Source of the DNA: an uncultured Bacteroidota bacterium
Lineage (GTDB): Bacteria > Bacteroidota > Bacteroidia > Chitinophagales > Chitinophagaceae
Direction: 5' to 3'
DNA length: 64,000 bases
Assembly: GCA_903906365.1 (NCBI GenBank)
Contig: CAIVKC010000057.1
Location: 1-64,000, forward strand
This document shows, one piece after another, positions 1 to 64,000 of this stretch; position 1 is the stretch's first letter, and each line of letters starts with the position of its first letter. The translations under genes were made by a program, and so were the position numbers. Under the pieces are notes generated by a model. The model had not been told where the DNA came from. It searched no databases and worked only from the letters and a program-made list of their open reading frames with translations.

Positions 1-157
1 AAAGGTTATTTTGATAAAAATTTGGCCAACGGGGCGTCCGGTTTTATACCGGATATTTGAAGAGACCAGATCATTTGACAGGCCGTTTTCCTTCTCCTAT
101 TTAAAATTTCTTAAATACATTTTTCAGAACCCCCAACCAAACAACCAACTTCTGTTT

Positions 158-1270
158 ATGGCACTAACTGACAGTCCCCAGCAACGACTTTATTCACTCG
201 ATGCACTCCGTGGTTTTGACATGTTCTGGATCATGGGTGCGGAAGACATCGTGCACACCCTTTATAAAGCTACTGGATCCTCCTTTCTGGAACCCATCGC
301 CAACCAACTGACACATCCGGCCTGGAACGGATTTCACCTGTATGACCTTATTTTCCCGCTTTTCCTGTTTATGGCTGGGGTAGCCACCCCCTATTCAGTT
401 GGACGAGAATTGGAAAAAGGGAAAAGCAGGCAGCAGATGCTGTTCCGGGTGATCAGAAGAGGCCTCATCCTGGTGCTGCTAGGGGTTATTTACAACAATG
501 GCCTGGCCATTAAGCCGCTTTCTGACATTCGCATACCCAGTGTACTGGGTAGGATTGGTCTGGCCTATATGTTTGCCAATATCATTTACCTCTTTACAAA
601 ACAGCGCGCCCAAATCATTTGGTTCTGTTCGCTGCTTATCGGTTATTGGCTTCTGTTAAAATTCAATTCCGCTCCCGGGTTCCAGCGCGGAGACCTCACC
701 ATGGAAGGAAATTTCGCCTCCTTCATCGACAGAAATATCATTCCAGGCAGGCTTTATCTGGGTATACATGATCCGGAGGGGCTGGTGTCTACCATTCCAG
801 CCATTGGAACCGGCCTGCTGGGGATAATGGCGGGTACGCTTTTAAAAACAGGGGCAGGAACCCAGCAGAAAAAAGTATTGCAATTACTGGTAACAGGCGT
901 CATTTTTCTCGGTCTGGCCCAAATCTGGAACCTGGATTTTCCAATCAATAAGAACTTATGGACAAGTTCCTTCGTCCTTAATGTTGGAGGCCTGAGCCTC
1001 ATTTTATTATCAGTCTTCTATTATATCATTGACGTACTGGGATACAAGAAATGGGCGTTTTTCTTTCGAATCATAGGCATGAATTCGATCCTTATTTATA
1101 TTTCTGGCCGCTTCATCAACTGGGAATACACTACCAATGGGTTTTTCCAATGGCTGGGACAGTTAACGGGAGCACCCTACAATACTGTTGTAATGCCAAT
1201 CTGTTTTGTAATGGTAGAATGGTCTTTTCTATATTTCCTCTATAAAAAGAAAGTCTTTTTAAGGGTCTGA
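158..1270 (+). CDS. Membrane acyltransferase, heparan-alpha-glucosaminide N-acetyltransferase-like (DUF5009/NagX type)
   Basis: A 370-residue polytopic inner-membrane protein. The N-terminus carries the family signature LDALRGFDMFWIMG (about residues 13-26), followed by HPAWNGFHLYDLIFPLFLF, and about ten hydrophobic segments follow. Members of this family are thought to pass acetyl groups across the membrane onto glucosamine-type sugars; that role here is inference from the family. The frame is open from base 11, but the residues before base 158 look non-coding and the ATG at 158 gives the usual N-terminus. It converges on the GH109-type gene with a gap of only 19 bases, so the two may serve the same amino-sugar catabolism although they are on opposite strands. 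Confidence 0.85.
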   Translation: MALTDSPQQRLYSLDALRGFDMFWIMGAEDIVHTLYKATGSSFLEPIANQLTHPAWNGFHLYDLIFPLFLFMAGVATPYSVGRELEKGKSRQQMLFRVIRRGLILVLLGVIYNNGLAIKPLSDIRIPSVLGRIGLAYMFANIIYLFTKQRAQIIWFCSLLIGYWLLLKFNSAPGFQRGDLTMEGNFASFIDRNIIPGRLYLGIHDPEGLVSTIPAIGTGLLGIMAGTLLKTGAGTQQKKVLQLLVTGVIFLGLAQIWNLDFPINKNLWTSSFVLNVGGLSLILLSVFYYIIDVLGYKKWAFFFRIIGMNSILIYISGRFINWEYTTNGFFQWLGQLTGAPYNTVVMPICFVMVEWSFLYFLYKKKVFLRV

Positions 1271-1289
1271 AATACCGGTCGTTTTTTAT

Positions 1290-2738
1290 TTAAAGCCCGG
1301 CTCCTACCCCCTTAATATCCCTGACCTTGGTTGTTCCTCCCCCCTCCAGGGTCAGGTTAACAGGTTTATTGGTTTTCCATGCTCCCCGGGTAAAATCGGG
1401 CACATCCACCGACTTTGCCCTGTTGGCTACAGATTGCTGGCTCAAGGCAATGATACTGCTCCATGTGGCGGCATCATAGACGTCCTGGTCCAGGGGCAGC
1501 CCATTTCGAAGGCAGTCAATCAGCCTCCAGTCCATCATGAAATCCATTCCACCGTGACCGCCAATATCTTTTGCAATGGCCCCAATGTGTTTGACTATGG
1601 CCGGAGAATACTTTTCATAGAGTTCCTTTAATTCGTTTTCATGGATCCATTCATGACCGAAGGAAATTCGTTCGGGTTCCGGGTATTTCTGAGCTACCCC
1701 CTTGGTTCCACTCACCAGATGTATACGGGAATAGGGCCTCACTGATGATACATCATGCTGAATCATCATGGTTTTACCTTTGATGGTCCTGATGGCTGTC
1801 GTATTCATATTACCCCGGTAAGGCCTGTCCACGTACTGGACAAAGAAGGGATCTGTAGCCGCCATTTCTCGGGCAATATTATTCAGCGAAAAATCATTGG
1901 TTGATGTACTGGTGAGGTAATCCATTCTGTCTCCCCGGTTAATATCCAGGCACTGCGCAATAGGTCCAAGGCCATGGGTGGGGTACAAATTGCCATTATG
2001 CCCTATGTTTTCCTTCAGGCGCCACATGTCGGCATAGGTATTCTTATTGAAGATATTATCCCTGCCCAGATTGTGAATATAGGCGCCTTCTGCGTGCACC
2101 AGTTCCCCAAACAATCCATGGCGGGCCATGTTTAAAGTCAGTAATTCAAAATAATCATAGCAGCAGTTTTCCAGCATCATGCAATGTTTCCTGGTCCTTT
2201 CGGAAGTTTCCACGAGCTGCCAGCACTGATCAAGGGTAAGTCCCGCATTCACTTCGGTAGCCGCATGCTTGCCGTGATTCATGGCATGCAGTGCAATAGG
2301 CGTATGAAGTTCCCAGGGCGTTGGCGTGTATACCAGGTCGATGTCCTTACTTTCGCAAAGGGCCTTCCAACCCTCTTCCCCGCTGTATTCCCTTGCCTTG
2401 TCCCTACCCATTTTAGCCAGGGTCAGCTGGGACTTTGCCACACGGTCCTGGTATTTATCACAAAGTGCAACTATTTCGAGGCCGTCAATATAAGAAAGCC
2501 TTTCCACAGCGGCACTCCCCCGGTTTCCCAGGCCGATGATTCCCACGCGGACAGTATCTATCCTGGGGGCCGCATACCCGCTCATATTGAAATGCTGGTC
2601 TCCCGTTTGCTGCGAAGACGCCGCTTTTCCATATGACTCCTTTCCCATTGCAGCAGCAGATAAATTTGGCAGGCCGATGGCCAGGGCCCCGGTTCCGGCA
2701 GCAATTTGGCGCAAAAAATTCCTTCTGTTAGGTTGCAT
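1290..2738 (-). CDS. Secreted Gfo/Idh/MocA oxidoreductase, glycoside hydrolase family 109 type
   Basis: 482 residues. The N-terminus is a twin-arginine leader (NRRNFLRQ, then a hydrophobic stretch ending near residue 30), so the protein is probably exported folded with its NAD. The Rossmann motif GIIGLGNRGSA lies near residue 67. The stretches HCMMLENCCYDYFEL, GAYIHNL, YPTHGLGP and MIQHDVSS are those I associate with GH109 NAD-dependent alpha-N-acetylgalactosaminidases. The family breaks glycosidic bonds by a transient oxidation at C3. Family assignment rests on these motifs; the exact sugar is not shown by the sequence. The glycosidase role fits the acyltransferase next door and the alpha-L-fucosidase at 37.3 kb. 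Confidence 0.85.
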   Translation of the reverse strand: MQPNRRNFLRQIAAGTGALAIGLPNLSAAAMGKESYGKAASSQQTGDQHFNMSGYAAPRIDTVRVGIIGLGNRGSAAVERLSYIDGLEIVALCDKYQDRVAKSQLTLAKMGRDKAREYSGEEGWKALCESKDIDLVYTPTPWELHTPIALHAMNHGKHAATEVNAGLTLDQCWQLVETSERTRKHCMMLENCCYDYFELLTLNMARHGLFGELVHAEGAYIHNLGRDNIFNKNTYADMWRLKENIGHNGNLYPTHGLGPIAQCLDINRGDRMDYLTSTSTNDFSLNNIAREMAATDPFFVQYVDRPYRGNMNTTAIRTIKGKTMMIQHDVSSVRPYSRIHLVSGTKGVAQKYPEPERISFGHEWIHENELKELYEKYSPAIVKHIGAIAKDIGGHGGMDFMMDWRLIDCLRNGLPLDQDVYDAATWSSIIALSQQSVANRAKSVDVPDFTRGAWKTNKPVNLTLEGGGTTKVRDIKGVGAGL

Positions 2739-3072
2739 ACTAATCTGGATTTATATTTTATGTCATGAAAATTGAATTAATCCATCCAACATTTTTTGGC
2801 CTGTATCCTGTGATGACCCTTGCGAAATTATCCATTCACAAAACACCTGGCCCTCATGAAGGAATGGGCTTTATACCATCACTGAATTATCACTGACTAA
2901 CATGCTCCGGGGATAAATTGTATTTTTTTATTTCCATGGCAAAGGATCCCGGACCATTGAAAGCATATTACAAGATGGGCTGATGCCCTGATTTGCTTAA
3001 GACAGCCCGGAATGTCAGCCAGATTCATACCTGCACTCAACCGGCCCAGTATTAAACCTATCCCGGGAGGGT
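2739..3072. other. Intergenic stretch, no gene seen
   Basis: 334 bases between two minus-strand genes. It should hold the promoter of the GH109-type gene and the 3' end of the downstream unit. I see no open frame, RNA gene, strong hairpin or TAnnTTTG box in it. Confidence 0.5.
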
Positions 3073-4902
3073 TCACTTTTGCTCCTTTCGGTTTTTTCCG
3101 GTTTCCCTTTCTTCCCAGCCGCTTTTGCCTTTATCTATAAATAGCTCAGTCACCGTTTTTGAAACCCTGTCATCCACCTCCTCTTCCAGCTGGATACGCA
3201 AAGGGTGTGTCAGTTTTTTCTGCCACTCCAATACGGGGGCATAGGGTTTGTCGCCCGCTTGGGTCTGATAAACCAGATAGGCCCATTTTTCGGAAAACAC
3301 ATTACCCTTCATGGCAGGGATCATCTGCTGCATATTGGAGGCCAGGAAACTCAATGACAGTGCCCTTGCCCAGTAAATCCAGGGTCCGCCAGTGATATAA
3401 AAGAAGGGATTCAGTAAACGCGGGGATGACTCCAGGCCTGCATTGGCATAACTAAGCTGTATGCCGGCAAATCCAACCCCTGTTTTTTCATTGTAAAAGC
3501 TAATCCAGGGCACATCTGCTTCCATCTTCAGATCGGTCAGATCAGGCATGCGGGTCACATCATAGCTGATGATGGAGTCACGGATAATATCATACCAGGC
3601 TGCATGGGTGATCAGTTCCCTTTTGAATACAATCTCTGCATTGCGCAGGGCCAGGCATTGCACGGTTTCATTGATGCGCAGGGTGGAAGAACTAATAAAA
3701 TAGGGTTTGCCCGGGTAGAATTCATACCGTACCGAAGCGTCCACCTGTGGTATCTCCCTTAAGGGGCCCCACACTTCACTGGAGGCCATGACGGGACCGG
3801 AAAAGGATTTAACATGGGCAGGCGGATTCCAGTCTGAGGTATGGGTCCAGGGCAGCGGCGGGGTATAAATCTCCGGATTCCAGTGGATGGCGCCGTTTGT
3901 CTCCTTGCGGTGAAATAAGGGGTTATCGGGCTTTTGTTTCAGGCTGATCTGGTCCAGGTGACCAGAGGCCGGATGGAGCACAGCGGTCATAAAATCATTG
4001 TCTATCTGCAAACCCGGAGCCTCTCCCTGCACCCTCAGGTCGGTGGTATAGAATTTGGCCATCGCCGATTCATTACGGTAATAAATCAGGAACACCCGGC
4101 TTGCGCGGGCAGGAACATCCGCCAAAAAAGACACCCTGGCTGTCACCGTAGGCAGCCAGACCGGTACGGTCCGGGTTAGGTGGCCGTTTTTATCAGGTGC
4201 AAGGTCATCTTCCTTGAGATATTCCTGGATATCATACACCTGGGAAGGCACTTCCTGTAGGGCATGGGTTTTGGTATCGATACTCAGGACCCTGATTTCT
4301 CTTTTGAGGTCCTTGGCCTCATCGGGGTAAAAAGGCAGCAGCACTTCCACCGGCTCTGCCTTGCGCTCCAAGCCTGCTGTTTCACTGAGTACAACCGATT
4401 TATAATTTTTCCAGGCTGGGTCGAAAACGACGGCTTCTTTTGGGGCGGTAATGGTCCTGGAAGCAGTCAGGTAAGGATCACTGGGCGACCCCTGGGCGGT
4501 GGTCTTCATACGCACACTTATTTTCACCTCATAACTGACCCCCGGCTGCCATTTGACCCAGCCTATTATATAGGGATCTTTATATTGGGTATTGTCCTGG
4601 GATAAACCGGCCCCGGACGGGGGCCTGTGTTTAAGTGCCGGCCTGTCAGGATTCTCTGTATCATCGGACTGATGAATGGTGGTATAACGGAGCGGTTTTC
4701 CGTTGATGACCAACTCAACTTCCATAATGGAAGGTCTGGGCAGGCCCAGATCGGCCCGAAGGTAATAGTAAGGTATGGCAGGACAGGGATAACCCAGTTC
4801 CAGGGAGTTGATCTGTAACTGGTCCTTTCCGGGACCGGCCATGACTGCAAACCGGCAGGACAGGACCAGGAGGCAGGACAGGATCAGACTGAATGGCTTC
4901 AT
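3073..4902 (-). CDS. Uncharacterised secreted protein, probable beta-sandwich protein
   Basis: 609 residues with a signal peptide (residues 1-22; Cys10 and Cys16 lie inside the hydrophobic core, so a lipoprotein is possible but the lipobox is not clean). I do not recognise a named family. About residues 30-160 read like an immunoglobulin-like or fibronectin-like sandwich. The middle (about residues 285-550) has the alternating hydrophobic pattern and the DNDFMTAVLHPASGHLDQI-type opening seen in galactose-mutarotase-like folds of polysaccharide-active enzymes. It follows the 902-residue gene after only 11 bases, so the two are almost certainly co-transcribed and may act on the same glycan. The charged C-terminal tail (ERETGKNRKEQK) is unusual. 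Function is open. Confidence 0.6.
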   Translation of the reverse strand: MKPFSLILSCLLVLSCRFAVMAGPGKDQLQINSLELGYPCPAIPYYYLRADLGLPRPSIMEVELVINGKPLRYTTIHQSDDTENPDRPALKHRPPSGAGLSQDNTQYKDPYIIGWVKWQPGVSYEVKISVRMKTTAQGSPSDPYLTASRTITAPKEAVVFDPAWKNYKSVVLSETAGLERKAEPVEVLLPFYPDEAKDLKREIRVLSIDTKTHALQEVPSQVYDIQEYLKEDDLAPDKNGHLTRTVPVWLPTVTARVSFLADVPARASRVFLIYYRNESAMAKFYTTDLRVQGEAPGLQIDNDFMTAVLHPASGHLDQISLKQKPDNPLFHRKETNGAIHWNPEIYTPPLPWTHTSDWNPPAHVKSFSGPVMASSEVWGPLREIPQVDASVRYEFYPGKPYFISSSTLRINETVQCLALRNAEIVFKRELITHAAWYDIIRDSIISYDVTRMPDLTDLKMEADVPWISFYNEKTGVGFAGIQLSYANAGLESSPRLLNPFFYITGGPWIYWARALSLSFLASNMQQMIPAMKGNVFSEKWAYLVYQTQAGDKPYAPVLEWQKKLTHPLRIQLEEEVDDRVSKTVTELFIDKGKSGWEERETGKNRKEQK

Positions 4903-4913
4903 GCATGTTTATT

Positions 4914-7622
4914 TTATTGTTCGGAGATCAGATTTCTATTTCGAAGTTGCTGCAGGGATTGTTCCCAGGGACCACCCGCACCCCACATATAATAGGTGAA
5001 ATACATGGTGGTCTTTTCAAATATCGGCACCCAGGGTTGGAATTCGGTATAAAAGTAATGCGCGTCCGGGTTGCGGGGGTGATTCATCCACATATGCAGA
5101 AAAAAAGGCTGGGTAACCGGATATGCGCCCACATAACTGATGTCCTCCTGTGTGTCATAACCGGCATTCCATCCCTCCTTCAGGTTGAAGAGGTGACCAT
5201 AATACTCATTGGGCCGCATCCTGTATTGAAGAAGCCCCTCCTTATCGGGTACTGTAAAGATATCCTCCGGTCCGTGGGCTGCACCCAGTTTTAAAATGGG
5301 CTGTGGGCCGATGACCTTGGTTTCCGGGTTCCGGAAAGTGATGGCATAGCGGATTTCCAGCAAAGGAGAATTTCCATAAAGCGTAAATATTTTCTCCAGT
5401 CTGTTTCCAAAGTAATCCGCGGACATCCTTACCTGCACATAGTCCCCCTCCTTGCGTGAGATCCTGGCATCATAGACCTTATGTGTTTCCAGGCTGGCTT
5501 GGCCAAGAAAATCTTCAAAACCGCCATAGGGATAATATCCTCTTTTTCGGAACGGCCTTTTATCGTCATCTGCTTTTTGCGGCCAAAGTTTAAACAATAC
5601 GTTGTCCTTCCTGCTTTTTACATAATATTCGATGACCCTTGCACCGGTTGCCAGTAGAGTGATCTGTACACTGTCGTTTTCCATCCTGAACTCATTGACA
5701 CCATCCCCATTGAGATCCACCTCATTTACGGTGGCCTTGCCGGCCAGCGCTCCGTCCCCTACGCCAAGCTGGCTGTCACTGGTGACACCCAGCGCATCGA
5801 CCCTTACAGTATAGCTTCCGGCTTTAAGTTTCAGATTGAACAACAGATCCTCAAAACCGGCCAGGGGGGCATGACATAATTGGGTAGCCGTGAATACCGG
5901 TTTTCGAAAATCCTTCTTCTGGTAAACCTGGACCTTTACCGGAAAATCAGCACCGGACTGGAAATTATGTATGCTTACCGGATAGCTGACCTGGGGTGAT
6001 TGCCCATAGAGCAGCCGGTGAACAGATATTGCCGGGGGCAAATCCAATATGGCCATGGTAGACTTGTGCTTGCCCGCCCAATCAAAGGAGGCTACCAGCG
6101 GGTTGGTGGCGTTCATGGCTGCGGCCAGGGGCCTGATTCTGATGTGGAAACTGCGCTCGCCGCGGGCAGGCAGACTCACCAGGGAGGGAAGACTGTCCAG
6201 GGCTATTACTTCGGGCGGCAGTCGGACTTCCATCCGGCCTGAAACAGGGTGATCATAGGTGTTGTTTACCTGGATAGTCAGCTCGTAACCCGACGTGGAA
6301 GCCTGCAGATCAACACGGTCCCCGAAATATTCTTCCAAAAACATACGGTCCAGCAGCAGCAGTTCCAGGGGGTGGCGGAAACTGGCCGGTCCCATCATTT
6401 TTCCCAGGTTCATCACGGCCACTTCGCGTCTGTGGAGGATGGATTCCCAAATAGTTTCCCTGCTCAGAGCCTCCCCCTTGGGTACAAAAAGGACCATGCT
6501 GGGAATTAGATCATCGGCCAGCGGACCGGTGGTGGATACAAAAGGAACATCTTCCTGGTCGATTTGTTCCTTGTTGCCTTCTGATGCCAGGTATCCGTCG
6601 AAGTGATAGGGATCGCTGGCCGTATCATAGACTGCCCGGAAGGCATACCCTTTCTTTTTATGGGCGAAATCAATCCAGGACTGTTTTGTTGGCATATCCT
6701 GTACCTGTAAGCCTTTGTAATCCTGGCACCCAAAAATAGGGGCAAATCCCACATCGGCAACTACCGGCAGATTGGCTTTTGCCAGCCAGCCGGCCAGTTC
6801 GTCTTTCATCCAGAAATCCATATACCCGTCGAAGATGAACCAGCTGTTTCCCTCATTCATTCCCTTTCCGATGAGTTCCAGGGGATGCCCTGGGGTGCAG
6901 GTCACACTTTTTAGCAGGGTCTCCGCCCCAAACCAGCCTTTGCGCAGGTCGTACCTGTTCAGAAGAGCCTGGGTGCTGTCAAGCAGTGCTTTCAGGTTTC
7001 GGGCCGCATTCAGATCACGGGAAAGGAGGGCGAATGTTTTGTGAGCTCCTTCGGTAACAAAGAATGCATTTACCTCCGTCAGATTGGCCGCATTAAGCTG
7101 ATGACTTTTTAAGCGTTCCTTCCAGGCTGCCTGTACCGACAGACCGGGATAGGCTGCGAGAAGCTGTTTGCCGGTCTCTCCGGCCGGATCAGCCATCACC
7201 AGGACATTACCCCTGGCAGAGGCGTCTTTCCACTGTTCAGGGGAAGGATTTTCCAAAATAAGGTAGGGGGCTTCCATCAGATTGCTGAAAAAGCCCTCCT
7301 GCATGGACAGTCCGGGCATGCCCATGTCTTCAGCGACATCTACCCTGGCCTGGGCGATGGTGTATTCCACATTGGGAGCACTCATTTTAAAAAGATTGCC
7401 ATACCGGTACCACTCCCTGTACTCATCATGCCAGTAGTTGGTATAGCCGTTAAACTGAACCTGGCTTTTGACGGTGTTATTCAGGGGACCCGGCAGAACT
7501 GGGCCGTTTTGGGTAACTGCGGACTGTGAAAAAGCAGAATGATGTCCAACCGTTAAAAGCATCAACAGTAAACCCGCCCATACAGGGCAGGTTGCAGACA
7601 GGGAAAGCTTACATTTTCTCAT
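4914..7622 (-). CDS. Uncharacterised large secreted protein with C-terminal mutarotase-like region
   Basis: 902 residues from the ATG at 7622, which begins a typical signal peptide (MRKCKLSLS, hydrophobic core, cleavage near AFSQ). Upstream in-frame ATGs at 7667 and 7646 would only add an unlikely hydrophobic extension. I cannot name the family. The N-terminal part (about residues 50-470) is alpha/beta-like. It is followed by sandwich-like segments and a calcium-loop-like motif, DLNGDGVNEF. The C-terminal 250 residues (with GGFEDFLGQ and GAAHGPEDIF) resemble the beta-sandwich of sugar-binding and lyase proteins. It is the first gene of a two-gene unit with the 609-residue protein. A role in polysaccharide or glycoconjugate processing is inference from neighbours only. 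Confidence 0.6.
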   Translation of the reverse strand: MRKCKLSLSATCPVWAGLLLMLLTVGHHSAFSQSAVTQNGPVLPGPLNNTVKSQVQFNGYTNYWHDEYREWYRYGNLFKMSAPNVEYTIAQARVDVAEDMGMPGLSMQEGFFSNLMEAPYLILENPSPEQWKDASARGNVLVMADPAGETGKQLLAAYPGLSVQAAWKERLKSHQLNAANLTEVNAFFVTEGAHKTFALLSRDLNAARNLKALLDSTQALLNRYDLRKGWFGAETLLKSVTCTPGHPLELIGKGMNEGNSWFIFDGYMDFWMKDELAGWLAKANLPVVADVGFAPIFGCQDYKGLQVQDMPTKQSWIDFAHKKKGYAFRAVYDTASDPYHFDGYLASEGNKEQIDQEDVPFVSTTGPLADDLIPSMVLFVPKGEALSRETIWESILHRREVAVMNLGKMMGPASFRHPLELLLLDRMFLEEYFGDRVDLQASTSGYELTIQVNNTYDHPVSGRMEVRLPPEVIALDSLPSLVSLPARGERSFHIRIRPLAAAMNATNPLVASFDWAGKHKSTMAILDLPPAISVHRLLYGQSPQVSYPVSIHNFQSGADFPVKVQVYQKKDFRKPVFTATQLCHAPLAGFEDLLFNLKLKAGSYTVRVDALGVTSDSQLGVGDGALAGKATVNEVDLNGDGVNEFRMENDSVQITLLATGARVIEYYVKSRKDNVLFKLWPQKADDDKRPFRKRGYYPYGGFEDFLGQASLETHKVYDARISRKEGDYVQVRMSADYFGNRLEKIFTLYGNSPLLEIRYAITFRNPETKVIGPQPILKLGAAHGPEDIFTVPDKEGLLQYRMRPNEYYGHLFNLKEGWNAGYDTQEDISYVGAYPVTQPFFLHMWMNHPRNPDAHYFYTEFQPWVPIFEKTTMYFTYYMWGAGGPWEQSLQQLRNRNLISEQ

Positions 7623-7934
7623 ATATTGTCGGTATAAATAAAACATGATAATTTTAATAAGAAGCACTGCTTCCCGTTCACCGGCAGCGCGCGCTTTTGA
7701 CTGGTAGAAGCTTCCATCGACCTGCCCTTCCTTTTCTCAGCAACCTTAATACATTGAATTCAAATTTAATGTTTTGAAAATATCTTGCGTGTATAATTTA
7801 TCAACCAGGGGAAAACGCAGTTGTTGCGCGCACACTTCCTCATAGCCGATCTTATACATAACCGCCAGGTGGTTCAAAAAAGACGTATTTTAAGGCTCCC
7901 AGGTCCGGCTGGCTCCTTTAAAAAAACACAAATC
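7623..7934. other. Divergent intergenic region
   Basis: 312 bases between two divergent start codons. It must carry promoters for both the secreted two-gene unit (minus) and the MetX-like hydrolase (plus). I find no perfect TAnnTTTG box, no hairpin and no small gene. The plus-strand frame is open from 7821, but its residues look non-coding. Confidence 0.4.
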
Positions 7935-9020
7935 ATGAGACCCTTACTGATTTTATTACTGTTTTCACAGGGCGTACTTGCCCATAAAAAGTCTGATACC
8001 GTACTGCCACATCAATTTGTCATCCGAAATTTCAAAAATGAGCAGAGTATACAATTAGATCAGGTGCAGGTTGTGTATGGCACCTACGGGCACCTCAATA
8101 CCGCCCGAAATAACGCCATCCTGCTTCCCTCCCACTTTATGGCGGACCGGAGTGGATATGAGTGGCTGATTGGTCCGGGAAAGGCCCTTGATACCAACAA
8201 GGTCTTTCTGGTTGCCACCGAGCTTTTCGGGAATGGGAATTCCTCCTCGCCAGGCAATACCCCGGAACCCTTTCACGGTCCGCGCTTCCCGGTCATGACG
8301 ATCCGAGACAATGTGCAGGCCGTGTATCGTTTGCTGAAAGAGGCATTGAAGGTTAACCACCTGCTGGCCATCGTTGGATTTTCCATGGGAGCCCAGCAGG
8401 CTTTTCAATGGGCCGTATCCTACCCCGATTTTGCAGATTGTATAGTAGCCACTTGCGGGACTGCCCGGACCTATCCTCACGGGGTGGTCCGACTTGAAGG
8501 CCAGATTGCAGCCATTACCGCGGATGCTGCCTATAAAAACGGGGATTATGTGACCCAACCTGTCCGCGGATTGGAAGCCTTTGCCCTGGTCTGGACAGGT
8601 TGGCTTTACTCGCAGGAATGGTGGAGAAAAGAATTATGGCGCACCACGGAGGCACCGGGAAGCACTTTTGAACAGGTCCTGCAGAATTACAGGACCAATT
8701 TCATTCCCGGGGCGGACGCCAATAACCTCATTGCTCAGATGCGGACCTGGGAACTTCATGATGTAGGGACCACGCCGGGATTTCAGGGCAATACAGAAAA
8801 GGCGCTTGGATCCATCAAAGTCCCCCTGCTTTATATGCCTTCCCAGACGGATCTTTATTTTCCGATCGGGGATGCCCTGTATGAATCCGGTTTTATTCCA
8901 AGATGTGTTTTCAAGCCCATACCCTCGCTGTGGGGACATACCGCCGGAGCGGCCAGCAATCCGGAGGATGAAAAATTTCTCAATGAAAATATACGTCAGT
9001 TCCTGTTTCATGAGAGGTAA
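7935..9020 (+). CDS. Alpha/beta hydrolase related to homoserine O-acetyltransferase (MetX-like), secreted
   Basis: 361 residues. The catalytic elbow GFSMGAQQA puts the nucleophile at Ser150; the acid is probably the Asp of PSQTDLYFP, and HTAGAASNPED gives His335. The order and spacing (VVYGTYGHLN near the start, LIGPGKALDTNKVF, FGNGNSSSP) match the MetX/homoserine acetyltransferase branch of the fold. Two points argue against a true methionine enzyme. The ATG at 7935 begins a signal peptide (MRPLLILLLFSQGVLAH), placing it outside the cytoplasm. Also, no methionine gene is nearby. A secreted hydrolase or acyltransferase of this superfamily is the safer call. A strong terminator follows. Confidence 0.75.
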   Translation: MRPLLILLLFSQGVLAHKKSDTVLPHQFVIRNFKNEQSIQLDQVQVVYGTYGHLNTARNNAILLPSHFMADRSGYEWLIGPGKALDTNKVFLVATELFGNGNSSSPGNTPEPFHGPRFPVMTIRDNVQAVYRLLKEALKVNHLLAIVGFSMGAQQAFQWAVSYPDFADCIVATCGTARTYPHGVVRLEGQIAAITADAAYKNGDYVTQPVRGLEAFALVWTGWLYSQEWWRKELWRTTEAPGSTFEQVLQNYRTNFIPGADANNLIAQMRTWELHDVGTTPGFQGNTEKALGSIKVPLLYMPSQTDLYFPIGDALYESGFIPRCVFKPIPSLWGHTAGAASNPEDEKFLNENIRQFLFHER

Positions 9021-9032
9021 ACAGGCAAAATA

Positions 9033-9060
9033 CGCCCCGGGGTGGCAGACCCTCGGGGCG
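9033..9060 (+). terminator. Intrinsic terminator after the MetX-like hydrolase
   Basis: The arms CGCCCCGGGG and CCTCGGGGCG form a 10-bp stem (one G-U pair) around an 8-base loop, 12 bases after the stop codon. It is followed by CATCTTTATTT, a fair U-rich tail. Confidence 0.75.
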
Positions 9061-9133
9061 CATCTTTATTTATAACCTCGACCGCGGCACTGCTGAGACG
9101 ATTTATAAAATCAGCCTCTGCAAACACCTAGGG

Positions 9134-10264
9134 TCAATACCTTGTAATAAGGGCAATATGCTGAAAATCTTTGAGTCCGTCATTTTCCATGAACAGGACC
9201 TGTCCTTTCTTTTTCAAAACCATTTCAATGATATCTTCGACGGCATCAGGGGTCGCCTGGTGGGCCACACGTGGGGGTTGCAGGAACAGGTGCTCGGTAT
9301 CCGCTTCAACGAATCCTGGCTTGTGAAAATCTTTTTCCACCAGTAATTTTGAGGCATTCCCCTCCCTGCTGGCCTTCCAGACCTCCTGAATCCCGCTGAT
9401 GGCATGTTTTTGCCCCACTTTTTCCTGAAATTCCCGGATGGATTGGGCCTGTTCCTCCTGCAGGTGTTTTCGCACATGGGGCCAGACCAGGTCTGCAATC
9501 TCCTTATGGTTGAGGTGATTATAATTTCCGGCTATTTTATGGAAGATCCGGTTTGCGTGCCGGGTCTGGTTTTCAAACCAGGATAGTTCCTTTTCAGCAC
9601 CCAGCAGGACGATCCCCTTGTCACCCTGCAGGTACTCATTTAGTTTTTTATCAATCTGATGGAAAAAATGTTTAAACCTGATCTCTTCCATAACAGACTT
9701 GTCTTTCTCATTACTTTTCACGTGCGCATATCCTGCCATGGTAGAACTCTGGCTGGCAGGGTTATACTCATACTGGTCATTGTAAACCGCAGGGAAATGA
9801 GCGTCCCTGACTTCCAGGAGTTCATCCACCGATCCTTCATAGAGGTGTGAATCCTTTTCTGAAATCTGCAGGACCAGGTAAGGCTTGGAAAGATTGACTT
9901 TGTAGAGTAGGTCACGGAGTTCAAAATGGTCGCCGATAATCAGTTTTTCTTCCACTGGAAAGGGAAAATGAATCAATATCTTGATATGGGAAGAAACATA
10001 AAGTCCGATCCCTTCGGTCTGGTGATTAAAGTCGATGGTTTGCGCTAATTGATCCAAACTTTCCAGCAGTATTTTACGGCTTGCTTCCGGTTCCCTGTCC
10101 CCAAGCGCTTCGACCGCCCGGGTAATCACTTTCTCGATTTCCTTTCTGTCCAACCGCCTTTCCGGGTTTCTTCGGTGGGTGGGGATAATGATGGATATGC
10201 AAGTATTTCCTTTTTCCTGTTGCAGGGCAACCAGGTCCTGGCTAAGTAATTTCTCGGTAATCAT
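9134..10264 (-). CDS. baeRF family protein (bacterial archaeo-eukaryotic release factor-like, family 3 type)
   Basis: 376 residues, no signal peptide, so cytoplasmic. The opening ISIIIPTHRRNPERRLDR, the YVSSHIKILIHFPFPVEE segment and the YLVLQISEKDSHLYEG strand are the pattern of the baeRF proteins. These are bacterial relatives of eRF1/Pelota domains, found by comparative genomics and thought to act on ribosomes, perhaps in rescue or peptide release. About residues 20-140 form one lobe and 140-375 the release-factor-like lobe. It stands alone between two convergent or divergent neighbours with no translation gene nearby. The family call rests on pattern recognition; a ribosomal role is inference. 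Confidence 0.7.
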   Translation of the reverse strand: MITEKLLSQDLVALQQEKGNTCISIIIPTHRRNPERRLDRKEIEKVITRAVEALGDREPEASRKILLESLDQLAQTIDFNHQTEGIGLYVSSHIKILIHFPFPVEEKLIIGDHFELRDLLYKVNLSKPYLVLQISEKDSHLYEGSVDELLEVRDAHFPAVYNDQYEYNPASQSSTMAGYAHVKSNEKDKSVMEEIRFKHFFHQIDKKLNEYLQGDKGIVLLGAEKELSWFENQTRHANRIFHKIAGNYNHLNHKEIADLVWPHVRKHLQEEQAQSIREFQEKVGQKHAISGIQEVWKASREGNASKLLVEKDFHKPGFVEADTEHLFLQPPRVAHQATPDAVEDIIEMVLKKKGQVLFMENDGLKDFQHIALITRY

Positions 10265-10634
10265 AATTTCATCTTTTTTAGGTTCTATTTACTTACCTAA
10301 AGGTACAGGGCGCCCGGTGGCAGGCTATGACCTGACTCAATAATTGAGATGAGTGGAATCATAGGTCCAGGCTGTAATCCCAACCCAACCGCGCCCGGAG
10401 ATAGGCAGCGAAACCTGGCATTTTCCTTTAGCAGGACCCCATACCCACCACCGGCTAGCGGGCAGGATGTTTTCTTAAGAAGTGGTAATCCGGATGGAAA
10501 CGGCCGTTCAATCACAGTTTACCAGGGACTGCCATTAGCCGGTTTTCTGTAAAGACACTGTAAAATCCGAAAACATGGCGCCGCAGGTCATGCAGGAAGA
10601 AATAACCCTGAACATGGCGGCCTGGCCTATATTA
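10265..10634. other. Intergenic stretch, nothing assigned
   Basis: 370 bases between two minus-strand genes. It contains the upstream region of the baeRF gene. I see an imperfect AT palindrome (TCAATAATTGA, near 10338-10348), but no coding signal, no clear terminator and no TAnnTTTG box. Confidence 0.4.
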
Positions 10635-13382
10635 TTATTGGTTTTTGGGTATATTTTCCAGCAGAGTTTTTTGTTTGTAATGCGCTTTGCGCATCTCCTC
10701 CTCGTCATCCATTTCGGGGCCCTTGATAATTTTTCTCCAGTCGATATCACGGTGATAGCGTTTCATGGCTATTTGGGGATCGAAAACTTCTTTGGAAGGA
10801 AATTCAAGGTTGTATGGCCTGAAATCTGGCTTATCCGTAAACAGGTCCTGCAGGAGGGTGGCCGTAGCGTCATACTGGTTGACATAGGGGACATCCAGCA
10901 GGTTATAAATGACTTTCAGGATCGACCCGAAATTGGCATGGGTATGGGAAACATATCCCTTTTTCACATATGGACCGGCCATGAGCAGGATGCTTCTGTG
11001 GGCATCGATATGGTCAACACCGCCCTGGGGATCATCCTCCGTGATAATGACCAGCATATTTTTCCAGTAAGGTGTCCTGGAAAGAAAATGCAGTATACGG
11101 CCGATCGCCAGGTCATTATCTGCCACGTAAGAATGGTAATAGGGATATCCGTCAGCGGGCCTCGGATCGGCCGTATGATCGTTGGGCACCTGCATGGTGA
11201 TCAGGCGGGGCATTTTCTGCTTCCCCTTCAGCCACATCCTGGTAAATTCAGTTTCGAACTGCTGCATACGGAACTGATCGGGAATATTGGTATTGAAACC
11301 CGCATAGTTATGGCTGGTTCGGGGCCAGAGGGCTTTTTGCATGGGGACCATCACACCGTGTCCGGATCCGGTGGCCGTATCAGTCCATTCTTCGCGGTTA
11401 TGGGCCGTTTCGTTGGCTTCGCCAAAATTGTAAAAGGAGACCTTGCTTCTTTCCAGTGCTTCCCACAGGCCACCCCGCTCTGCATAGTCTTCCGGGTCCA
11501 TACTTCCGGTGGAACCGGGGAACCTTCTTCCGGAAGCCTTGCTGAAATAACTGGCTGTTTTATCCACGCTTGAATTGGCCTCTACCCATTCATTGGGAAT
11601 AACGCCCAGCATCCAGTGATGGCCATGAATGGAGGCATCGCTGTCGCAATAGTAATTGTCACCAAAAGCGAACTGGCTGGCTATTTTAAGGTGATTAGGG
11701 GCGATATTGATATGATAGAGTGTCTTGTCTTTGGCAATCAGGTTGACACCCACGCCGAAACGGGCAATGGTACTATCGCCCCTGCCGGCGGTCAACTGTC
11801 CCAGGACCTCATCATAAGTGCGGTTTTCTTTGGTGATGTAGACAATGTATTTGATCGGGCTTTTCCTGATATGAGCCAGGGGGGGCAGCGGGTTTTTCGG
11901 ATCATCGGCCAGCATCTGTTTTCGGAAGGTATTTTGGATACAAATACGACTGTAATCAGCCAGGGCTTTGTCGCCGGGAAGAGGCACTTTCTGAAAAGTA
12001 GCCAGTTGAATGTCCCCGATATAGGTGCCCTGCACAGGGGCTACAAAACCCTGACCGCCATTGGGCCCGGCACCCAGTCCGCGGCAACTGATGATGTAAA
12101 GATCCTTTTCATCTTTTCCCAGCAATACCCGGGAAGGGCCCCAACCTGTAGGTATAAGCCCCTTGGTTTTCCGGGTTTCCACATCTATGACAGCCACTGC
12201 GTTGAATCCGAGCAGTGCCACATACAGCGTCTTTTCATCCCGGCTGAGGGTGATACCGAAAGGAAGCAGCCCGCGATAACGGTCGATGTTGCTGTCTACC
12301 CGGATGGCGATATTACCGATGAGGCGATGGGCCCTGTAATCGATGACTGAAATATTATCATTGGTGGCATTGGTGACATAGGCATATTTGCTGCCTGCCG
12401 CGATGGAGTTCGGACTGGAACCCCCTACCACTTCTGCCCCTTCCACCATCTGGCCAATCTGGTATCCAGTCTTGAACCGGTCGGTTACCTGATTGGTACC
12501 CAGGTCGATCACAAATACACTCATGGCCTCAGGAGCATTGGGGCTGCCCAATCCCGGTATCTTCCTTCCCTTCCAGTAATAGCCTTCAATGGATTCTTTG
12601 GTGTTGTTTCCATAGGGGTGGAATGGCAACAGCATGGAATCATAATTTTCCTTGGTGATATCGGGTAAAAGCGGGTAATCATACATACCCACATTGGCCA
12701 CAAAGGCCGTTTTACCGTCAGGGCTCAGGCATAGACCAAATGGCTGACGGCCGGTCTTTATGGAGGCCGTTATTTTCCGGCTGACCAGATCAATGCGGAC
12801 CATGCGAAAATTTCCCCTGTCCAGCACAAACAGTTCACGGCCTTCCTGATCCATTACCAGATCGGAGGTAAAACTATCCTGGTAATCGGATCCATCCACG
12901 CTTTGGTTCAGGGAAATGGAATCCAACCGCTTTTTGTTTTCTATATCATATACGATCACTGCACCATTGTCCCCGCCACTGAGGTAGACGGTTTTGGAAT
13001 CTGCCGAAAATGCAACCCCCAGGAATGAACCGTTGGAAAAGGGGGAAATGATCTTGCCGTCATAACTGGGCACCCGGATGTTATCCAGGGAGGCGTTGTC
13101 GATAATGGTAAATACACCATTGTGCAGGGTAACGGTTTTTTTCCCATCCGGAGAAATGGCCATACCAAAGGGGTCATGGGTGATACGAATCGTCTTTCCC
13201 GCCGGCGTGACATAGCGTCCGCTGGCGAGCACACTATTGCCTTGCGGATCAATATGGGCATATTCCTGAACGCCCGGTACACTCAGCACTGTGTACAAGT
13301 TCCGTGTTATTTTCTGGGCGCTGGAAAAGTGGACGCCCAACAGCAGGTAGGCTGAAAGGGCTATAAAAGTGACATGTTTCAT
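10635..13382 (-). CDS. Secreted YncE-like beta-propeller / phosphoesterase fusion, copy 1
   Basis: 915 residues. The ATG at 13382 starts a signal peptide (MKHVTFIALSAYLLLGVHFSSAQ); the frame is open farther upstream but looks non-coding. Roughly residues 30-480 are repeated YVTN/YncE-type propeller blades (for example SPDGKKTVTLHNG, SPDGKTAFVANVG and TNATNDNISVIDY). Residues 510-900 are a phosphoesterase/alkaline-phosphatase-superfamily domain: ITKENRTYDEVLGQL at its start, then VPNDHTAD and ITEDDPQGGVDHIDAHR, which supply Asp and His metal ligands. NCBI-type naming is bifunctional YncE family protein/alkaline phosphatase family protein. The substrate is unknown. It lies just downstream of a second protein with the same architecture. 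Confidence 0.85.
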   Translation of the reverse strand: MKHVTFIALSAYLLLGVHFSSAQKITRNLYTVLSVPGVQEYAHIDPQGNSVLASGRYVTPAGKTIRITHDPFGMAISPDGKKTVTLHNGVFTIIDNASLDNIRVPSYDGKIISPFSNGSFLGVAFSADSKTVYLSGGDNGAVIVYDIENKKRLDSISLNQSVDGSDYQDSFTSDLVMDQEGRELFVLDRGNFRMVRIDLVSRKITASIKTGRQPFGLCLSPDGKTAFVANVGMYDYPLLPDITKENYDSMLLPFHPYGNNTKESIEGYYWKGRKIPGLGSPNAPEAMSVFVIDLGTNQVTDRFKTGYQIGQMVEGAEVVGGSSPNSIAAGSKYAYVTNATNDNISVIDYRAHRLIGNIAIRVDSNIDRYRGLLPFGITLSRDEKTLYVALLGFNAVAVIDVETRKTKGLIPTGWGPSRVLLGKDEKDLYIISCRGLGAGPNGGQGFVAPVQGTYIGDIQLATFQKVPLPGDKALADYSRICIQNTFRKQMLADDPKNPLPPLAHIRKSPIKYIVYITKENRTYDEVLGQLTAGRGDSTIARFGVGVNLIAKDKTLYHINIAPNHLKIASQFAFGDNYYCDSDASIHGHHWMLGVIPNEWVEANSSVDKTASYFSKASGRRFPGSTGSMDPEDYAERGGLWEALERSKVSFYNFGEANETAHNREEWTDTATGSGHGVMVPMQKALWPRTSHNYAGFNTNIPDQFRMQQFETEFTRMWLKGKQKMPRLITMQVPNDHTADPRPADGYPYYHSYVADNDLAIGRILHFLSRTPYWKNMLVIITEDDPQGGVDHIDAHRSILLMAGPYVKKGYVSHTHANFGSILKVIYNLLDVPYVNQYDATATLLQDLFTDKPDFRPYNLEFPSKEVFDPQIAMKRYHRDIDWRKIIKGPEMDDEEEMRKAHYKQKTLLENIPKNQ

Positions 13383-13522
13383 CAATGGATCTTTAAGGAT
13401 GCTTAATAGTGGTGTAAGGGGTTGAAAATAATTAAACCTGTTGTGTTCCAAGACATCCAGGGGTTAAATTTACAATTATATAATGGTCAAACCAGCCCGG
13501 TCCTAACCCAGGCGTGTGAATT

Positions 13523-16177
13523 CTACTTGCTTCCCGGATAGGGTTGATTGCCTTTGGCATCAAACCACAGAATCCGGTTCATCAATTCATCATTGCCCCC
13601 GTCGAGATCTTTGAAGGCAGAGTTTTTAGAGACCCGGGCAAAATACTTTGCCTTCCCTTTGAGCATTCCCATCGGCCTGTTCATCTTATCGAGTTCGATA
13701 TTATTGGGCAGATGCTGGAAATGGAAATCCCGCTTAGTCTGGGTAAAACAATCAAACATCGGCAGCGCGGTGGCATCCAGGATATTCATGGGAGGGATGC
13801 CCAGTATCTGTTCTATGGTCCGGACCATGGAAGTCTGATTGTAGTTGGTATGAATGACCATGCCCGGATTGGAATAGACGCTCAAAACCTGGCAGGTGGT
13901 TCGGTAGGGAGATATATGATCCCAGCCAGACTGGGAATCATCCTCGGTGACGAAAATTACAGTGGAATCCCAAAACCTGCTGGCGGTAATGGTTTCCACA
14001 ATCCTTCCCAGGGCCAGGTCATTGTCTGCCACCATGGCCATCGGCACAGGAAACTGTTCTGAAGTGCCCGCAGTATGATCATCGGGAAGGGAAAGGACCA
14101 TCAGCTCGGGCAGACTGTCTTCCGGCAATTGCTCGGCATGCTTCCAATCCCTGATAAAGACATCGGCCCGGATCTGGTCTGTGAAGTTGATATTGTCACA
14201 ATCTGGGTAATCCGGTGAAATGATGGGGCGCAACCTCGCGATGGTACTGGTATTTGAAAGTCCCAGGTTCTCCTGGTGGCTGTAACGGCTGAAAATATCC
14301 GACCATTTCCATCCCTGCTCATAATGGGTCAGGCAGGCCTCGCCATATACACGTACCTTTTTTCCATGATCCAGGGCATTGTTCCAGATAAAGCCGCTTC
14401 TGTTGTAAACGAGCGCATCTTCCTGGCGGTGGGGATAACTCCTAAACCAGGCACGTACATTTTTTTCAACATAATCGGAAGCCATCGCCGCATCTGCCCA
14501 CTGGTGACCTTCTGCTGAAGATTTGCCGGAGGCATAGTAGTTATCCAGCAGGGAAAATTCCCGGGCCAGTTTGTGCTGGTTGGGTGTCACCTGCTCCCCA
14601 AACACGCAAAGCCTGCTGTCCCCCCGGCCCTGCGGCAAATCGCCGAGCACCTGGTCATAGGTTTTGTTTTCCTTGATGATATAGACCACATGCCGGAACC
14701 TGGAAGGCTCCCCGATCCGCTCGGGCAGAGGCCTGGCCTGGGCCTCCCCGCGGGGAGCCGCATTTGACTGGGCAAGTCTTTGGAAAAGGTTTAGCCTTTG
14801 AACCTGGGCGGTATATCTGTTGAGCTGCTGGACATTGGGAATCCCGATGACGCTGACAGAGGCCAGTTCCTTATGGATGGTATAGGCCTTTACGGCCTCG
14901 GCAGCTCCGGATGACTTGATCTCCCGGTCCGCTGAAAGGACCCTGGAGCCCTTGGCCTCCAGGTTGGTGACAAAAAGCCGGTGACCGGAAACCACAATTC
15001 CGCTGGGATAGGCTTCCGTAGGTATAAAGCCCTGAATACGGGCATGCTGGTGTCCTGAGGAAGGGGTTTGCCCCAGGGAAATGACCGCCAGCGCGTTGTC
15101 CAGGCCGTTTGCTACGTAAAGCTTTCCAGCCCGGGCATCCAGGGCCAGGGCATTGGGGCTGCTGCCATAATACCTGTGCTGGCCGGAGAACAGGCCGGTG
15201 GGAATAGTATCGGTAACCTGCATCAGGCCGATATCCACCACACTGATATTATCGCTGTTGCCGTTGGAAATATAGAGTCGTTTTTGATCAGGACTTTTAA
15301 TGATGGCATTGGGGTGGAGGCCCAAGGGAATTTCACCCAAGAGCCTGCCTGTCTCCAAATCCAATACCGAAAGACTCCCGTTTCGGGTTGCCCCGGTAGC
15401 CGGATCGGTATAGGCCGCACCCCAGGGGGTCCCTGCATGTTCGGGGACCGTGTCGTTGACCTGGGGCCCCGCCCAGTTAGTGACATATATTTTTTTTCCC
15501 GCAATGCAAAGACCGTAAGGAGCTACCCCGGTGGGGGCTGTCCAGACCGTCTGCTGGTCATCGAACCGGATTTTGACCAGCCTGTCATTTCCATTGAGGG
15601 CAACATAGAGGTATAGGATGCTGTCTTCCAGGTGAGCCAGAATCTGGTTGGGGAGAGCCAGGTCCGCCGGTGCCAGCTTTTCCAGGGAAATGGAGGTCAC
15701 ATCGGTCAATTTTTTCCCGTCCCACCTGGCTATCATGACAGCGGACTTCCCGTTATCGCGGCCCCCTGCCCCCCAGGAAATATAGGTCTTTTGCTTATAG
15801 GTAAAGCTGGTAATGCCGGAATAGGAAGACATGTAAGCCTTAAAGGCCTTGGCTTCATTAAAACTCCATCGGTCTTCGATCTCCAGGGTTTGCATGTTCA
15901 TCACCGCAATGCCATATCGGTCTTCAATGGCCACATGGGTATCTCCCGGCAGGATGCACAGATCCAGTGCGTGGTTTTCGATGGAGGAATCCCCATAGGT
16001 AACCACCCGGCCCGCAGAATGGACCAGTCTGTTGAAAGGCAATATGGTGAATGGATTGGTCATGGCCAGGGTACTGTCTTCAAAAGAGAAGATGCCCGAA
16101 CGGGAGGACTGTTGTCCAAAACAGAGTGCCGGAACTAAAAAAAACAGGACGTCCAGAAAGCGGGTAAATGATTTCAT
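13523..16177 (-). CDS. Secreted YncE-like beta-propeller / phosphoesterase fusion, copy 2
   Basis: 884 residues, same two-domain layout as its neighbour. The signal peptide starts at the ATG at 16177 (MKSFTRFLDVLFFLVPALCFGQ). The propeller covers about residues 40-440 (blades such as SPDQKRLYISNGNSDNISVVD). The phosphoesterase domain begins at HVVYIIKENKTYDQVLGDL and continues through LPDDHTAG and VTEDDSQSGWDHISPYR. The two copies are clearly diverged paralogues rather than a recent duplication: the catalytic landmarks align but most other positions differ. The 140-base gap and same orientation allow co-transcription, with this copy first. Both would act in the periplasm or outside the cell. 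Confidence 0.85.
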   Translation of the reverse strand: MKSFTRFLDVLFFLVPALCFGQQSSRSGIFSFEDSTLAMTNPFTILPFNRLVHSAGRVVTYGDSSIENHALDLCILPGDTHVAIEDRYGIAVMNMQTLEIEDRWSFNEAKAFKAYMSSYSGITSFTYKQKTYISWGAGGRDNGKSAVMIARWDGKKLTDVTSISLEKLAPADLALPNQILAHLEDSILYLYVALNGNDRLVKIRFDDQQTVWTAPTGVAPYGLCIAGKKIYVTNWAGPQVNDTVPEHAGTPWGAAYTDPATGATRNGSLSVLDLETGRLLGEIPLGLHPNAIIKSPDQKRLYISNGNSDNISVVDIGLMQVTDTIPTGLFSGQHRYYGSSPNALALDARAGKLYVANGLDNALAVISLGQTPSSGHQHARIQGFIPTEAYPSGIVVSGHRLFVTNLEAKGSRVLSADREIKSSGAAEAVKAYTIHKELASVSVIGIPNVQQLNRYTAQVQRLNLFQRLAQSNAAPRGEAQARPLPERIGEPSRFRHVVYIIKENKTYDQVLGDLPQGRGDSRLCVFGEQVTPNQHKLAREFSLLDNYYASGKSSAEGHQWADAAMASDYVEKNVRAWFRSYPHRQEDALVYNRSGFIWNNALDHGKKVRVYGEACLTHYEQGWKWSDIFSRYSHQENLGLSNTSTIARLRPIISPDYPDCDNINFTDQIRADVFIRDWKHAEQLPEDSLPELMVLSLPDDHTAGTSEQFPVPMAMVADNDLALGRIVETITASRFWDSTVIFVTEDDSQSGWDHISPYRTTCQVLSVYSNPGMVIHTNYNQTSMVRTIEQILGIPPMNILDATALPMFDCFTQTKRDFHFQHLPNNIELDKMNRPMGMLKGKAKYFARVSKNSAFKDLDGGNDELMNRILWFDAKGNQPYPGSK

Positions 16178-16889
16178 GTCTAATGTTGTCGTAAGTCCCT
16201 TCAATATTAGTCATAAAAATAGGTTCCTTAATCAACATTTATTCACAGGCATTTAGGCAGTTCATGAAATGTGCTACTCAGGCTAAAGAGTGCAGGCAGG
16301 AAAATGAACGTTGGCTCAGGGTTTTGGCCCAACAGTCCAGATGATCCCTGCATTAAAAAGGCTTGCCTCTGCCATAGAGAATTCATAAAGAATTAATCTC
16401 TGGTAGCTGGAATATATGCTGGGAACAGGACCATGTAATGCTAATAGGAACAGCAAGGCAGGTTAGCTGCTTTTTCCCGGCTGGCCTAAGTCCGGGGAAG
16501 ACCTTAGCCAGGTGATTTTTCTGATAAAGGAATGCAGGTTTGGGGATTCCGGAACCGGGCAACAAAACGAATCGCAGAAAAGGCAGATATTTTCCAAGCA
16601 GGCCGTTTCCTGCAAGGCCTGCTCCGGGGACAATCCCATGGCTTTTCCCATTTTCCAGAGCTATATGGAAATTTCCTTGGGCAGTTCGGTGCCACCCTGA
16701 AAGCCTCCTGCCCCGAAGAGTATATGACAGAAATTGGGCTGTGGATCCTTCATCAGGATATTTTTATCCAAGGCCCTACCCCTGGCCCAGTTTCCCCCCA
16801 AGCCACATTTGTTCGTTGGCGCCCCAGTACCAGAAACTGAGCGGGTCATGCTTAAGATAGGTATCCTTTTCAATGAGTGGGTCTGTATT
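16178..16889. other. Non-coding or decayed stretch
   Basis: About 0.7 kb without an intact gene. On the minus strand, the frame of the neighbouring pseudogene reopens after its TAA (16890-16892) and gives about 37 protein-like residues, including KDTYLKHDPLSFWYWG, before a TAG at 16776-16778. Beyond that all frames are short. I read the right half as further gene ruin of unknown identity and see nothing in 16178-16500. Confidence 0.4.
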
Positions 16890-17493
16890 TTAGTCACTGA
16901 AGCCTCGGGAATAAAAGCAGGGGTGCAACCTGGAGAGAATGGATGCAGAACGCATAAAACGGATGATCTCCTGGCTCCCATTGATGTCGCCCAGATGCTG
17001 TTCCGGACAAACGGAAGGGCAAAGCCCCTGCAGGTACTGGCTCAAAAAAGAACTCTGCCAGCGCAGGCCGGCCAGTTGGAAAGGACCAAATACCCTCCTG
17101 GTCAGTCCAAACAGAAAAGCCCCCCCGAGCAGATCCCCCGCCAATGAGCAGGGGCGTTTGTTCCAGGTGCCGGGCCGCCTCTAAAATATGGTCTGCCCTG
17201 AGCCCGGGTCAATCATAGCCCAGGGCAATGACATGATCGTACCCCATCGGGAATACAGTCTGTAGCGCATGGGCGAAGCCTTACCCGAAGGATTGTCCCT
17301 GCTGCAGGCTTGCATCAATGGGAAAGAAGGGTAGTCCGTATCGACTGATAACGGCGAGGGTATGACCTATAAGTAAATCAGGCAGCCTAAGTTGGCTGCA
17401 GGGCTGCAATCTCCATAGCATGTAATGGCAGATGCAACGCAACCAGATCGTGAAAAAAACAGGATGGTAGTAGTCCGGGACAAATGCAGGCAA
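16890..17493 (-). pseudogene. Decayed TIGR04282-like (DUF2064) nucleotide-sugar transferase gene
   Basis: No intact frame, but the minus strand reads as a TIGR04282/DUF2064 transferase once its lesions are bridged. In order: LIGHTLAVISRYGLPFFPID, then QQGQSFG, a TAA stop at 17281-17283, and FAHALQTVFPMGYDHVIALGYD in the same frame. A TGA follows at 17209-17211 (family members usually read D-C-P or D-T-P here), then PGLRADHILEAARHLEQTPLL. A frameshift falls in a C7 run (17120-17126 on the plus strand), after which FLFGLTRR, LAGLRWQSSFLSQYL and HLGDINGSQEI finish the domain. The family is annotated as arsenosugar-biosynthesis or rSAM-associated transferases. Two stops plus a shift mean the gene is dead, unless sequencing errors clustered here. 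The start is also degraded, so the left and right ends are approximate. Confidence 0.6.
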
Positions 17494-17603
17494 TTTGGGT
17501 TAAATGCCTAGCCTTCACGATTCCGGTTTTACCATGGACTGAATATCTTAGGCCACCCTTGTATCATGGTGAGGCAGACCGCAGGTCATCGTGTTGGATG
17601 GAA

Positions 17604-18938
17604 TCATTCAATTCCCAATTGCTGCTGGATGTGTTCCAGGGATTTGCCCTTGGTTTCCGGCAGTACCTTCCAGACAAAGAAGAGATGGACCACCATCATC
17701 AGGGCAAAAAACACAAAGGCATAAACTACCCCGATGTGGATATTTCCCTTAAGTATGGAAGCCACATAGGGAAAAACCCAGGATATGATAGCAGCCATGA
17801 TCCAGTGGGTGAAACTGCCCAGGGATCCTCCCTGAGAACGTACCGAATTGGGGAAAATTTCTGAAATGAACACCCAGACCACGGCTCCCTGGGAAAAGGC
17901 AAAAAAAGCGATAAATCCAATCAGGTAGACCACCACCATTCCATTGCTTTGCCCGGTGGAAACCATCAGGGCAGAGGCAGTCAGGGCCAGGAATAATATC
18001 ATGCCCACGGAGCCAATCAGCAGTAATTTTTTTCTGCCAAACCGGTCGATCATGGTCATCGCCAGCAGGGTGAAGACCAGATTGGCTGCACCGATGTATA
18101 CCGGCTGCAAGAAGGAATGGGCTTTGTCAAAACCAGCCATCTCAAAAATGCGGGGTGCATAATAAAATATAGCATTGATACCCGAGAGCTGATTGAACAT
18201 GGCCAGCAGTACGGCATAACTGATGGGACGGATGAATTTTTTCTGGAATAATCTTTCGGAATGGTGGGACACCGAGGACCTGATATCGGCAATGGTGCCT
18301 GCCGCATCGGTATTGCCAATGCGCCCCAGGATGGGAATGGCTTCCGACTCCCGGTCATTGAGTATCAGCCAGCGTGGGCTTTCCGGGATCCTGCGAACCA
18401 GCAAGGCGAACACGGCAGCCGGAACCACCATGACCCCCAGCATCCATCTCCAGGAATCATCCCCAAAATCCTTGAACAGGAAATTGGTCAGCAGGGCAAC
18501 AAAGATTCCCATAACAATATTTAGCTGAAAGGAACCTGCCAGCCTGCCCCTGAGGGCGGACGGAGATATCTCCGAAATATACATGGGTCCAACCACCGAG
18601 GAGGCCCCCACTGCAATGCCCCCTACAAACCGGAAAACAATGAAAAGTACCCAGACATGAATGGAAGCGCAGCCGATGGCAGAAACCAGGTAAAGCAGCG
18701 CAACGGCTATGAGGACTTTTTTCCGGCCAAATCTTCTGGCCGGAAGTCCGGCCACCAGGGAGCCCAATACGGTTCCAATGAGGCTGGAGGCGACCGTAAA
18801 TCCCTGCCAGAATGGGCTGAGGTTCCACAATTGCTGGATGGTCTTTTCTGCCCCGGAAATAACGGCCGTTTCAAACCCGAATAAAAATCCGCCCAGGGCG
18901 GCGATAAGTGCAATGCGTACCGGATAGCTAACCTTCAT
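17604..18938 (-). CDS. MFS sugar porter (XylE/sugar:H+ symporter family)
   Basis: 444 residues with twelve predicted membrane helices. Sugar-porter signatures are present: GGFLFGFETAVISGA in helix 1, RRFGRKK in the loop after helix 2, PESPRWLI after helix 6, DRFGRKK in the second half, and PETKGKSLE at the end. The start at 18938 (MKVSYPVRIAL) gives the normal N-terminus; upstream residues in the open frame are dispensable. It probably imports a hexose or pentose with protons. It is divergent from the outer-membrane receptor at 19144, and lies beside the decayed transferase, with which I see no functional link. The specific sugar cannot be read from the sequence. Confidence 0.88.
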   Translation of the reverse strand: MKVSYPVRIALIAALGGFLFGFETAVISGAEKTIQQLWNLSPFWQGFTVASSLIGTVLGSLVAGLPARRFGRKKVLIAVALLYLVSAIGCASIHVWVLFIVFRFVGGIAVGASSVVGPMYISEISPSALRGRLAGSFQLNIVMGIFVALLTNFLFKDFGDDSWRWMLGVMVVPAAVFALLVRRIPESPRWLILNDRESEAIPILGRIGNTDAAGTIADIRSSVSHHSERLFQKKFIRPISYAVLLAMFNQLSGINAIFYYAPRIFEMAGFDKAHSFLQPVYIGAANLVFTLLAMTMIDRFGRKKLLLIGSVGMILFLALTASALMVSTGQSNGMVVVYLIGFIAFFAFSQGAVVWVFISEIFPNSVRSQGGSLGSFTHWIMAAIISWVFPYVASILKGNIHIGVVYAFVFFALMMVVHLFFVWKVLPETKGKSLEHIQQQLGIE

Positions 18939-19143
18939 GAACAGGCAAATTTGTTGTAATGTTAAATGTACACATTCCAACAAAAGGGACAAGAAACATT
19001 AAAAAAAAATTATCAGCCGCCTGGGCTTTGCCGTTCCTACCAATTCGGTGTAAACTTCAGATTTAATACAAGATTGAGGCGTAATTTCGCCCTTCCATTT
19101 TAAAGAGACCTCAATTAAAAATTTTTATAATATTTTTTCTCTC

Positions 19144-21669
19144 ATGACCCTGTACCATTTCGCCCTGATTTGCCGGAAAACCTGCTCTTTGTTTTTCTTA
19201 CTACTTTCCTTCCAGCTGGGAATAGCCCAAAAAGCGGAGCAGCCCAGTGGCAAGGCCTCTATTTCCGGCATTGTCCGGGATTCTTCCAGCAATGATAAAA
19301 TTGAATACGCGACCTTGACGCTGCTGATGGACAGCAGCAGCAAAGTCGTAAACGGCTCCCTGTCCAATGCAAAGGGAGCATTCTCCATTACTGCCCTGCC
19401 CGAAGGCAACTACCAGCTTAGGGTTGAATTTGTCGGCTACCGCGCTAAAATCATCCATGATATCCGAATTACCGAAAAAAACCAATCGGTTAATATTGGA
19501 AATATACTGCTTGCCAAAACCGCCGCCATGCTCAAAGAAGTGACCGTGACGGCCAAGAGCCCGCTGGTGGAAACCAAGATTGACAAACTGGTTTACAATG
19601 CGGAAAAAGATATCACTTCGCAGGGAGGCGTAGCCACCGATGTGCTTCGCAAAGTGCCGGAGGTTACCATTGACGTGGATGGAAACGTCCAGTTACAGGG
19701 AAGCAGCAGCATCCGTTTTTTGATCAATGGCAAACCCTCTACCATGTTTGGTAACAGTGTGTCGGATGCTCTGCAGTCCATCCCTGCCTCCCAGATCAAG
19801 AGCATAGAAGTCATTACCAGCCCGGGGGCCAAATACGATGCAGAGGGCACCGGAGGCATTATAAACATCATATTGAAAACCAACCGGTTACAGGGAATCA
19901 ACGGCAATGTGAATGTTTCGGCCGGCACCCGTTTGGAAAACGGCTCACTCAACCTCAACGCCCGCAAGGGAAATTTCGGGGCACATGCCTTTTTCAGCGG
20001 CAATGCCAAATTACCTTCCACCACCCTGACGGGTCTTGACCGGCTTTCGGCGGATACTCTGGCAAAGACTTCCACGCATCTCATACAGGATGGCTCCAGC
20101 AGCCTGTTGCGAAACGGATTTCAGTCCAGTGCTGGTTTTGACTGGAACCCCGGTAAAAGGGATAATATCAGCGGCTCGGTTTCCCTGGACAATTTCAATT
20201 TCGGGATCAACGGGTATTCCAACCAGCAACAGCTGACTACACTGGATTCCACCGGAGGGACCCTGGAACCGCCGGCCTTCCTGGTGAACCATCCTGACAA
20301 CAAATTCCATTTCCAGGAACTCGGACTGGAGCTGAATTATAAAAAGACTTTCGCCAAGGAAGATGAGGAACTGGAATTTTCCTTTCAGTCCAATAGTGGA
20401 AAGACCAGTTCGAGGGTGAACCAGTATCAGACTCCCCTGCCAGGAGATTCGATCCTGTCGGGCACCAGGTCCACCAATCCGGGAACCCAAAAAGAGACCG
20501 TAATCAATGTTGATTTCACTAATCCCCTCAGCGAAAAAATCAAACTGGAAACGGGCGCCAAGGTGACTTTCCAGCGCATCCAGGGAAATACCGATGCCTA
20601 CAGCTACCAGCCTTCCTCCGCCGCTTATGTTTATGACAATTATTTGTCCAACAGCCTGACCTATTCCAGGAATATATATGCGGCCTATGCCAGCCTGGCT
20701 TTCCCCCTGATGAAAATCGTTGATGTCAAAATCGGCACCCGTTACGAAAGGACCGAAAACAGCGCCAGTTTTTCCAATCAGCCCGTTCCCAACCTGCCAG
20801 GTTATAATACCCTGGTGCCTTCCTTTTACCTGTCCAGAAAACTCAATGAAAGAAATACCATCAAATTTACCTACACAAAAAGGATTGAGCGCCCCGATTA
20901 CCGGGAACTCAATCCGTTCATCAATACCAGCGACCCCAAGAACCTTTCTACGGGAAATCCCTACCTCCAGCCCGAGGTGGGCGAACGATATGAAATCGGC
21001 TATAACCGGACCTTTGAAAATGACGGAGCCTTTACCGTATCTCTATTCCTGCGGGCGAATAAAGAGGATATCCAGCCTTACGTGGTGTATTACCCATCTT
21101 TGGTAGTGGGTGATTCCACTTATTATAATGTTTCCTTAAGTACGCCCCAAAATATTGGACTGGAAGATATGACCGGCCTGAGCCTCTATGGCTCCTACCC
21201 TGTCACCCCTAAGTTTACCCTGAGGTCCAACCTGTCATTTTTCAATAAGCACATCAACAACCGCTTCATTCCCGGCAGTGCGGCCGATAGTTACAATTAC
21301 CGTGTTAACCTCAACGGAACCTATCAGTTCAATAAAACCTTCTTTGCCGAATTTTTCGGCAATTTCAATTCTGCCCGCAACGAAGTGCAGGGGAAATATC
21401 CTTCTTTTACCACCTACAGTCTGGCGTTTAAAAAACAGATATGGCATCAGAAGGGAAGTATTGGATTTACCACCACCAATCCCTTCAACGAATACGTGAC
21501 CCAGCGAACGGAACTTACCGGACAGCAGTTCATCGTGAACAGTTACCGGAAGATTGCTTACCGCTCCTTCGGCATCAGCTTTACGTACAAATTTGGTAAG
21601 CTGGAATTCAAAAAAGAAAGGGAAAAAGATAACCAGGACAATAACGGAGGACCTGGAGCTGAAAACTGA
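19144..21669 (+). CDS. Outer-membrane beta-barrel receptor, TonB-dependent type with carboxypeptidase-like N-terminal domain
   Basis: 841 residues. After a signal peptide (ending near IAQKAEQ, residue 30) comes a carboxypeptidase-regulatory-like domain (about 38-120: SGIVRDSSSNDKIEYATL ... FVGYRAKII). A plug-like domain follows (about 135-240, with LRKVPEVTIDVDGNVQLQG and GTGGIINII), then a long barrel of the outer-membrane beta-barrel protein 3 type (TKRIERPDYRELNPF is typical). These proteins are common in Bacteroidota and take up unknown ligands or act with TonB. There is no SusD partner, so it is not a standard polysaccharide-utilisation pair. The C-terminus is a polar, Asn/Asp/Lys-rich tail rather than a barrel-closing aromatic residue. 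Confidence 0.85.
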   Translation: MTLYHFALICRKTCSLFFLLLSFQLGIAQKAEQPSGKASISGIVRDSSSNDKIEYATLTLLMDSSSKVVNGSLSNAKGAFSITALPEGNYQLRVEFVGYRAKIIHDIRITEKNQSVNIGNILLAKTAAMLKEVTVTAKSPLVETKIDKLVYNAEKDITSQGGVATDVLRKVPEVTIDVDGNVQLQGSSSIRFLINGKPSTMFGNSVSDALQSIPASQIKSIEVITSPGAKYDAEGTGGIINIILKTNRLQGINGNVNVSAGTRLENGSLNLNARKGNFGAHAFFSGNAKLPSTTLTGLDRLSADTLAKTSTHLIQDGSSSLLRNGFQSSAGFDWNPGKRDNISGSVSLDNFNFGINGYSNQQQLTTLDSTGGTLEPPAFLVNHPDNKFHFQELGLELNYKKTFAKEDEELEFSFQSNSGKTSSRVNQYQTPLPGDSILSGTRSTNPGTQKETVINVDFTNPLSEKIKLETGAKVTFQRIQGNTDAYSYQPSSAAYVYDNYLSNSLTYSRNIYAAYASLAFPLMKIVDVKIGTRYERTENSASFSNQPVPNLPGYNTLVPSFYLSRKLNERNTIKFTYTKRIERPDYRELNPFINTSDPKNLSTGNPYLQPEVGERYEIGYNRTFENDGAFTVSLFLRANKEDIQPYVVYYPSLVVGDSTYYNVSLSTPQNIGLEDMTGLSLYGSYPVTPKFTLRSNLSFFNKHINNRFIPGSAADSYNYRVNLNGTYQFNKTFFAEFFGNFNSARNEVQGKYPSFTTYSLAFKKQIWHQKGSIGFTTTNPFNEYVTQRTELTGQQFIVNSYRKIAYRSFGISFTYKFGKLEFKKEREKDNQDNNGGPGAEN

Positions 21670-21746
21670 TCCGGGTATCTCATTTGACCGGCCGGTTTCC
21701 ATTCAATTACCCTCCCCGGAGAGGGCCTGCCCTTACCTACAAAAAA

Positions 21747-21779
21747 AGCCTGCCATCACTTTGTAAGAGATGGCAGGCT
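21747..21779 (-). terminator. Intrinsic terminator between convergent genes
   Basis: An 11-bp perfect stem (AGCCTGCCATC with GATGGCAGGCT) around an 11-base loop. On the minus strand it is followed by seven T residues, so it best serves the minus-strand oxidoreductase ending at 21806. On the plus strand the tail is poor, but the hairpin may also stop the receptor transcript. Confidence 0.8.
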
Positions 21780-21805
21780 CCAGAAATAAATGCAGTCATA
21801 CAGGA

Positions 21806-23257
21806 TCAGACTCCCAGCGACCATCCATCACGATAGGTTCTTTTGACAAACTGGTTGGCTTCATCAAAGTTGGTGATCTTCATATTGGGACCATCCCAAA
21901 CCAGTTTGATATGGCGGCCAGGATATTCGATGTCATCGCCCTTCTTATGTTGTATATCATTGCTCCTGATGGCCAGATTGCCCATCAGCACACTTTCTGT
22001 CAGGGGGCCGGCAATGTCAAAATTAGAACTCAGGTTCTTGGCCTTTTCACTGCCGTATCCTGCAATGGCGGCTTCGACCCAGGCAGCATAGTGTCCATCA
22101 TCCCCTCCTGGCACGCGGGCCAGTGTTTGCGCAACATGAACCTCCTTGGTCCTGGAGGTCGGGAGCAGTTGCGGGTTGATGCCGTAGGTGGAGCACATCA
22201 TTTTACCCTTAGTTCCTTCAAATATCACGCCGTTGCCTCCATCACCCAGTTCCTCATTGGGACCCAGTTCGGCAGGCCTGGTGGGCTGTATGCCCCCATC
22301 CATCCAGTGTAATTCCACATCGGGATGACCATGCTTGCCTTTAAAAGTCAACGTTATATGGGAGGCTATCGGTGCGCTTTCGGGTGAATATATCTTATGC
22401 CAGTTTTCAAAATAACGGGTGGCTACGCTGCATTCTGCTGAAATGGGATAGCCCAGTTCCAGGACGGCAAATGCAGGCGCCATGATATGACAGGCCATAT
22501 CACCGAGGGCACCTGTTCCGTAGTCCCACCAGCCTCTCCAGTTGAAGGGAAGCATGCCTTCAAAATAATCCTTTTGGGGAGCCGTTCCGAGCCATAGGTC
22601 AAAGTCGAGACCTTGGGGGATGGGAGATGCGCTGGCAGGCCTTTGGAGTCCCTGGGGCCAAACCGGTCTGTCAGTAAAACAGTAAATCGTATGAATATTA
22701 CCCACCACGCCTGCCTTGTACCACTCAACGAGCTGCCTCACCCCGTCTCCGGAAGCCCCCTGGTTACCCATCTGGGTGACCACTTTGTACCGGTGGGCTG
22801 CCTGCGTGAGCATACGGGCCTCATAAATATCATGGGTAAGGGGCTTTTGCACATAGACGTGCTTATTGAGCTGCATGGCGGCCATTGCGGCCACAGCATG
22901 CGTATGGTCAGGGGTGGAGACGGAAACCGCGTCGAAGGTCTTTGATTCCTTGGACAGCATTTCCCTGAAATCCTTGTAATACTTGGCTTTGGGGTAGGCC
23001 TTGCGGGTGTCAGCTGCCTGGCGGTCATCGACATCACAGAGGCATACGATTTCAGCTTTTCCGCTTTTATAAAAATGTTCCAGATCAGAGGAGCCCTTTC
23101 CTCCGGCGCCAATTCCTGCCACAAAAAGCTTGTCAGAAGGAGCCGTAAATCCCCTGCCCAGGACATGGCGGGGAACAATAAAAAAACCGGCAGCGGCCAG
23201 TGAAGAATTTTTCAGGAATTCCCTGCGGGAATTGTCAGATGGTTTTTTGTTTTTCAT
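21806..23257 (-). CDS. Secreted Gfo/Idh/MocA family oxidoreductase
   Basis: 483 residues with a twin-arginine leader (NSRREFLKNSSLAAAGFFIV). The nucleotide-binding motif is GIGAGGKGSSD (about residues 48-58). The strand-loop VSVSTPDHTHA and the VQKPL lysine motif (family consensus EKP) follow at about 112-140, and the C-terminal half is the usual sheet domain (GNQGASGDGVRQLVEW, WWDYGTGALGDMACH). Such exported NAD(P) oxidoreductases are abundant in Bacteroidota and usually act on sugars or inositols. It differs in sequence from the GH109-type protein at 1290. Substrate unknown. It ends just before the shared terminator. Confidence 0.87.
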   Translation of the reverse strand: MKNKKPSDNSRREFLKNSSLAAAGFFIVPRHVLGRGFTAPSDKLFVAGIGAGGKGSSDLEHFYKSGKAEIVCLCDVDDRQAADTRKAYPKAKYYKDFREMLSKESKTFDAVSVSTPDHTHAVAAMAAMQLNKHVYVQKPLTHDIYEARMLTQAAHRYKVVTQMGNQGASGDGVRQLVEWYKAGVVGNIHTIYCFTDRPVWPQGLQRPASASPIPQGLDFDLWLGTAPQKDYFEGMLPFNWRGWWDYGTGALGDMACHIMAPAFAVLELGYPISAECSVATRYFENWHKIYSPESAPIASHITLTFKGKHGHPDVELHWMDGGIQPTRPAELGPNEELGDGGNGVIFEGTKGKMMCSTYGINPQLLPTSRTKEVHVAQTLARVPGGDDGHYAAWVEAAIAGYGSEKAKNLSSNFDIAGPLTESVLMGNLAIRSNDIQHKKGDDIEYPGRHIKLVWDGPNMKITNFDEANQFVKRTYRDGWSLGV

Positions 23258-23379
23258 TCATTGTTTTTTTCTATGACAATCGTTGAAATAAAATTGAGGA
23301 AGTAATATACGTCAAATAAACATTTATTAGAGTATGGGGCATGAAATATTTCAAAATTTATAACACCGGGGCAAAGAAA

Positions 23380-23402
23380 GAAAGGTGTGAAACACACCTT
23401 TC
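23380..23402 (-). terminator. Probable terminator of osmC
   Basis: A 10-bp perfect stem (GAAAGGTGTG / CACACCTTTC) with a 3-base loop, starting 36 bases after the osmC stop on the minus strand and followed by TTTGCCCC, a short U tract. Confidence 0.5.
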
Positions 23403-23437
23403 ATATTCATGTATAAAATGCATCCGGTCTCCGGGTT

Positions 23438-23854
23438 CTACAGCAGCGTTGCATCCAGGCTGATTTCCGCCTTCAGCAATTTGCTTACCGGGCAACCTGC
23501 TTTGGCACCTGCAGCACAAGTATCGAATTGTTCCTTGCTGATCCCGGGGACGGTTGCCTTTAAGATCAGATGGGAATGGGTAATGGCGCCCTGGGAGGGA
23601 TCCAGCGTGATTTCCCCTGTGACATCCAGGCTCTCTGCCACAAAACCGGCTTTCTGCAACTCAAAACTAAGTGCCATCGCAAAGCAACCCGCATGGGCGG
23701 CTGCAATGAGCTCTTCGGGGTTGGTCCCTACTCCCTGCTCAAAGCGGGACTTATAGGAATACTGGGTCTGATTAAGGGTAGTACTCTGGGTAGTTAAATG
23801 ACCGCTTCCGTCTTTGCCGGAGCCGTTCCAAACGGCGTTTGCTGTACGTTTCAT
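23438..23854 (-). CDS. osmC: OsmC family peroxiredoxin
   Basis: 138 residues, cytoplasmic. OsmC proteins reduce organic hydroperoxides with two cysteines. Here these are Cys57 (AAAHAGCFAM) and Cys121 (KAGCPVSKLL), in the normal positions. Glu47/Glu48 of NPEELI and the FEQGVGTNPEEL helix also match. Length is normal. It is divergent from csaA with only 32 bases between the two start codons, so the promoters must overlap. Confidence 0.92.
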   Translation of the reverse strand: MKRTANAVWNGSGKDGSGHLTTQSTTLNQTQYSYKSRFEQGVGTNPEELIAAAHAGCFAMALSFELQKAGFVAESLDVTGEITLDPSQGAITHSHLILKATVPGISKEQFDTCAAGAKAGCPVSKLLKAEISLDATLL

Positions 23855-23886
23855 GTAATTCGTAATTTTAGTTTAAAATAAAGTTA

Positions 23887-24222
23887 ATGGATACCATCAC
23901 ATGGGATGATTTTGAAAAACTGGATATCAGGGTTGGAACCATCATGGAAGTTACAGAATTTCCCAAAGCCAGAAAACCTTCCTATCAGCTGCGCATCGAT
24001 TTTGGATCCCTGGGTATCCGGAATTCTTCCGCACAGATTACTAATTTTTATAATAAAGAAAATTTGACGGGCCGGCAGGTCATCGCCATTGTGAACTTCC
24101 CGCCCAAACAAATCGCCCACTTTTTCAGTGAATGCCTGGTTCTTGGTATTTATACTGACAAAAAAGAGGTAGTTTTAATAGGACCCGACCGAAAGGTGGA
24201 AAATGGCTGGCAGGTGGGATGA
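23887..24222 (+). CDS. csaA: CsaA-like tRNA-binding domain protein
   Basis: 111 residues, a single EMAP/tRNA-binding OB-fold. Diagnostic stretches are FEKLDIRVGTI near the start, the IRNSSAQITNFY loop, and RQVIAIVNFPPKQIAHFFSE. CsaA is described as a secretion-related chaperone and tRNA-binding protein acting as a dimer. Its 3' end is close to the alkyltransferase gene (38 bases to the preferred ATG), suggesting one transcript. The start is fixed by the short divergent gap to osmC. Confidence 0.92.
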   Translation: MDTITWDDFEKLDIRVGTIMEVTEFPKARKPSYQLRIDFGSLGIRNSSAQITNFYNKENLTGRQVIAIVNFPPKQIAHFFSECLVLGIYTDKKEVVLIGPDRKVENGWQVG

Positions 24223-24259
24223 CAACCCTTCCCTTCAAAAAGATAACCATTTATTAAAA

Positions 24260-24763
24260 ATGCAGGAGCAGTTCTCAGCTTATTATCACTCTCCCTTGGG
24301 CCTGATCCGGATTTCCGGCACTGAACATTATATCAGTGAAATTCATTTTATGGATGATGCACCGCAGGCCGCTTCCCCGGAACAGTCCCCTATCCTGCCG
24401 CCTTCCATTATCCTGTGCATGGAACAGCTGATCCAGTATTTTCATGGCCAGCGCAAGCAATTTGATGTCCCCCTGCAGCAGCAAGGAACTGCCTTTCAGC
24501 AAAAAGTCTGGAATGAATTGCTGGGAATCCCTTTTGGAAAAACCATTGCCTATCTGGAACTGGCCCGCAGGCTGGGTGACGTCAAAGTAATCCGTGCTGC
24601 TGCCTCAGCCAACGGCAAGAACAGCATAGCCATCATAGTACCCTGTCACCGGGTAGTCGGTTCAAATAATGACCTGGTCGGTTATGCCGGGGGTCTTTGG
24701 AGAAAAAAATGGCTGCTGGAGCATGAAGCCAAAATCACTTACGGCATCCAGACTCTTTTTTAG
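24260..24763 (+). CDS. ogt: Methylated-DNA--protein-cysteine S-methyltransferase
   Basis: 167 residues. The suicidal alkyl acceptor is the Cys of IVPCHRVVGSNN, followed by the family helix YAGGLWRKKWLLEHE. The N-terminal half (YYHSPLGLIRISG ...) is the usual small alpha/beta domain. It repairs O6-methylguanine by direct transfer. The frame is open from 24203, an ATG overlapping the end of csaA, but the ATG at 24260 gives the standard N-terminus. Ogt-type rather than Ada-type, as no regulatory domain is present. Confidence 0.92.
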   Translation: MQEQFSAYYHSPLGLIRISGTEHYISEIHFMDDAPQAASPEQSPILPPSIILCMEQLIQYFHGQRKQFDVPLQQQGTAFQQKVWNELLGIPFGKTIAYLELARRLGDVKVIRAAASANGKNSIAIIVPCHRVVGSNNDLVGYAGGLWRKKWLLEHEAKITYGIQTLF

Positions 24764-25154
24764 CCATTGCAGGAGTCCTGGGACAAAACCCGCCTTATTT
24801 GAAGTTATGCTGCAGGCCCGGTGCCATGATATGTCAAAAACATCCGGTTGATACAACCTGTCGCTGAGGGTCAGGAACCTTATATTGTCTACATAGCGCG
24901 GAGTGCCCATTTGGATGCATCTGGTACAGGATCTTTCCCGCTTGGAATTTTTTTTTCTGAAAAATACAGCACAACCCGGCTGCGCTGCCCACCCTGGGGC
25001 AATAAGCCGGGCAAACACCCTATATCCAACCGTTATGTTGGCGTAGTAATGTACCGGAAAGGGAGCGCTTGCCGGAAATGAGCCTGTAGCGCAGGGCAGT
25101 CAACCGTTTTTGGGGGTGGGAAACTTCCGGCGGGATAGAAAAAAAGGGTACCCC
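24764..25154. other. Intergenic stretch between convergent genes
   Basis: 391 bases between the alkyltransferase and the end of the RND operon. I find no intact gene, and no hairpin convincing enough to call as terminator. Short open frames on both strands give no recognisable protein. Confidence 0.4.
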
Positions 25155-26456
25155 CTAGTACTTGAGCCGGTTGGCATAGCGCTTGAGCTGAATTTCGGCT
25201 GCTTTGGCAGCATAGCTGATATTGACCAGCAGATAACCCGCATTCTCAAAGCTCTGCTGGGCATTTTTCACATCCACGATGGTGGCCTGTCTGAGCTGGA
25301 AACGCTGGGTCACCAGGTCCAGTAGTTTTTGGGAAAGTTCGTAATTCTGCTTGGCTGTTTCCAGCTGCTGCAGGTTATTGTTATAGGCCTGGAAGCTCTT
25401 TACCGCATTGGCCGTGTAATTAAGAACGAGTGTGTCTTTCTGCAGATTGGCCATGCGAATATTTATGCCTGCAATTTCCTGCTGCTTTTTGTAGATATTC
25501 CCATTGAATATAGGGATGGCCAGATTGACTCCGGCAAAAGGTCCGTAATTCTGGTTAAGCAGGGAAAACCCGGCCGCATTCTGGGTTCGGCTAAAATTAT
25601 AGCCGGCACCCAGGCTCAAGGCCGGATAGCGCAGTGCTCCGATTTCCTTTTGGATGAACTGGTTGATGCTGATCTGAAGGTTGGCAGCCTGTATATCCGG
25701 ATTTTGGGTTACCCCGGTAAGGATTGAATCAAGCCGGATGTTCTTGTCGATGGTAATACTGTCAGTCAGGGAAAGGGTGGAATCGGGCCGCAGGGTCAGC
25801 AGGGTCAGCAGGTCGGTTTTGCCCTGGTCCACGACGAGCTGCTGCGCCTGAAGATTTTGAATCTGCGTATTGAGATCGACCTGCGATTGAAAAAGATCGG
25901 CGTTGTTTGCCAGACCCAAGCTCTGCTGCTTCTGCACAATTTCGAGTTTCTTGCGTGATACCTCAATGGATATTTCCAGTGTATTGGCATAACTCTGTTG
26001 CCTGACAATATCAAAATATTTAAGCATGACATTATAGACGATCCCCAGCGCCCTGGAACTCAGCTGCTGGTTTGTCTGGGTTTCGATGGTCCCCAGTCTT
26101 TTCTTGGCGTTGCTCACACGGTCGGCATTAAAAACCAGGACAGAAGCATTTAGTCCGGCAGTCAGGTTGTTGGAGCTGGCATTATTGCTGCTCTTGTTGT
26201 TGGCGGGATTGGCATATACCTGCTTGATGCTTGTCAGCTGTTCATTATCAGATGCAGTGGCACTAACCAAAGGAAGTCCCCCGGCGATTCCATAACTGTT
26301 GTTGATTCCGGCCACCTGGACGCTGCTGCGCGCTATTTGTATTCCCAGACTGTTTTTAAGTGCTATGTCCACTGCATCCTGCAGGGTAAGTCCCTGCTGG
26401 GCATGTAAAGCGGCTGACAGTGATAGTATGCCCACAAGGATGGTCAGTTTTTTCAT
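25155..26456 (-). CDS. TolC-family outer-membrane efflux channel
   Basis: 433 residues. Signal peptide from the ATG at 26456 (MKKLTILVGILSLSAALHAQ). The rest is the long alpha-helical repeat of TolC proteins, in two halves (LTLQDAVDIALKNSLGIQ opening each barrel/coil unit, then Gln/Asn-rich coiled coils such as NNADLFQSQVDLNTQIQNLQ). Third gene of the efflux operon; an alternative ATG at 26489 overlaps the end of the pump gene by 8 bases and cannot be fully excluded. It forms the outer-membrane exit duct for the pump upstream. Confidence 0.88.
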   Translation of the reverse strand: MKKLTILVGILSLSAALHAQQGLTLQDAVDIALKNSLGIQIARSSVQVAGINNSYGIAGGLPLVSATASDNEQLTSIKQVYANPANNKSSNNASSNNLTAGLNASVLVFNADRVSNAKKRLGTIETQTNQQLSSRALGIVYNVMLKYFDIVRQQSYANTLEISIEVSRKKLEIVQKQQSLGLANNADLFQSQVDLNTQIQNLQAQQLVVDQGKTDLLTLLTLRPDSTLSLTDSITIDKNIRLDSILTGVTQNPDIQAANLQISINQFIQKEIGALRYPALSLGAGYNFSRTQNAAGFSLLNQNYGPFAGVNLAIPIFNGNIYKKQQEIAGINIRMANLQKDTLVLNYTANAVKSFQAYNNNLQQLETAKQNYELSQKLLDLVTQRFQLRQATIVDVKNAQQSFENAGYLLVNISYAAKAAEIQLKRYANRLKY

Positions 26457-26481
26457 GCTCCCTGTATTTTTTCCAATGTTA

Positions 26482-29400
26482 TTAGTCATTTACTTCAGTT
26501 AAATGCACCTTATGCGTGCTGGATAGGAATGTATAAACAGCCGGTATCACAAATAAGGTCAAAATGAGTGAAAACAGGATCCCCCCCACCACCACAATCC
26601 CCAAAGGGATCCTGCTGGTGGCCGCAGCCCCCAGGCTGAGGGCAATGGGCAAAGCTCCCAGGGAGGTGGCCAGGCTGGTCATCAGGATGGGCCGCAGCCG
26701 CTGCGTAGCCGCTTCCACCGCCGCTTCCATTTTAGCCAGTCCGTGTTCCCTTTTCTGGTTGGCAAACTCCACAATGAGGATACCGTTTTTGGTAACCAGG
26801 CCGATCAGCATTATCATTCCAATCTCCGAAAATATATTCAGCGTCTGGTGGAAGACCCAAAGACTGAGCAGGGCGCCTGCCAGGGCCAGCGGAACGGTCA
26901 GCATGATGGCCAGCGGGTCAATAAAACTTTCAAACTGGGCAGCCAGCACCAGATAAATCAGTATGAGGGCCAGGCCAAATGCAAAAAGAATATTCGAAGA
27001 ACTCTCCGCATAATCCCTGGAAGAACCACTGAGCTGGGTCTGGAAGGTCTGGTCCAGAAGCCGGGAGGAAATCCCCTGCATGGCCTTGATACCGTCTCCG
27101 ATGGTCCTTCCCTCGGCCAGGGAAGCCGAGATGGTAGCGGCCTTGTAGCGGTTGAAATGGAAAAGGGTGGAGGGATTACTGTTCTGCTCAAGGTGAATGA
27201 CAGCACTCAGGGGAATATTGATTCCCTTATTATTTCTAACGTAGAGGTTCCTGATATCCCCTGGCTCATTTCTCTGGGATCGCTCCAACTGGGCGATGAC
27301 GTAATATTGGTAACCGTTCATGATGAAATAAGCCAGCCTGCCTCCGCTAAAAGCGGCCTGCATGGCAGAGATCACATCCTTGGAGGAAAGCCCCAGGTCC
27401 CTGATCTTCATTCGGTCAATGGTCACATCCACTTCCGGCTTATTGAATTTGAGGTTCACATCTACATTGGAAAAGGTATTGTCCTTTCTTGCTTCGGCAA
27501 GAAACTTGGGGATCATGTCTTTTAACTTGTTGAGGTCCTGGTTCTGCAGTACGAACTGAACGGGCAGGCTGGTCCTGGATCCCGACCCCACTGAAATCGT
27601 CTGCTCCTGGATGGCGAAAATACGGGCGTCATTGAATTTGCCCACTTTTCGCTGCAGGTCATTGGCGATTTCCGCCTGGCTCCTGGTCCTGTATTTGGGA
27701 TCCACCAGCCCGATGCGGGGCGCAGAGGTATTGACGGAATTACCGGCAGGAGTCCTTACAAATACAAAATCCCTTTCCGGAACCGAGTCATATAAATAGG
27801 CCGCAATACTGTCAGAAATATTATTCATGTAACTAAAACTGGTACCCTCCGGGGCTGTCGCTGAGAAACGGACCGTGCTGCGGTCTTCCAAGGGAGCCAG
27901 CTCACTTTGAATGTTAACCAGTACCATCACAATAATACCCAAACAGGCCAGAATGATCAGTAGGGAGGTCCAGCGTATCTTCATAAAGGCCTTCAGGAGC
28001 CTCTTGTACCCGTTTTCCATGCCCTGAAAGAAGGGTTCGGTCTTCTCGTAGAGCCACCCATGAGAAGCGTCCTTTCGGGTCAGGTATACATTGAGAACCG
28101 GGGTAATGGTAAGGGATACAAAAGAAGAAATCAGCACGGCTGCAGCCAGCACCACGCCAAATTCCCTAAAGAGCCTTCCCACAAATCCCTGCAGGAATAC
28201 GACCGGCAAAAAAACCACGGCCAGGGTCAGTGAGGTGGAAATTACCGCAAAAAAGATTTCCTTACTTCCCTCCAGGGCCGCTTTTCGCAAAGGGAGTCCT
28301 TCTTCGAGCTTTCGGAATATATTTTCAGTCACCACGATCCCGTCATCCACGACCAGGCCGGTTGCCAGCACAATACCCAGCAGGGTCAGGATATTGATCG
28401 TGAAACCGGCGATATACATGATAAAAAAGGTAGCTATCAGGGATATGGGTATGTCTATCAAGGGGCGCAGGGCAATCAGCCAGTTCCTGAAAAAGAAGAA
28501 TATAACCAGTACGACCAGCCCAAAGGAGATCAAAAGAGTCTCCTTTACTTCGTTGAGCGACTGGCGGATGGTTTTGGTATTGTCAATGAGGACGTTGAAT
28601 TCCAGGTCCGCCTTATTTGACTTCTTAATGATCTCCAGCCGTTTGTTGAATTCATCGGCTATGGCGATATTATTGGCACCGGGCTGGGGAATAACGGCAA
28701 GGCCTACTGCATTGACACCGTTGTATTTCCAGCTCTGCTCGGGGGACTGGGGCCCTATCTCAATTTTGGCAACATCCCCCAGCCTGACAATGCCCGAACT
28801 GTCCTCCCGGATGATCAGGTCACGAAACTGTTTTTCACTGGTCAGCCTGCCCTTGGTGGCTATGGTAAGTTCTGTATTGTTGCCGTATATTTTCCCGGGC
28901 GGAAGTTCCACATTTTCGTTACTTAGGACCGTACTTATATCATTGAATGCCACATTATAGGCGTTCATCTTATCGGGATTCAGCCATAGGCGCATGGCAT
29001 AACCCTTGTCGCCAAAAACAAAAACGGAACTTACCCCTTCAATGGTCTGCAGTTGTTGTTGTAGCACATTATCGGCATAATCGCTGAGTTGTATCAGGCT
29101 CTTGGTTCGGCTTTGTACGGTCAGCAACAAAATGAAATCACTGTTGGCATCTGCTTTGGTGACCACCGGAGGGGCGTCTATGTCCAAGGGCAGACTTCTT
29201 TGAGCCTGGCCCACTTTGTCACGCACGTCGCTGGCGGCGGCCTCCAGGTCAAAACCCAGATTAAACTCAACGGTGATATTACTGTTGCCCAGGGAGCTGG
29301 TTGAGGAAATGGTCCGGATACCGGGTATCCCGTTGATCTGTTTTTCCAGCGGCTCGGTGATCTGGCTTTCAATGATATCAGGATTGGCCCCGGTATAGGA

Positions 29401-29547
29401 AGTGCTAACCGTTATGATAGGCGGATCGATGGCCGGGTAGTCCCGGACGGCCAGAAAATTATACCCTACCACACCGAATAATATAATCATAAGATTCATT
29501 ACGGTAGCTAATACGGGCCTCTTCAGGGATAATTCTGAAATATTCAT
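26482..29547 (-). CDS. RND multidrug efflux permease (AcrB/HAE1 family)
   Basis: 1021 residues, full length. The N-terminus MNISELSLKRPVLATVMNL is the first membrane helix. VVDDGIVVTENIFRKLEEG is the helix 4 region carrying the paired Asp residues of proton relay (consensus VVDDAI), and LTPVLNVY-type and GLVTKNGILIVEFAN stretches mark the second half. It takes substrates from the periplasm or inner leaflet and drives them out with the proton gradient. It has an adaptor upstream and a TolC channel downstream in one operon, a complete tripartite system. HAE1 (hydrophobe) type is favoured over heavy-metal type because of the VVDD motif; the drug range cannot be predicted. Confidence 0.93.
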   Translation of the reverse strand: MNISELSLKRPVLATVMNLMIILFGVVGYNFLAVRDYPAIDPPIITVSTSYTGANPDIIESQITEPLEKQINGIPGIRTISSTSSLGNSNITVEFNLGFDLEAAASDVRDKVGQAQRSLPLDIDAPPVVTKADANSDFILLLTVQSRTKSLIQLSDYADNVLQQQLQTIEGVSSVFVFGDKGYAMRLWLNPDKMNAYNVAFNDISTVLSNENVELPPGKIYGNNTELTIATKGRLTSEKQFRDLIIREDSSGIVRLGDVAKIEIGPQSPEQSWKYNGVNAVGLAVIPQPGANNIAIADEFNKRLEIIKKSNKADLEFNVLIDNTKTIRQSLNEVKETLLISFGLVVLVIFFFFRNWLIALRPLIDIPISLIATFFIMYIAGFTINILTLLGIVLATGLVVDDGIVVTENIFRKLEEGLPLRKAALEGSKEIFFAVISTSLTLAVVFLPVVFLQGFVGRLFREFGVVLAAAVLISSFVSLTITPVLNVYLTRKDASHGWLYEKTEPFFQGMENGYKRLLKAFMKIRWTSLLIILACLGIIVMVLVNIQSELAPLEDRSTVRFSATAPEGTSFSYMNNISDSIAAYLYDSVPERDFVFVRTPAGNSVNTSAPRIGLVDPKYRTRSQAEIANDLQRKVGKFNDARIFAIQEQTISVGSGSRTSLPVQFVLQNQDLNKLKDMIPKFLAEARKDNTFSNVDVNLKFNKPEVDVTIDRMKIRDLGLSSKDVISAMQAAFSGGRLAYFIMNGYQYYVIAQLERSQRNEPGDIRNLYVRNNKGINIPLSAVIHLEQNSNPSTLFHFNRYKAATISASLAEGRTIGDGIKAMQGISSRLLDQTFQTQLSGSSRDYAESSSNILFAFGLALILIYLVLAAQFESFIDPLAIMLTVPLALAGALLSLWVFHQTLNIFSEIGMIMLIGLVTKNGILIVEFANQKREHGLAKMEAAVEAATQRLRPILMTSLATSLGALPIALSLGAAATSRIPLGIVVVGGILFSLILTLFVIPAVYTFLSSTHKVHLTEVND

Positions 29548-29612
29548 GATGACGCTTATACGGTTCTAAATTTTACTGATATCAAAATGCCGGGGAAATC
29601 GTTTTGGGTTGG

Positions 29613-30707
29613 TTAATTCGTGTCACTGGTATTATTGTTCAGCGCGGCAAATTGCTCCAGGGTCTTGACACTGCGGATATGCAGGGGCGCTTTGGGCCTG
29701 GCAAAGAGGACTCCCGTCACCACTACCGTATCACCGGCATTTAAACCCTGGGTGATTTCCACATTATTGGACTGCCTGACCCCTGTGGTGATATTGACAA
29801 ACTTCGCCATGCCGCCCTTTACCACGATCACCTGATTATTCTTATCATCGGGTATCATGGAATTGGTGGGTATCATCACGGCCTTTTTATCCACCCCCGC
29901 ACTGACATATACCTTTACAAATGCCCCCGGATTGGGGTTGCTGTTTTCAAGGATGGCCCGCACCGTAAGGTTGCGGCTGGACTGGTCTACCTGGGGTTCA
30001 ATGGCTATGACCATCGCCTTACGCCTTGTCTTCAGGTTGGCATCGGTCTCCACATCCACTGTGGAACCTACTTTTATGACGGAACCGTATTCTTCGGGGA
30101 GTGTAAAATCTACCTTTATTTTGTTAAGCTGTTGCATCGTGGCTATAAGGGTGGTGGGTGAAACGTAAGCTCCCAGACTCACTTTGCGAAGCCCCACTAT
30201 CCCGTCAAATGGCGCTTTCAGCACTGTTTTGTCCAGCAGGGCCTGGTTGTAATCCATATCTGCCTTCAGGCCGTTTACGGTATTAAGGGCCGCATCATAA
30301 TCACTTTGGTTAATACCGTTTATTGCCAGCAGCTGACGGTAGCGCTCTTCGGTTTTCTGGGCCAGATCCAGCTGCACTTTGCTTTTTTCAACCTGCGCCT
30401 TCAGGTCCGCATCGTTGACCCTGGCTATCAGGGTGCCTGCCGGAATCCTTTTGCCTTCTGGAACATCCAGGTAAATAAGCCGTCCGCTTGCTTCCGGATG
30501 CAGCTCCACATACTCATTGGCTACGACAGTACCATTGACCTCCAGGTTATTGGTGATGGACTGCGTGGAAGCCACCAGCACGTCCACCACAACGGGGGCG
30601 GCCTGTTTGGCGGCCAAAGGGCCCTTTTTACTGTTACAGGAGGTCAGGGGAAAAATGTACATGAATAATGTAAAACCGAAAATGGTTCGAGCTTGCAAAA
30701 AATACAT
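29613..30707 (-). CDS. RND efflux periplasmic adaptor, lipoprotein
   Basis: 364 residues. The ATG at 30707 is preferred; the frame is also open to a TTG at 30725. The signal ends in a lipobox (FPLTSC), so Cys is probably acylated and the protein anchored to the inner membrane. Domain order is typical: barrel-sandwich half (VVANEYVELHPEASGRLIYLDV), coiled-coil hairpin (about residues 100-150), lipoyl second half (VLKAPFDGIVGLRKVSLGAYV), then beta-barrel and membrane-proximal domains. It links the pump to the TolC channel. First gene of the operon, with a perfect TAnnTTTG box just upstream. Confidence 0.9.
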   Translation of the reverse strand: MYFLQARTIFGFTLFMYIFPLTSCNSKKGPLAAKQAAPVVVDVLVASTQSITNNLEVNGTVVANEYVELHPEASGRLIYLDVPEGKRIPAGTLIARVNDADLKAQVEKSKVQLDLAQKTEERYRQLLAINGINQSDYDAALNTVNGLKADMDYNQALLDKTVLKAPFDGIVGLRKVSLGAYVSPTTLIATMQQLNKIKVDFTLPEEYGSVIKVGSTVDVETDANLKTRRKAMVIAIEPQVDQSSRNLTVRAILENSNPNPGAFVKVYVSAGVDKKAVMIPTNSMIPDDKNNQVIVVKGGMAKFVNITTGVRQSNNVEITQGLNAGDTVVVTGVLFARPKAPLHIRSVKTLEQFAALNNNTSDTN

Positions 30708-30736
30708 GGATGAACAGTTTAGCAATAAGTAAGCAT

Positions 30737-30744
30737 CAAATATA
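30737..30744 (-). promoter_or_regulatory. -7 promoter box of the RND operon
   Basis: TATATTTG on the minus strand, a perfect match to the Bacteroidota -7 consensus TAnnTTTG, 29 bases before the adaptor ATG. I see no clear TTG -33 element at 19-21 bases upstream. Confidence 0.5.
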
Positions 30745-30972
30745 ACAAGAATTAGTTTTTTCTCTTATTTACTTCATTTGATTTGGATAAAAGGCAATCA
30801 GGCCGAATTTTACCGGTGAAAGCAGCTAAGTCGGCTCCGGGCTGCCTGTTTTAAGCCTTTGGCTATAATATTCCATTTTTTAATAAATAATCCCAGGGAA
30901 GGATCAAAGCCTAAATGGTCCGTTGTCCTGAAACCAGACCCTTGTTTGGCCACATTTTCCTTATTTTGTTCC

Positions 30973-32001
30973 ATGGAGACCCTTGCATTTCAGGTTAAAT
31001 CAAAAATCAGGGAGGGGCCGGAAGCGGCCACCCTCTTGCTTGAAACAGCGGATGGGAGCATTCCGGCCTATAAGGCGGGGCAATTTTTGACCCTGATCAT
31101 ATCAAAAGGGGGGCGGGAACTCCGGCGATCCTACTCTATTTGCTCCAGCCCGGGGCAACCGCTGGCCATTACGGTCCGCCGGGTGGTCAACGGAGAGGTT
31201 TCCAGGTGGCTTGTGGATGAAATTCTTCCCGGTCAATGGCTCAATAGCCTGCCCCCCGCCGGAAAATTTATCCTGGAAACCCGGCCAAAGGACAGCAGGC
31301 TGATATTTTTTATAGTGGCAGGAAGCGGAATCGTGCCAGTTGTTCCCCTGCTGAGGCAGTTGCTGGCCGAGGAACCCCGGAGCCGGGCGGTGCTTATCTA
31401 CCAAAACCGGGACCAGGACCATATCCTGTTCAATGAATCCCTGCTGGATATGGAGGCCAGGTGGGGCAGCAGGCTGCAAAGGATTATCCTGCTCAGCAGG
31501 CCGATGGGAAAAGGAAATATTCCCCACCGGCTCACCAACCTACTGCTGGAGCAATTGATCCGGTCCCAGGACAATGGGATGGGTGAAACCCTTTTTTACC
31601 TCTGTGGTCCTGCGGGGTTCATGCGTATGTGCCAGTTTACCCTCAGCATGATGGGATATGCCCCCACCCAGATCAGAAAAGAATTTTTCAGCGCCCCCCT
31701 GGCCCCCGGGGCACCTTCCGACATCGACCGAACACCAAGGAACATAACCCTGTTTCTGCAAGGTCAGACACGGCAGCTGGTATGCAGCTACCCTGATACG
31801 ATTTTACAGGCGGCCCGCCGCCAGCACATCCTCCTGCCTTATAGCTGCGGTGGAGGGGTATGCAGCAGTTGCATGGTTAAATGCCTGGAAGGGCGGGTCA
31901 GGATGAGCATCAATGAAGTGCTGGGCCCGGCGGAGATCAGGGAGGGCTGGGTGCTGACCTGTGTGGGTTATCCGCAAACTGATCTGGTACTCAGGTACTG
32001 A
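30973..32001 (+). CDS. Ferredoxin--NADP reductase-like oxidoreductase with C-terminal [2Fe-2S] domain (PaaE/Hmp-type)
   Basis: 342 residues from the ATG at 30973. Order: FAD-binding barrel (RRSYSICSSP binds the flavin, about residues 54-63), NAD(P)-binding domain (GSGIVPVVPLL, then LYLCGPAGFMRM-like FYLCGPAGFM), then a plant-type ferredoxin domain with Cys292, Cys297, Cys300 and Cys330 (C-x4-C-x2-C-x29-C). This is the layout of the reductase component of phenylacetyl-CoA epoxidase and related oxygenases, moving electrons from NAD(P)H through flavin to the cluster. No oxygenase partner is nearby, so the acceptor is unknown. Upstream frame extension to 30859 is unlikely to be translated. Confidence 0.88.
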   Translation: METLAFQVKSKIREGPEAATLLLETADGSIPAYKAGQFLTLIISKGGRELRRSYSICSSPGQPLAITVRRVVNGEVSRWLVDEILPGQWLNSLPPAGKFILETRPKDSRLIFFIVAGSGIVPVVPLLRQLLAEEPRSRAVLIYQNRDQDHILFNESLLDMEARWGSRLQRIILLSRPMGKGNIPHRLTNLLLEQLIRSQDNGMGETLFYLCGPAGFMRMCQFTLSMMGYAPTQIRKEFFSAPLAPGAPSDIDRTPRNITLFLQGQTRQLVCSYPDTILQAARRQHILLPYSCGGGVCSSCMVKCLEGRVRMSINEVLGPAEIREGWVLTCVGYPQTDLVLRY

Positions 32002-32044
32002 ATAGGAAGATACATCTGGGCTTTCTTGCCCAACCCCCGGTTAT

Positions 32045-32530
32045 TCAAATCAGTTCCCGGGAGGTAAATGCCAGCGGAAGTAAATGGGAAGCCGCCTCTA
32101 TGACATAGACGGGCCCCTCCAACCCACCGAGGACCAAACGAATCGGAATACCATCGCGCTGTTCATTTTCCTGCAGTGCCTGCCTGCAGATCCCACAAGG
32201 GGAAATAGGCCATTGGCTGGCCCCGTTTTCATTGCGGTAACTGATGGCCATCAGTTCCACCGCCACCCCAGGATACCGAGACGCCGCGGCGGCCAGCAGG
32301 ACCCTTTCTGCGCAGAGTCCTGCGGGAAAGGAGGCGTTTTCCTGGTTAGAGCCGGTCAATACCTCTCCATTTCGGAGCCTTGCTGCCGCCCCTACCCGGA
32401 ACCGGGAATAGGGGGCATAGGACAAAGCGGTGGCGCTGCGGGCCTGGTGCAGCAAGGCAGATTCCTCAGCCGGTAAATCATGAGCGGATGGGTAGACCTC
32501 ATAAGAAAATGCAAATTCCTTTTTTTCCAT
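32045..32530 (-). CDS. cdd: Cytidine deaminase
   Basis: 161 residues. The zinc site is complete: Cys73-Ala-Glu75 (catalytic Glu75) and PCGIC with Cys112 and Cys115. YAPYSRFRVGAA (about 38-49) is the nucleoside-binding opening of the homotetrameric class. It converts cytidine/deoxycytidine to uridine in salvage. Convergent with the reductase gene, 43 bases between stops. Confidence 0.95.
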   Translation of the reverse strand: MEKKEFAFSYEVYPSAHDLPAEESALLHQARSATALSYAPYSRFRVGAAARLRNGEVLTGSNQENASFPAGLCAERVLLAAAASRYPGVAVELMAISYRNENGASQWPISPCGICRQALQENEQRDGIPIRLVLGGLEGPVYVIEAASHLLPLAFTSRELI

Positions 32531-32540
32531 CTGCAGTGAG

Positions 32541-32575
32541 TTTAAAAAAAATCCTTCCCGGTTTATAGGGAAGGA
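32541..32575 (-). terminator. Intrinsic terminator of signal peptidase gene
   Basis: An 8-bp perfect stem (TCCTTCCC / GGGAAGGA, 32552-32559 with 32568-32575) with an 8-base loop. On the minus strand it is followed by TTTTTTTAAA. It lies between lepB and cdd, so the two are separate transcription units. Confidence 0.8.
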
Positions 32576-32643
32576 AGTTGGGTTTGTTTGACAATACGGT
32601 ATGCCGGGTGAGGCCTGGGGTGCCTGGCCACCGGTTTTCTCAT

Positions 32644-34179
32644 TTACCTGATTTTGCTGAATATTCTGCTCCAGCGAATGCCTTTATCATAGCTCATCCA
32701 GATCAGGGAGGCTTCTCCGACAATATGATCCTCTGGTACAAAACCCCAGAAACGGGAATCCTGGGAGCCATGTCTGTTGTCACCCATCATCCAGTAATAG
32801 TTCATTTTAAAAGTATATTGATCGGTCTGTTGCCCGTTGATGAAAAACTTTCCTTCCCTGAATTCAAGGGTATTTTTTTCATAGGTTCTGATGGCCCGCT
32901 CATAAACCGGGTAATTGTCCGCTGTCAGGGTAAGGGTAGCTCCTTTTTTGGGTATCCAGATGGGGCCGAAATTGTCTACCGACCAGCGATGGTCATGGGG
33001 ATAAACCTGCCAGGGAGCCACTGAGGTGTCCAGCTCGGGCTCCATCGATTTGGCGAGTCCGTTCTTGAGCATTTTTTCCTTGGCCGCGGCAGTAAGCAGC
33101 ATCCGGTATTTATTGCTACCCGAGGCGGGCTGAATTTCGTCTGAATTATTGATATCCAGGTTGTACTCCTCCTTCATAACGGTTTCATCAAGCTGCTGGC
33201 CGCCGGTTTGGACATAATAATAGGTCTCTGACTGCGGGGGGAGGCTTGTTGGCTGCCCGTTGAGATAAACCACCTGGTTTTTCAACTGCAGGGTATCCCC
33301 GGCCAGCGCGATGCATCTTTTAATATAATTTTCCTTTTTATCGACGGGGCGCACCACCAAAGGGTATTCGTCCGGGTCATTTTGTACAATCTTCCTGCCG
33401 ATATCAATATTGCCGTTACCCAGCTGGCGGCAAACATCGTAATATGGATTGGCAGACTGGTATTCGTCCCGGTTGATGACCGTATCCCCCGCCGGGAAAT
33501 TAAAGACAACCACATCATTTCTTTTCACCGGGCTGGGAAACCACCTGGTATAAGGAATCTTTATCCATTCCACGTAGGACTTGGTATTGATCAGGGGAAG
33601 GGTATGGTGCACAAAAGGCACGGCCAGCGGCGTATTGGGAATCCTCGGTCCATAACTGAATTTACTGACAAACAGAAAGTCATTGATCAGCAGGGTTTTT
33701 TCCATGGATCCGGTAGGAATCACATAGGCCTCAAAAACAAAGGTCCGGATGATGGTTGCAGCCACTATGGCAAAAACACCCGCGTCTATCCATTCCCTCG
33801 AGGAGGATTTCTTATATGACTTTACCGCTTCCACCCCCTTAAAAGTGTCTTTGTGGTTGAACCCGACATAAATAAAATACAATCCCGCTGAAAAGACGGT
33901 GAGGGCGTGTTCGTAAAACTTGAATTTACCGAAAGTCTTCACAAATTCAATTAACATCGCCAGGGCAATGAACCAGCCGATTACAGGTATAAACATCAGG
34001 AAGAACCAATATTTTGGCCGCTGGGCAATGGAAATCATCACCCATATGTTATAAAACGGGATAAGTGCCTTCCAACCCGCTACGGATGCCTTGCGAAACA
34101 TGCCATACAGCCCAATCATGGGCAGCACATTGAGCATGAAAATAATCAGGGCAATCGATAAAACTTCATTATGAGTCAT
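32644..34179 (-). CDS. lepB: Signal peptidase I, large Bacteroidota form
   Basis: 511 residues, well above the 200-330 of most bacterial enzymes. The first ~115 residues are several membrane helices (PMIGLYGMFRKASVAGWKALIPF resembles the DUF5684 type). The catalytic domain follows: Ser in VIPTGSMEKTLLIND and the general-base Lys in NYIKRCIALAGD. MMGDNRHGSQDSRFWGFVP is the conserved C-terminal box. A long insertion (about residues 300-430) between the Lys box and the GDNR box explains the extra size. It cleaves Sec signal peptides at the outer face of the inner membrane. Monocistronic by its own promoter and terminator. Confidence 0.93.
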   Translation of the reverse strand: MTHNEVLSIALIIFMLNVLPMIGLYGMFRKASVAGWKALIPFYNIWVMISIAQRPKYWFFLMFIPVIGWFIALAMLIEFVKTFGKFKFYEHALTVFSAGLYFIYVGFNHKDTFKGVEAVKSYKKSSSREWIDAGVFAIVAATIIRTFVFEAYVIPTGSMEKTLLINDFLFVSKFSYGPRIPNTPLAVPFVHHTLPLINTKSYVEWIKIPYTRWFPSPVKRNDVVVFNFPAGDTVINRDEYQSANPYYDVCRQLGNGNIDIGRKIVQNDPDEYPLVVRPVDKKENYIKRCIALAGDTLQLKNQVVYLNGQPTSLPPQSETYYYVQTGGQQLDETVMKEEYNLDINNSDEIQPASGSNKYRMLLTAAAKEKMLKNGLAKSMEPELDTSVAPWQVYPHDHRWSVDNFGPIWIPKKGATLTLTADNYPVYERAIRTYEKNTLEFREGKFFINGQQTDQYTFKMNYYWMMGDNRHGSQDSRFWGFVPEDHIVGEASLIWMSYDKGIRWSRIFSKIR

Positions 34180-34202
34180 TTATACCTGCTTTTAAATTCG
34201 GG

Positions 34203-34232
34203 CAAAAATACCATAATAATTGTCCTGCCAAA
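34203..34232 (-). promoter_or_regulatory. Promoter of lepB (-33 TTTG, -7 TATTTTTG)
   Basis: On the minus strand TTTG (34232-34229), 18 bases, then TATTTTTG (34210-34203), a full match to the Bacteroidota vegetative promoter form. The predicted start of transcription is near 34196, about 17 bases before the ATG. Confidence 0.6.
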
Positions 34233-34289
34233 ATATTAGCGTAGAAAGTTTTGCTAAAAGCCTGGTCCCGGCGCACTTAAGCAGGCCGC

Positions 34290-34940
34290 TCAGTCGGATT
34301 TGTTTAACAGTTCTTCCAGTATCCGGCTGATCTCACCGGCCCGGTTCATGACCATGAAATGCCCCCCGCCGGCTATGGTATGGGTAGGACGAATATTACG
34401 GATGGGAAAGGTATGATCACCGCTCCCATGGAGGTGGATGAGACCGGGAGGCTGCCAGCTGTTTTGCCAGGTCAGCACCTGCTGCAATGCCCAGGCCAGG
34501 TATTCCCTGTCCACCTGGCTGCGAAATTCGCCCGCCAATTTTTTTTCCTCCGGGGTTTTGGCGCCCAAAAAAGCATTCTCAATGCCCGCCAGCCATTTCC
34601 AGGGTCTTGCCGGGGCCAGCCGGTTCAGCCTTAGCCTGCCCGAGATCCGCATCCAGGGGGGCATTTCCCGGGAAGATTTTACGCTGGAAATAAGTATCAC
34701 CCGCCTGGTTGGTTTGTGTTTGGCCATTTCCAGTGCCATCATGCCCCCAAAGGAGACCCCAAGAAGGATAACAGGACCCTCTGGCAACTGTGCGCACATC
34801 CTATATGCGTATTCCTTCATGCTTTCTCCGGACAAAGGCTGGATCCACCGGAGATGTTTCAGGGCAAATCCCCGAATTTGCAGGTGTTGGAATATCCGTT
34901 CATCGGCACCCAGGCCACTGATGCAATAGACCCATTTCAT
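34290..34940 (-). CDS. Alpha/beta hydrolase, small
   Basis: 216 residues, cytoplasmic. Nucleophile elbow GVSFGGMMA, an Asp in HGSGDHTFP and a His in GGGHFMVMN complete a catalytic triad. The opening YCISGLGADERIF is the oxyanion-region HG-type strand. The first residue pattern and the size fit small esterase/lipase-like members; no specific substrate is suggested. It starts 12 bases after the NtrC-like regulator ends and is therefore its likely operon partner. Confidence 0.8.
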   Translation of the reverse strand: MKWVYCISGLGADERIFQHLQIRGFALKHLRWIQPLSGESMKEYAYRMCAQLPEGPVILLGVSFGGMMALEMAKHKPTRRVILISSVKSSREMPPWMRISGRLRLNRLAPARPWKWLAGIENAFLGAKTPEEKKLAGEFRSQVDREYLAWALQQVLTWQNSWQPPGLIHLHGSGDHTFPIRNIRPTHTIAGGGHFMVMNRAGEISRILEELLNKSD

Positions 34941-34952
34941 GCAGGGAGGGAT

Positions 34953-36116
34953 TTATTTTTGGGGAAGCACATAGTTTTCCACATCCGATTTCAGGATGGT
35001 CTTTCCCGACAGTATGATCAGCCGTTCCACCACATTGCGGAGCTCCCGTATATTTCCGGTCCAGTTATGGTTTTGCAGGGCCCTGATGGCTTCCTCATCA
35101 ATGGCTTTTTTGGAAGTGCCGTAATCGGCGCATATGTCAGTGAGGAACTTATCCACCAGCAATGGGATATCATCTTTGCGCTCGTTGAGGGACGGTACAT
35201 GGATTATGATCACACTGAGACGGTGGTAGAGGTCGAGCCGGAAATTTTTTTCATCCACCTCCTTGAGCAGGTCTTTATTGGTGGCGGCTATTACCCGGAC
35301 GTCCACACTGATGTCTTTGTCACCGCCAACACGGGTTATCTTTCCTTCCTGGAGGGCGCGTAGCACTTTGGCCTGGGCGCTGAGACTCATATCCCCGATT
35401 TCGTCCAGAAAAAGGGTTCCCCCATTGGCCTGTTCAAACTTACCGATCCGCTGTTTAAGGGCAGAAGTAAAGGACCCCTTTTCGTGCCCGAACAATTCAC
35501 TTTCAATCAGTTCACTGGGAATGGCTGCGCAGTTCACTTCAATCAGCGGTCCTGAAATCCGGTTACTTTTTTCATGGACCCAGCGGGCTACCAGTTCCTT
35601 CCCTACGCCGTTTTCCCCGGTTATGAGGATGCGGGCATCGGTGGGCGCCACTTTATCGATGGTTTCCTTTATTTTTTGTATCGGCAGGGAAGCACCCACC
35701 ATTTCCTGGGTTTTGCTTACCCGCCGTTTCAGCACTTTGGTTTCTGCAACCAGGGAGGTCTTGTCCATCGCATTGCGGATGGTGATCAACAGCCGGTTGA
35801 GATCAGGGGGTTTGGATATGTAATCATAGGCGCCCTTGCGCACTGCTTCCACAGCCGTTTCAATGGTACCATGGCCGGAAATCATAATGATGGGAATGTC
35901 CGGATTGAATTCCTTGGCTTTTTCCAGGAATTCTATACCATCGATCTTGGGCATCTTGATATCGCAAAGGATAACATCATACTCTTTTTCCTTGAATTTC
36001 TTCAGTCCTTCCTCTCCGTCTGCCGCCTCTTCCATTTTATACCCCTCGTAGGAGAGGATTTCGCTCAGCGTCTTGCGGATGGCTTTTTCATCATCAATGA
36101 TCAGAATGCTTGACAT
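34953..36116 (-). CDS. Sigma-54-type response regulator (NtrC family) lacking the DNA-binding domain
   Basis: 387 residues. Receiver domain 1-120 with acidic Asp8/Asp9, phosphorylation site Asp52 (ILCDIKMP) and Lys102. AAA+ domain about 135-375 with Walker A GENGVGKE (167-174), and Walker B in GGTLFLDEIGD. The sigma-54 contact loop, GAFTGA in NtrC, is GSFTSA here (214-219). The protein stops directly after the AAA+ C-lid, so the Fis-type helix-turn-helix of NtrC is absent. It would activate sigma-54 promoters from solution or through a partner. No histidine kinase is adjacent. The small hydrolase follows in the same unit. Confidence 0.88.
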   Translation of the reverse strand: MSSILIIDDEKAIRKTLSEILSYEGYKMEEAADGEEGLKKFKEKEYDVILCDIKMPKIDGIEFLEKAKEFNPDIPIIMISGHGTIETAVEAVRKGAYDYISKPPDLNRLLITIRNAMDKTSLVAETKVLKRRVSKTQEMVGASLPIQKIKETIDKVAPTDARILITGENGVGKELVARWVHEKSNRISGPLIEVNCAAIPSELIESELFGHEKGSFTSALKQRIGKFEQANGGTLFLDEIGDMSLSAQAKVLRALQEGKITRVGGDKDISVDVRVIAATNKDLLKEVDEKNFRLDLYHRLSVIIIHVPSLNERKDDIPLLVDKFLTDICADYGTSKKAIDEEAIRALQNHNWTGNIRELRNVVERLIILSGKTILKSDVENYVLPQK

Positions 36117-36189
36117 ACTATTTAACGGTCTTTTGATATGGAAAAATGGCTCTACGGAATCCTTCCGTTTGAATTATCAAAAATACAAT

Positions 36190-36966
36190 ATGAAACCGAA
36201 CCTGCTCATGGCAATTATTCTGCCAGCTTTTCTGTGCCTTGACACTCAGCAGACGGCTGTCTCCAAAAAAACCGGGCCATTCAAAACGGACTTAAGTCAA
36301 AATCCTTACCCGTTTATCGGCTCCATCCCCCTTCCTGCCGGATACCGAAGGGTCCGGGAACCCGCCAATGGTTTTGGAGAATGGCTGCGTGGCATCCCTT
36401 TAAAAAAAGATACCCGCGTACGCCTCTTTGATGGAACCCTGAAAGCCAATCAGTCGGCCCAATTTGCTGTCCTGGACCTATCGGTAGGGAAAAGGGACCT
36501 TCAGCAGTGCGCAGACGCCGTAATGCGGCTGCGGGCCGAATACCTGTATTTGAGGGGAATGTATGATGACCTGGTCTTTTATGACAACATCGGCCATCCT
36601 TACCGGTTGGGATCCAACCGGGACCGAAGGCATTTTGATCGATTCCTGGAAGGGGTATTTGCTGGTTGCGGAACCCTGTCTTTGCAGCGTCAGCTTAAAG
36701 TCACCCGCTGGGATCAAATCCGGGCGGGTGACGTGATTATACGGGGTGGATCACCCGGCCACGCAATGATGATTGCCGATATGGCCGTCAATGAAAGCGG
36801 ACAAAAAATTTTTTTGCTGGCCCAAAGTTATATGCCGGCCCAGGACATACACCTGGTCGTCAACCCAGATCCGGGTTCTCCCAGCCCCTGGTATATCCTC
36901 CGGGAAGGCCCTGTACAAACGCCTGAATGGCTTTTTCCTTCGGGTCGATTCAGGACCTGGCCCTGA
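36190..36966 (+). CDS. DUF4846 family secreted protein
   Basis: 258 residues from the ATG at 36190, which begins a signal peptide (MKPNLLMAIILPAFLCLD). The core pattern (IPLPAGYRRV, GFGEWLRGIPLK, LFDGTLKANQSAQFAVLD, then QCADAVMRLRAEYLY and SPGHAMMIADMA) is that of DUF4846. The family has no firm function; the conserved His and Asp residues of the SPGHAMMIADM stretch suggest an enzyme. The open frame extends 5' into the regulator's opposite strand, but that part is shadow. Confidence 0.8.
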   Translation: MKPNLLMAIILPAFLCLDTQQTAVSKKTGPFKTDLSQNPYPFIGSIPLPAGYRRVREPANGFGEWLRGIPLKKDTRVRLFDGTLKANQSAQFAVLDLSVGKRDLQQCADAVMRLRAEYLYLRGMYDDLVFYDNIGHPYRLGSNRDRRHFDRFLEGVFAGCGTLSLQRQLKVTRWDQIRAGDVIIRGGSPGHAMMIADMAVNESGQKIFLLAQSYMPAQDIHLVVNPDPGSPSPWYILREGPVQTPEWLFPSGRFRTWP

Positions 36967-37021
36967 GGGACAGCGGATTCATGATAGCAGATGGAGCGTA
37001 TTTTTACCAAGTAATATTGCC

Positions 37022-37051
37022 TTGCTTACACCGTTTAAACAAACTAATTTG
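37022..37051 (+). promoter_or_regulatory. Possible promoter of the 45-residue membrane protein
   Basis: TTG (37022-37024), 20 bases, then TAATTTG (37045-37051), one base short of TAnnTTTG. It would start transcription about 50 bases before the small ORF. Weak on its own, but supported by the terminator after that ORF. Confidence 0.3.
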
Positions 37052-37107
37052 TGGTTAACCTGATCCTAAGAATGAAACCCTCTTAAACATCCAAACTTAT
37101 ACCCCTT

Positions 37108-37245
37108 ATGAAAACAGATCCCCAGCTGCAGGTCCAGCCCACCGGAAAATTATTTTTAAGATTAACTATTTTCGGCAGTTTCCTGATAGGATGCGTATAC
37201 GTATTTCTATTATTGTTTAACACTGCCTTAAAAGCAATTCTATAA
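37108..37245 (+). CDS. Small single-helix membrane protein, 45 residues
   Basis: ATG at 37108 to TAA at 37243-37245. The first 17 residues are polar (MKTDPQLQVQPTGKLFL), followed by one strongly hydrophobic helix (about 18-38, TIFGSFLIGCVYVFLLLF) and a short cationic tail. A possible promoter lies upstream and a clean terminator begins 34 bases after the stop, so it looks like an independent transcription unit. I know no family for it. Topology is probably N-in. Confidence 0.55.
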   Translation: MKTDPQLQVQPTGKLFLRLTIFGSFLIGCVYVFLLLFNTALKAIL

Positions 37246-37278
37246 ACTAGGTAGTAAAATGGATAACAATCCCCGCTT

Positions 37279-37307
37279 AGACCAGGAATGAAACCCTGGT
37301 CTTTTTT
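37279..37307 (+). terminator. Intrinsic terminator after the small membrane protein
   Basis: AGACCAGG / CCTGGTCT, 8 perfect pairs around an 8-base loop, followed by TTTTTT. Clean plus-strand terminator between convergent genes. Confidence 0.8.
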
Positions 37308-38637
37308 ATTTGGACACGTCCAGTTCAATAATGGTATCCACCGCATCCTTGGAGAGGTTCCTGAGGTCTACCATGACATAACCATCGGTAAGGGTCTGCC
37401 ATTTTACCCCCTGGGTGGTCCCAAAGAGCCTGGCTGACTTTATTTTATATTTGGTTACAAAAAAAAGCTTATCCCCCTGCGGTTGGAGCACGTGTAAAAA
37501 GACCCTGTTTCCCTTTTCGGTCACCGCGCCCCATGTCTGGGGCTTAAGAAATCCTGCACGGCTTCCATAAATGGTTTCCCCGTATGCTCTCAACCAGGTA
37601 CCCATTGAATCCAGCCTGGTGGAAAATTCGGGCTGTATGGCCCCATTGGGCAAGGGTCCGATATTAAGAAGCAGGTTGGCTCCATAGCCTGCGTCCCTGA
37701 CCAGCATATGTAACAGTTCGCGGGCAGATTTATAGTTTCTGTCGGTGATGTTGAATCCCCAAGACTCATTCATGGTTTCACAGGTTTCTTTTGGCATCAG
37801 ATCGGACACCGGCTGAAAACTCAGGCCGCTCTTGTTTTCCCCGGGCAGGTCCCGCTCAAACATCTGGAAATCTTCACCCGGAAAAGGGTTCATGTGATGG
37901 TTGTTGCCTATAAGGCACTGCGGCTGCAGCCGGTGTATCAAACCATAGATTTCGTCCAGGTGCCAGTCTATTCTGGAATGGCGGTCTTCATACCCCTCCG
38001 GGGCGGTCTGGTCCCAATATCCGTCAAACCATACGCCTGCGATTTCTCCATAATTGGTAAGCAGTTCGGTGAGCTGGTTTTTCATAAATCCCAGGTATTG
38101 GGCGTAATCGCCCTTTCCCTTCCTTGCTGTACCCTGCCCGGTTCTTCCAGTTTCGTGGGGATAATCTTCCCGGTACCAGTCCAGCAGTGAATAGTACACA
38201 AAGAGCTTTATACCCTGGCGGTGGCATTCAGCTGCCAGCAGTTTCACGGCATCCTGCCCCCAATGGGTATTGGTAATCTTCCATTCGGACTGCCGGGTAT
38301 CCCAGTCGCTGAATCCGTCATGATGCCGGGTGATCAGTGTGATATACTGCATGCCGGCCCCCTTGGCGATGTCCACCCATTTTTTTGCGTCAAAATCCAC
38401 CGGGTCAAAGACCTGCAGGAGACGCTGGTAATCAGATACGTGGATATTACGGTTGTTCATTACCCATTCACCGTCACCAAGCACACTGAATGCGCCCCAG
38501 TGGATAAACATGCCAAATCTTGCGCTGTCAAACCATTTCCTGGCAACCAGGTTTTCAGGAGCGGGCCTGTAGGTTTCCTGGCAAAACACTGAATATCCGG
38601 TCAGGGCCAAAAGCAGGATGATCATCAATTTCTTCAT
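37306..38637 (-). CDS. Alpha-L-fucosidase, glycoside hydrolase family 29
   Basis: 443 residues with a signal peptide (MKKLMIILLLALTGYSVFCQ). GH29 landmarks: FGMFIHWGAFS near residue 42, YITLITRHHDGFSDWDT, the catalytic nucleophile Asp205 in GVWFDGYW, and NLLLNIGPLPNGAI. It hydrolyses alpha-L-fucosides in the periplasm or outside, fitting host or plant glycan use together with the GH109-type gene, though 35 kb apart. The acid/base residue of GH29 is not obvious by eye. The C-terminal domain (about 355-443) is a short beta-sandwich. Monocistronic. Confidence 0.9.
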   Translation of the reverse strand: MKKLMIILLLALTGYSVFCQETYRPAPENLVARKWFDSARFGMFIHWGAFSVLGDGEWVMNNRNIHVSDYQRLLQVFDPVDFDAKKWVDIAKGAGMQYITLITRHHDGFSDWDTRQSEWKITNTHWGQDAVKLLAAECHRQGIKLFVYYSLLDWYREDYPHETGRTGQGTARKGKGDYAQYLGFMKNQLTELLTNYGEIAGVWFDGYWDQTAPEGYEDRHSRIDWHLDEIYGLIHRLQPQCLIGNNHHMNPFPGEDFQMFERDLPGENKSGLSFQPVSDLMPKETCETMNESWGFNITDRNYKSARELLHMLVRDAGYGANLLLNIGPLPNGAIQPEFSTRLDSMGTWLRAYGETIYGSRAGFLKPQTWGAVTEKGNRVFLHVLQPQGDKLFFVTKYKIKSARLFGTTQGVKWQTLTDGYVMVDLRNLSKDAVDTIIELDVSK

Positions 38638-38692
38638 ATAACTTATTATTTAGCGGCAATCAAGATAAAGAGAAAAAACAATTCAGAAACAA

Positions 38693-38721
38693 TAAATCCC
38701 GAAGCTTGGCTCCGGGATTTA
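38693..38721 (-). terminator. Probable terminator of the pyruvate dehydrogenase beta gene
   Basis: A 9-bp stem (TAAATCCCG / CGGGATTTA) with an 11-base loop, 36 bases after the stop on the minus strand. It is followed by TTGTTTCTGAATTGTTTTTT, a spaced U-rich tail. Confidence 0.6.
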
Positions 38722-38756
38722 CTTGTATTGGGTAATTAAATGTGTTGCGTGCTTGG

Positions 38757-39743
38757 CTATTTCTTCAGGTACATGACCTCTTTTACCAGCCTCACCGTCC
38801 TGGCTACATCGGGCAGGGCCAGGGCAACCAGGTTAGGAGCATAATGCAGCGGGGCATCTGCCGAGGTAATCCGGCGAATCGGCGCGTCCAGGTAATCAAA
38901 TCCCTCCTTTTGTATGGTATAGGCAATTTCGGATGAAATGGAAGCAAAGGGCCACTGCTCTTCCACAATCACCAGCCGGTTTGTCTTCTTGACACTCTCC
39001 AATATGGTTTTCCAATCCAGCGGGCGAATCGTTCTGAGGTCTATCACTTCGGCACTGACACCTTCCTTTTCCAGTTCGGCGGCAGCCCCGAGCGCCACTT
39101 TCATCATCTTGTTGTAAGAAACGATGGTAACATCCTTGCCTGGTCTTTTAACATCAGCCTTACCCAGTTCAATATAATATTCTTCCTCCGGAACTTCACT
39201 TTTTTCCCCATACATCACTTCACTTTCCATGAAAATGACCGGGTCTTCCTCGAAACGGATCGATTGTTTGAGCAGGCCTTTGGCATCGTAACCGTTGCTG
39301 GGGGAAACCACTTTTAGTCCGGGAATATTGGCGTAATAGCTTTCAAACGCGGTAGAGTGCTGCGCACCCAATTGTCCGGCAGATCCGTTGGGTCCGCGAA
39401 ATACAATGGGGCATCCCACCTGGCCGCCACTCATTGCCAGCATCTTGGAGGCCGTATTCAAAATCTGGTCCAGGGCCAGTACGGCAAAGTTCCAGGTCAT
39501 GAATTCCACCACGGGACGAAGTCCGTTCTGGGCAGCCCCGACCGCAACAGCCGTAAATCCAAGTTCGGAAATGGGTGTATCTATGACTCTCTTTGGTCCG
39601 AATTCATCAAGCATCCCCTGACTGACCTTATAGGCGCCATTGTATTCAGCAACCTCCTCCCCCATTAAAAAAACCCGTTCATCCCGGCGCATTTCCTCAT
39701 TCATGGCTTCCCGAAGGGCCTCCCTAAAAGCAATTTGTCTCAT
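38757..39743 (-). CDS. pdhB: Pyruvate dehydrogenase E1 component, beta subunit
   Basis: 328 residues from the ATG at 39743 (MRQIAFREALREAMNEEM). The transketolase-like pyrimidine half carries FLMGEEVAEYNGAYKVSQG (catalytic Glu of E1 beta) and IDTPISELGFTAVAVGAA; the C-terminal half has VIDLRTIRPLDW. It pairs with an E1 alpha (not in this window) to decarboxylate pyruvate with thiamine diphosphate. A branched-chain 2-oxoacid E1 beta is the alternative, but the sequence favours PDH. Own promoter and terminator, so it is transcribed alone. Confidence 0.9.
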   Translation of the reverse strand: MRQIAFREALREAMNEEMRRDERVFLMGEEVAEYNGAYKVSQGMLDEFGPKRVIDTPISELGFTAVAVGAAQNGLRPVVEFMTWNFAVLALDQILNTASKMLAMSGGQVGCPIVFRGPNGSAGQLGAQHSTAFESYYANIPGLKVVSPSNGYDAKGLLKQSIRFEEDPVIFMESEVMYGEKSEVPEEEYYIELGKADVKRPGKDVTIVSYNKMMKVALGAAAELEKEGVSAEVIDLRTIRPLDWKTILESVKKTNRLVIVEEQWPFASISSEIAYTIQKEGFDYLDAPIRRITSADAPLHYAPNLVALALPDVARTVRLVKEVMYLKK

Positions 39744-40067
39744 TCTTTGGTATTTATTCGAGTGGCAAAAATATTGGGAATGGCCCAAATGAGCAAAAGT
39801 TGTTTGGCCCTCTTACCGGAAGGGATGTTTTGCCTGCCCCGGCTCTTTGCCAGGCCTTGGAGGGCTGGTTCACCCTTTTGCTTCCACGGAATTGGGAATC
39901 ACCCCACTTGTCGGCCTTTGGGCCAACCCGCGGGGGAAAATGGAATGTGTAAAAACAGAGGGTCCGGTTGAACAAAGGACCCCTTCCGGATTCCGCCATA
40001 TTCCCTATGGCGTATTTACCCCATGGGTCAGCAAGCGGACCCAGCCGGACAAGCAGACCGCTTGCAT
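39744..40067. other. Intergenic stretch with the pdhB promoter
   Basis: 324 bases. The left end holds the pdhB promoter (separate entry); the rest up to the stop of the barrel protein at 40068 has no intact gene, no RNA gene and no clear hairpin. Confidence 0.45.
39766..39797 (-). promoter_or_regulatory. Promoter of pdhB (-33 TTTTG, -7 TATTTTTG)
   Basis: Minus strand: TTTTG (39798-39794 region), 20 bases, TATTTTTG (39773-39766). Same form as the lepB promoter, with start of transcription expected about 15 bases before the ATG. Confidence 0.6.
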
Positions 40068-40820
40068 TCAGTATTTGATGACCGGGCAGGCCATTCGGTC
40101 CTTTTCTCCCCATGAATATATCAGGCCGCCGGAAAAAGTATAGTAATAATCCTTTTTTTGGGGATTGGCCACCTGGCTGAAACCATCCAGGTAATCGGTC
40201 GTGGTGAAACGATAGGAGAATTCAGCGTTTACTGAGAAATGCCGGCTGAGGGCATAACGCAAACCGACACCCACCGGTATAACAGGGATGCCTGAAGGAA
40301 GGCGGTGAACCGTATCGGCTGCCAGCCCGTTCAAAGTGCGGCTTTCTGCAGAAAAATAAGTGGTATTGAACCGGCTCCAATCCCTGTTGATATGGAGCCA
40401 TGCATAGCCCGCCCCCGCAAACAGATAGGGAGCCAGACCATGGTTGTTTCGGCCGCCGTTCTTGCCGAGAATACTCCAAACGCCAAGCACCGAAAACTCC
40501 ACCACCGGGCTGGTGAAACTTAAGTTGCGCTTCCTTCGCCAGGCCGGTTCGGCATAGGCAGCATCATCCCCGTGCAGGGTCCCCAAGGCTAGGTTGCCCC
40601 TCAGAGAAAACCAGTTGTTCAAAAACCGGTTCACCCAAACGGAAGCACCGGGTTTCATGGTTTTCAGCGAACCGGCAGGTGAAGGGGTCAGATCTCCCTG
40701 ATAGACAAATGCATTGATATTAACCCCGATTTCATAGTTCGACTCCAGTTGCGCATACAACGACGCAGAACAGATCCATAATCCAGCCATCAAAAGGCTT
40801 CCTTTCTGAATACAACCCAT
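40068..40820 (-). CDS. Outer-membrane beta-barrel protein, DUF6089 type
   Basis: 250 residues, signal peptide 1-23 (ends SASLYAQ). Alternating strands of a small barrel begin with YEIGVNINAFVYQGDL and include VWVNRFLNNWFSLRGNLALG and FAGAGYAWLHIN. The ending is polar (MACPVIKY). DUF6089-type proteins are common in Bacteroidota outer membranes; role unknown. No operon partner. Confidence 0.75.
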   Translation of the reverse strand: MGCIQKGSLLMAGLWICSASLYAQLESNYEIGVNINAFVYQGDLTPSPAGSLKTMKPGASVWVNRFLNNWFSLRGNLALGTLHGDDAAYAEPAWRRKRNLSFTSPVVEFSVLGVWSILGKNGGRNNHGLAPYLFAGAGYAWLHINRDWSRFNTTYFSAESRTLNGLAADTVHRLPSGIPVIPVGVGLRYALSRHFSVNAEFSYRFTTTDYLDGFSQVANPQKKDYYYTFSGGLIYSWGEKDRMACPVIKY

Positions 40821-41129
40821 CGGTAGTTTGTTTTAGTGTAGAAAAATCTTTACCTGGGTAGAATTCTATTCGGCTGTATCGGTTTTAGGTATAAAAATTA
40901 AATGAGGTGGAATCTAACGTCATGAAATTATTGTTCCAAGAAATCCTAGTAATTTGTTAATTGGCAATTAAACAGCATCCTGAAGTCTTTGGGTTGGGGA
41001 AATTGTGCATAACTCATCATGGAGTGGATTTTGTTGCCGCCCTGTTGAGGAAAAAATACCCCCATTTTAATTTGGAAGGAGAAGCTTCAATTAGTAATAT
41101 CTTTGTCCCTATCTTAATCAGGATGCAGT
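40821..41129. other. Divergent intergenic region
   Basis: 309 bases between two divergent starts. A promoter box for the plus-strand gene is seen at 41098-41105. AT-rich middle; no small gene supported. Confidence 0.4.
41098..41105 (+). promoter_or_regulatory. -7 promoter box of the CvfB-like gene
   Basis: TATCTTTG, perfect TAnnTTTG, 24 bases before the ATG. TTTG at 41071-41074 is a possible -33 element, though the 23-base spacing is slightly long. Confidence 0.5.
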
Positions 41130-41963
41130 ATGGTAAACATAGGGGAATATAATGTGCTGAAGGTGATAAAATCGCTGACCATCGGTTTGATCCTTGATGA
41201 TGGAAAGGAAGGCATCCTGCTTCCCAAGCGTTTTGTGCCTGCCGGGGTAAAACTCGGAGACGATCTAAAGGTATTTCTGTACCATGACGGGGAGGACAGG
41301 GTCATAGCAACCACCCAACAGCCCTATGGCATACTGGGTGATATTGTCAAACTGCGGGTTGTCAGCACTACTCCTCAGGGAGCCTTCCTGGACTGGGGGC
41401 TGATGAAGGACATCTTTGTTCCCAAGTCCAAACAGATTACCCGGATGATACCCGGAGGTGATTACCTGGTAAAAATCTACCTGGATGAACAAACGGGAAG
41501 ACTGGCGGCCTCCGAAAAACTCGAACATTACCTGAGCAATGAAACGCTCACGGTGGCTGAAAAGGACATCGTAGATCTGGTTGTATACCGACGGACCGAT
41601 ATTGGGTACGTGGTCATTATCAACAACCGCCATACGGGGGTACTGCATTTCAATGAAATTTACAGGGATATTCAGGTCGGGGACCGTTTTCAGGGTTTTA
41701 TCAAAAAAATCCATCCTGAGAACAAAATAGATGTTTCGGCAGGCAAGCCGGGCTATACCCGGGTGGAAGATGAAACCGGTAAACTGATCCGCCTGCTGAA
41801 GGAAAATAATGGCTACCTCCCCTATCATGACAAATCTGCCCCCGAAGACATTTATTCTTTTTTCGGAATGAGCAAAAAGACCTTCAAGATGACCACAGGC
41901 AATCTCTATAAGCAAAGAAAAATTGCTTTCACCCAGACAGGAATCAAACTGCTGGAGAACTGA
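41130..41963 (+). CDS. CvfB-like S1-domain RNA-binding protein
   Basis: 277 residues, cytoplasmic. The CvfB/YitL pattern of tandem S1-like domains followed by a winged helix is visible: VLKVIKSLTIGLILDDGKEGILLPKRFVP (domain 1), then GAFLDWGLMKDIFVPKSKQ (domain 2), YVVIINNRHTGVLHFNEIYRD (domain 3), and a C-terminal SKKTFKMTTGNLYKQRKI winged helix. CvfB regulates virulence in Staphylococcus by binding RNA; here only RNA binding is inferred. Monocistronic. Confidence 0.88.
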   Translation: MVNIGEYNVLKVIKSLTIGLILDDGKEGILLPKRFVPAGVKLGDDLKVFLYHDGEDRVIATTQQPYGILGDIVKLRVVSTTPQGAFLDWGLMKDIFVPKSKQITRMIPGGDYLVKIYLDEQTGRLAASEKLEHYLSNETLTVAEKDIVDLVVYRRTDIGYVVIINNRHTGVLHFNEIYRDIQVGDRFQGFIKKIHPENKIDVSAGKPGYTRVEDETGKLIRLLKENNGYLPYHDKSAPEDIYSFFGMSKKTFKMTTGNLYKQRKIAFTQTGIKLLEN

Positions 41964-42129
41964 CAATACTCCCTTTGGCACCAACCCAAATAACCGGGCA
42001 ATTTGATAAGCGGATGTAGCGGCCAGCCATTCAATGATTGACCTATCCTGACTTTATGCAGTGGCACTCCCAAAAGCAAGGTATGAATGCCCCGGATGAT
42101 CGGATTTGACCCCATTCCAGATGAGCCTG

Positions 42130-42924
42130 TCAGAACCGGTAAGCCAGGCAGATACCAAAGGCCCTGACTCCATAATAGGGTCCAACCAGTTTTGCCTCCA
42201 CGGTATTGGTAGCCTGGGTAACGGTTGCCGTAGTAGTATAAAGCGGCAGTTTTACGCTTTCGATATTGCTTTTGAGATTGGCCAGGTCCTGGGCAGACAT
42301 ATCCCCCATCTTCGGATCGACGCCTATAAAGTCGGCCGTGATATTTGGACCATAATAGGGACCGATGATCCACCAGTCTATGGCCCAATGATTTCCAAGC
42401 AGAAACTGGTCCCCCAACAGGAAACCGGCTCCAAATCCATTAAACATGGCATTGAGATGGGCCGTATGCAATGTGTTGTCGCTGGGCGTGAAGGTATAAT
42501 CCTGATCGAGTTTCATGTCCATGTACCGGAGGAAAGGCGCAAAATATAGTCCCCGGGGAGCATGACCGCTGAAATAAAAGCGGTATTCCAGGGTGGCGGT
42601 GTATCTGGTAAATACGGTGGTCTGTATGGCCCTCTTTGCGTCTTCATTTCCCCCAAAATCGCTGATGAGGGTGCTCTTAAAGGGCAAAGGTACATTGGGG
42701 GCTATGCCTACTGTGAGTGCAATGGACTGTTTTTTGTTCAGCACCCTTTCATATTGCAGGTCATAGGTATTGAGCAAAATGCCTGATACGTTGAATTTGA
42801 TCAGGTTCCTGCCCTTTAGCGGGGTATTGGCAGCCGGTACAGCGAGTGTGGTAACCTGGGCCTTCGCGGCATTAGCCAGCAGTAGCATGGAGAGGGTAAC
42901 CAGCAAGAAAAAATACTGTTTCAT
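42130..42924 (-). CDS. Outer-membrane barrel protein, DUF3575 type
   Basis: 264 residues from the ATG at 42924 (MKQYFFLLVTLSMLLLANAAKAQ). The region from LIKFNVSGILLNTYDLQYERVL and YTATLEYRFYF, through FGAGFLLGDQFLLGNHW to FGICLAYRF, is an eight- to ten-strand barrel with a C-terminal Phe, as usual for outer-membrane insertion. DUF3575-like is my best family guess. Function unknown. Confidence 0.72.
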   Translation of the reverse strand: MKQYFFLLVTLSMLLLANAAKAQVTTLAVPAANTPLKGRNLIKFNVSGILLNTYDLQYERVLNKKQSIALTVGIAPNVPLPFKSTLISDFGGNEDAKRAIQTTVFTRYTATLEYRFYFSGHAPRGLYFAPFLRYMDMKLDQDYTFTPSDNTLHTAHLNAMFNGFGAGFLLGDQFLLGNHWAIDWWIIGPYYGPNITADFIGVDPKMGDMSAQDLANLKSNIESVKLPLYTTTATVTQATNTVEAKLVGPYYGVRAFGICLAYRF

Positions 42925-43185
42925 AGTCTTTATATTTGGGTGAATAATTTCAGACAAATCGTTATCGTACAAAGAGTTACCGGCCTTTCAGAGGGTGGCA
43001 ATCTGCAAGCTGCGCCTGGACGGGTACTATTACCAGGCCATCATAAAAATATATTGGAACGGAAATAAAAGCGGATCAACAGTATCTGAGGAAAAATTAC
43101 AGCTAAAGTCCTGTATTTGCAAGTGAAATTAAAAATAACTCCACTATTTTTTCAGCGCTGAATGCCGGGTTTTAAACTAAGGGGA

Positions 43186-44394
43186 TCAGGGATTGGGAAC
43201 TCCGATTTCGGAGCCCGCCTTTTTTTTCTGAAAAGTGAGCAGGAATACCCCGCTGCAACATGCCAGGAACATCAGGCCTGTCAGGCAAATACCCGTCCAG
43301 TGAAAACCTTCCCAGATCCGGAGCCCCCAAAAAGACCCAGCTGCAGTACCCAGAAAGCTTATTGTCATATACACGGTATTGAGCCTGTTTCTGGCTTCAG
43401 GCAGCAAGGCAAATACACGGCTTTGGTTGGAGACATGTATGGACTGCTGGCCCAGATCAAGTAATATGATTCCTGCAATAAACCAGGGAAGGGAAAGTGA
43501 ACCCAGATAAAAAAGAATAAAAGCAATGACCATGGCCAAAATCCCCATACCGATGGCAATGCGGGGATTGGTTTTGTCTGCAGAACCACCAATAAGGGGG
43601 GCAATGAGGGCTCCGCATACAGCAGCCAGCCCGAAGAGGCCGAGTTTATCGCTGTGGAAATGAAACGGGGGGCCGGCAAAATGCAAAACCATGGTTGTCC
43701 AAAACATACCGAAGGTGGCAAAAGAAAAGAAACTGATGGCTGCAGCTTCATGAAGCAACCGCTGTCCGTAAATCAGAGAAACCAGGGACTTCATCAGTGA
43801 GGAATAGGCTCCCGGAAACTGTGGACTGGAAGTGGGAAGGGAGAAGCGCATAAGCGCCAGCAGGAAAGCACTGAGGCCTGCCGCTACCCAATACATGCCC
43901 CTCCATCCCAGCCAGGCTCCGACAAAGCCGCTGAAGGTCCGGGAAAGCAGCACACCAATAAGCAGGCCACTCATGATGGTACCAATAACCTGCCCCCTTT
44001 TTTCAGGTACAGCCAGGTGTGCAGCCAGGGGTAAGATCAACTGGGCGACGATGGATGTCATTCCGATGAAAAAACCGGCTATTTCCAGGGAAAGCAGGGT
44101 TGGCGAAAGCGCCGCGGCCACCAGGGCCAAGACCGTCAATGCAGTAGTAATGATGATATGTGTTTTTCGCTCCAGTTTATCGCCCAGCGGAACAAAAAAC
44201 AACAATCCCGCAGCATAGCCAAACTGGGTTAAAAAAGTAACCATTCCAGCCCTGGATTCTGAGACCCCGAAAGTCCTGCCGATCAGTACCACCAATGGCT
44301 GGCAATAATATATGTTAGCTACAATTAATCCGGTGCATATGGCCATTAACGTGATCTGCTGACCGCTCAAATGACCGCTTTGTTGTTTTGCCAT
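43186..44394 (-). CDS. MFS transporter (drug:H+ antiporter type, YnfM/chloramphenicol-resistance-like)
   Basis: 402 residues with twelve helices. VANIYYCQPLVVLIG opens helix 1, GDKLERKTHIIITT is motif A between helices 2 and 3, and RTFSGFVGAWLGWRGMYWVAAG is motif C-like. It probably exports a small molecule; the ligand is unknown. It starts 44 bases after the GNAT gene ends (minus strand), so the two may be one unit with the acetyltransferase first. Confidence 0.82.
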   Translation of the reverse strand: MAKQQSGHLSGQQITLMAICTGLIVANIYYCQPLVVLIGRTFGVSESRAGMVTFLTQFGYAAGLLFFVPLGDKLERKTHIIITTALTVLALVAAALSPTLLSLEIAGFFIGMTSIVAQLILPLAAHLAVPEKRGQVIGTIMSGLLIGVLLSRTFSGFVGAWLGWRGMYWVAAGLSAFLLALMRFSLPTSSPQFPGAYSSLMKSLVSLIYGQRLLHEAAAISFFSFATFGMFWTTMVLHFAGPPFHFHSDKLGLFGLAAVCGALIAPLIGGSADKTNPRIAIGMGILAMVIAFILFYLGSLSLPWFIAGIILLDLGQQSIHVSNQSRVFALLPEARNRLNTVYMTISFLGTAAGSFWGLRIWEGFHWTGICLTGLMFLACCSGVFLLTFQKKKAGSEIGVPNP

Positions 44395-44438
44395 AATTTG
44401 TTGACGGGAAAACCGGTTCAGTCTAGAACCACTTCACT

Positions 44439-44966
44439 TTATAATATTTTCTTTTTCATGAGCCAGTCGGTCTGAGGATCATCCCCCAATTGGAAAACAT
44501 GCTCGTCAAATTTTTCAAATCCGAAACGCCTGTAAAAATCAATGGCGGTATGGTTATGTTCCCATACACCCAGCCAGACGGACTCTTTTTTCAGGCTCTT
44601 TGCAAATTCAAGGCAAGCCTGCATCAGGGCCTTTCCCACCCCTTTGCCAATGGCTTGCCGTAAACAGTAAATTCTGGCAATTTCAATTCCTTTTTCTTCC
44701 TCCAATCCGTCAGGTCCGGTTGACTGGGTGACTTTGGCATATCCCGCCAGCTGCTGGTCGAGCATGGCCAGCAGAAAGGTATTGGCGGGGTCAGCCACCT
44801 CACCAATCAGTATTTCTTTTGAAAACTGCGTGTTCATAAACTTGTCCATGTTTTGGGAAGAATTGCTTGGGGCAAAAGTTTCATGGAAAGTCTGGCGGCT
44901 AATTTCAGCAATGACCTCTGCATCCTGCAGGGTAGCCATGCGAATATTTACTTGGATCGGTGACAT
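44439..44966 (-). CDS. GNAT family N-acetyltransferase
   Basis: 175 residues. Acetyl-CoA loop RQAIGKGVGKALMQ (consensus R/Q-x-x-G-x-G/A) with ARIYCLRQAIGKG strand before it; C-terminal FYRRFGFEKFDEHVFQLG is typical of the RimI-like/uncharacterised small-molecule group. Acceptor unknown. Probably co-transcribed with the MFS protein downstream, which would suit an acetylate-and-export pair, though that is only inference. Confidence 0.85.
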   Translation of the reverse strand: MSPIQVNIRMATLQDAEVIAEISRQTFHETFAPSNSSQNMDKFMNTQFSKEILIGEVADPANTFLLAMLDQQLAGYAKVTQSTGPDGLEEEKGIEIARIYCLRQAIGKGVGKALMQACLEFAKSLKKESVWLGVWEHNHTAIDFYRRFGFEKFDEHVFQLGDDPQTDWLMKKKIL

Positions 44967-45021
44967 AATGATCGAAAGATTGAATGAGAATACCGGCCAA
45001 AATCACTGGTACATATTCCCA

Positions 45022-45588
45022 TTAAAAATTAAAAATTGCGGCAAAACCGAAAATATCCGCACTGCCGGTGTTGACTCCTTTCATATAGGAAGCCTTCCAT
45101 TCCATATTATGGGAATGTCTGCCTACCCTTACCCGCACTCCCACATTGCACAAGGGGCCAACGGCTTCCAACTCCCGGTTAACCGCGTATTCGTTATTGT
45201 CATTTCCTGCGTAATCTGCCGCATGATAACCCCATCCGGCGCCCGCAAAAAACCCAAAACGGCTGGCATTATGACGGGTGGAGCCGGATCCATAATTGTA
45301 ATTAAATACCAACGGCAAATTTATCAGGGCACTCGCGCTGGCAAAATTTGAACGGGTGTCGGGAGAATAGCTCAATCCCAGGCTCAACGGAAGGCCAATG
45401 GTCAGCGAACCATTTTCCAGTTCCTTCACAATGAATCGGGGGCTGTAGGTAATGCCTCCTGTCACTATTGCGGGAAATCCACTGCCCCGGGTAGTCATAA
45501 CAGACAACCCCAGACCCTGGATGAAATGCTGGCAATAGGATGGAAAATGACCTGACAAGATCATAACGGCCAATATCAATTTTTTCAT
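45022..45588 (-). CDS. Small outer-membrane barrel protein, uncharacterised
   Basis: 188 residues, signal peptide MKKLILAVMILSGHFPSYCQ. Strand pattern and Tyr/Phe-rich turns (GITYSPRFIVKELENGSLTIGLPLSLGLSYSPDT, FGFFAGAGWGY, ending IFGFAAIFNF) indicate a small barrel; the C-terminal Phe fits outer-membrane targeting. No family recognised. Confidence 0.65.
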   Translation of the reverse strand: MKKLILAVMILSGHFPSYCQHFIQGLGLSVMTTRGSGFPAIVTGGITYSPRFIVKELENGSLTIGLPLSLGLSYSPDTRSNFASASALINLPLVFNYNYGSGSTRHNASRFGFFAGAGWGYHAADYAGNDNNEYAVNRELEAVGPLCNVGVRVRVGRHSHNMEWKASYMKGVNTGSADIFGFAAIFNF

Positions 45589-45672
45589 AAGTACGGAACT
45601 TAGTGTGTTATATGTATAGGAGCAGGAATTACAGACAGCATCCTGGGTTTTTTTCAGACCGGGAGCCTGTAA

Positions 45673-46857
45673 TCACAGCATTAAATTTTCTATGACCATC
45701 GCACTGGCCCCACCTCCCCCGTTGCAAATGCCTGCTGCACCATACCGCGCTTTTTTTTGCAGTAGGACATGTACCAGGGTTACCAGTATCCTGGCACCGC
45801 TGCAACCCAACGGATGACCGATAGAAACCGCCCCCCCATGTATGTTTACCTGAGCCGGATCTAGTTTCATGCGCCGGCTGTTTTCAATCCCCACCACGCT
45901 AAAGGCCTCATTGAGTTCCCAAAAGCCGATATCCTGCATTTTCAGTCCGGCTTTTTCAACCGCCCTTGGCACCGCCAGTGAGGGACTGGTCGTAAACCAT
46001 TCCGGCGCCTGCTCGGCATCCGCGTAACTGCGGATGACAGCAAGGGGTGTAAGGCCGAGTTCGTCAGCCTTTTCCCTGGTGGTCAGCAGCAGGGCCGCAG
46101 CCCCGTCGTTTAGGGTACTGGCGTTGGCGGCTGTAACCGTACCATCCTTTTGAAAAGCCCCCTTTAGTTCGGGAATTTTATCGAATTTGACATTGAAAGG
46201 TTCTTCGTCCCGGGCAAACAATACAGGCTCTCCTTTACGCTGGGGGATTTCCACCGGCACGATTTCCCGGGAAAATTTTCCCTCCAGAACGGCAGCCTGG
46301 GAACGACGGTAACTCTCTATGGCAAAGTCATCCTGCTCCTGCCTGCTGATACCGCATTCGCGCGCACAAAGTTCTGCTGCGTGTCCCATGGCTTTGCCAT
46401 CATAGACATCAGTCAGGCCATCCTTGGAAAGGCCATCAGAGAGCAAAACATCCCCATATTTATTACCCCATCGAAGCTGGGGGCTGTAATAGGGCACATT
46501 GCTCATGCTTTCCATTCCCCCGGCAATCACCATCTGGGCGTCTCCCAGCAGGATACTCTGGGCTGCCAGGGAAACAGCTTTCATGCCGCTGGCGCACACT
46601 TTATTTACGGTGGTACAATTGACGTGGTTGGGCAGCCCCGCAAATTTGGCAGCCTGGCGGGCAGGAGCCTGTCCGAGGTTAGCCTGCAAAACGCAACCCA
46701 TCAGTACATCCTCTATAAGTTGGGGAGACAGTCCCGTTTTCTGTAGCAGTCCTTTTATGGCAAAAGCGCCCAACTGGGTGGCAGAAAAATCTTTGAGCGC
46801 TCCGCCAAAACTTCCAATGGGGGTACGCAGGGCTTCGATAATGTATACTTCTTTCAT
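45673..46857 (-). CDS. Acetyl-CoA C-acetyltransferase (thiolase)
   Basis: 394 residues from the ATG at 46857 (MKEVYIIEALRTPIGSFGG). Acylation Cys88 in VNKVCASGMKAV, HGGAVSIGHPLGCSGAR with the catalytic His and second Cys region, and CNGGGGASA at the end. Tetrameric thiolase II type: joins or cleaves two acetyl-CoA in ketone-body, fatty-acid or PHB routes. No beta-oxidation partner nearby; biosynthetic versus degradative direction cannot be decided. The frame continues upstream to 46911, but the ATG at 46857 is right. Confidence 0.92.
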   Translation of the reverse strand: MKEVYIIEALRTPIGSFGGALKDFSATQLGAFAIKGLLQKTGLSPQLIEDVLMGCVLQANLGQAPARQAAKFAGLPNHVNCTTVNKVCASGMKAVSLAAQSILLGDAQMVIAGGMESMSNVPYYSPQLRWGNKYGDVLLSDGLSKDGLTDVYDGKAMGHAAELCARECGISRQEQDDFAIESYRRSQAAVLEGKFSREIVPVEIPQRKGEPVLFARDEEPFNVKFDKIPELKGAFQKDGTVTAANASTLNDGAAALLLTTREKADELGLTPLAVIRSYADAEQAPEWFTTSPSLAVPRAVEKAGLKMQDIGFWELNEAFSVVGIENSRRMKLDPAQVNIHGGAVSIGHPLGCSGARILVTLVHVLLQKKARYGAAGICNGGGGASAMVIENLML

Positions 46858-47473
46858 ACAAATAAACCATTTGATACCTAAAGGTAACAAAAGCAGGTCA
46901 TTGAATGTCAAGTCTGCCCTGGCTGTGCAGTCCCTGCCTCTGTTTGGACTGCTCCCCTGAAATCACTCCCTGAATATGCCTTGGCAGCCCGAAACACTGT
47001 ATCCTTTGGTTTTTTTGAGCCGGCCCCATCCGGACCCATGAGGCTAAATTCCAACGAAGACTTTACCAGAACCGGCAGACCTGTTCCAACCGGGATCCAA
47101 AAAACTAAGGGGGTAATTTTAGGGAGGCAGAAAACCAGCATCCTTTTAAACCGGAGGCCCCTGGCCATCCTTGCTTGCTCCCTGAGGCCCTATTAAACCC
47201 TTTATGCTTGGGGCAGCCCATCCCAAATGGCAACCAGGGCAGCTTTGCCGGTCCACCTGACTGCATCCTCTGTTGGCCTATAATATTTTTTTGGATATTT
47301 TGACTGGTCAGGGCCGCAGGGGAATTCGATCCCTGGGCACAAAATCGAAACCATCTATTGGTATAATCAAAAAAATATGGGTAGGGTGATCTGAAAAGGA
47401 AGTTTGGCGGACCAAAAAATAGATCCACATTTGTAAGGGGTGATGACCCATTACCCCCATTCAATCCCCGACA
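46858..47473. other. Intergenic stretch of 616 bases, no gene seen
   Basis: Between divergent thiolase (minus) and lipoprotein (plus) genes. Several short open frames give composition like random sequence. CACATTTG (47406-47413 region) near the right end is close to a promoter box. A tRNA-like T-arm at 47317-47335 is discussed under rejected items. Confidence 0.4.
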
Positions 47474-48235
47474 ATGTTAAAAAATGCCATACTATACGGT
47501 CTATTGGGCTTCCTTATGCTGGCTGGTGCCTGTAACCGATCAGGACCGGATCTGAAGGGATGCTGGTTCTATACCTATAGCAGTGACGCGCTTCCAGGCA
47601 GGGATACCCTGCAGTCCCCGGCCAGTTTTCTAAACCTGCAATCCGGGGGAATCTATACCCGGTATACAGGGATATTCGAATACGGAACATGGGATTACAA
47701 AGAAAAAGTGATTCGGCTGACCAGCCGGCAAGCAAAGGTTACCAGGCTTTCCGTGCTTTATGCAGCCGGGAACCAGTTACAACTGGGCGGACAGGACAAG
47801 ACCGTGGATAATTATGAAAGTCAGCCGGGAATGGCAGAGGATCCCTTGCGCAACCCGTTTTCAATGGAAAATAACCTGTGGCGCATACCACCCCAAATCA
47901 GGGAATCGCAGGATGCCATCAACAGTCGGCTCATTAATCATTGCCGGTTCTGGGAAAAGTATTTCAGATGGGCCCTGGAATCGGGTATTACCAGCGTGGA
48001 TGTAAGGGCTACCCCTAGCCCCCTGAAAATTTATGGAAATGGTTTCACCTTAAAGCCATTTGACAAATTGCCGCCGGAATGGAAATCCTTCTTTTTTGAC
48101 AGCCTGGACTGCCAAGCCGCCAATGACCGCTTAAAGACGATCATGGAACAAAAAACCCTGTCTTTTCCGCCAACCCAGAATAAGTATACCATGTTTATTT
48201 CGGTCTTCCAGCAAATGCAGCATTTCCTGCGTTGA
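47474..48235 (+). CDS. Uncharacterised lipoprotein
   Basis: 253 residues, signal peptide with lipobox (LMLAGAC, Cys20), then DLKGCWFYTYSS and a lipocalin-like strand pattern up to about residue 115 (GGIYTRYTGIFEYGTWDYKE). The C-terminal half (ISQDAINSRLINHCRFWEKYF region) is helical and contains one Cys. I recognise no family; the first half resembles DUF4488/lipocalin-like domains of Bacteroidota. Surface or outer-membrane location expected. Confidence 0.65.
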   Translation: MLKNAILYGLLGFLMLAGACNRSGPDLKGCWFYTYSSDALPGRDTLQSPASFLNLQSGGIYTRYTGIFEYGTWDYKEKVIRLTSRQAKVTRLSVLYAAGNQLQLGGQDKTVDNYESQPGMAEDPLRNPFSMENNLWRIPPQIRESQDAINSRLINHCRFWEKYFRWALESGITSVDVRATPSPLKIYGNGFTLKPFDKLPPEWKSFFFDSLDCQAANDRLKTIMEQKTLSFPPTQNKYTMFISVFQQMQHFLR

Positions 48236-48337
48236 TGCTACAGAAATTTTCCGGGCAGCCGGTCCTGCTGGGGGATTTATAGACTACTTAAATCCTTACT
48301 GCTTAATTTCTTAATGCCGATTTAAACCAAAGCTTAT

Positions 48338-48345
48338 TACATTTG
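48338..48345 (+). promoter_or_regulatory. -7 promoter box of the alcohol dehydrogenase gene
   Basis: TACATTTG, perfect TAnnTTTG, 28 bases before the ATG at 48373. No clear -33 TTG. Confidence 0.5.
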
Positions 48346-48372
48346 TTTATTAACCTCAAACAAAAAAATACT

Positions 48373-49422
48373 ATGAGCACAACCAAAGCATATGCAGCGC
48401 ACAGTGCGGGAGCGCACCTGAGTCCATTTGGCCTTCAAAGGCGAGAGCCGGGGATACATGACGTACAGATAGAGATCCTGTATTGCGGGGTCTGTCATTC
48501 CGATGTTCATCAGGTAAGAAATGAGTGGGGCAATTCCATTTATCCCATGGTACCAGGTCATGAAATTGTGGGGCGCATTACCCGGATTGGAGATCAGGTC
48601 AAGCTTTTTAAAGTGGGTGACCTGGCAGGGGTCGGTTGCTTTGTGGATTCCTGCCGGACCTGCCCCAGTTGTTTGAAAGGAGAAGAAAATTACTGTGAAA
48701 ATGGTATGATCAGCACCTATAACGGGTATGAAAAAGACGGAAAAACCCCCACCTACGGAGGATATTCCACCCAGATCGTGGTGGATGAAAAATATACCCT
48801 GAAGGTTTCCGACAAACTTCCCCTCAAAGGAGTTGCACCACTGCTTTGTGCGGGAATTACCACCTATTCACCGCTTCGTCATGTCGGAGTTAAGAAAGGT
48901 CACAAAGTTGCCGTACTGGGGCTCGGTGGCCTGGGCCATATGGCCGTAAAATTTGCAGCCTCCTTTGGCGCAGAAGTAACCATGCTGAGTTCCTCACCTT
49001 CCAAAAAAACCGACGCGGAAAAATTGGGCGCCCATCATTTTGCCCTCACCTCCGATGCAAATGTCATGAAGAGTCTTCAGAATCAGTTTGACGTGATCCT
49101 GAATACCGTTTCAGCTCCGCATGACTACAACATGTATCTTAACCTGCTCAATACCAATGGCACGATGATCGTAGTGGGAGCCCCTCCAGCCCCTGCTCAA
49201 ATTCCTGCCTTTAACCTGATCATGAAAAGAAGGAGCATTATGGGTTCACTTATTGGCGGAATTAAGGAAACCCAGGAAATGCTTGATTATTGCGCGGAAC
49301 ACCAAATTGTCAGTGACGTCGAAGTGATCGACATCTCCCGAATAGATGAAGCTTACGAAAGAATGCTGAAAGGAGACGTCAGATACCGGTTCGTGATTGA
49401 TATCGCTTCCCTGAAAAATTAA
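48373..49422 (+). CDS. Zinc-dependent NAD(P) alcohol dehydrogenase (cinnamyl/YahK type)
   Basis: 349 residues. The catalytic zinc site opens with LYCGVCHSDVHQ and GHEIVG; structural zinc cysteines C-x2-C-x2-C-x7-C are in CRTCPSCLKGEENYC. Rossmann GLGGLGHMAVKFA follows. This is the branch of the medium-chain dehydrogenases that reduces aldehydes with NADPH (YahK, CAD-like). The ATG at 48373 is preferred; the frame opens earlier at a TTG inside the promoter region. Followed by a strong bidirectional terminator. Confidence 0.92.
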   Translation: MSTTKAYAAHSAGAHLSPFGLQRREPGIHDVQIEILYCGVCHSDVHQVRNEWGNSIYPMVPGHEIVGRITRIGDQVKLFKVGDLAGVGCFVDSCRTCPSCLKGEENYCENGMISTYNGYEKDGKTPTYGGYSTQIVVDEKYTLKVSDKLPLKGVAPLLCAGITTYSPLRHVGVKKGHKVAVLGLGGLGHMAVKFAASFGAEVTMLSSSPSKKTDAEKLGAHHFALTSDANVMKSLQNQFDVILNTVSAPHDYNMYLNLLNTNGTMIVVGAPPAPAQIPAFNLIMKRRSIMGSLIGGIKETQEMLDYCAEHQIVSDVEVIDISRIDEAYERMLKGDVRYRFVIDIASLKN

Positions 49423-49443
49423 TGGTTTCATTATTGATACAAT

Positions 49444-49475
49444 AAAAAGGGTACCTGGGATCATGTACCCTTTTT
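49444..49475 (+). terminator. Intrinsic terminator (both strands) after alcohol dehydrogenase
   Basis: 11-bp perfect stem (AAAAAGGGTAC / GTACCCTTTTT) with 10-base loop, 21 bases after the stop, T5 tail on each strand's exit. Confidence 0.85.
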
Positions 49476-49476
49476 A

Positions 49477-49508
49477 TTGTTTTAGACGGAGACATTCACT
49501 TAAATTCG
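49477..49508 (+). promoter_or_regulatory. Possible promoter of the FKBP gene
   Basis: TTG (49477-49479), 21 bases, TAAATTCG (49501-49508), one mismatch from TAnnTTTG. It starts right after the upstream terminator, which makes it a sensible location. Confidence 0.4.
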
Positions 49509-49519
49509 CAATAAAAATT

Positions 49520-49954
49520 ATGGGTATTACAGATAAATTATTCCAATTAAAAAACGAGAAAGCTTCCGCTAACCTCAAGGCGGGCCAGGATTTTTTGGAT
49601 GCCAATAAAAGCAAGGCCGGAATCGTTACCCTGCCCAGCGGCCTTCAGTATGAGGTTATTACTGAAGGTACGGGCGATAAACCCGCTGCTTCCAGTAAGG
49701 TAACCTGCCACTACCATGGTACCCTGACGGACGGGACGGTATTTGATTCTTCCGTAAAGAGAGGTCAGCCGGCCACCTTTCCCCTCAATATGGTTATTAA
49801 GGGATGGACAGAGGGACTCCAACTTATGACAGTGGGAAGTAAATGGCGGTTTTTTATCCCTCCCCACCTCGGTTATGGAGACAGGCAAGTGGGTTCCCAT
49901 ATCGGACCCAACAGTACCCTCATTTTCGAAGTTGAGCTGTTGGGCATCAGCTGA
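49520..49954 (+). CDS. FKBP-type peptidyl-prolyl cis-trans isomerase
   Basis: 144 residues, no signal peptide, so cytoplasmic. N-terminal helix (about 1-40, KNEKASANLKAGQDFL) as in FkpA/Mip-type proteins, then one FKBP domain (about 45-144): VTCHYHGTLTDGTVFDSS, QPATFPLNMVIKGWTEGLQLM, and FIPPHLGYG with the key Tyr. Speeds prolyl isomerisation in folding. The ATG at 49520 is chosen over the more upstream opening, which overlaps the terminator. Confidence 0.92.
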   Translation: MGITDKLFQLKNEKASANLKAGQDFLDANKSKAGIVTLPSGLQYEVITEGTGDKPAASSKVTCHYHGTLTDGTVFDSSVKRGQPATFPLNMVIKGWTEGLQLMTVGSKWRFFIPPHLGYGDRQVGSHIGPNSTLIFEVELLGIS

Positions 49955-49970
49955 TTTTTCCTGGAAAAAA

Positions 49971-49980
49971 GGGGGGGGGG
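49971..49980. repeat. Poly-G run, ten bases
   Basis: Ten consecutive G on the plus strand, in the 29 bases between the stops of two convergent genes. Not in a coding frame. Slippage-prone, and a possible sequencing-length error. Confidence 0.9.
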
Positions 49981-49983
49981 AAA

Positions 49984-50907
49984 TCAATATCCCCATTTTT
50001 TCATAACCTGCAGGTCTTCTGCCGCCGCTTCCAGAGGTGTTTTAAGCTGATAGGACTCCTGTTCAATGATAAAACGGGTGGTTCCGCCTTTGGCCGCGGC
50101 TGCAGCCAGTATGTCCCGGACTCCCAGGACGCCCTGGCCGAGAATGGTGCTTTCATAGCCGTCTTCCATTTCACCCGCTGTGGTGCTCTTGATTTCATCT
50201 TTGACGTGCATCAGTTCAAAACGACCAGGGTATTTCTTTATTAAGTCCATGGCCCGCCCGCCTGCCCCGTACATATTTCCAATATCGAGTTGCTGGGCAA
50301 CCAGGGCTGGATCGGTATGTTGCAGGATTATATCGAAAATCTGCACATTGTTAATGGAAGTATTAAATTCAAAGTTATGGTTGTGGTACCCGAACTTCAT
50401 CCCCGATTTGCGGCATAATTCACCGCACCTGTTGAAGATGTCCAGAAATCCTACCAGGTCATCATAGGTTTTCCTCAGGCTATCCTCCAACCAGGGGCTT
50501 ATTACATACTGCTGACCAGCCAGCGCAGCATCCTCTACGGTCCACTTCCACGCATCTGTAAAATCTTTTGCGGATTTATCCCAGTGTTCCGGGCCCATGG
50601 GCGTGTGCCCGCTGGGCATTTTCATACCCAGATCCTCCAGGATCTTTTTGAATTCAGCCGCCTTAAATCCATAAAATTTACGCTCCGAATAATTGGCATG
50701 CTCCACATTGAGGTAGCCCATCCTGGACAATTGTTGCAGGGTGCCAAGCGGGTCATTTTTCATTTCCTTCCTGACAGTGTAGAGCTGGAGCCCCAGCGTG
50801 GTGCTATGCCTGGGCATAAAAGAAAATACTTTACCACCCATAAGCGCTGAACCGGTGGCAACCAGCGCTGTTTTCCGCAGAAAATCCCTTCTTGATGATG
50901 AATGCAT
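49984..50907 (-). CDS. Secreted sugar phosphate isomerase/epimerase-like protein
   Basis: 307 residues with twin-arginine leader (SSRRDFLRKTALVATGSALMGG). The xylose-isomerase-like TIM barrel follows: LGLQLYTVRKEM, LNVEHANY, SGHTPMGPEHW, KFGYHNHNFEF, QLDIGNMYGAGG, LMHVKDE, and a glutamate in FIIEQESY; these supply metal-binding Glu, His and Asp. Exported members of this family in Bacteroidota are thought to act on sugars or inositols in the periplasm. Substrate unknown. Same leader type as the two Gfo/Idh/MocA proteins. Confidence 0.88.
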   Translation of the reverse strand: MHSSSRRDFLRKTALVATGSALMGGKVFSFMPRHSTTLGLQLYTVRKEMKNDPLGTLQQLSRMGYLNVEHANYSERKFYGFKAAEFKKILEDLGMKMPSGHTPMGPEHWDKSAKDFTDAWKWTVEDAALAGQQYVISPWLEDSLRKTYDDLVGFLDIFNRCGELCRKSGMKFGYHNHNFEFNTSINNVQIFDIILQHTDPALVAQQLDIGNMYGAGGRAMDLIKKYPGRFELMHVKDEIKSTTAGEMEDGYESTILGQGVLGVRDILAAAAAKGGTTRFIIEQESYQLKTPLEAAAEDLQVMKKWGY

Positions 50908-51083
50908 TGGTAGAAAAATTAAAATTTATGAATGGCTCAGCTGTCTGATGGATTATATTCACAATTTAATTTTTTTATTCTGATTCCATAATAATTTTAC
51001 CAATCCCTGTTAGCGCAGGACTGCTGACGGCGGAATCATTAATTTCACGCAGTATTATACACCGGCCATTTTTTTAAAGCAAC

Positions 51084-53120
51084 ATGAAAATTTCAAGGAA
51101 TATCAAACATAATGTCTGGAATAGCATTTACCGGCTGATCCTACCCCATAAAAAAAAGTTCCTCTGGGTAGTCCTGCTGAGTCTGTTAAGTACGGGCGCA
51201 AGCCTGGTAGAACCGCTCATTTACCGGGAAGCCATTAATGATGTTGCTGGACTTTTTGTCAAACAGGCCAAGGAAGACACAAAAAAAGAATTTGGTATTC
51301 TCAGCGAAGAGGAGGAACTCCCCTCCCCTTCAGCCGGACCTCAAACGATTACCAGGACAGACAGCCTTCACCGAAAAAAGCTGCCCGTGCCAAGCAAGCC
51401 GCCGGTGGTCAAGAAGGTAAAAAAGAAAAAAGCCAAAGAACCGCACAGTACCACCCATATTGCCTCCCGGTCACCCGAGCAGGCTTTTGATACGCTCTTA
51501 TGGTCAGTAATCCTGCTATTTGCCATCAACCTGCTGGGTACCATTCTCTGGCGGATTGGTGAAAATAAAAACGTGAGGCTTTCCTGCCTGATCGAGCAGC
51601 GGTTTATCCAGGGCACCTTTGCCCATGTTCTGAAACTGCCGCTGGGTTTTTTTGGTAAACGAGCCACTGCGGCCCTTTCCAAGCAAATTGACCAGTCTGA
51701 AGAGGTTACATCCATTGTAAACGGATTTTCCCAACAGATACTGCCCGAACTGATCAGCCTGCTCGGAATCATGGCCATCATGTTCTATGAAAACATATCC
51801 CTGACAGCTGTTTCGCTGATCATTATCCCCTTTTACCTGCTGATTGCCTGGGTCTCCGCCAAAAAGCTGGAATCGGGGCTTTCCAGTTATTATGAACGTT
51901 GGGAAGAGGTGTCTTCCAGAATGCAGGATGCCTTAAGTGGCATTAAAACAGTCAAGCTTTCAGGCGCTGAAGATCGGGAGGTACAGCAATTGCAGCAGAT
52001 AGCAGATGAGGCCTATAAGGATTATGTGGACCGCTCCAGACTTTCCAACAAATATGTATTCTGGGAAACACTGCTCACGCACTTTTCCACCGCCCTGGTA
52101 CTGGGATACGGTGGTTATCTCACCCTCCAGAACCGCCTTACTCCGGGGGATGTGGTTATGTTTGTGGCTTACCTGGACAGGCTTTACAGCCCGATAGATT
52201 CCCTGGCCAGCCTCTGGGTTAGCCTTCAACAGAATGTGGCATCCATTGCACGGGCTTTCCGGCTGCTTGATAGCGGGGAAGAAGAAAAAAAAGGTAATCC
52301 CCTGCTTATAGGATCTGGCAGAGTTGAATTCAGGCATGTCCGGTTCAGCTATGATGCAAGCAGGGAAGTGCTAAAAGATGTTTCCATCGTATTCGAACCG
52401 GGTAAAGCCACAGCGCTTGTCGGCAGTTCAGGTGCAGGAAAAACGACCACGGTCGATTTACTGATGAAATTATACGAGCCCACCTCGGGTGAAATCCTCA
52501 TCGATGGGCAATCCCTTGCCTCTGTGGATGCATCCTCTCTTAGAAAGCAGATTGGAATCGTAGCCACGGATGGGGCCGTTTTCAGGGGAACCCTGGCCGA
52601 TAATATCCGTTACAAAATACCTGAGGCAAGCGATGAGGAAGTAAGCCTCGCGGCCCATGCAGCGGGACTGCAATCTACCCTGGGGAGGTTGCCCGATGGA
52701 TTGCAGACCCTGGTAGGTGAAAGCGGAATGGGGCTTTCAGTTGGAGAAAGACAGCGAATACAGATCGCAAGGGTTTTGATTGCCTCCCCGCGGATATTGA
52801 TCCTGGATGAAGCCACCGCCAACCTTGACTACGCCACGGAAGCGGAGGTCAAAAAAACCGTGGACGAAATAAGGAGGGAAAATACAGTGATTATCATTGC
52901 CCACCGGTATTCCATGGTCAGGGATGCCGATCATGTGATAGTGCTTGACGCAGGTGAGGTGGTAGAGGAAGGAAGCCCTTCAGTCCTGCTTGAAAAAGGG
53001 GGCTGGTTTGCTGATTTTGCCGCTGCTGCCGAGCAGGAGCAAGACATTGAAATGCCCGAAACAGAACCCTTGGAAGAGGCCAGTGAGGAGGAAGAAGATT
53101 GGGAAGATCCCAATGAATGA
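51084..53120 (+). CDS. ABC exporter, fused permease/ATPase (MsbA/LmrA-like) with charged insertion
   Basis: 678 residues. Membrane domain 1-400 with six helices; ATPase domain about 415-650 with Walker A GSSGAGKTTT (447-456), signature LSVGERQR (551-558), Walker B ILILDEAT and the switch His in IIAHR. Between the first two helices (about 60-130) lies a Lys/Glu-rich stretch (KEDTKKEFGILSEEEELP, KKVKKKKAKE), and the C-terminus is strongly acidic (EEASEEEEDWEDPNE); both are unlike MsbA. Probably exports a lipid, peptide or drug. Alone in its unit; substrate not inferable. Confidence 0.9.
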   Translation: MKISRNIKHNVWNSIYRLILPHKKKFLWVVLLSLLSTGASLVEPLIYREAINDVAGLFVKQAKEDTKKEFGILSEEEELPSPSAGPQTITRTDSLHRKKLPVPSKPPVVKKVKKKKAKEPHSTTHIASRSPEQAFDTLLWSVILLFAINLLGTILWRIGENKNVRLSCLIEQRFIQGTFAHVLKLPLGFFGKRATAALSKQIDQSEEVTSIVNGFSQQILPELISLLGIMAIMFYENISLTAVSLIIIPFYLLIAWVSAKKLESGLSSYYERWEEVSSRMQDALSGIKTVKLSGAEDREVQQLQQIADEAYKDYVDRSRLSNKYVFWETLLTHFSTALVLGYGGYLTLQNRLTPGDVVMFVAYLDRLYSPIDSLASLWVSLQQNVASIARAFRLLDSGEEEKKGNPLLIGSGRVEFRHVRFSYDASREVLKDVSIVFEPGKATALVGSSGAGKTTTVDLLMKLYEPTSGEILIDGQSLASVDASSLRKQIGIVATDGAVFRGTLADNIRYKIPEASDEEVSLAAHAAGLQSTLGRLPDGLQTLVGESGMGLSVGERQRIQIARVLIASPRILILDEATANLDYATEAEVKKTVDEIRRENTVIIIAHRYSMVRDADHVIVLDAGEVVEEGSPSVLLEKGGWFADFAAAAEQEQDIEMPETEPLEEASEEEEDWEDPNE

Positions 53121-53276
53121 ATCCATCTATTTCCCGGCATCCCTTGCCGGTGCACCGCCCGGATCCCTTCCGGGGAAATCACTTAGGAGCTATTTGCAAA
53201 GTATTGCACTTCATACCCATAATAACCAGGAAAGAATATACTGGCTATTAAATTTTTTTTTGTAAGGTTCCTCCTT

Positions 53277-53284
53277 TACCTTTG
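53277..53284 (+). promoter_or_regulatory. -7 promoter box of the sulfur-assimilation operon
   Basis: TACCTTTG, perfect TAnnTTTG, 26 bases before the leader-peptide ATG. Predicted transcript start near 53290, so the leader lies wholly in the 5' untranslated region of cysH. The nearest TTG (53260-53262) is only 14 bases upstream, short for a -33 element. Confidence 0.5.
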
Positions 53285-53296
53285 TCCATCTTATTG

Positions 53297-53303
53297 GTAG
53301 ACT
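53297..53303 (+). promoter_or_regulatory. GTAGACT element shared with the TonB-receptor leader region
   Basis: ATTGGTAGACTTTAATAA (53293-53310) matches, in reverse orientation, the ATTAGTAGACTAATTAAA form found at the second leader (60813-60830). It lies between the promoter box and the leader ATG. Possible operator or RNA element; the shared match is the only support. Confidence 0.35.
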
Positions 53304-53309
53304 TTAATA

Positions 53310-53381
53310 ATGGCTATGATGCATTTTATTATTATTCTGAGCAGGCCGCTTCCCATCCATTCCAACGATTGCTGTTGCTGA
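53310..53381 (+). CDS. Cysteine leader peptide (polycysteine uORF) before cysH
   Basis: A 23-codon frame from ATG at 53310 to TGA at 53379-53381, starting MAMMHFIII and ending Asn-Asp-Cys-Cys-Cys-stop. It lies 20 bases after the predicted transcript start and 57 bases before the cysH ATG. Three tandem Cys codons directly before the stop are what a ribosome-stalling sensor of cysteinyl-tRNA needs, and the operon makes the sulfide for cysteine. Immediately after the stop, GGCGA (53382-53386) can pair weakly with TTGCC (53396-53400), followed by CCCCACTTTTCTTT; this is too weak to call an attenuator. Polycysteine leader peptides are known for sulfur genes in Mycobacteria; that this one is analogous is inference. 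Translation is not shown by sequence. Confidence 0.6.
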   Translation: MAMMHFIIILSRPLPIHSNDCCC

Positions 53382-53438
53382 GGCGACATCCGATATTGCC
53401 CCCCACTTTTCTTTATTAACATATTTCCATAATAAAAC

Positions 53439-54161
53439 ATGCCGGAAAACAGACATATTACAATAATTCCCCAATTACTCGACCAACTCAGTGGACTAAC
53501 CATCGCGGATTCCCTGAAGCTCCTTGCCGGAAAATTTCCCGGCCAAGTGACATTTTCATCGAGTTTTGGATCTGAAGACCAGGTGATCAGTGATCATATA
53601 TTCAGCAATCAAATTCAGATTTCGGTTTTTACACTGGACACTGGCCGCTTATTCCCGGAGACCTATTCGCTGTGGAACAGCACCCGGGAAAAATATGAAG
53701 CCACCATCAGGGCATATTTACCGGACAGCCGGCTTTTAGAACCTTTCCTCGAAGAAAAGGGACCCAATGCATTTTATGAGTCCGTGACCAACCGCAAAAC
53801 CTGCTGCCATATCCGGAAGGTAGAGCCGCTGCAAAGGGCCCTGAAAGGTCAGGCTGTATGGGTTACCGGGCTTCGCTCCGCACATTCTCCGGAGCGGGGA
53901 GATCTGCAGCAGGTGGAATGGGATGATACCAACAAGATTATCAAGTACCACCCACTGTTTCATTGGACGACCCCACAGGTCATGGAATACCTGCACGCAC
54001 GGAATGTACCCTATAACCCGCTGCATGATAAAGGATTTATCAGTATAGGTTGCGCTCCTTGTACCCGTGCTGTCAAGGAGGGTGAAAACTTTCGGGCAGG
54101 GCGCTGGTGGTGGGAAGATGCCGAAAAAAAGGAATGCGGGCTGCACACCCATTCCACCTGA
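53439..54161 (+). CDS. cysH: Adenylylsulfate (APS) reductase
   Basis: 240 residues. PP-loop-like SSSFGSEDQVI and the thioredoxin-target Cys233 in KECGLH place it in the APS/PAPS reductase family. The extra pair Cys122-Cys123 (TCCHIRK) and Cys205-x2-Cys208 (GCAPC) bind a [4Fe-4S] cluster, which marks the APS-using assimilatory form rather than the cluster-free PAPS form. It converts APS to sulfite with thioredoxin. First enzyme gene of the sulfur operon, with no separate APS kinase in the cluster, consistent with APS as the direct substrate. 73 bases to cysD. Confidence 0.95.
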   Translation: MPENRHITIIPQLLDQLSGLTIADSLKLLAGKFPGQVTFSSSFGSEDQVISDHIFSNQIQISVFTLDTGRLFPETYSLWNSTREKYEATIRAYLPDSRLLEPFLEEKGPNAFYESVTNRKTCCHIRKVEPLQRALKGQAVWVTGLRSAHSPERGDLQQVEWDDTNKIIKYHPLFHWTTPQVMEYLHARNVPYNPLHDKGFISIGCAPCTRAVKEGENFRAGRWWWEDAEKKECGLHTHST

Positions 54162-54234
54162 GAACGCACCGTTGACAATCGCCTTTGAACTCAACTCTAC
54201 CAGCCATTTATAACCTATTATAAGAAATAATCCC

Positions 54235-55176
54235 ATGGGAGCAGATTCGACAACCAACAGCCGGGAATCATCCACCAGACATGTTGACTACCTGGACCAC
54301 CTGGAATCGGAATCCATACATATCCTGCGTGAAGTGGCCGGTCAATTTGAAAGACCCGCCCTCCTTTTCAGCGGGGGAAAGGATTCAATTACCCTGGTGC
54401 ACCTGGCCTTAAAGGCTTTTCGCCCGGGAAAATTTCCATTTCCGCTGGTTCATATAGACACTGGTCACAATTTCAAAGAAGCCCTTGATTACAGGGACGA
54501 ACTGGCTTTCTCCATCGGCGAGAAACTGATAGTCCGAAAAGTGGAGGATACCATCCGGGAAAAAAAATTGACCGAACAAAAAGGAAAATTTGCCAGCCGG
54601 AATGCCCTGCAAACGTTCACCCTGCTGGATACCATCGAAGAATTTCAATTCGATGCCTGTATTGGCGGAGCCCGTCGTGATGAAGAAAAGGCCAGGGCCA
54701 AGGAAAGGATTTTTTCTGTCCGGGATGAATTTGGGCAGTGGGATCCCAAACTCCAGCGGCCTGAATTATGGAACATTTACAATGGAAGAATAAACAAGGG
54801 TGAAAACGTTCGCGCTTTCCCCATCAGCAACTGGACGGAATTGGACGTCTGGAATTATATCCGTCGGGAAAAAATCAGACTTCCTTCCATCTATTTTGCC
54901 CACAACAGGGAAGTCATTGAACATGAAGGGCAACTGGTCGCCGTATCACCTTTCATCAGGCTGGACGAATACGACAGGGTCATCACCAGGCAGGTTAGGT
55001 ACCGTACGGTGGGAGATATGACCTGCACTGCAGCAGTGGAATCAACGGCATCCACCCTGGATGATATCATTCGCGAGATCACTGCCACAAAGACCAGTGA
55101 ACGCGGAGAGACCAGAATTGATGACAGGGTGTCGGAAGCCGCCATGGAAGACAGGAAAAAGAACGGCTATTTCTAA
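54235..55176 (+). CDS. cysD: Sulfate adenylyltransferase subunit 2
   Basis: 313 residues. PP-loop SGGKDSITL (about 43-51), DTGHNFKEALDYRDELA, and the RRDEEKARAKERIFS box of CysD; HNREVIEHEGQL near the C-terminal third. With CysN it makes APS from ATP and sulfate. Cytoplasmic. Followed 79 bases later by cysN, with no terminator between. Confidence 0.95.
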   Translation: MGADSTTNSRESSTRHVDYLDHLESESIHILREVAGQFERPALLFSGGKDSITLVHLALKAFRPGKFPFPLVHIDTGHNFKEALDYRDELAFSIGEKLIVRKVEDTIREKKLTEQKGKFASRNALQTFTLLDTIEEFQFDACIGGARRDEEKARAKERIFSVRDEFGQWDPKLQRPELWNIYNGRINKGENVRAFPISNWTELDVWNYIRREKIRLPSIYFAHNREVIEHEGQLVAVSPFIRLDEYDRVITRQVRYRTVGDMTCTAAVESTASTLDDIIREITATKTSERGETRIDDRVSEAAMEDRKKNGYF

Positions 55177-55255
55177 TGCCGGCATAAAATAAAAGAACAG
55201 CGGGTTTGGCTTACAGGGAAGGCACTCCGATTTGCAAACATTAATTTCTTTTAAC

Positions 55256-56497
55256 GTGGATATATTAAGATTCATTACAGCCGGTAGTGTAGATGATGGG
55301 AAAAGTACCCTCATCGGAAGATTGCTTTTTGACTCAAAGAGCATACTCATTGATCAGATGGAGGCCTTGGAAAAACAAAGCCGAAATAAAGAGGATGGAG
55401 AAATTGACCTGGCTCTCCTGACAGACGGACTTCGCGCCGAAAGGGAACAGGGTATTACCATTGATGTTGCCTATAAGTATTTTTCCACGCCCAACAGGAA
55501 GTTTATTATCGCAGATGCCCCGGGTCATATTCAGTACACCCGCAATATGGTAACCGGCGCTTCCAATGCCAGCCTGATCATCATACTCATTGATGCCCGC
55601 CAGGGGGTGGTGGAACAAACCCGCCGGCACTCCATCATTGCCTCCCTGCTTAATATTCCCCACATCGTGGTTGCCATCAATAAAATGGACCTGGTTGATT
55701 TTTCCCAAGATGTGTTCAATAATATTGTCATTGACTATGCCAACACGGCCAGGACCCTGCATTTAAAAGATATCACCTACATACCCATCAGTGCCCTGAA
55801 AGGAGACAACATCGTGGACAGATCAGCACGACTTTCCTGGTATGAGGGCGACACCCTATTGGAACTACTCGAGAAAGTAGAAGTGGAAAAAGACCTCAAC
55901 CTGACCCATGCCAGGCTGCCCGTACAATATGTGATAAGGCCACAGACCGAGGAATTGCATGATTACCGTGGCTATGCCGGAAAAATTATCAGCGGCATAT
56001 ATAAAAAAGGAGACCAGATCACCATTTTGCCAGCCGGCACCACCAGCCGGATCAAATCCCTGGAAATAGGAGGTATTGAAGTCAAAGAGGCCTTTGCCCC
56101 GCAGAGTGTTGTGATGCAACTCGAAGATGATCTTGACATCAGCAGGGGTGATCTGATCGTACAGGACAATCATAAACCAACGGTTTCCCAGGACCTTGAG
56201 GTATTACTTTGCTGGATGGATGCAAAACCCCTGGTTCGTGGAAACAGATACCTCCTGCAGATCAACAGCAGAACGGTGAAAAGTGTAGTGAAGGAGATAG
56301 TTTACAGACTCGATGTAAACACACTGGAAAAAAATGAATCTATTCAGCAGGCCGGCCTCAATGATGTAGTTAAAGTACGCATCAGAACAGCCGCTCCTCT
56401 TCCCTTCGATTCCTACCAGGAACTAAGGGTAAACGGAGGAGCGATACTCATCGACGAAACCAGTAACGTAACTGTAGGAGCCTGCATGATTCAATAA
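55256..56497 (+). CDS. cysN: Sulfate adenylyltransferase subunit 1 (GTPase)
   Basis: 413 residues from a GTG at 55256, giving the standard CysN start MDILRFITAGSVDDGKSTL. The frame opens earlier at a TTG (55232) that would add eight residues; there is no ATG. GTPase motifs: P-loop GSVDDGKS (10-17), DAPGHIQYTRNM (G3), NKMDLVD (G4). EF-Tu-like domains 2 and 3 follow, ending TVGACMIQ. GTP hydrolysis drives APS synthesis by CysD. No CysC kinase fusion at the C-terminus, agreeing with the APS reductase type of cysH. 18 bases to the methyltransferase. Confidence 0.95.
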   Translation: MDILRFITAGSVDDGKSTLIGRLLFDSKSILIDQMEALEKQSRNKEDGEIDLALLTDGLRAEREQGITIDVAYKYFSTPNRKFIIADAPGHIQYTRNMVTGASNASLIIILIDARQGVVEQTRRHSIIASLLNIPHIVVAINKMDLVDFSQDVFNNIVIDYANTARTLHLKDITYIPISALKGDNIVDRSARLSWYEGDTLLELLEKVEVEKDLNLTHARLPVQYVIRPQTEELHDYRGYAGKIISGIYKKGDQITILPAGTTSRIKSLEIGGIEVKEAFAPQSVVMQLEDDLDISRGDLIVQDNHKPTVSQDLEVLLCWMDAKPLVRGNRYLLQINSRTVKSVVKEIVYRLDVNTLEKNESIQQAGLNDVVKVRIRTAAPLPFDSYQELRVNGGAILIDETSNVTVGACMIQ

Positions 56498-56515
56498 GGT
56501 ATCTGAACCGAAAAA

Positions 56516-57340
56516 ATGAACAACAATCAACATACAGGCAAGGTCATTTTGGCGGGTGCAGGACCCGGCGACCCGGAATTACTGACCATCAAGGCTTTCC
56601 GCTGGCTGCAACGGGCCGATGTCGTTATTTCAGACAGGCTGGTCAGCGATGTCATATTGGAGGAATACACCAACCCCGACGCCCTAGTGCTGCATGTGGG
56701 CAAGCAATGCAGCAAAGGTTTTTCAACCCCGCAGTCAACCATTAACGAGCTCCTGGTGGAATATGCACTACAGGGCAAACTGGTGGTCCGCCTCAAAGGT
56801 GGGGATGTGTCTGTTTTTTCGAATGTGCTGGATGAACTACAGGTACTGGTGCAGCATGATATCCCCTATGAAATCGTTCCCGGCATCACCGCGGCCCTTG
56901 GTGCGGCCGCCTATGCGGGAATCCCGCTTACGGCAAGAGGCTATTCAACTGCCGTACGGTTTATGACTTTTTACCGTAAGGAACTATTATCCACGGCAAA
57001 CTGGCAGGATCTGGCTCATTCACAAGACACCCTTGTTTTCTATATGTCATCGGAATCAATGGATGATTTGATCGCCCAACTAATATCCCATGGGATGTCC
57101 GGGTCAACGCCCCTGGCCCTGGTGGAACAGGCAACTACACCTTTCCAGCAGGTCCATCTGACCAACATCGGGGACTTTGGCTTTTTTCACCGGACAAAGA
57201 ATTTTGTGTCACCGACACTGATCATTATTGGAAAAACAGCCGGACTTCATGAACAATTCCGGTGGGTGGCAAATCACCAAGGCGGTGAAAATTATTTCAA
57301 ACCGGTTGCCGATAGCAGCCAGGCTTCTGCCCGGGCCTGA
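56516..57340 (+). CDS. cobA: Uroporphyrinogen-III C-methyltransferase
   Basis: 274 residues. GKVILAGAGPGDPELLTIKA opens the SAM-binding domain; ADVVISDRLVS and VRLKGGDVSVFSNVLDE follow (classical SUMT reads GGDPFIFGRG here); then IVPGITAALGAAAYAGIPLTARG. It methylates uroporphyrinogen III to precorrin-2 using SAM, the first step to siroheme, the prosthetic group of the sulfite reductase two genes downstream. The lack of a CysG dehydrogenase domain is complemented by the separate partial gene at 63838. Some divergence of the active-site loop; I still hold the assignment. Confidence 0.92.
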   Translation: MNNNQHTGKVILAGAGPGDPELLTIKAFRWLQRADVVISDRLVSDVILEEYTNPDALVLHVGKQCSKGFSTPQSTINELLVEYALQGKLVVRLKGGDVSVFSNVLDELQVLVQHDIPYEIVPGITAALGAAAYAGIPLTARGYSTAVRFMTFYRKELLSTANWQDLAHSQDTLVFYMSSESMDDLIAQLISHGMSGSTPLALVEQATTPFQQVHLTNIGDFGFFHRTKNFVSPTLIIIGKTAGLHEQFRWVANHQGGENYFKPVADSSQASARA

Positions 57341-57375
57341 AACGGCGGAGGGGCCACCTTAAAAATCTGGTTATT

Positions 57376-59067
57376 ATGCTGACAGCGTACAAACTTAAAA
57401 TAATTCATGACCTCATAAAGAGTTCCAGTAAAGAGGAACTGGTCTGGCTCAACGGATACCTGTCCGGTATCATCAGACATCAGGAGGAAACACAGGAACC
57501 AGTGGCCGCAATAACCAAGGGCGGAAAGATTACCATAACTTATGGAACGGAGACAGGCAATTCCAAGCGACTGGCTGCGGCTTTTGCGGCGAAGGCCAAA
57601 AAAAACGGCATTCAAGCCAAACTGGTCAGCCTTGACCAGTACCGGCTCAATGACCTGGGAAAGGAAGAATTCTTTTTTACCGTGATCAGCACCCAGGGAG
57701 AGGGGGAACCCCCTGCTGCGGCCAGAAAATTCTATGACCACATACACCAAAGTCCACTTAGGCTGGATAAACTGAAATTTGGGGTACTCGCCCTGGGAGA
57801 TACCTCCTACCCGCTGTTTTGTAAGGCAGGAGAAGATGTGGATATCCAGCTGCAACAACTGGGCGGTCAGCGTATCGTCTCCCTGCAGCGTTGTGACGTT
57901 GATTATGAGCAGGAAGCAGTCCAATGGTTTGACTCGGTTTTACGGCAGTTGGGCACGGAGGAAAAACCCGCAGAAGCACCCCTGCCTGTACCACCCCAAA
58001 AAACCGGTACCAGAGCCTGGTATCAGGGCAGGATCCTATCCAATGTCAATCTAAATGACAGGGGATCGGCCAAACAGACCCATCACATCGAGCTGTCCGC
58101 TGAGCAGGCAGACTACCTGCCGGGTGACTCTCTGGGAATCATTCCCGAAAACCCACCTGAGGCCGTGGAAGCCATACTGAAACTTACGGGCATTGACGCG
58201 CAGAAAAAACTACATCATAAAGGCGAGGAATTCACTGTTTACCAATTACTAAAGAATAAGCTGCATATATTTTACCTCCCGGAGAGGGTAGTAAAAAAAT
58301 ATGCGGCCATTACCCGGCAGGATATTCCCCAAACCAGAATTGGCCTGACGGACCTGCTTAAAATTTACCCGGTACTGGACTGCGGACAGTTTGAAGAAGT
58401 CATGGGTATCCTGGAGCCAATTGCTCCGAGGCTTTATTCCATTTCCTCATCCCCCCTTTCCCATGCCGGGGAGATTCATCTGACAGTAGCCCGCGACAGT
58501 TTTGAGGTAAACGGGGAGCTTAAGCATGGATTGTGTTCGGATATGCTCTGCAGGATCCCCCTGGAAAGCACCCTTAATTTTTATATCCATCCCAACAAGA
58601 GTTTCAGGCTCCCTGCTGGAGACAAGGACATCATCATGGTGGGTCCGGGAACGGGCATTGCCCCCTTCCGGTCCTTTTTGGCAGAAAGGGATGCAGCTGG
58701 CGCAACCGGCAGAAACTGGCTGTTTTTCGGAGACCAGCATTTCCAAAGCGATTTTCTCTACCAGACAGAATGGCAAAACTGGAAGCACTCAGGCGTCCTG
58801 ACCCGGATCAGCCTGGCATTTTCCAGGGACCGCAAACAAAAGGTCTATGTGCAGCACAAAATGCAACAGGAAGGCGATGCCATTTTTGAATGGCTGGAAT
58901 CCGGCGCCAGCTTCTATGTCTGCGGGGCAAGGGAACCCATGAGTACCGATGTGGATAACTGCCTGCTGCAAATCATTGGCAAAAGCGGTAACAGAACCCC
59001 GGAGGAATCAGTCCAATACCTGGAGATGCTAAAAGAACAGGGAAGATACCTGCGGGATGTCTATTAA
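57376..59067 (+). CDS. cysJ: Sulfite reductase flavoprotein subunit (CysJ-like diflavin reductase)
   Basis: 563 residues. An N-terminal helical extension (1-50), then a flavodoxin FMN domain (ITYGTETGNSKRLA, STQGEGEPPAAARKF, LALGDTSYPLFCKAGEDVD), an FAD domain about 215-410 with RLYSISSSP near 352, and an NADPH domain with GPGTGIAPFRSFL near 424 and FYVCGAREPMSTDV. It passes electrons from NADPH through FAD and FMN to the CysI hemoprotein. Encoded between the siroheme methyltransferase and cysI, a sound operon order. 64 bases to cysI. Confidence 0.93.
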   Translation: MLTAYKLKIIHDLIKSSSKEELVWLNGYLSGIIRHQEETQEPVAAITKGGKITITYGTETGNSKRLAAAFAAKAKKNGIQAKLVSLDQYRLNDLGKEEFFFTVISTQGEGEPPAAARKFYDHIHQSPLRLDKLKFGVLALGDTSYPLFCKAGEDVDIQLQQLGGQRIVSLQRCDVDYEQEAVQWFDSVLRQLGTEEKPAEAPLPVPPQKTGTRAWYQGRILSNVNLNDRGSAKQTHHIELSAEQADYLPGDSLGIIPENPPEAVEAILKLTGIDAQKKLHHKGEEFTVYQLLKNKLHIFYLPERVVKKYAAITRQDIPQTRIGLTDLLKIYPVLDCGQFEEVMGILEPIAPRLYSISSSPLSHAGEIHLTVARDSFEVNGELKHGLCSDMLCRIPLESTLNFYIHPNKSFRLPAGDKDIIMVGPGTGIAPFRSFLAERDAAGATGRNWLFFGDQHFQSDFLYQTEWQNWKHSGVLTRISLAFSRDRKQKVYVQHKMQQEGDAIFEWLESGASFYVCGAREPMSTDVDNCLLQIIGKSGNRTPEESVQYLEMLKEQGRYLRDVY

Positions 59068-59131
59068 AGTTCCCGGCATGGCTTAACACTTCCCATTCAT
59101 AACAATACCATTCACAGCAACAACCCTTCCC

Positions 59132-60799
59132 ATGATGGATAAAACCAATTTGACGGTCATAGAAAAGATAAAACAGGCCAGCCAGGGGCTCCGCGGCACC
59201 ATCGCCGATGGCCTGCTCGACGATTTGACAGGAGCCATCAGCGAGGAAGACCAGGCCCTCATAAAATTCCACGGTATGTACCAACAGGATGACCGGGACC
59301 GCAGGGAAGAAAGGTCAGCCAAAAAATTGGAAAGGCTCTATTCATTCATGATCAGGCTCAGACTCCCGGGAGGGCTCCTGACTCCGGAGCAGTGGATGGC
59401 AATACATGATATAGCCGGTGAAAACACAACCGGTGTCATAAAGATCACCACCCGGCAGACCATTCAGTTACATGGATTGCTCAAGTCAAAGATCAAACCC
59501 ACTATCCTTGCCTTCAGTGAGGCCAGGCTGGATTCCATAGCCACCTGCGGGGACATTAACCGAAACGTCATTTGCGCAGCCCACCCGGGGCAGTCCCCCC
59601 TGCATGCACAGGTTCATGCCTATGCCGGAAAGATCAGTGAACTGCTGATGCCCAAGACCCGCGCATACTATGAAATATGGCTGGATGAGGAAAAAATAGC
59701 GGACAAAAAACAGGAGGAAGACCCCCTGTATCAGGACCGCTATTTGCCCCGGAAATTCAAGATCGCCATTGCCATACCGCCCAACAATGACATAGACCTC
59801 TTTACCAATGACATCGGCCTGATCGCGATTGTGGAAAGCGGGCAACTGATGGGTTTCAACATTGCGGTAGGAGGTGGATTGTCCACTACACACGGCAACC
59901 CCGCGACCTATGCCAGGCTTGGGAGTGTGATCGGATTTGTAGCCGGTGAAACAAACCTGTTAAAGGCTGTCTATGAAATTGTAACCATACAGCGCGATTA
60001 CGGAAACCGCACCGACCGGAAACTGGCGAGGCTTAAGTATACGGTGGACAAATTGGGGCTGGAATGGTTCAAAAAAGAGCTGGAATCACGCATGGGATTC
60101 GATTTGCAAAGTCCCAGGCCCTATTCCTTCACTGACAGAAAGGACTATTATGGCTGGAAGAAAAATGAACAGGGCAATTGGTTTTACACTCCTTTCATAG
60201 AGAACGGGAGGATTACGGACGAAGCGGGCCACCCGTTGAAATCGGCGCTGCTGGCTATTGCACAAACCGGAAAATGCCTTTTCCGCTTTACCGGCAACCA
60301 GAATCTCATCCTGGCAGATATTAAACCTGAAGATAAAAAGGAGCTCGACCTGATTCTTGAAAAATTCGGGATCCTGGCCCATACGGCAGCGGCCTCCTCC
60401 ATCCGGAAAAATGCGATGGCCTGCGTGGCCTTCAATACATGCCCACTGGCACTGGCGGAAGCACAGCGTTACCTGCCTTCCTTATTGGGAAAAATAGAAC
60501 CAATCCTGGACAAACACGGCCTCCGGGATCAAAACATCATTACCCGAATGACCGGATGTCCCAATGGTTGTGCCAGGCCCTATGCCGCTGAAATCGGTTT
60601 TGTCGGCACGGCCTATGGCCATTATAACCTACACTTGGGCGGGGACCACCAGGGAACCAGGCTAAACCGGATCTACAGGGAAAACCTCGATGAAACAGCC
60701 ATTCTGACTGAATTAGACCAGTTGCTGGGGGTTTTCAGCCAGGAAAGAAATCCGTCGGAATCCTTTGGGGACTTCTCGGTGCGCAAAGGATGGGTCTGA
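59132..60799 (+). CDS. cysI: Assimilatory sulfite reductase hemoprotein subunit
   Basis: 555 residues. Siroheme/[4Fe-4S] cysteines C431-x5-C437 ... C476-x3-C480 (CVAFNTC and GCPNGCARP). RLRLPGGLLTPEQW and ENTTGVIKITTRQTIQLHG are the two substrate/siroheme Arg regions near the start. It reduces sulfite to sulfide with six electrons. Nitrite reductases share this fold, but the flavoprotein partner and the cys genes around it make sulfite the substrate. The two ATGs at 59132 and 59135 are equal candidates. Followed by the second leader region. Confidence 0.94.
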   Translation: MMDKTNLTVIEKIKQASQGLRGTIADGLLDDLTGAISEEDQALIKFHGMYQQDDRDRREERSAKKLERLYSFMIRLRLPGGLLTPEQWMAIHDIAGENTTGVIKITTRQTIQLHGLLKSKIKPTILAFSEARLDSIATCGDINRNVICAAHPGQSPLHAQVHAYAGKISELLMPKTRAYYEIWLDEEKIADKKQEEDPLYQDRYLPRKFKIAIAIPPNNDIDLFTNDIGLIAIVESGQLMGFNIAVGGGLSTTHGNPATYARLGSVIGFVAGETNLLKAVYEIVTIQRDYGNRTDRKLARLKYTVDKLGLEWFKKELESRMGFDLQSPRPYSFTDRKDYYGWKKNEQGNWFYTPFIENGRITDEAGHPLKSALLAIAQTGKCLFRFTGNQNLILADIKPEDKKELDLILEKFGILAHTAAASSIRKNAMACVAFNTCPLALAEAQRYLPSLLGKIEPILDKHGLRDQNIITRMTGCPNGCARPYAAEIGFVGTAYGHYNLHLGGDHQGTRLNRIYRENLDETAILTELDQLLGVFSQERNPSESFGDFSVRKGWV

Positions 60800-60814
60800 G
60801 GGAAATAATATTTT

Positions 60815-60830
60815 AATTAGTCTACTAATT
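60815..60830. promoter_or_regulatory. Palindromic operator candidate AATTAGT-CT-ACTAATT
   Basis: A perfect 7-bp inverted repeat with a 2-base spacer, placed 16 bases upstream of the TACATTTG box, where a -33 element would lie. Its half contains AGTCTAC, the reverse complement of the GTAGACT element before the first leader. Size and position fit a dimeric repressor or activator site. No regulator gene is next to it. Confidence 0.5.
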
Positions 60831-60846
60831 TTATAGAGTTAAACCT

Positions 60847-60854
60847 TACATTTG
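60847..60854 (+). promoter_or_regulatory. -7 promoter box of the TonB-receptor unit
   Basis: TACATTTG, perfect TAnnTTTG, just 5 bases before an ATG (60859) and 38 before another (60892). It suggests that the TonB-receptor/siroheme unit has its own start, in addition to read-through from cysI. Confidence 0.5.
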
Positions 60855-60858
60855 CTGC

Positions 60859-60978
60859 ATGAAACAATTTCTAATGCCCGAAGCAGGGCCCATGATTATC
60901 TTTTGTCAGGTAGGCTATTGTTGCAGGCAATCCTGTTGTATCCACCCTTACCGTCCGCAAAACCGGGTATCCGGATAA
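60859..60978 (+). CDS. Second cysteine-rich leader peptide, before the TonB receptor
   Basis: A 39-codon frame from ATG at 60859 to TAA at 60976-60978, with in-frame ATGs at 60874 and 60892. The C-terminal half has Cys, then Cys-Cys, then Cys-Cys within 12 codons (FCQVGYCCRQSCCIH). From the -7 box the transcript would begin near 60859-60861. The first ATG would therefore be leaderless; starting at 60892 gives a 28-residue peptide with a normal leader. It lies 49 bases before the receptor start. TATCCG at 60968-60973 and again at 60980-60985 compete for the CGGATA at 60972-60977, so a ribosome at the end of the frame could alter pairing near the receptor's start. Cysteine-codon sensing is inferred from composition and place. 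Confidence 0.5.
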   Translation: MKQFLMPEAGPMIIFCQVGYCCRQSCCIHPYRPQNRVSG

Positions 60979-61027
60979 ATATCCGTTAAAAAAATTTGAT
61001 TATATATTCTACTTAATTAATGGACTA

Positions 61028-63841
61028 ATGCTTATTAAATACAAACTGCTTTTGCTTTCAGTTGCCCTGCTGCCCTTGTCCCTGCTGGCCCAGGAATCTT
61101 TTATCATTTCCGGAAAAATCCAGGATTCGCTCAATAGTCAGGTGCTTGCAGGCGCCTCCATCCGTATCAAAGGGACTTTGACGGGAACAGTCGCCGGGGA
61201 AGACGGAAGTTTTCAAATTAAAACCGGGCGCTCCCTGCCTATAACCCTTGTTGTAACCTCCATTGGATACAAGACACAGGAATTCTACATTACGGACAAA
61301 AACAAGTCGGATATCTCCATATCGCTGCATGCCCAAAGCCTGCTCGTGGACCAGGTGGTTGTCACGGCCTCCCGGGTATCTGAGAGCATTCTCCGGTCCC
61401 CGGTAACGATAGAAAAACTCGACCTGCGCAGTATCAAGGAAAGTCCCGCTCCCAGTTTTTTTGACGCCCTGGAAAACGTGAAAGGGGTGCAGATGACCAC
61501 ACTCAGCCTGGGCTTTAAGGTTCCCAACACCCGGGGGTTCAGCGGAACGACCAATTCCAGGTTCCTTCAAATGGTGGACGGAGTCGATAATATTTCTCCG
61601 GGTATCGGAGCACCGATTGCCAATGCGGTTGGCCCCACCGAACTTGATATTGAGAGTGTGGAACTTATTCCGGGAGCAGCCTCCGCACTCTACGGCCTAA
61701 ACGCGGTCAATGGCATATCAAACATGAAGACCAAATCACCTTTCCAGTACCAGGGCCTGGGTGTCTATGTCAAGACGGGGGTGAACCATGTGGATGGCAA
61801 AGACCATGATCCCGCCCTATTTTCCGAATATGCCATCCGCTATGCAAAGGCCGTCAGCAAGATATTTGCATTCAAAATCAACGCGTCCATTTCAAGGGGA
61901 ACGGACTGGATAGCCGGCAATTATCATGACCAGTACTATGATGCAGGCAATAAGACCAACCTGGCACTGGTCTCCTCCAACCCCGCGGCAGACCTGATAA
62001 ACCGATACGGGGATGAATACAATTCCGACCTAAAAACCATTACACTGCAGGGTAAAAAGTACGATGTTTCCCGTACCGGTTACCGGGAAAAGGACCTCAC
62101 CGACTATGCACTTAAAAACACCAAATTGGATGCGGCCCTATTTTTTAAGCTTTCCAAGCAAACAGAACTCTCCTATTCCTACCGCATTGGCGTTGCCACC
62201 AACAATTATCAGCGGGGAAACCGCGTGAGGCTGGATGGAGAGACCATCCAGCAGCATGTTTTATCGCTTAAGGGAGAAGATTTTACATTAAAGGCCTATT
62301 ACACAAGTGAAAATACCGGGAACAACTCTTTCAATTACAGGCCACTGGCTGAGAACATTGACCTGGCCTTCAAAAAACCCGGCCGTTGGTACGCAGATTA
62401 TACCAATGCCTTCAACGCGGCCTTTCTCAACAATGGTGGCAATGTGTCTGCCTCTCATGATGCTGCAAGAGCAGCTGCCGACCAGGGGCGATTCCAACCG
62501 GGAACCCGCGCCTTTGACAGCGTCAGAAACCAGATCATTCATACCAATAACTGGGATACAGTGGGTGCCCAGTTGCTCCTGAAATCCGCTTTCCTCCACC
62601 TGGAAGGCCAATACGACTGGTCAAAGATCATACCCTACCTGCAGGTGCTGACCGGATTCAATTACCGCAAATATATAGTGACCCCGGATGGCAATAATTA
62701 TGTAAACCCCGCCTCCTTCGCTGATCCCAAGCAATCAGGCGCAGACTTTTACTATTACAGTTTCGGGGGGTTCCTGCAGGCTTCCAAAAACCTCCTGGAT
62801 GAAAGGCTTAAAATAAGCGCTTCCCTGCGCATTGATGAATCAGAATATTTTTCTCCGAAACTAAACCCGCGCATAGCCGTGGTCTATTCGCCGAATGAGC
62901 ATCATTTTTTCCGCAGTTCATTCCAGAACGGCTACCGCTTTCCCACCCTCTTCGAAGGATTTGCCTATGTAAACAACGGAGGTGTCCGCCGCCTCGGGGG
63001 CTTACGGGTAACTTCAGGCCACCTCGGTGTTTTTGAGAATTCCTATATCAACACGTCTGTCACCGCCTTCAAAAATGCGGTCAATGCAGATATCAATAAC
63101 GGTATTTCGCAGTCTGCCGCAATTACCAGCGAGCAGGGCCGGCTGGTAAAAAGCACCTATCAATACATACAGCCTGAGCATATCAATTCCTGGGAGCTGG
63201 GCTATAAGGGAGTCCTGATGGACAACCGGCTTTTTATTGACCTGGATTACTATTTCAGTGCTTATAATAATTTCATAGGTCAATTGGACGTGACCCAGCC
63301 CTACAAGGGTACCATTGGAGTGGATGACTCCACTGCCGTGTACGCCTATAACGGAGGTAAACAGGTAAACAAATTTAAGATGTGGACCAACTCCAAGAGC
63401 CTGGTTACCAACCAGGGCGTTGAAGCAGGTTTAACCTATAATTTTTATAAAAAATTCAATATCACCACCAATGTCAGTTATGCTGCCATTGCCAGCATTT
63501 CTTCCTCCGATGCCTTTACTCCCGCCTTCAATACCCCCAGCTGGATCACCAATATTTCCCTGGGTAACCGGGAGGTACTGCCCAATACCGGGTTCAATAT
63601 TGGGTGGCATTACCAAACGGCCTTTTATTGGAACAGCCCGCTTGCCACCGGCACGGTGCCTGCCTATGGAACCATAGATGCCCAGGTCAATTACCGGGTA
63701 CCCGCCTGGTCCAGTGTGCTCAAACTGGGCGCTACGGATATCTTCAATCACAGGTATTATCAATACATTGGGGGACCAACCATTGGAGGATTTTATTATT
63801 TGACCATTGTATTTGAAACCAGCACCCGGAAAAATAAATGA
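61028..63841 (+). CDS. TonB-dependent receptor within the sulfur/siroheme unit
   Basis: 937 residues. Signal peptide 1-20 (LLPLSLLAQ), carboxypeptidase-like domain about 25-105 (ISGKIQDSLNSQVLAGASIRI, SIGYKTQEFYI), plug domain about 115-225 with TRGFSGTTNSRFLQMVDGVDN and ALYGLNAVNGI, then a 22-strand barrel. Single receptor without SusD; the carboxypeptidase-like domain is typical of Bacteroidota SusC-like and siderophore-type receptors alike. Its place between cysI and the siroheme gene, the Cys-codon leader in front and the ATGA overlap behind point to uptake of a sulfur compound or iron/tetrapyrrole. Which of these is not decided by sequence. Confidence 0.88.
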   Translation: MLIKYKLLLLSVALLPLSLLAQESFIISGKIQDSLNSQVLAGASIRIKGTLTGTVAGEDGSFQIKTGRSLPITLVVTSIGYKTQEFYITDKNKSDISISLHAQSLLVDQVVVTASRVSESILRSPVTIEKLDLRSIKESPAPSFFDALENVKGVQMTTLSLGFKVPNTRGFSGTTNSRFLQMVDGVDNISPGIGAPIANAVGPTELDIESVELIPGAASALYGLNAVNGISNMKTKSPFQYQGLGVYVKTGVNHVDGKDHDPALFSEYAIRYAKAVSKIFAFKINASISRGTDWIAGNYHDQYYDAGNKTNLALVSSNPAADLINRYGDEYNSDLKTITLQGKKYDVSRTGYREKDLTDYALKNTKLDAALFFKLSKQTELSYSYRIGVATNNYQRGNRVRLDGETIQQHVLSLKGEDFTLKAYYTSENTGNNSFNYRPLAENIDLAFKKPGRWYADYTNAFNAAFLNNGGNVSASHDAARAAADQGRFQPGTRAFDSVRNQIIHTNNWDTVGAQLLLKSAFLHLEGQYDWSKIIPYLQVLTGFNYRKYIVTPDGNNYVNPASFADPKQSGADFYYYSFGGFLQASKNLLDERLKISASLRIDESEYFSPKLNPRIAVVYSPNEHHFFRSSFQNGYRFPTLFEGFAYVNNGGVRRLGGLRVTSGHLGVFENSYINTSVTAFKNAVNADINNGISQSAAITSEQGRLVKSTYQYIQPEHINSWELGYKGVLMDNRLFIDLDYYFSAYNNFIGQLDVTQPYKGTIGVDDSTAVYAYNGGKQVNKFKMWTNSKSLVTNQGVEAGLTYNFYKKFNITTNVSYAAIASISSSDAFTPAFNTPSWITNISLGNREVLPNTGFNIGWHYQTAFYWNSPLATGTVPAYGTIDAQVNYRVPAWSSVLKLGATDIFNHRYYQYIGGPTIGGFYYLTIVFETSTRKNK

Positions 63842-64000
63842 GCCAGCCCCCTTCCATCCTCGCCCAGCAGGCCATCAAGGCTGATATTCCTCCGGGCAGC
63901 GGGCCTTTGTTGCCCGCCCTGATCAGGGTGGAAAACCTGCGCCTGCTCATAGTAGGGGGAGGATCCACCGGCTTGGAGAACCTGCAGGAAATGCTGCGCT
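63838..64000 (+). CDS. Precorrin-2 dehydrogenase / siroheme synthase N-terminal-like protein, cut by window end
   Basis: Partial, 54 complete codons are in the window. The ATG overlaps the receptor's TGA as ATGA, so translation is probably coupled. The Rossmann strand LRLLIVGGGSTGLENLQEML near residues 34-53 is that of precorrin-2 dehydrogenase/sirohydrochlorin ferrochelatase (CysG N-terminus, Met8p, SirC), with an atypical 33-residue N-terminal extension. It would oxidise precorrin-2 made by the methyltransferase at 56516 and insert iron, completing siroheme for CysI. The rest lies beyond base 64000. Confidence 0.75.
   Translation, partial: MSQPPSILAQQAIKADIPPGSGPLLPALIRVENLRLLIVGGGSTGLENLQEMLR

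Follow-up and report, generated by a model that had tools for sequence, protein, structure and literature searches.

A candidate polycysteine leader peptide upstream of the sulfate-assimilation operon in the Chitinophagaceae

The closest described systems are the polycysteine short open reading frames (ORFs) of Mycobacterium, which have been tested in M. smegmatis (Canestrari et al. 2020, as cited in passages of PMC9094748, PMC9031893 and PMC13236596). Candidate cys leaders with Cys codons near the stop have also been proposed for Mycobacterium, Propionibacterium acnes and Bifidobacterium, the last before cbs in B. longum (PMC1262725). In the preliminary description of the DNA analysed here, polycysteine leaders were said to be known in Mycobacteria and other Actinobacteria. 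In the Rhodobacterales, the uORFC-8-2 motif precedes cysS and, as presented in the passages concerned, has two tandem Cys codons, stems and a terminator-like U run (PMC8632094). Within the Bacteroidota, leader-peptide attenuation has been inferred upstream of amino-acid operons of Flavobacterium psychrophilum, the main-text passages mentioning no cysteine leader (PMC9723704), and Bacteroidota leader peptides in general have been treated in passages that likewise mention no cysteine leader (PMC7366714). A cysteine leader of the Bacteroidota was not found in the open-licence literature, and the earlier statement that no case had been described in this phylum is consistent with that search.

Here, we report a short frame ending in tandem Cys codons before the cysH operon of a member of the Chitinophagaceae, together with similar frames in its relatives. 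As far as the cited passages go, these loci resemble the mycobacterial ORFs in having a short ORF with a Cys run upstream of genes for cysteine metabolism, in occurring several times per genome and in that stalling is proposed to unmask the downstream start. With the cys leaders of PMC1262725, to judge from the passages on them, they share Cys codons near the stop, the absence of a terminator, pyrimidine motifs in the gap and the suggestion of Rho; the gap motifs were reported there as not conserved, whereas the C over G bias described below is a mean over 67 loci. Tandem Cys codons in an upstream ORF are likewise common to our loci and to the uORFC-8-2 motif, as are stems and a terminator-like U run, whereas that motif belongs to cysS and has a consensus structure (PMC8632094), and our leaders precede cysH or a cysE-like gene and yielded no common structure.

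The candidate leader frame and its operon

The window, that is, the whole stretch of 64,000 nucleotides that was analysed, carries on its plus strand an ORF at 53310..53381 that starts with ATG at 53310 and encodes MAMMHFIIILSRPLPIHSNDCCC*, alternative starts being possible at 53316 and 53319. Its last three sense codons, TGC TGT TGC at 53370..53378 (+), are tandem Cys codons and, on the basis of the sequence, the run counts and the frame statistics, the proposed stall site; the stop codon TGA follows directly at 53379-53381. The stop lies 57 bases before the start of cysH at 53439. The window has one of the general features of an amino-acid leader-peptide attenuator, namely a short ORF with tandem codons for the end product of a pathway, 5' of the operon of that pathway. 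A run of three is the shortest that we counted, which is a point against the leader reading, and a search with 4227 Rfam families gave no match in the window at the gathering score.

The genes downstream are assigned to sulfate assimilation by NCBIfam. On the plus strand, cysH, encoding (phospho)adenylylsulfate reductase (53439..54161; TIGR02055, 244.5 bits against a cut-off of 235.3), is followed by cysD and cysN for the small and large subunits of sulfate adenylyltransferase (54235..55176 and 55232..56497), a uroporphyrinogen-III C-methyltransferase gene for siroheme (56516..57340), a cysJ-like gene for a sulfite reductase flavoprotein that falls below the curated cut-off of TIGR01931 (57376..59067), and cysI for the sulfite reductase hemoprotein (59132..60799). 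The preliminary description had placed a Cys-Cys-Cys-stop frame 57 bases before cysH at the head of these genes; sequence and translation agree on the frame, and coordinates and NCBIfam matches agree on its position. After cysI comes a gene for a TonB-dependent receptor (61028-63841), possibly for a sulfur source.

Upstream of the frame, the TAnnTTTG box that had been described before is present as TACCTTTG at 53277..53284 (+), and we take this motif to be the Bacteroidota-type −7 promoter box. In 57 of 68 leader loci, such a box precedes the Cys run by no more than 150 nt. Since 25 nt separate the end of the box from the leader ATG in the window, we infer a transcription start that leaves a short 5' untranslated stretch of roughly 20 nt, unlike a leaderless start. 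The mycobacterial polycysteine ORFs are reportedly leaderless, with transcription beginning at the leader AUG; the present frame would differ from them in this respect, as it does in phylum.

The end of the box overlaps an imperfect palindrome, GTCCATC-TTATT-GGTAGAC at 53284..53302 (+), an exact match to the pattern GTCYAY-N7-RTRGAC and probably the operator of a transcription factor. This pattern occurs in 24 of 73 leader loci, compared with 13 of 160 other loci and 26 of 2133 background windows, and in 20 matches, in cysH operons of relatives, it sits at offset −1 from the promoter box. Because the palindrome overlaps the box in the window and in relatives alike, a transcription factor is suggested to act besides the leader as a second layer of control. 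Two copies with one mismatch, at 60820-60838 and 61007-61025, precede the TonB receptor gene at 61028; with at most one mismatch allowed, the window holds eight palindromes, little above chance (shuffle mean 3.76, with 6 of 100 shuffles reaching eight).

Cys runs across cysH upstream regions

The preliminary description had held that tandem Cys codons beside a stop are rare by chance, which fails for a single instance. TGYTGYTGYTRR has 94 copies in the 4.66-Mb genome of the window, 35 of them with a true stop, so one such string is not significant in itself, whereas the comparative signal is. We examined 33 of the 35 Cys-Cys-Cys-stop strings, the window's included (those on contigs C52 and C66 were left out), and in 30 of the 32 others one strand has a stop-to-stop frame of 100 codons or more that spans the string, so that these strings may be out-of-frame readings of coding DNA. 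The two exceptions, L294 and L303, were viewed briefly, and among the 33 strings none besides the window's was convincing as a second Cys leader of this genome.

For the comparison, 254 cysH loci were collected, of which 236 were distinct after removal of near-identical upstream regions. A draw from the family gave a cysH match in 95 of 147 genomes, with 94 loci read (L001-L088, L273 and L280-L284; genome G079 was left out), and a draw from the phylum gave one in 145 of 296 genomes, with 81 loci read, some repeating the family draw. On the sense strand, 75 of the 236 regions have three or more Cys codons in tandem; on the antisense strand the number is 6, and 20 rounds of dinucleotide shuffling gave 2.65 on average. 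The excess grows with the length of the run: at least four codons occur in 53 regions (antisense 0, shuffle mean 0.2) and at least five in 23 (antisense 0, shuffle mean 0.0). When a short frame with ATG and stop around a run of at least three residues was required, Cys gave 71 of 236, Leu 17, Thr 7, Ile 6 and every other residue at most 5; as a point against, the remaining 165 regions have no Cys-run ORF. Leu and Val runs of at least three are also frequent on the sense strand (110 and 54), and most are taken to be the same DNA as the Cys runs, because TGY runs read in shifted frames give these codons.

The leaders were characterised in sets drawn from the first 168 loci only, with Cys runs of at least three codons no more than 180 nt from cysH: 76 leaders, reduced to 68 distinct ones and then to 60 representatives (L094, where upstream DNA is missing, was also left out). 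In the 68 distinct leaders, the Cys frame has an ATG within 150 nt of 67 runs and a stop within 9 nt of 53, whereas the two shifted frames have such an ATG for 7 and 15 runs and such a stop for 6 and 9; in 38 leaders the stop of the Cys frame stands directly behind the run. The runs use TGT 196 times and TGC 86 times. The layout is alike across loci: the box is followed by the leader with its Cys run and stop, and a gap with a median of 60.5 nt leads to cysH. The body of the peptide outside the run is not conserved, the longest runs vary from 3 to 8 Cys, and Cys clusters broken by other codons are common.

The preliminary description had called for a frame at the same place in relatives, with a bias towards silent changes. 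The frame was found at that place, with an unrelated peptide body, which speaks for the leader reading: it occurs in 33 of 88 family-draw loci with the closer cysH (L001-L088) and in 42 of 80 named contigs, some of which are the same genomes as in the family draw; the bias was not seen. The one group tested, eight leaders of the Rufibacter group, gave no clear silent-change bias (silent to replacing changes 45:57 in the Cys frame, 52:68 and 16:95 in the others), and as the DNA around the Cys run itself is nearly invariant in this group, the test is uninformative. What the sequences do show is selection across relatives for the Cys run and not for a peptide.

Within the family draw, leaders become commoner the closer a cysH is to that of the window: they are present in 6 of 45 loci scoring below 300 bits, in 18 of 32 scoring 300-330 and in 9 of 11 scoring above 330. 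The window's genus is represented by three genomes (L001, L025 and L035), and each of them carries a leader. Named carriers outside the Chitinophagaceae include Rufibacter and Sabulibacter (L107, L116, L117 and others) and members of the Saprospiraceae (L157, L166). Among L199-L284, which comprise the phylum draw, a few repeats and distant family copies, 4 of 86 loci have a leader: L236 from the order of the window, L256 and L267 from other classes of the phylum, and L281 from the window's family. In L212, from the same class as the window, a short frame 5' of cysH contains CMMMMCCM and may represent a leader that combines cysteine with methionine.

Leaders are not confined to cysH. Among 30 loci found with the cysE model, five have a short frame with a Cys run; three of these are leader-like before the gene (L313, L315 and L321) and two are unconvincing as leaders (L329 and L330). 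The name cysE-like is tentative, as no match reached the curated cut-off of that model. The three genomes belong to the window's family, and their leaders recur in 3 of 30 cysKM loci.

From this evidence we consider it very probable that the cysH operon has a ribosome-mediated attenuator with this frame as its sensor, and that cysteinyl-tRNA would be sensed by stalling. In our model, ribosomes would translate the leader as part of the operon mRNA. A shortage of charged tRNA-Cys would make them stall on the three Cys codons next to the stop, and the operon would then be expressed; with ample cysteine, they would run off the leader and expression would presumably fall.

Candidate outputs of the leader

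How stalling would be turned into expression is a separate question. The preliminary description had left the choice between attenuation and control of cysH translation open, and relatives carry signs of both, whereas the window has neither a terminator nor a helix. For the window, with neither of these and with only a modest skew in its gap, we place the sensor with confidence and the output tentatively; termination by Rho within the gap seems to us likelier than a helix that masks the cysH start.

Rho would load on the C-rich, G-poor gap after the ribosome has left, and a ribosome stalled near the stop would hinder that loading; we regard this as possible, at somewhat under an even chance. 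The gap of 57 nt in the window (53382..53438, +) is, by base composition, a candidate Rho-entry stretch, like the one expected behind the leader stop in Rho-dependent attenuators of the tnaC type, or an unstructured spacer, with 29% C and 11% G when its last 12 nt are left aside and with six C at 53399-53404. Over 67 leader loci, the mean gap composition is C 0.273 and G 0.122, a C over G skew of 0.394, compared with 0.068 in 54 no-leader loci of the same sets, −0.134 in 63 no-leader loci of the wider draw and 0.11 in 31 genes of the window, cysH included; the difference between leader loci and the 117 no-leader loci is clear (Mann-Whitney, 9e-22). The absence of an intrinsic terminator from 71 of 75 leader loci in a strict scan is consistent with Rho, and the idea has already been raised, in the passages concerned, for mycobacterial cys leaders (PMC1262725). 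However, base composition alone does not make a Rho site, and by the common measure from −72 to −12 the window's cysH has a skew of only 0.20, seventh of 31, with six window genes higher. A stalled ribosome, moreover, covers only about 15 nt downstream, which counts against a hindrance of loading. The C-richness may only keep the gap unstructured.

The alternative, which we think rather doubtful as the output, is translational attenuation, in which leader codons just ahead of the Cys run would hold the cysH start in a helix until a stalled ribosome breaks it and frees cysH. In the 60 representatives, the 45 nt that lead up to the first Cys codon are more complementary to the cysH start than permuted pairs are (−9.78 vs −7.98 kcal/mol, permuted s.d. 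0.32, z −5.6; 0 of 20000 permutations as low), seven control windows being null; pairing is strongest between leader windows from −42 to −2 of the first Cys codon and a target from −6 to +18 of the cysH ATG. Modelling a stalled ribosome raises access to the cysH start from 0.498 to 0.551 (p 5.5e-4), a small mean change, and only 12 to 16 of the 60 loci stand out individually. Before composition was controlled, two of five offsets showed a signal in 53 no-leader loci as well (z −2.4 and −2.65); since this control was not clean, the test was repeated with shuffles, whereupon the leader loci kept their signal (mean z −0.73 vs 0.04, p 5e-5; second target range, p 9e-4) and the no-leader loci showed none (p 0.36 to 0.90). 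In L025, from the window's own genus, a nine-base helix covers the cysH AUG. The window itself, in contrast, has no leader-to-start helix (z −0.12, and later 0.0 and 0.1 for two target ranges), and a modelled stalled ribosome leaves access to its cysH start unchanged, at 0.62 to 0.63, when folded with footprint constraints. The mycobacterial type of pairing between a leader and the downstream ribosome-binding region is thus absent from the window and found in a subset of its relatives. Reinitiation from leader to cysH was also considered and judged unlikely across the 57-nt gap; for Bacteroidetes, a study of reinitiation gives a peak at 11-14 bp in the passage concerned (PMC4833913).

In a few relatives, intrinsic-terminator attenuators are predicted before cysH, in which alternative hairpins accompany a terminator. 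The strict scan placed a terminator-like hairpin between the run and cysH in 4 of the 75 leader loci, L048 (weak), L155, L166 and L281, and within the last 90 nt it found one in 6 of 161 no-leader loci; by eye, the folds of L157, L256 and L280 are terminator versions as well, L280 having only two tandem Cys codons. In the fold of L281, the leader start pairs with GGAGAAGG and the terminator is formed by CCTTCTC...GAAGGCTTTTTC; by our own reading of the letters, GGAGAAGG could alternatively pair with the 5' arm of the terminator. In L155, a terminator of 17 pairs has a 5' arm that is matched by CCGAAGGG, which lies nine bases downstream of the run. The leaders before the cysE-like gene in L313, L315 and L321 are followed by hairpins and then T, which is terminator-like. 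The plus strand of the window has no terminator-like site, and alternative terminator and antiterminator hairpins were not found there. Unlike in the mycobacterial ORFs, then, terminator versions are also found among the Bacteroidota relatives, and the predicted output differs between lineages.

Other readings of the Cys run and significance

A different sensing mode, in which the Cys-rich nascent peptide responds to a metal or to thiol oxidation instead of tRNA charging, seems to us very improbable. Tandem Cys can bind metal, and the copper-responsive upstream ORF of Bordetella provides a model; against this stand the lack of conservation in the peptide body, the variation of the longest Cys runs between 3 and 8 and the fact that the genes behind the leader assimilate sulfate. 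Least credible of all is that the frame is a product of chance or of TGT/TGC repeats, as might be argued from the 35 strings in the genome and from runs that can also be read as Leu and Val, since ATG and stop suit the Cys frame far better than the other frames, interrupted Cys clusters are common and the position before cysH is similar to that before the cysE-like gene.

Returning to the leader as a sensor of cysteinyl-tRNA, we propose, with the balance even between its being right and wrong, that the Bacteroidota, which mostly initiate without Shine-Dalgarno pairing, have a widespread cysteine leader made of one sensor, a Cys run at the stop or close to it, with interchangeable outputs, namely intrinsic terminator, Rho-type C-rich gap or leader-to-start helix, and that it would form a ribosome-operated cysteine regulon covering cysH operons and, in some genomes, cysE-like ones. 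If this is true, ribosome-based cysteine sensing would reach the Bacteroidota, besides the Actinobacteria and Rhodobacterales. There would then be dozens of natural variants with a constant sensor and a changing output, through which the shifts of an attenuator between transcriptional and translational control could be followed. Translated small ORFs would be predicted at these loci, and they would offer a test of control by stalling in organisms where Shine-Dalgarno sites are rare.
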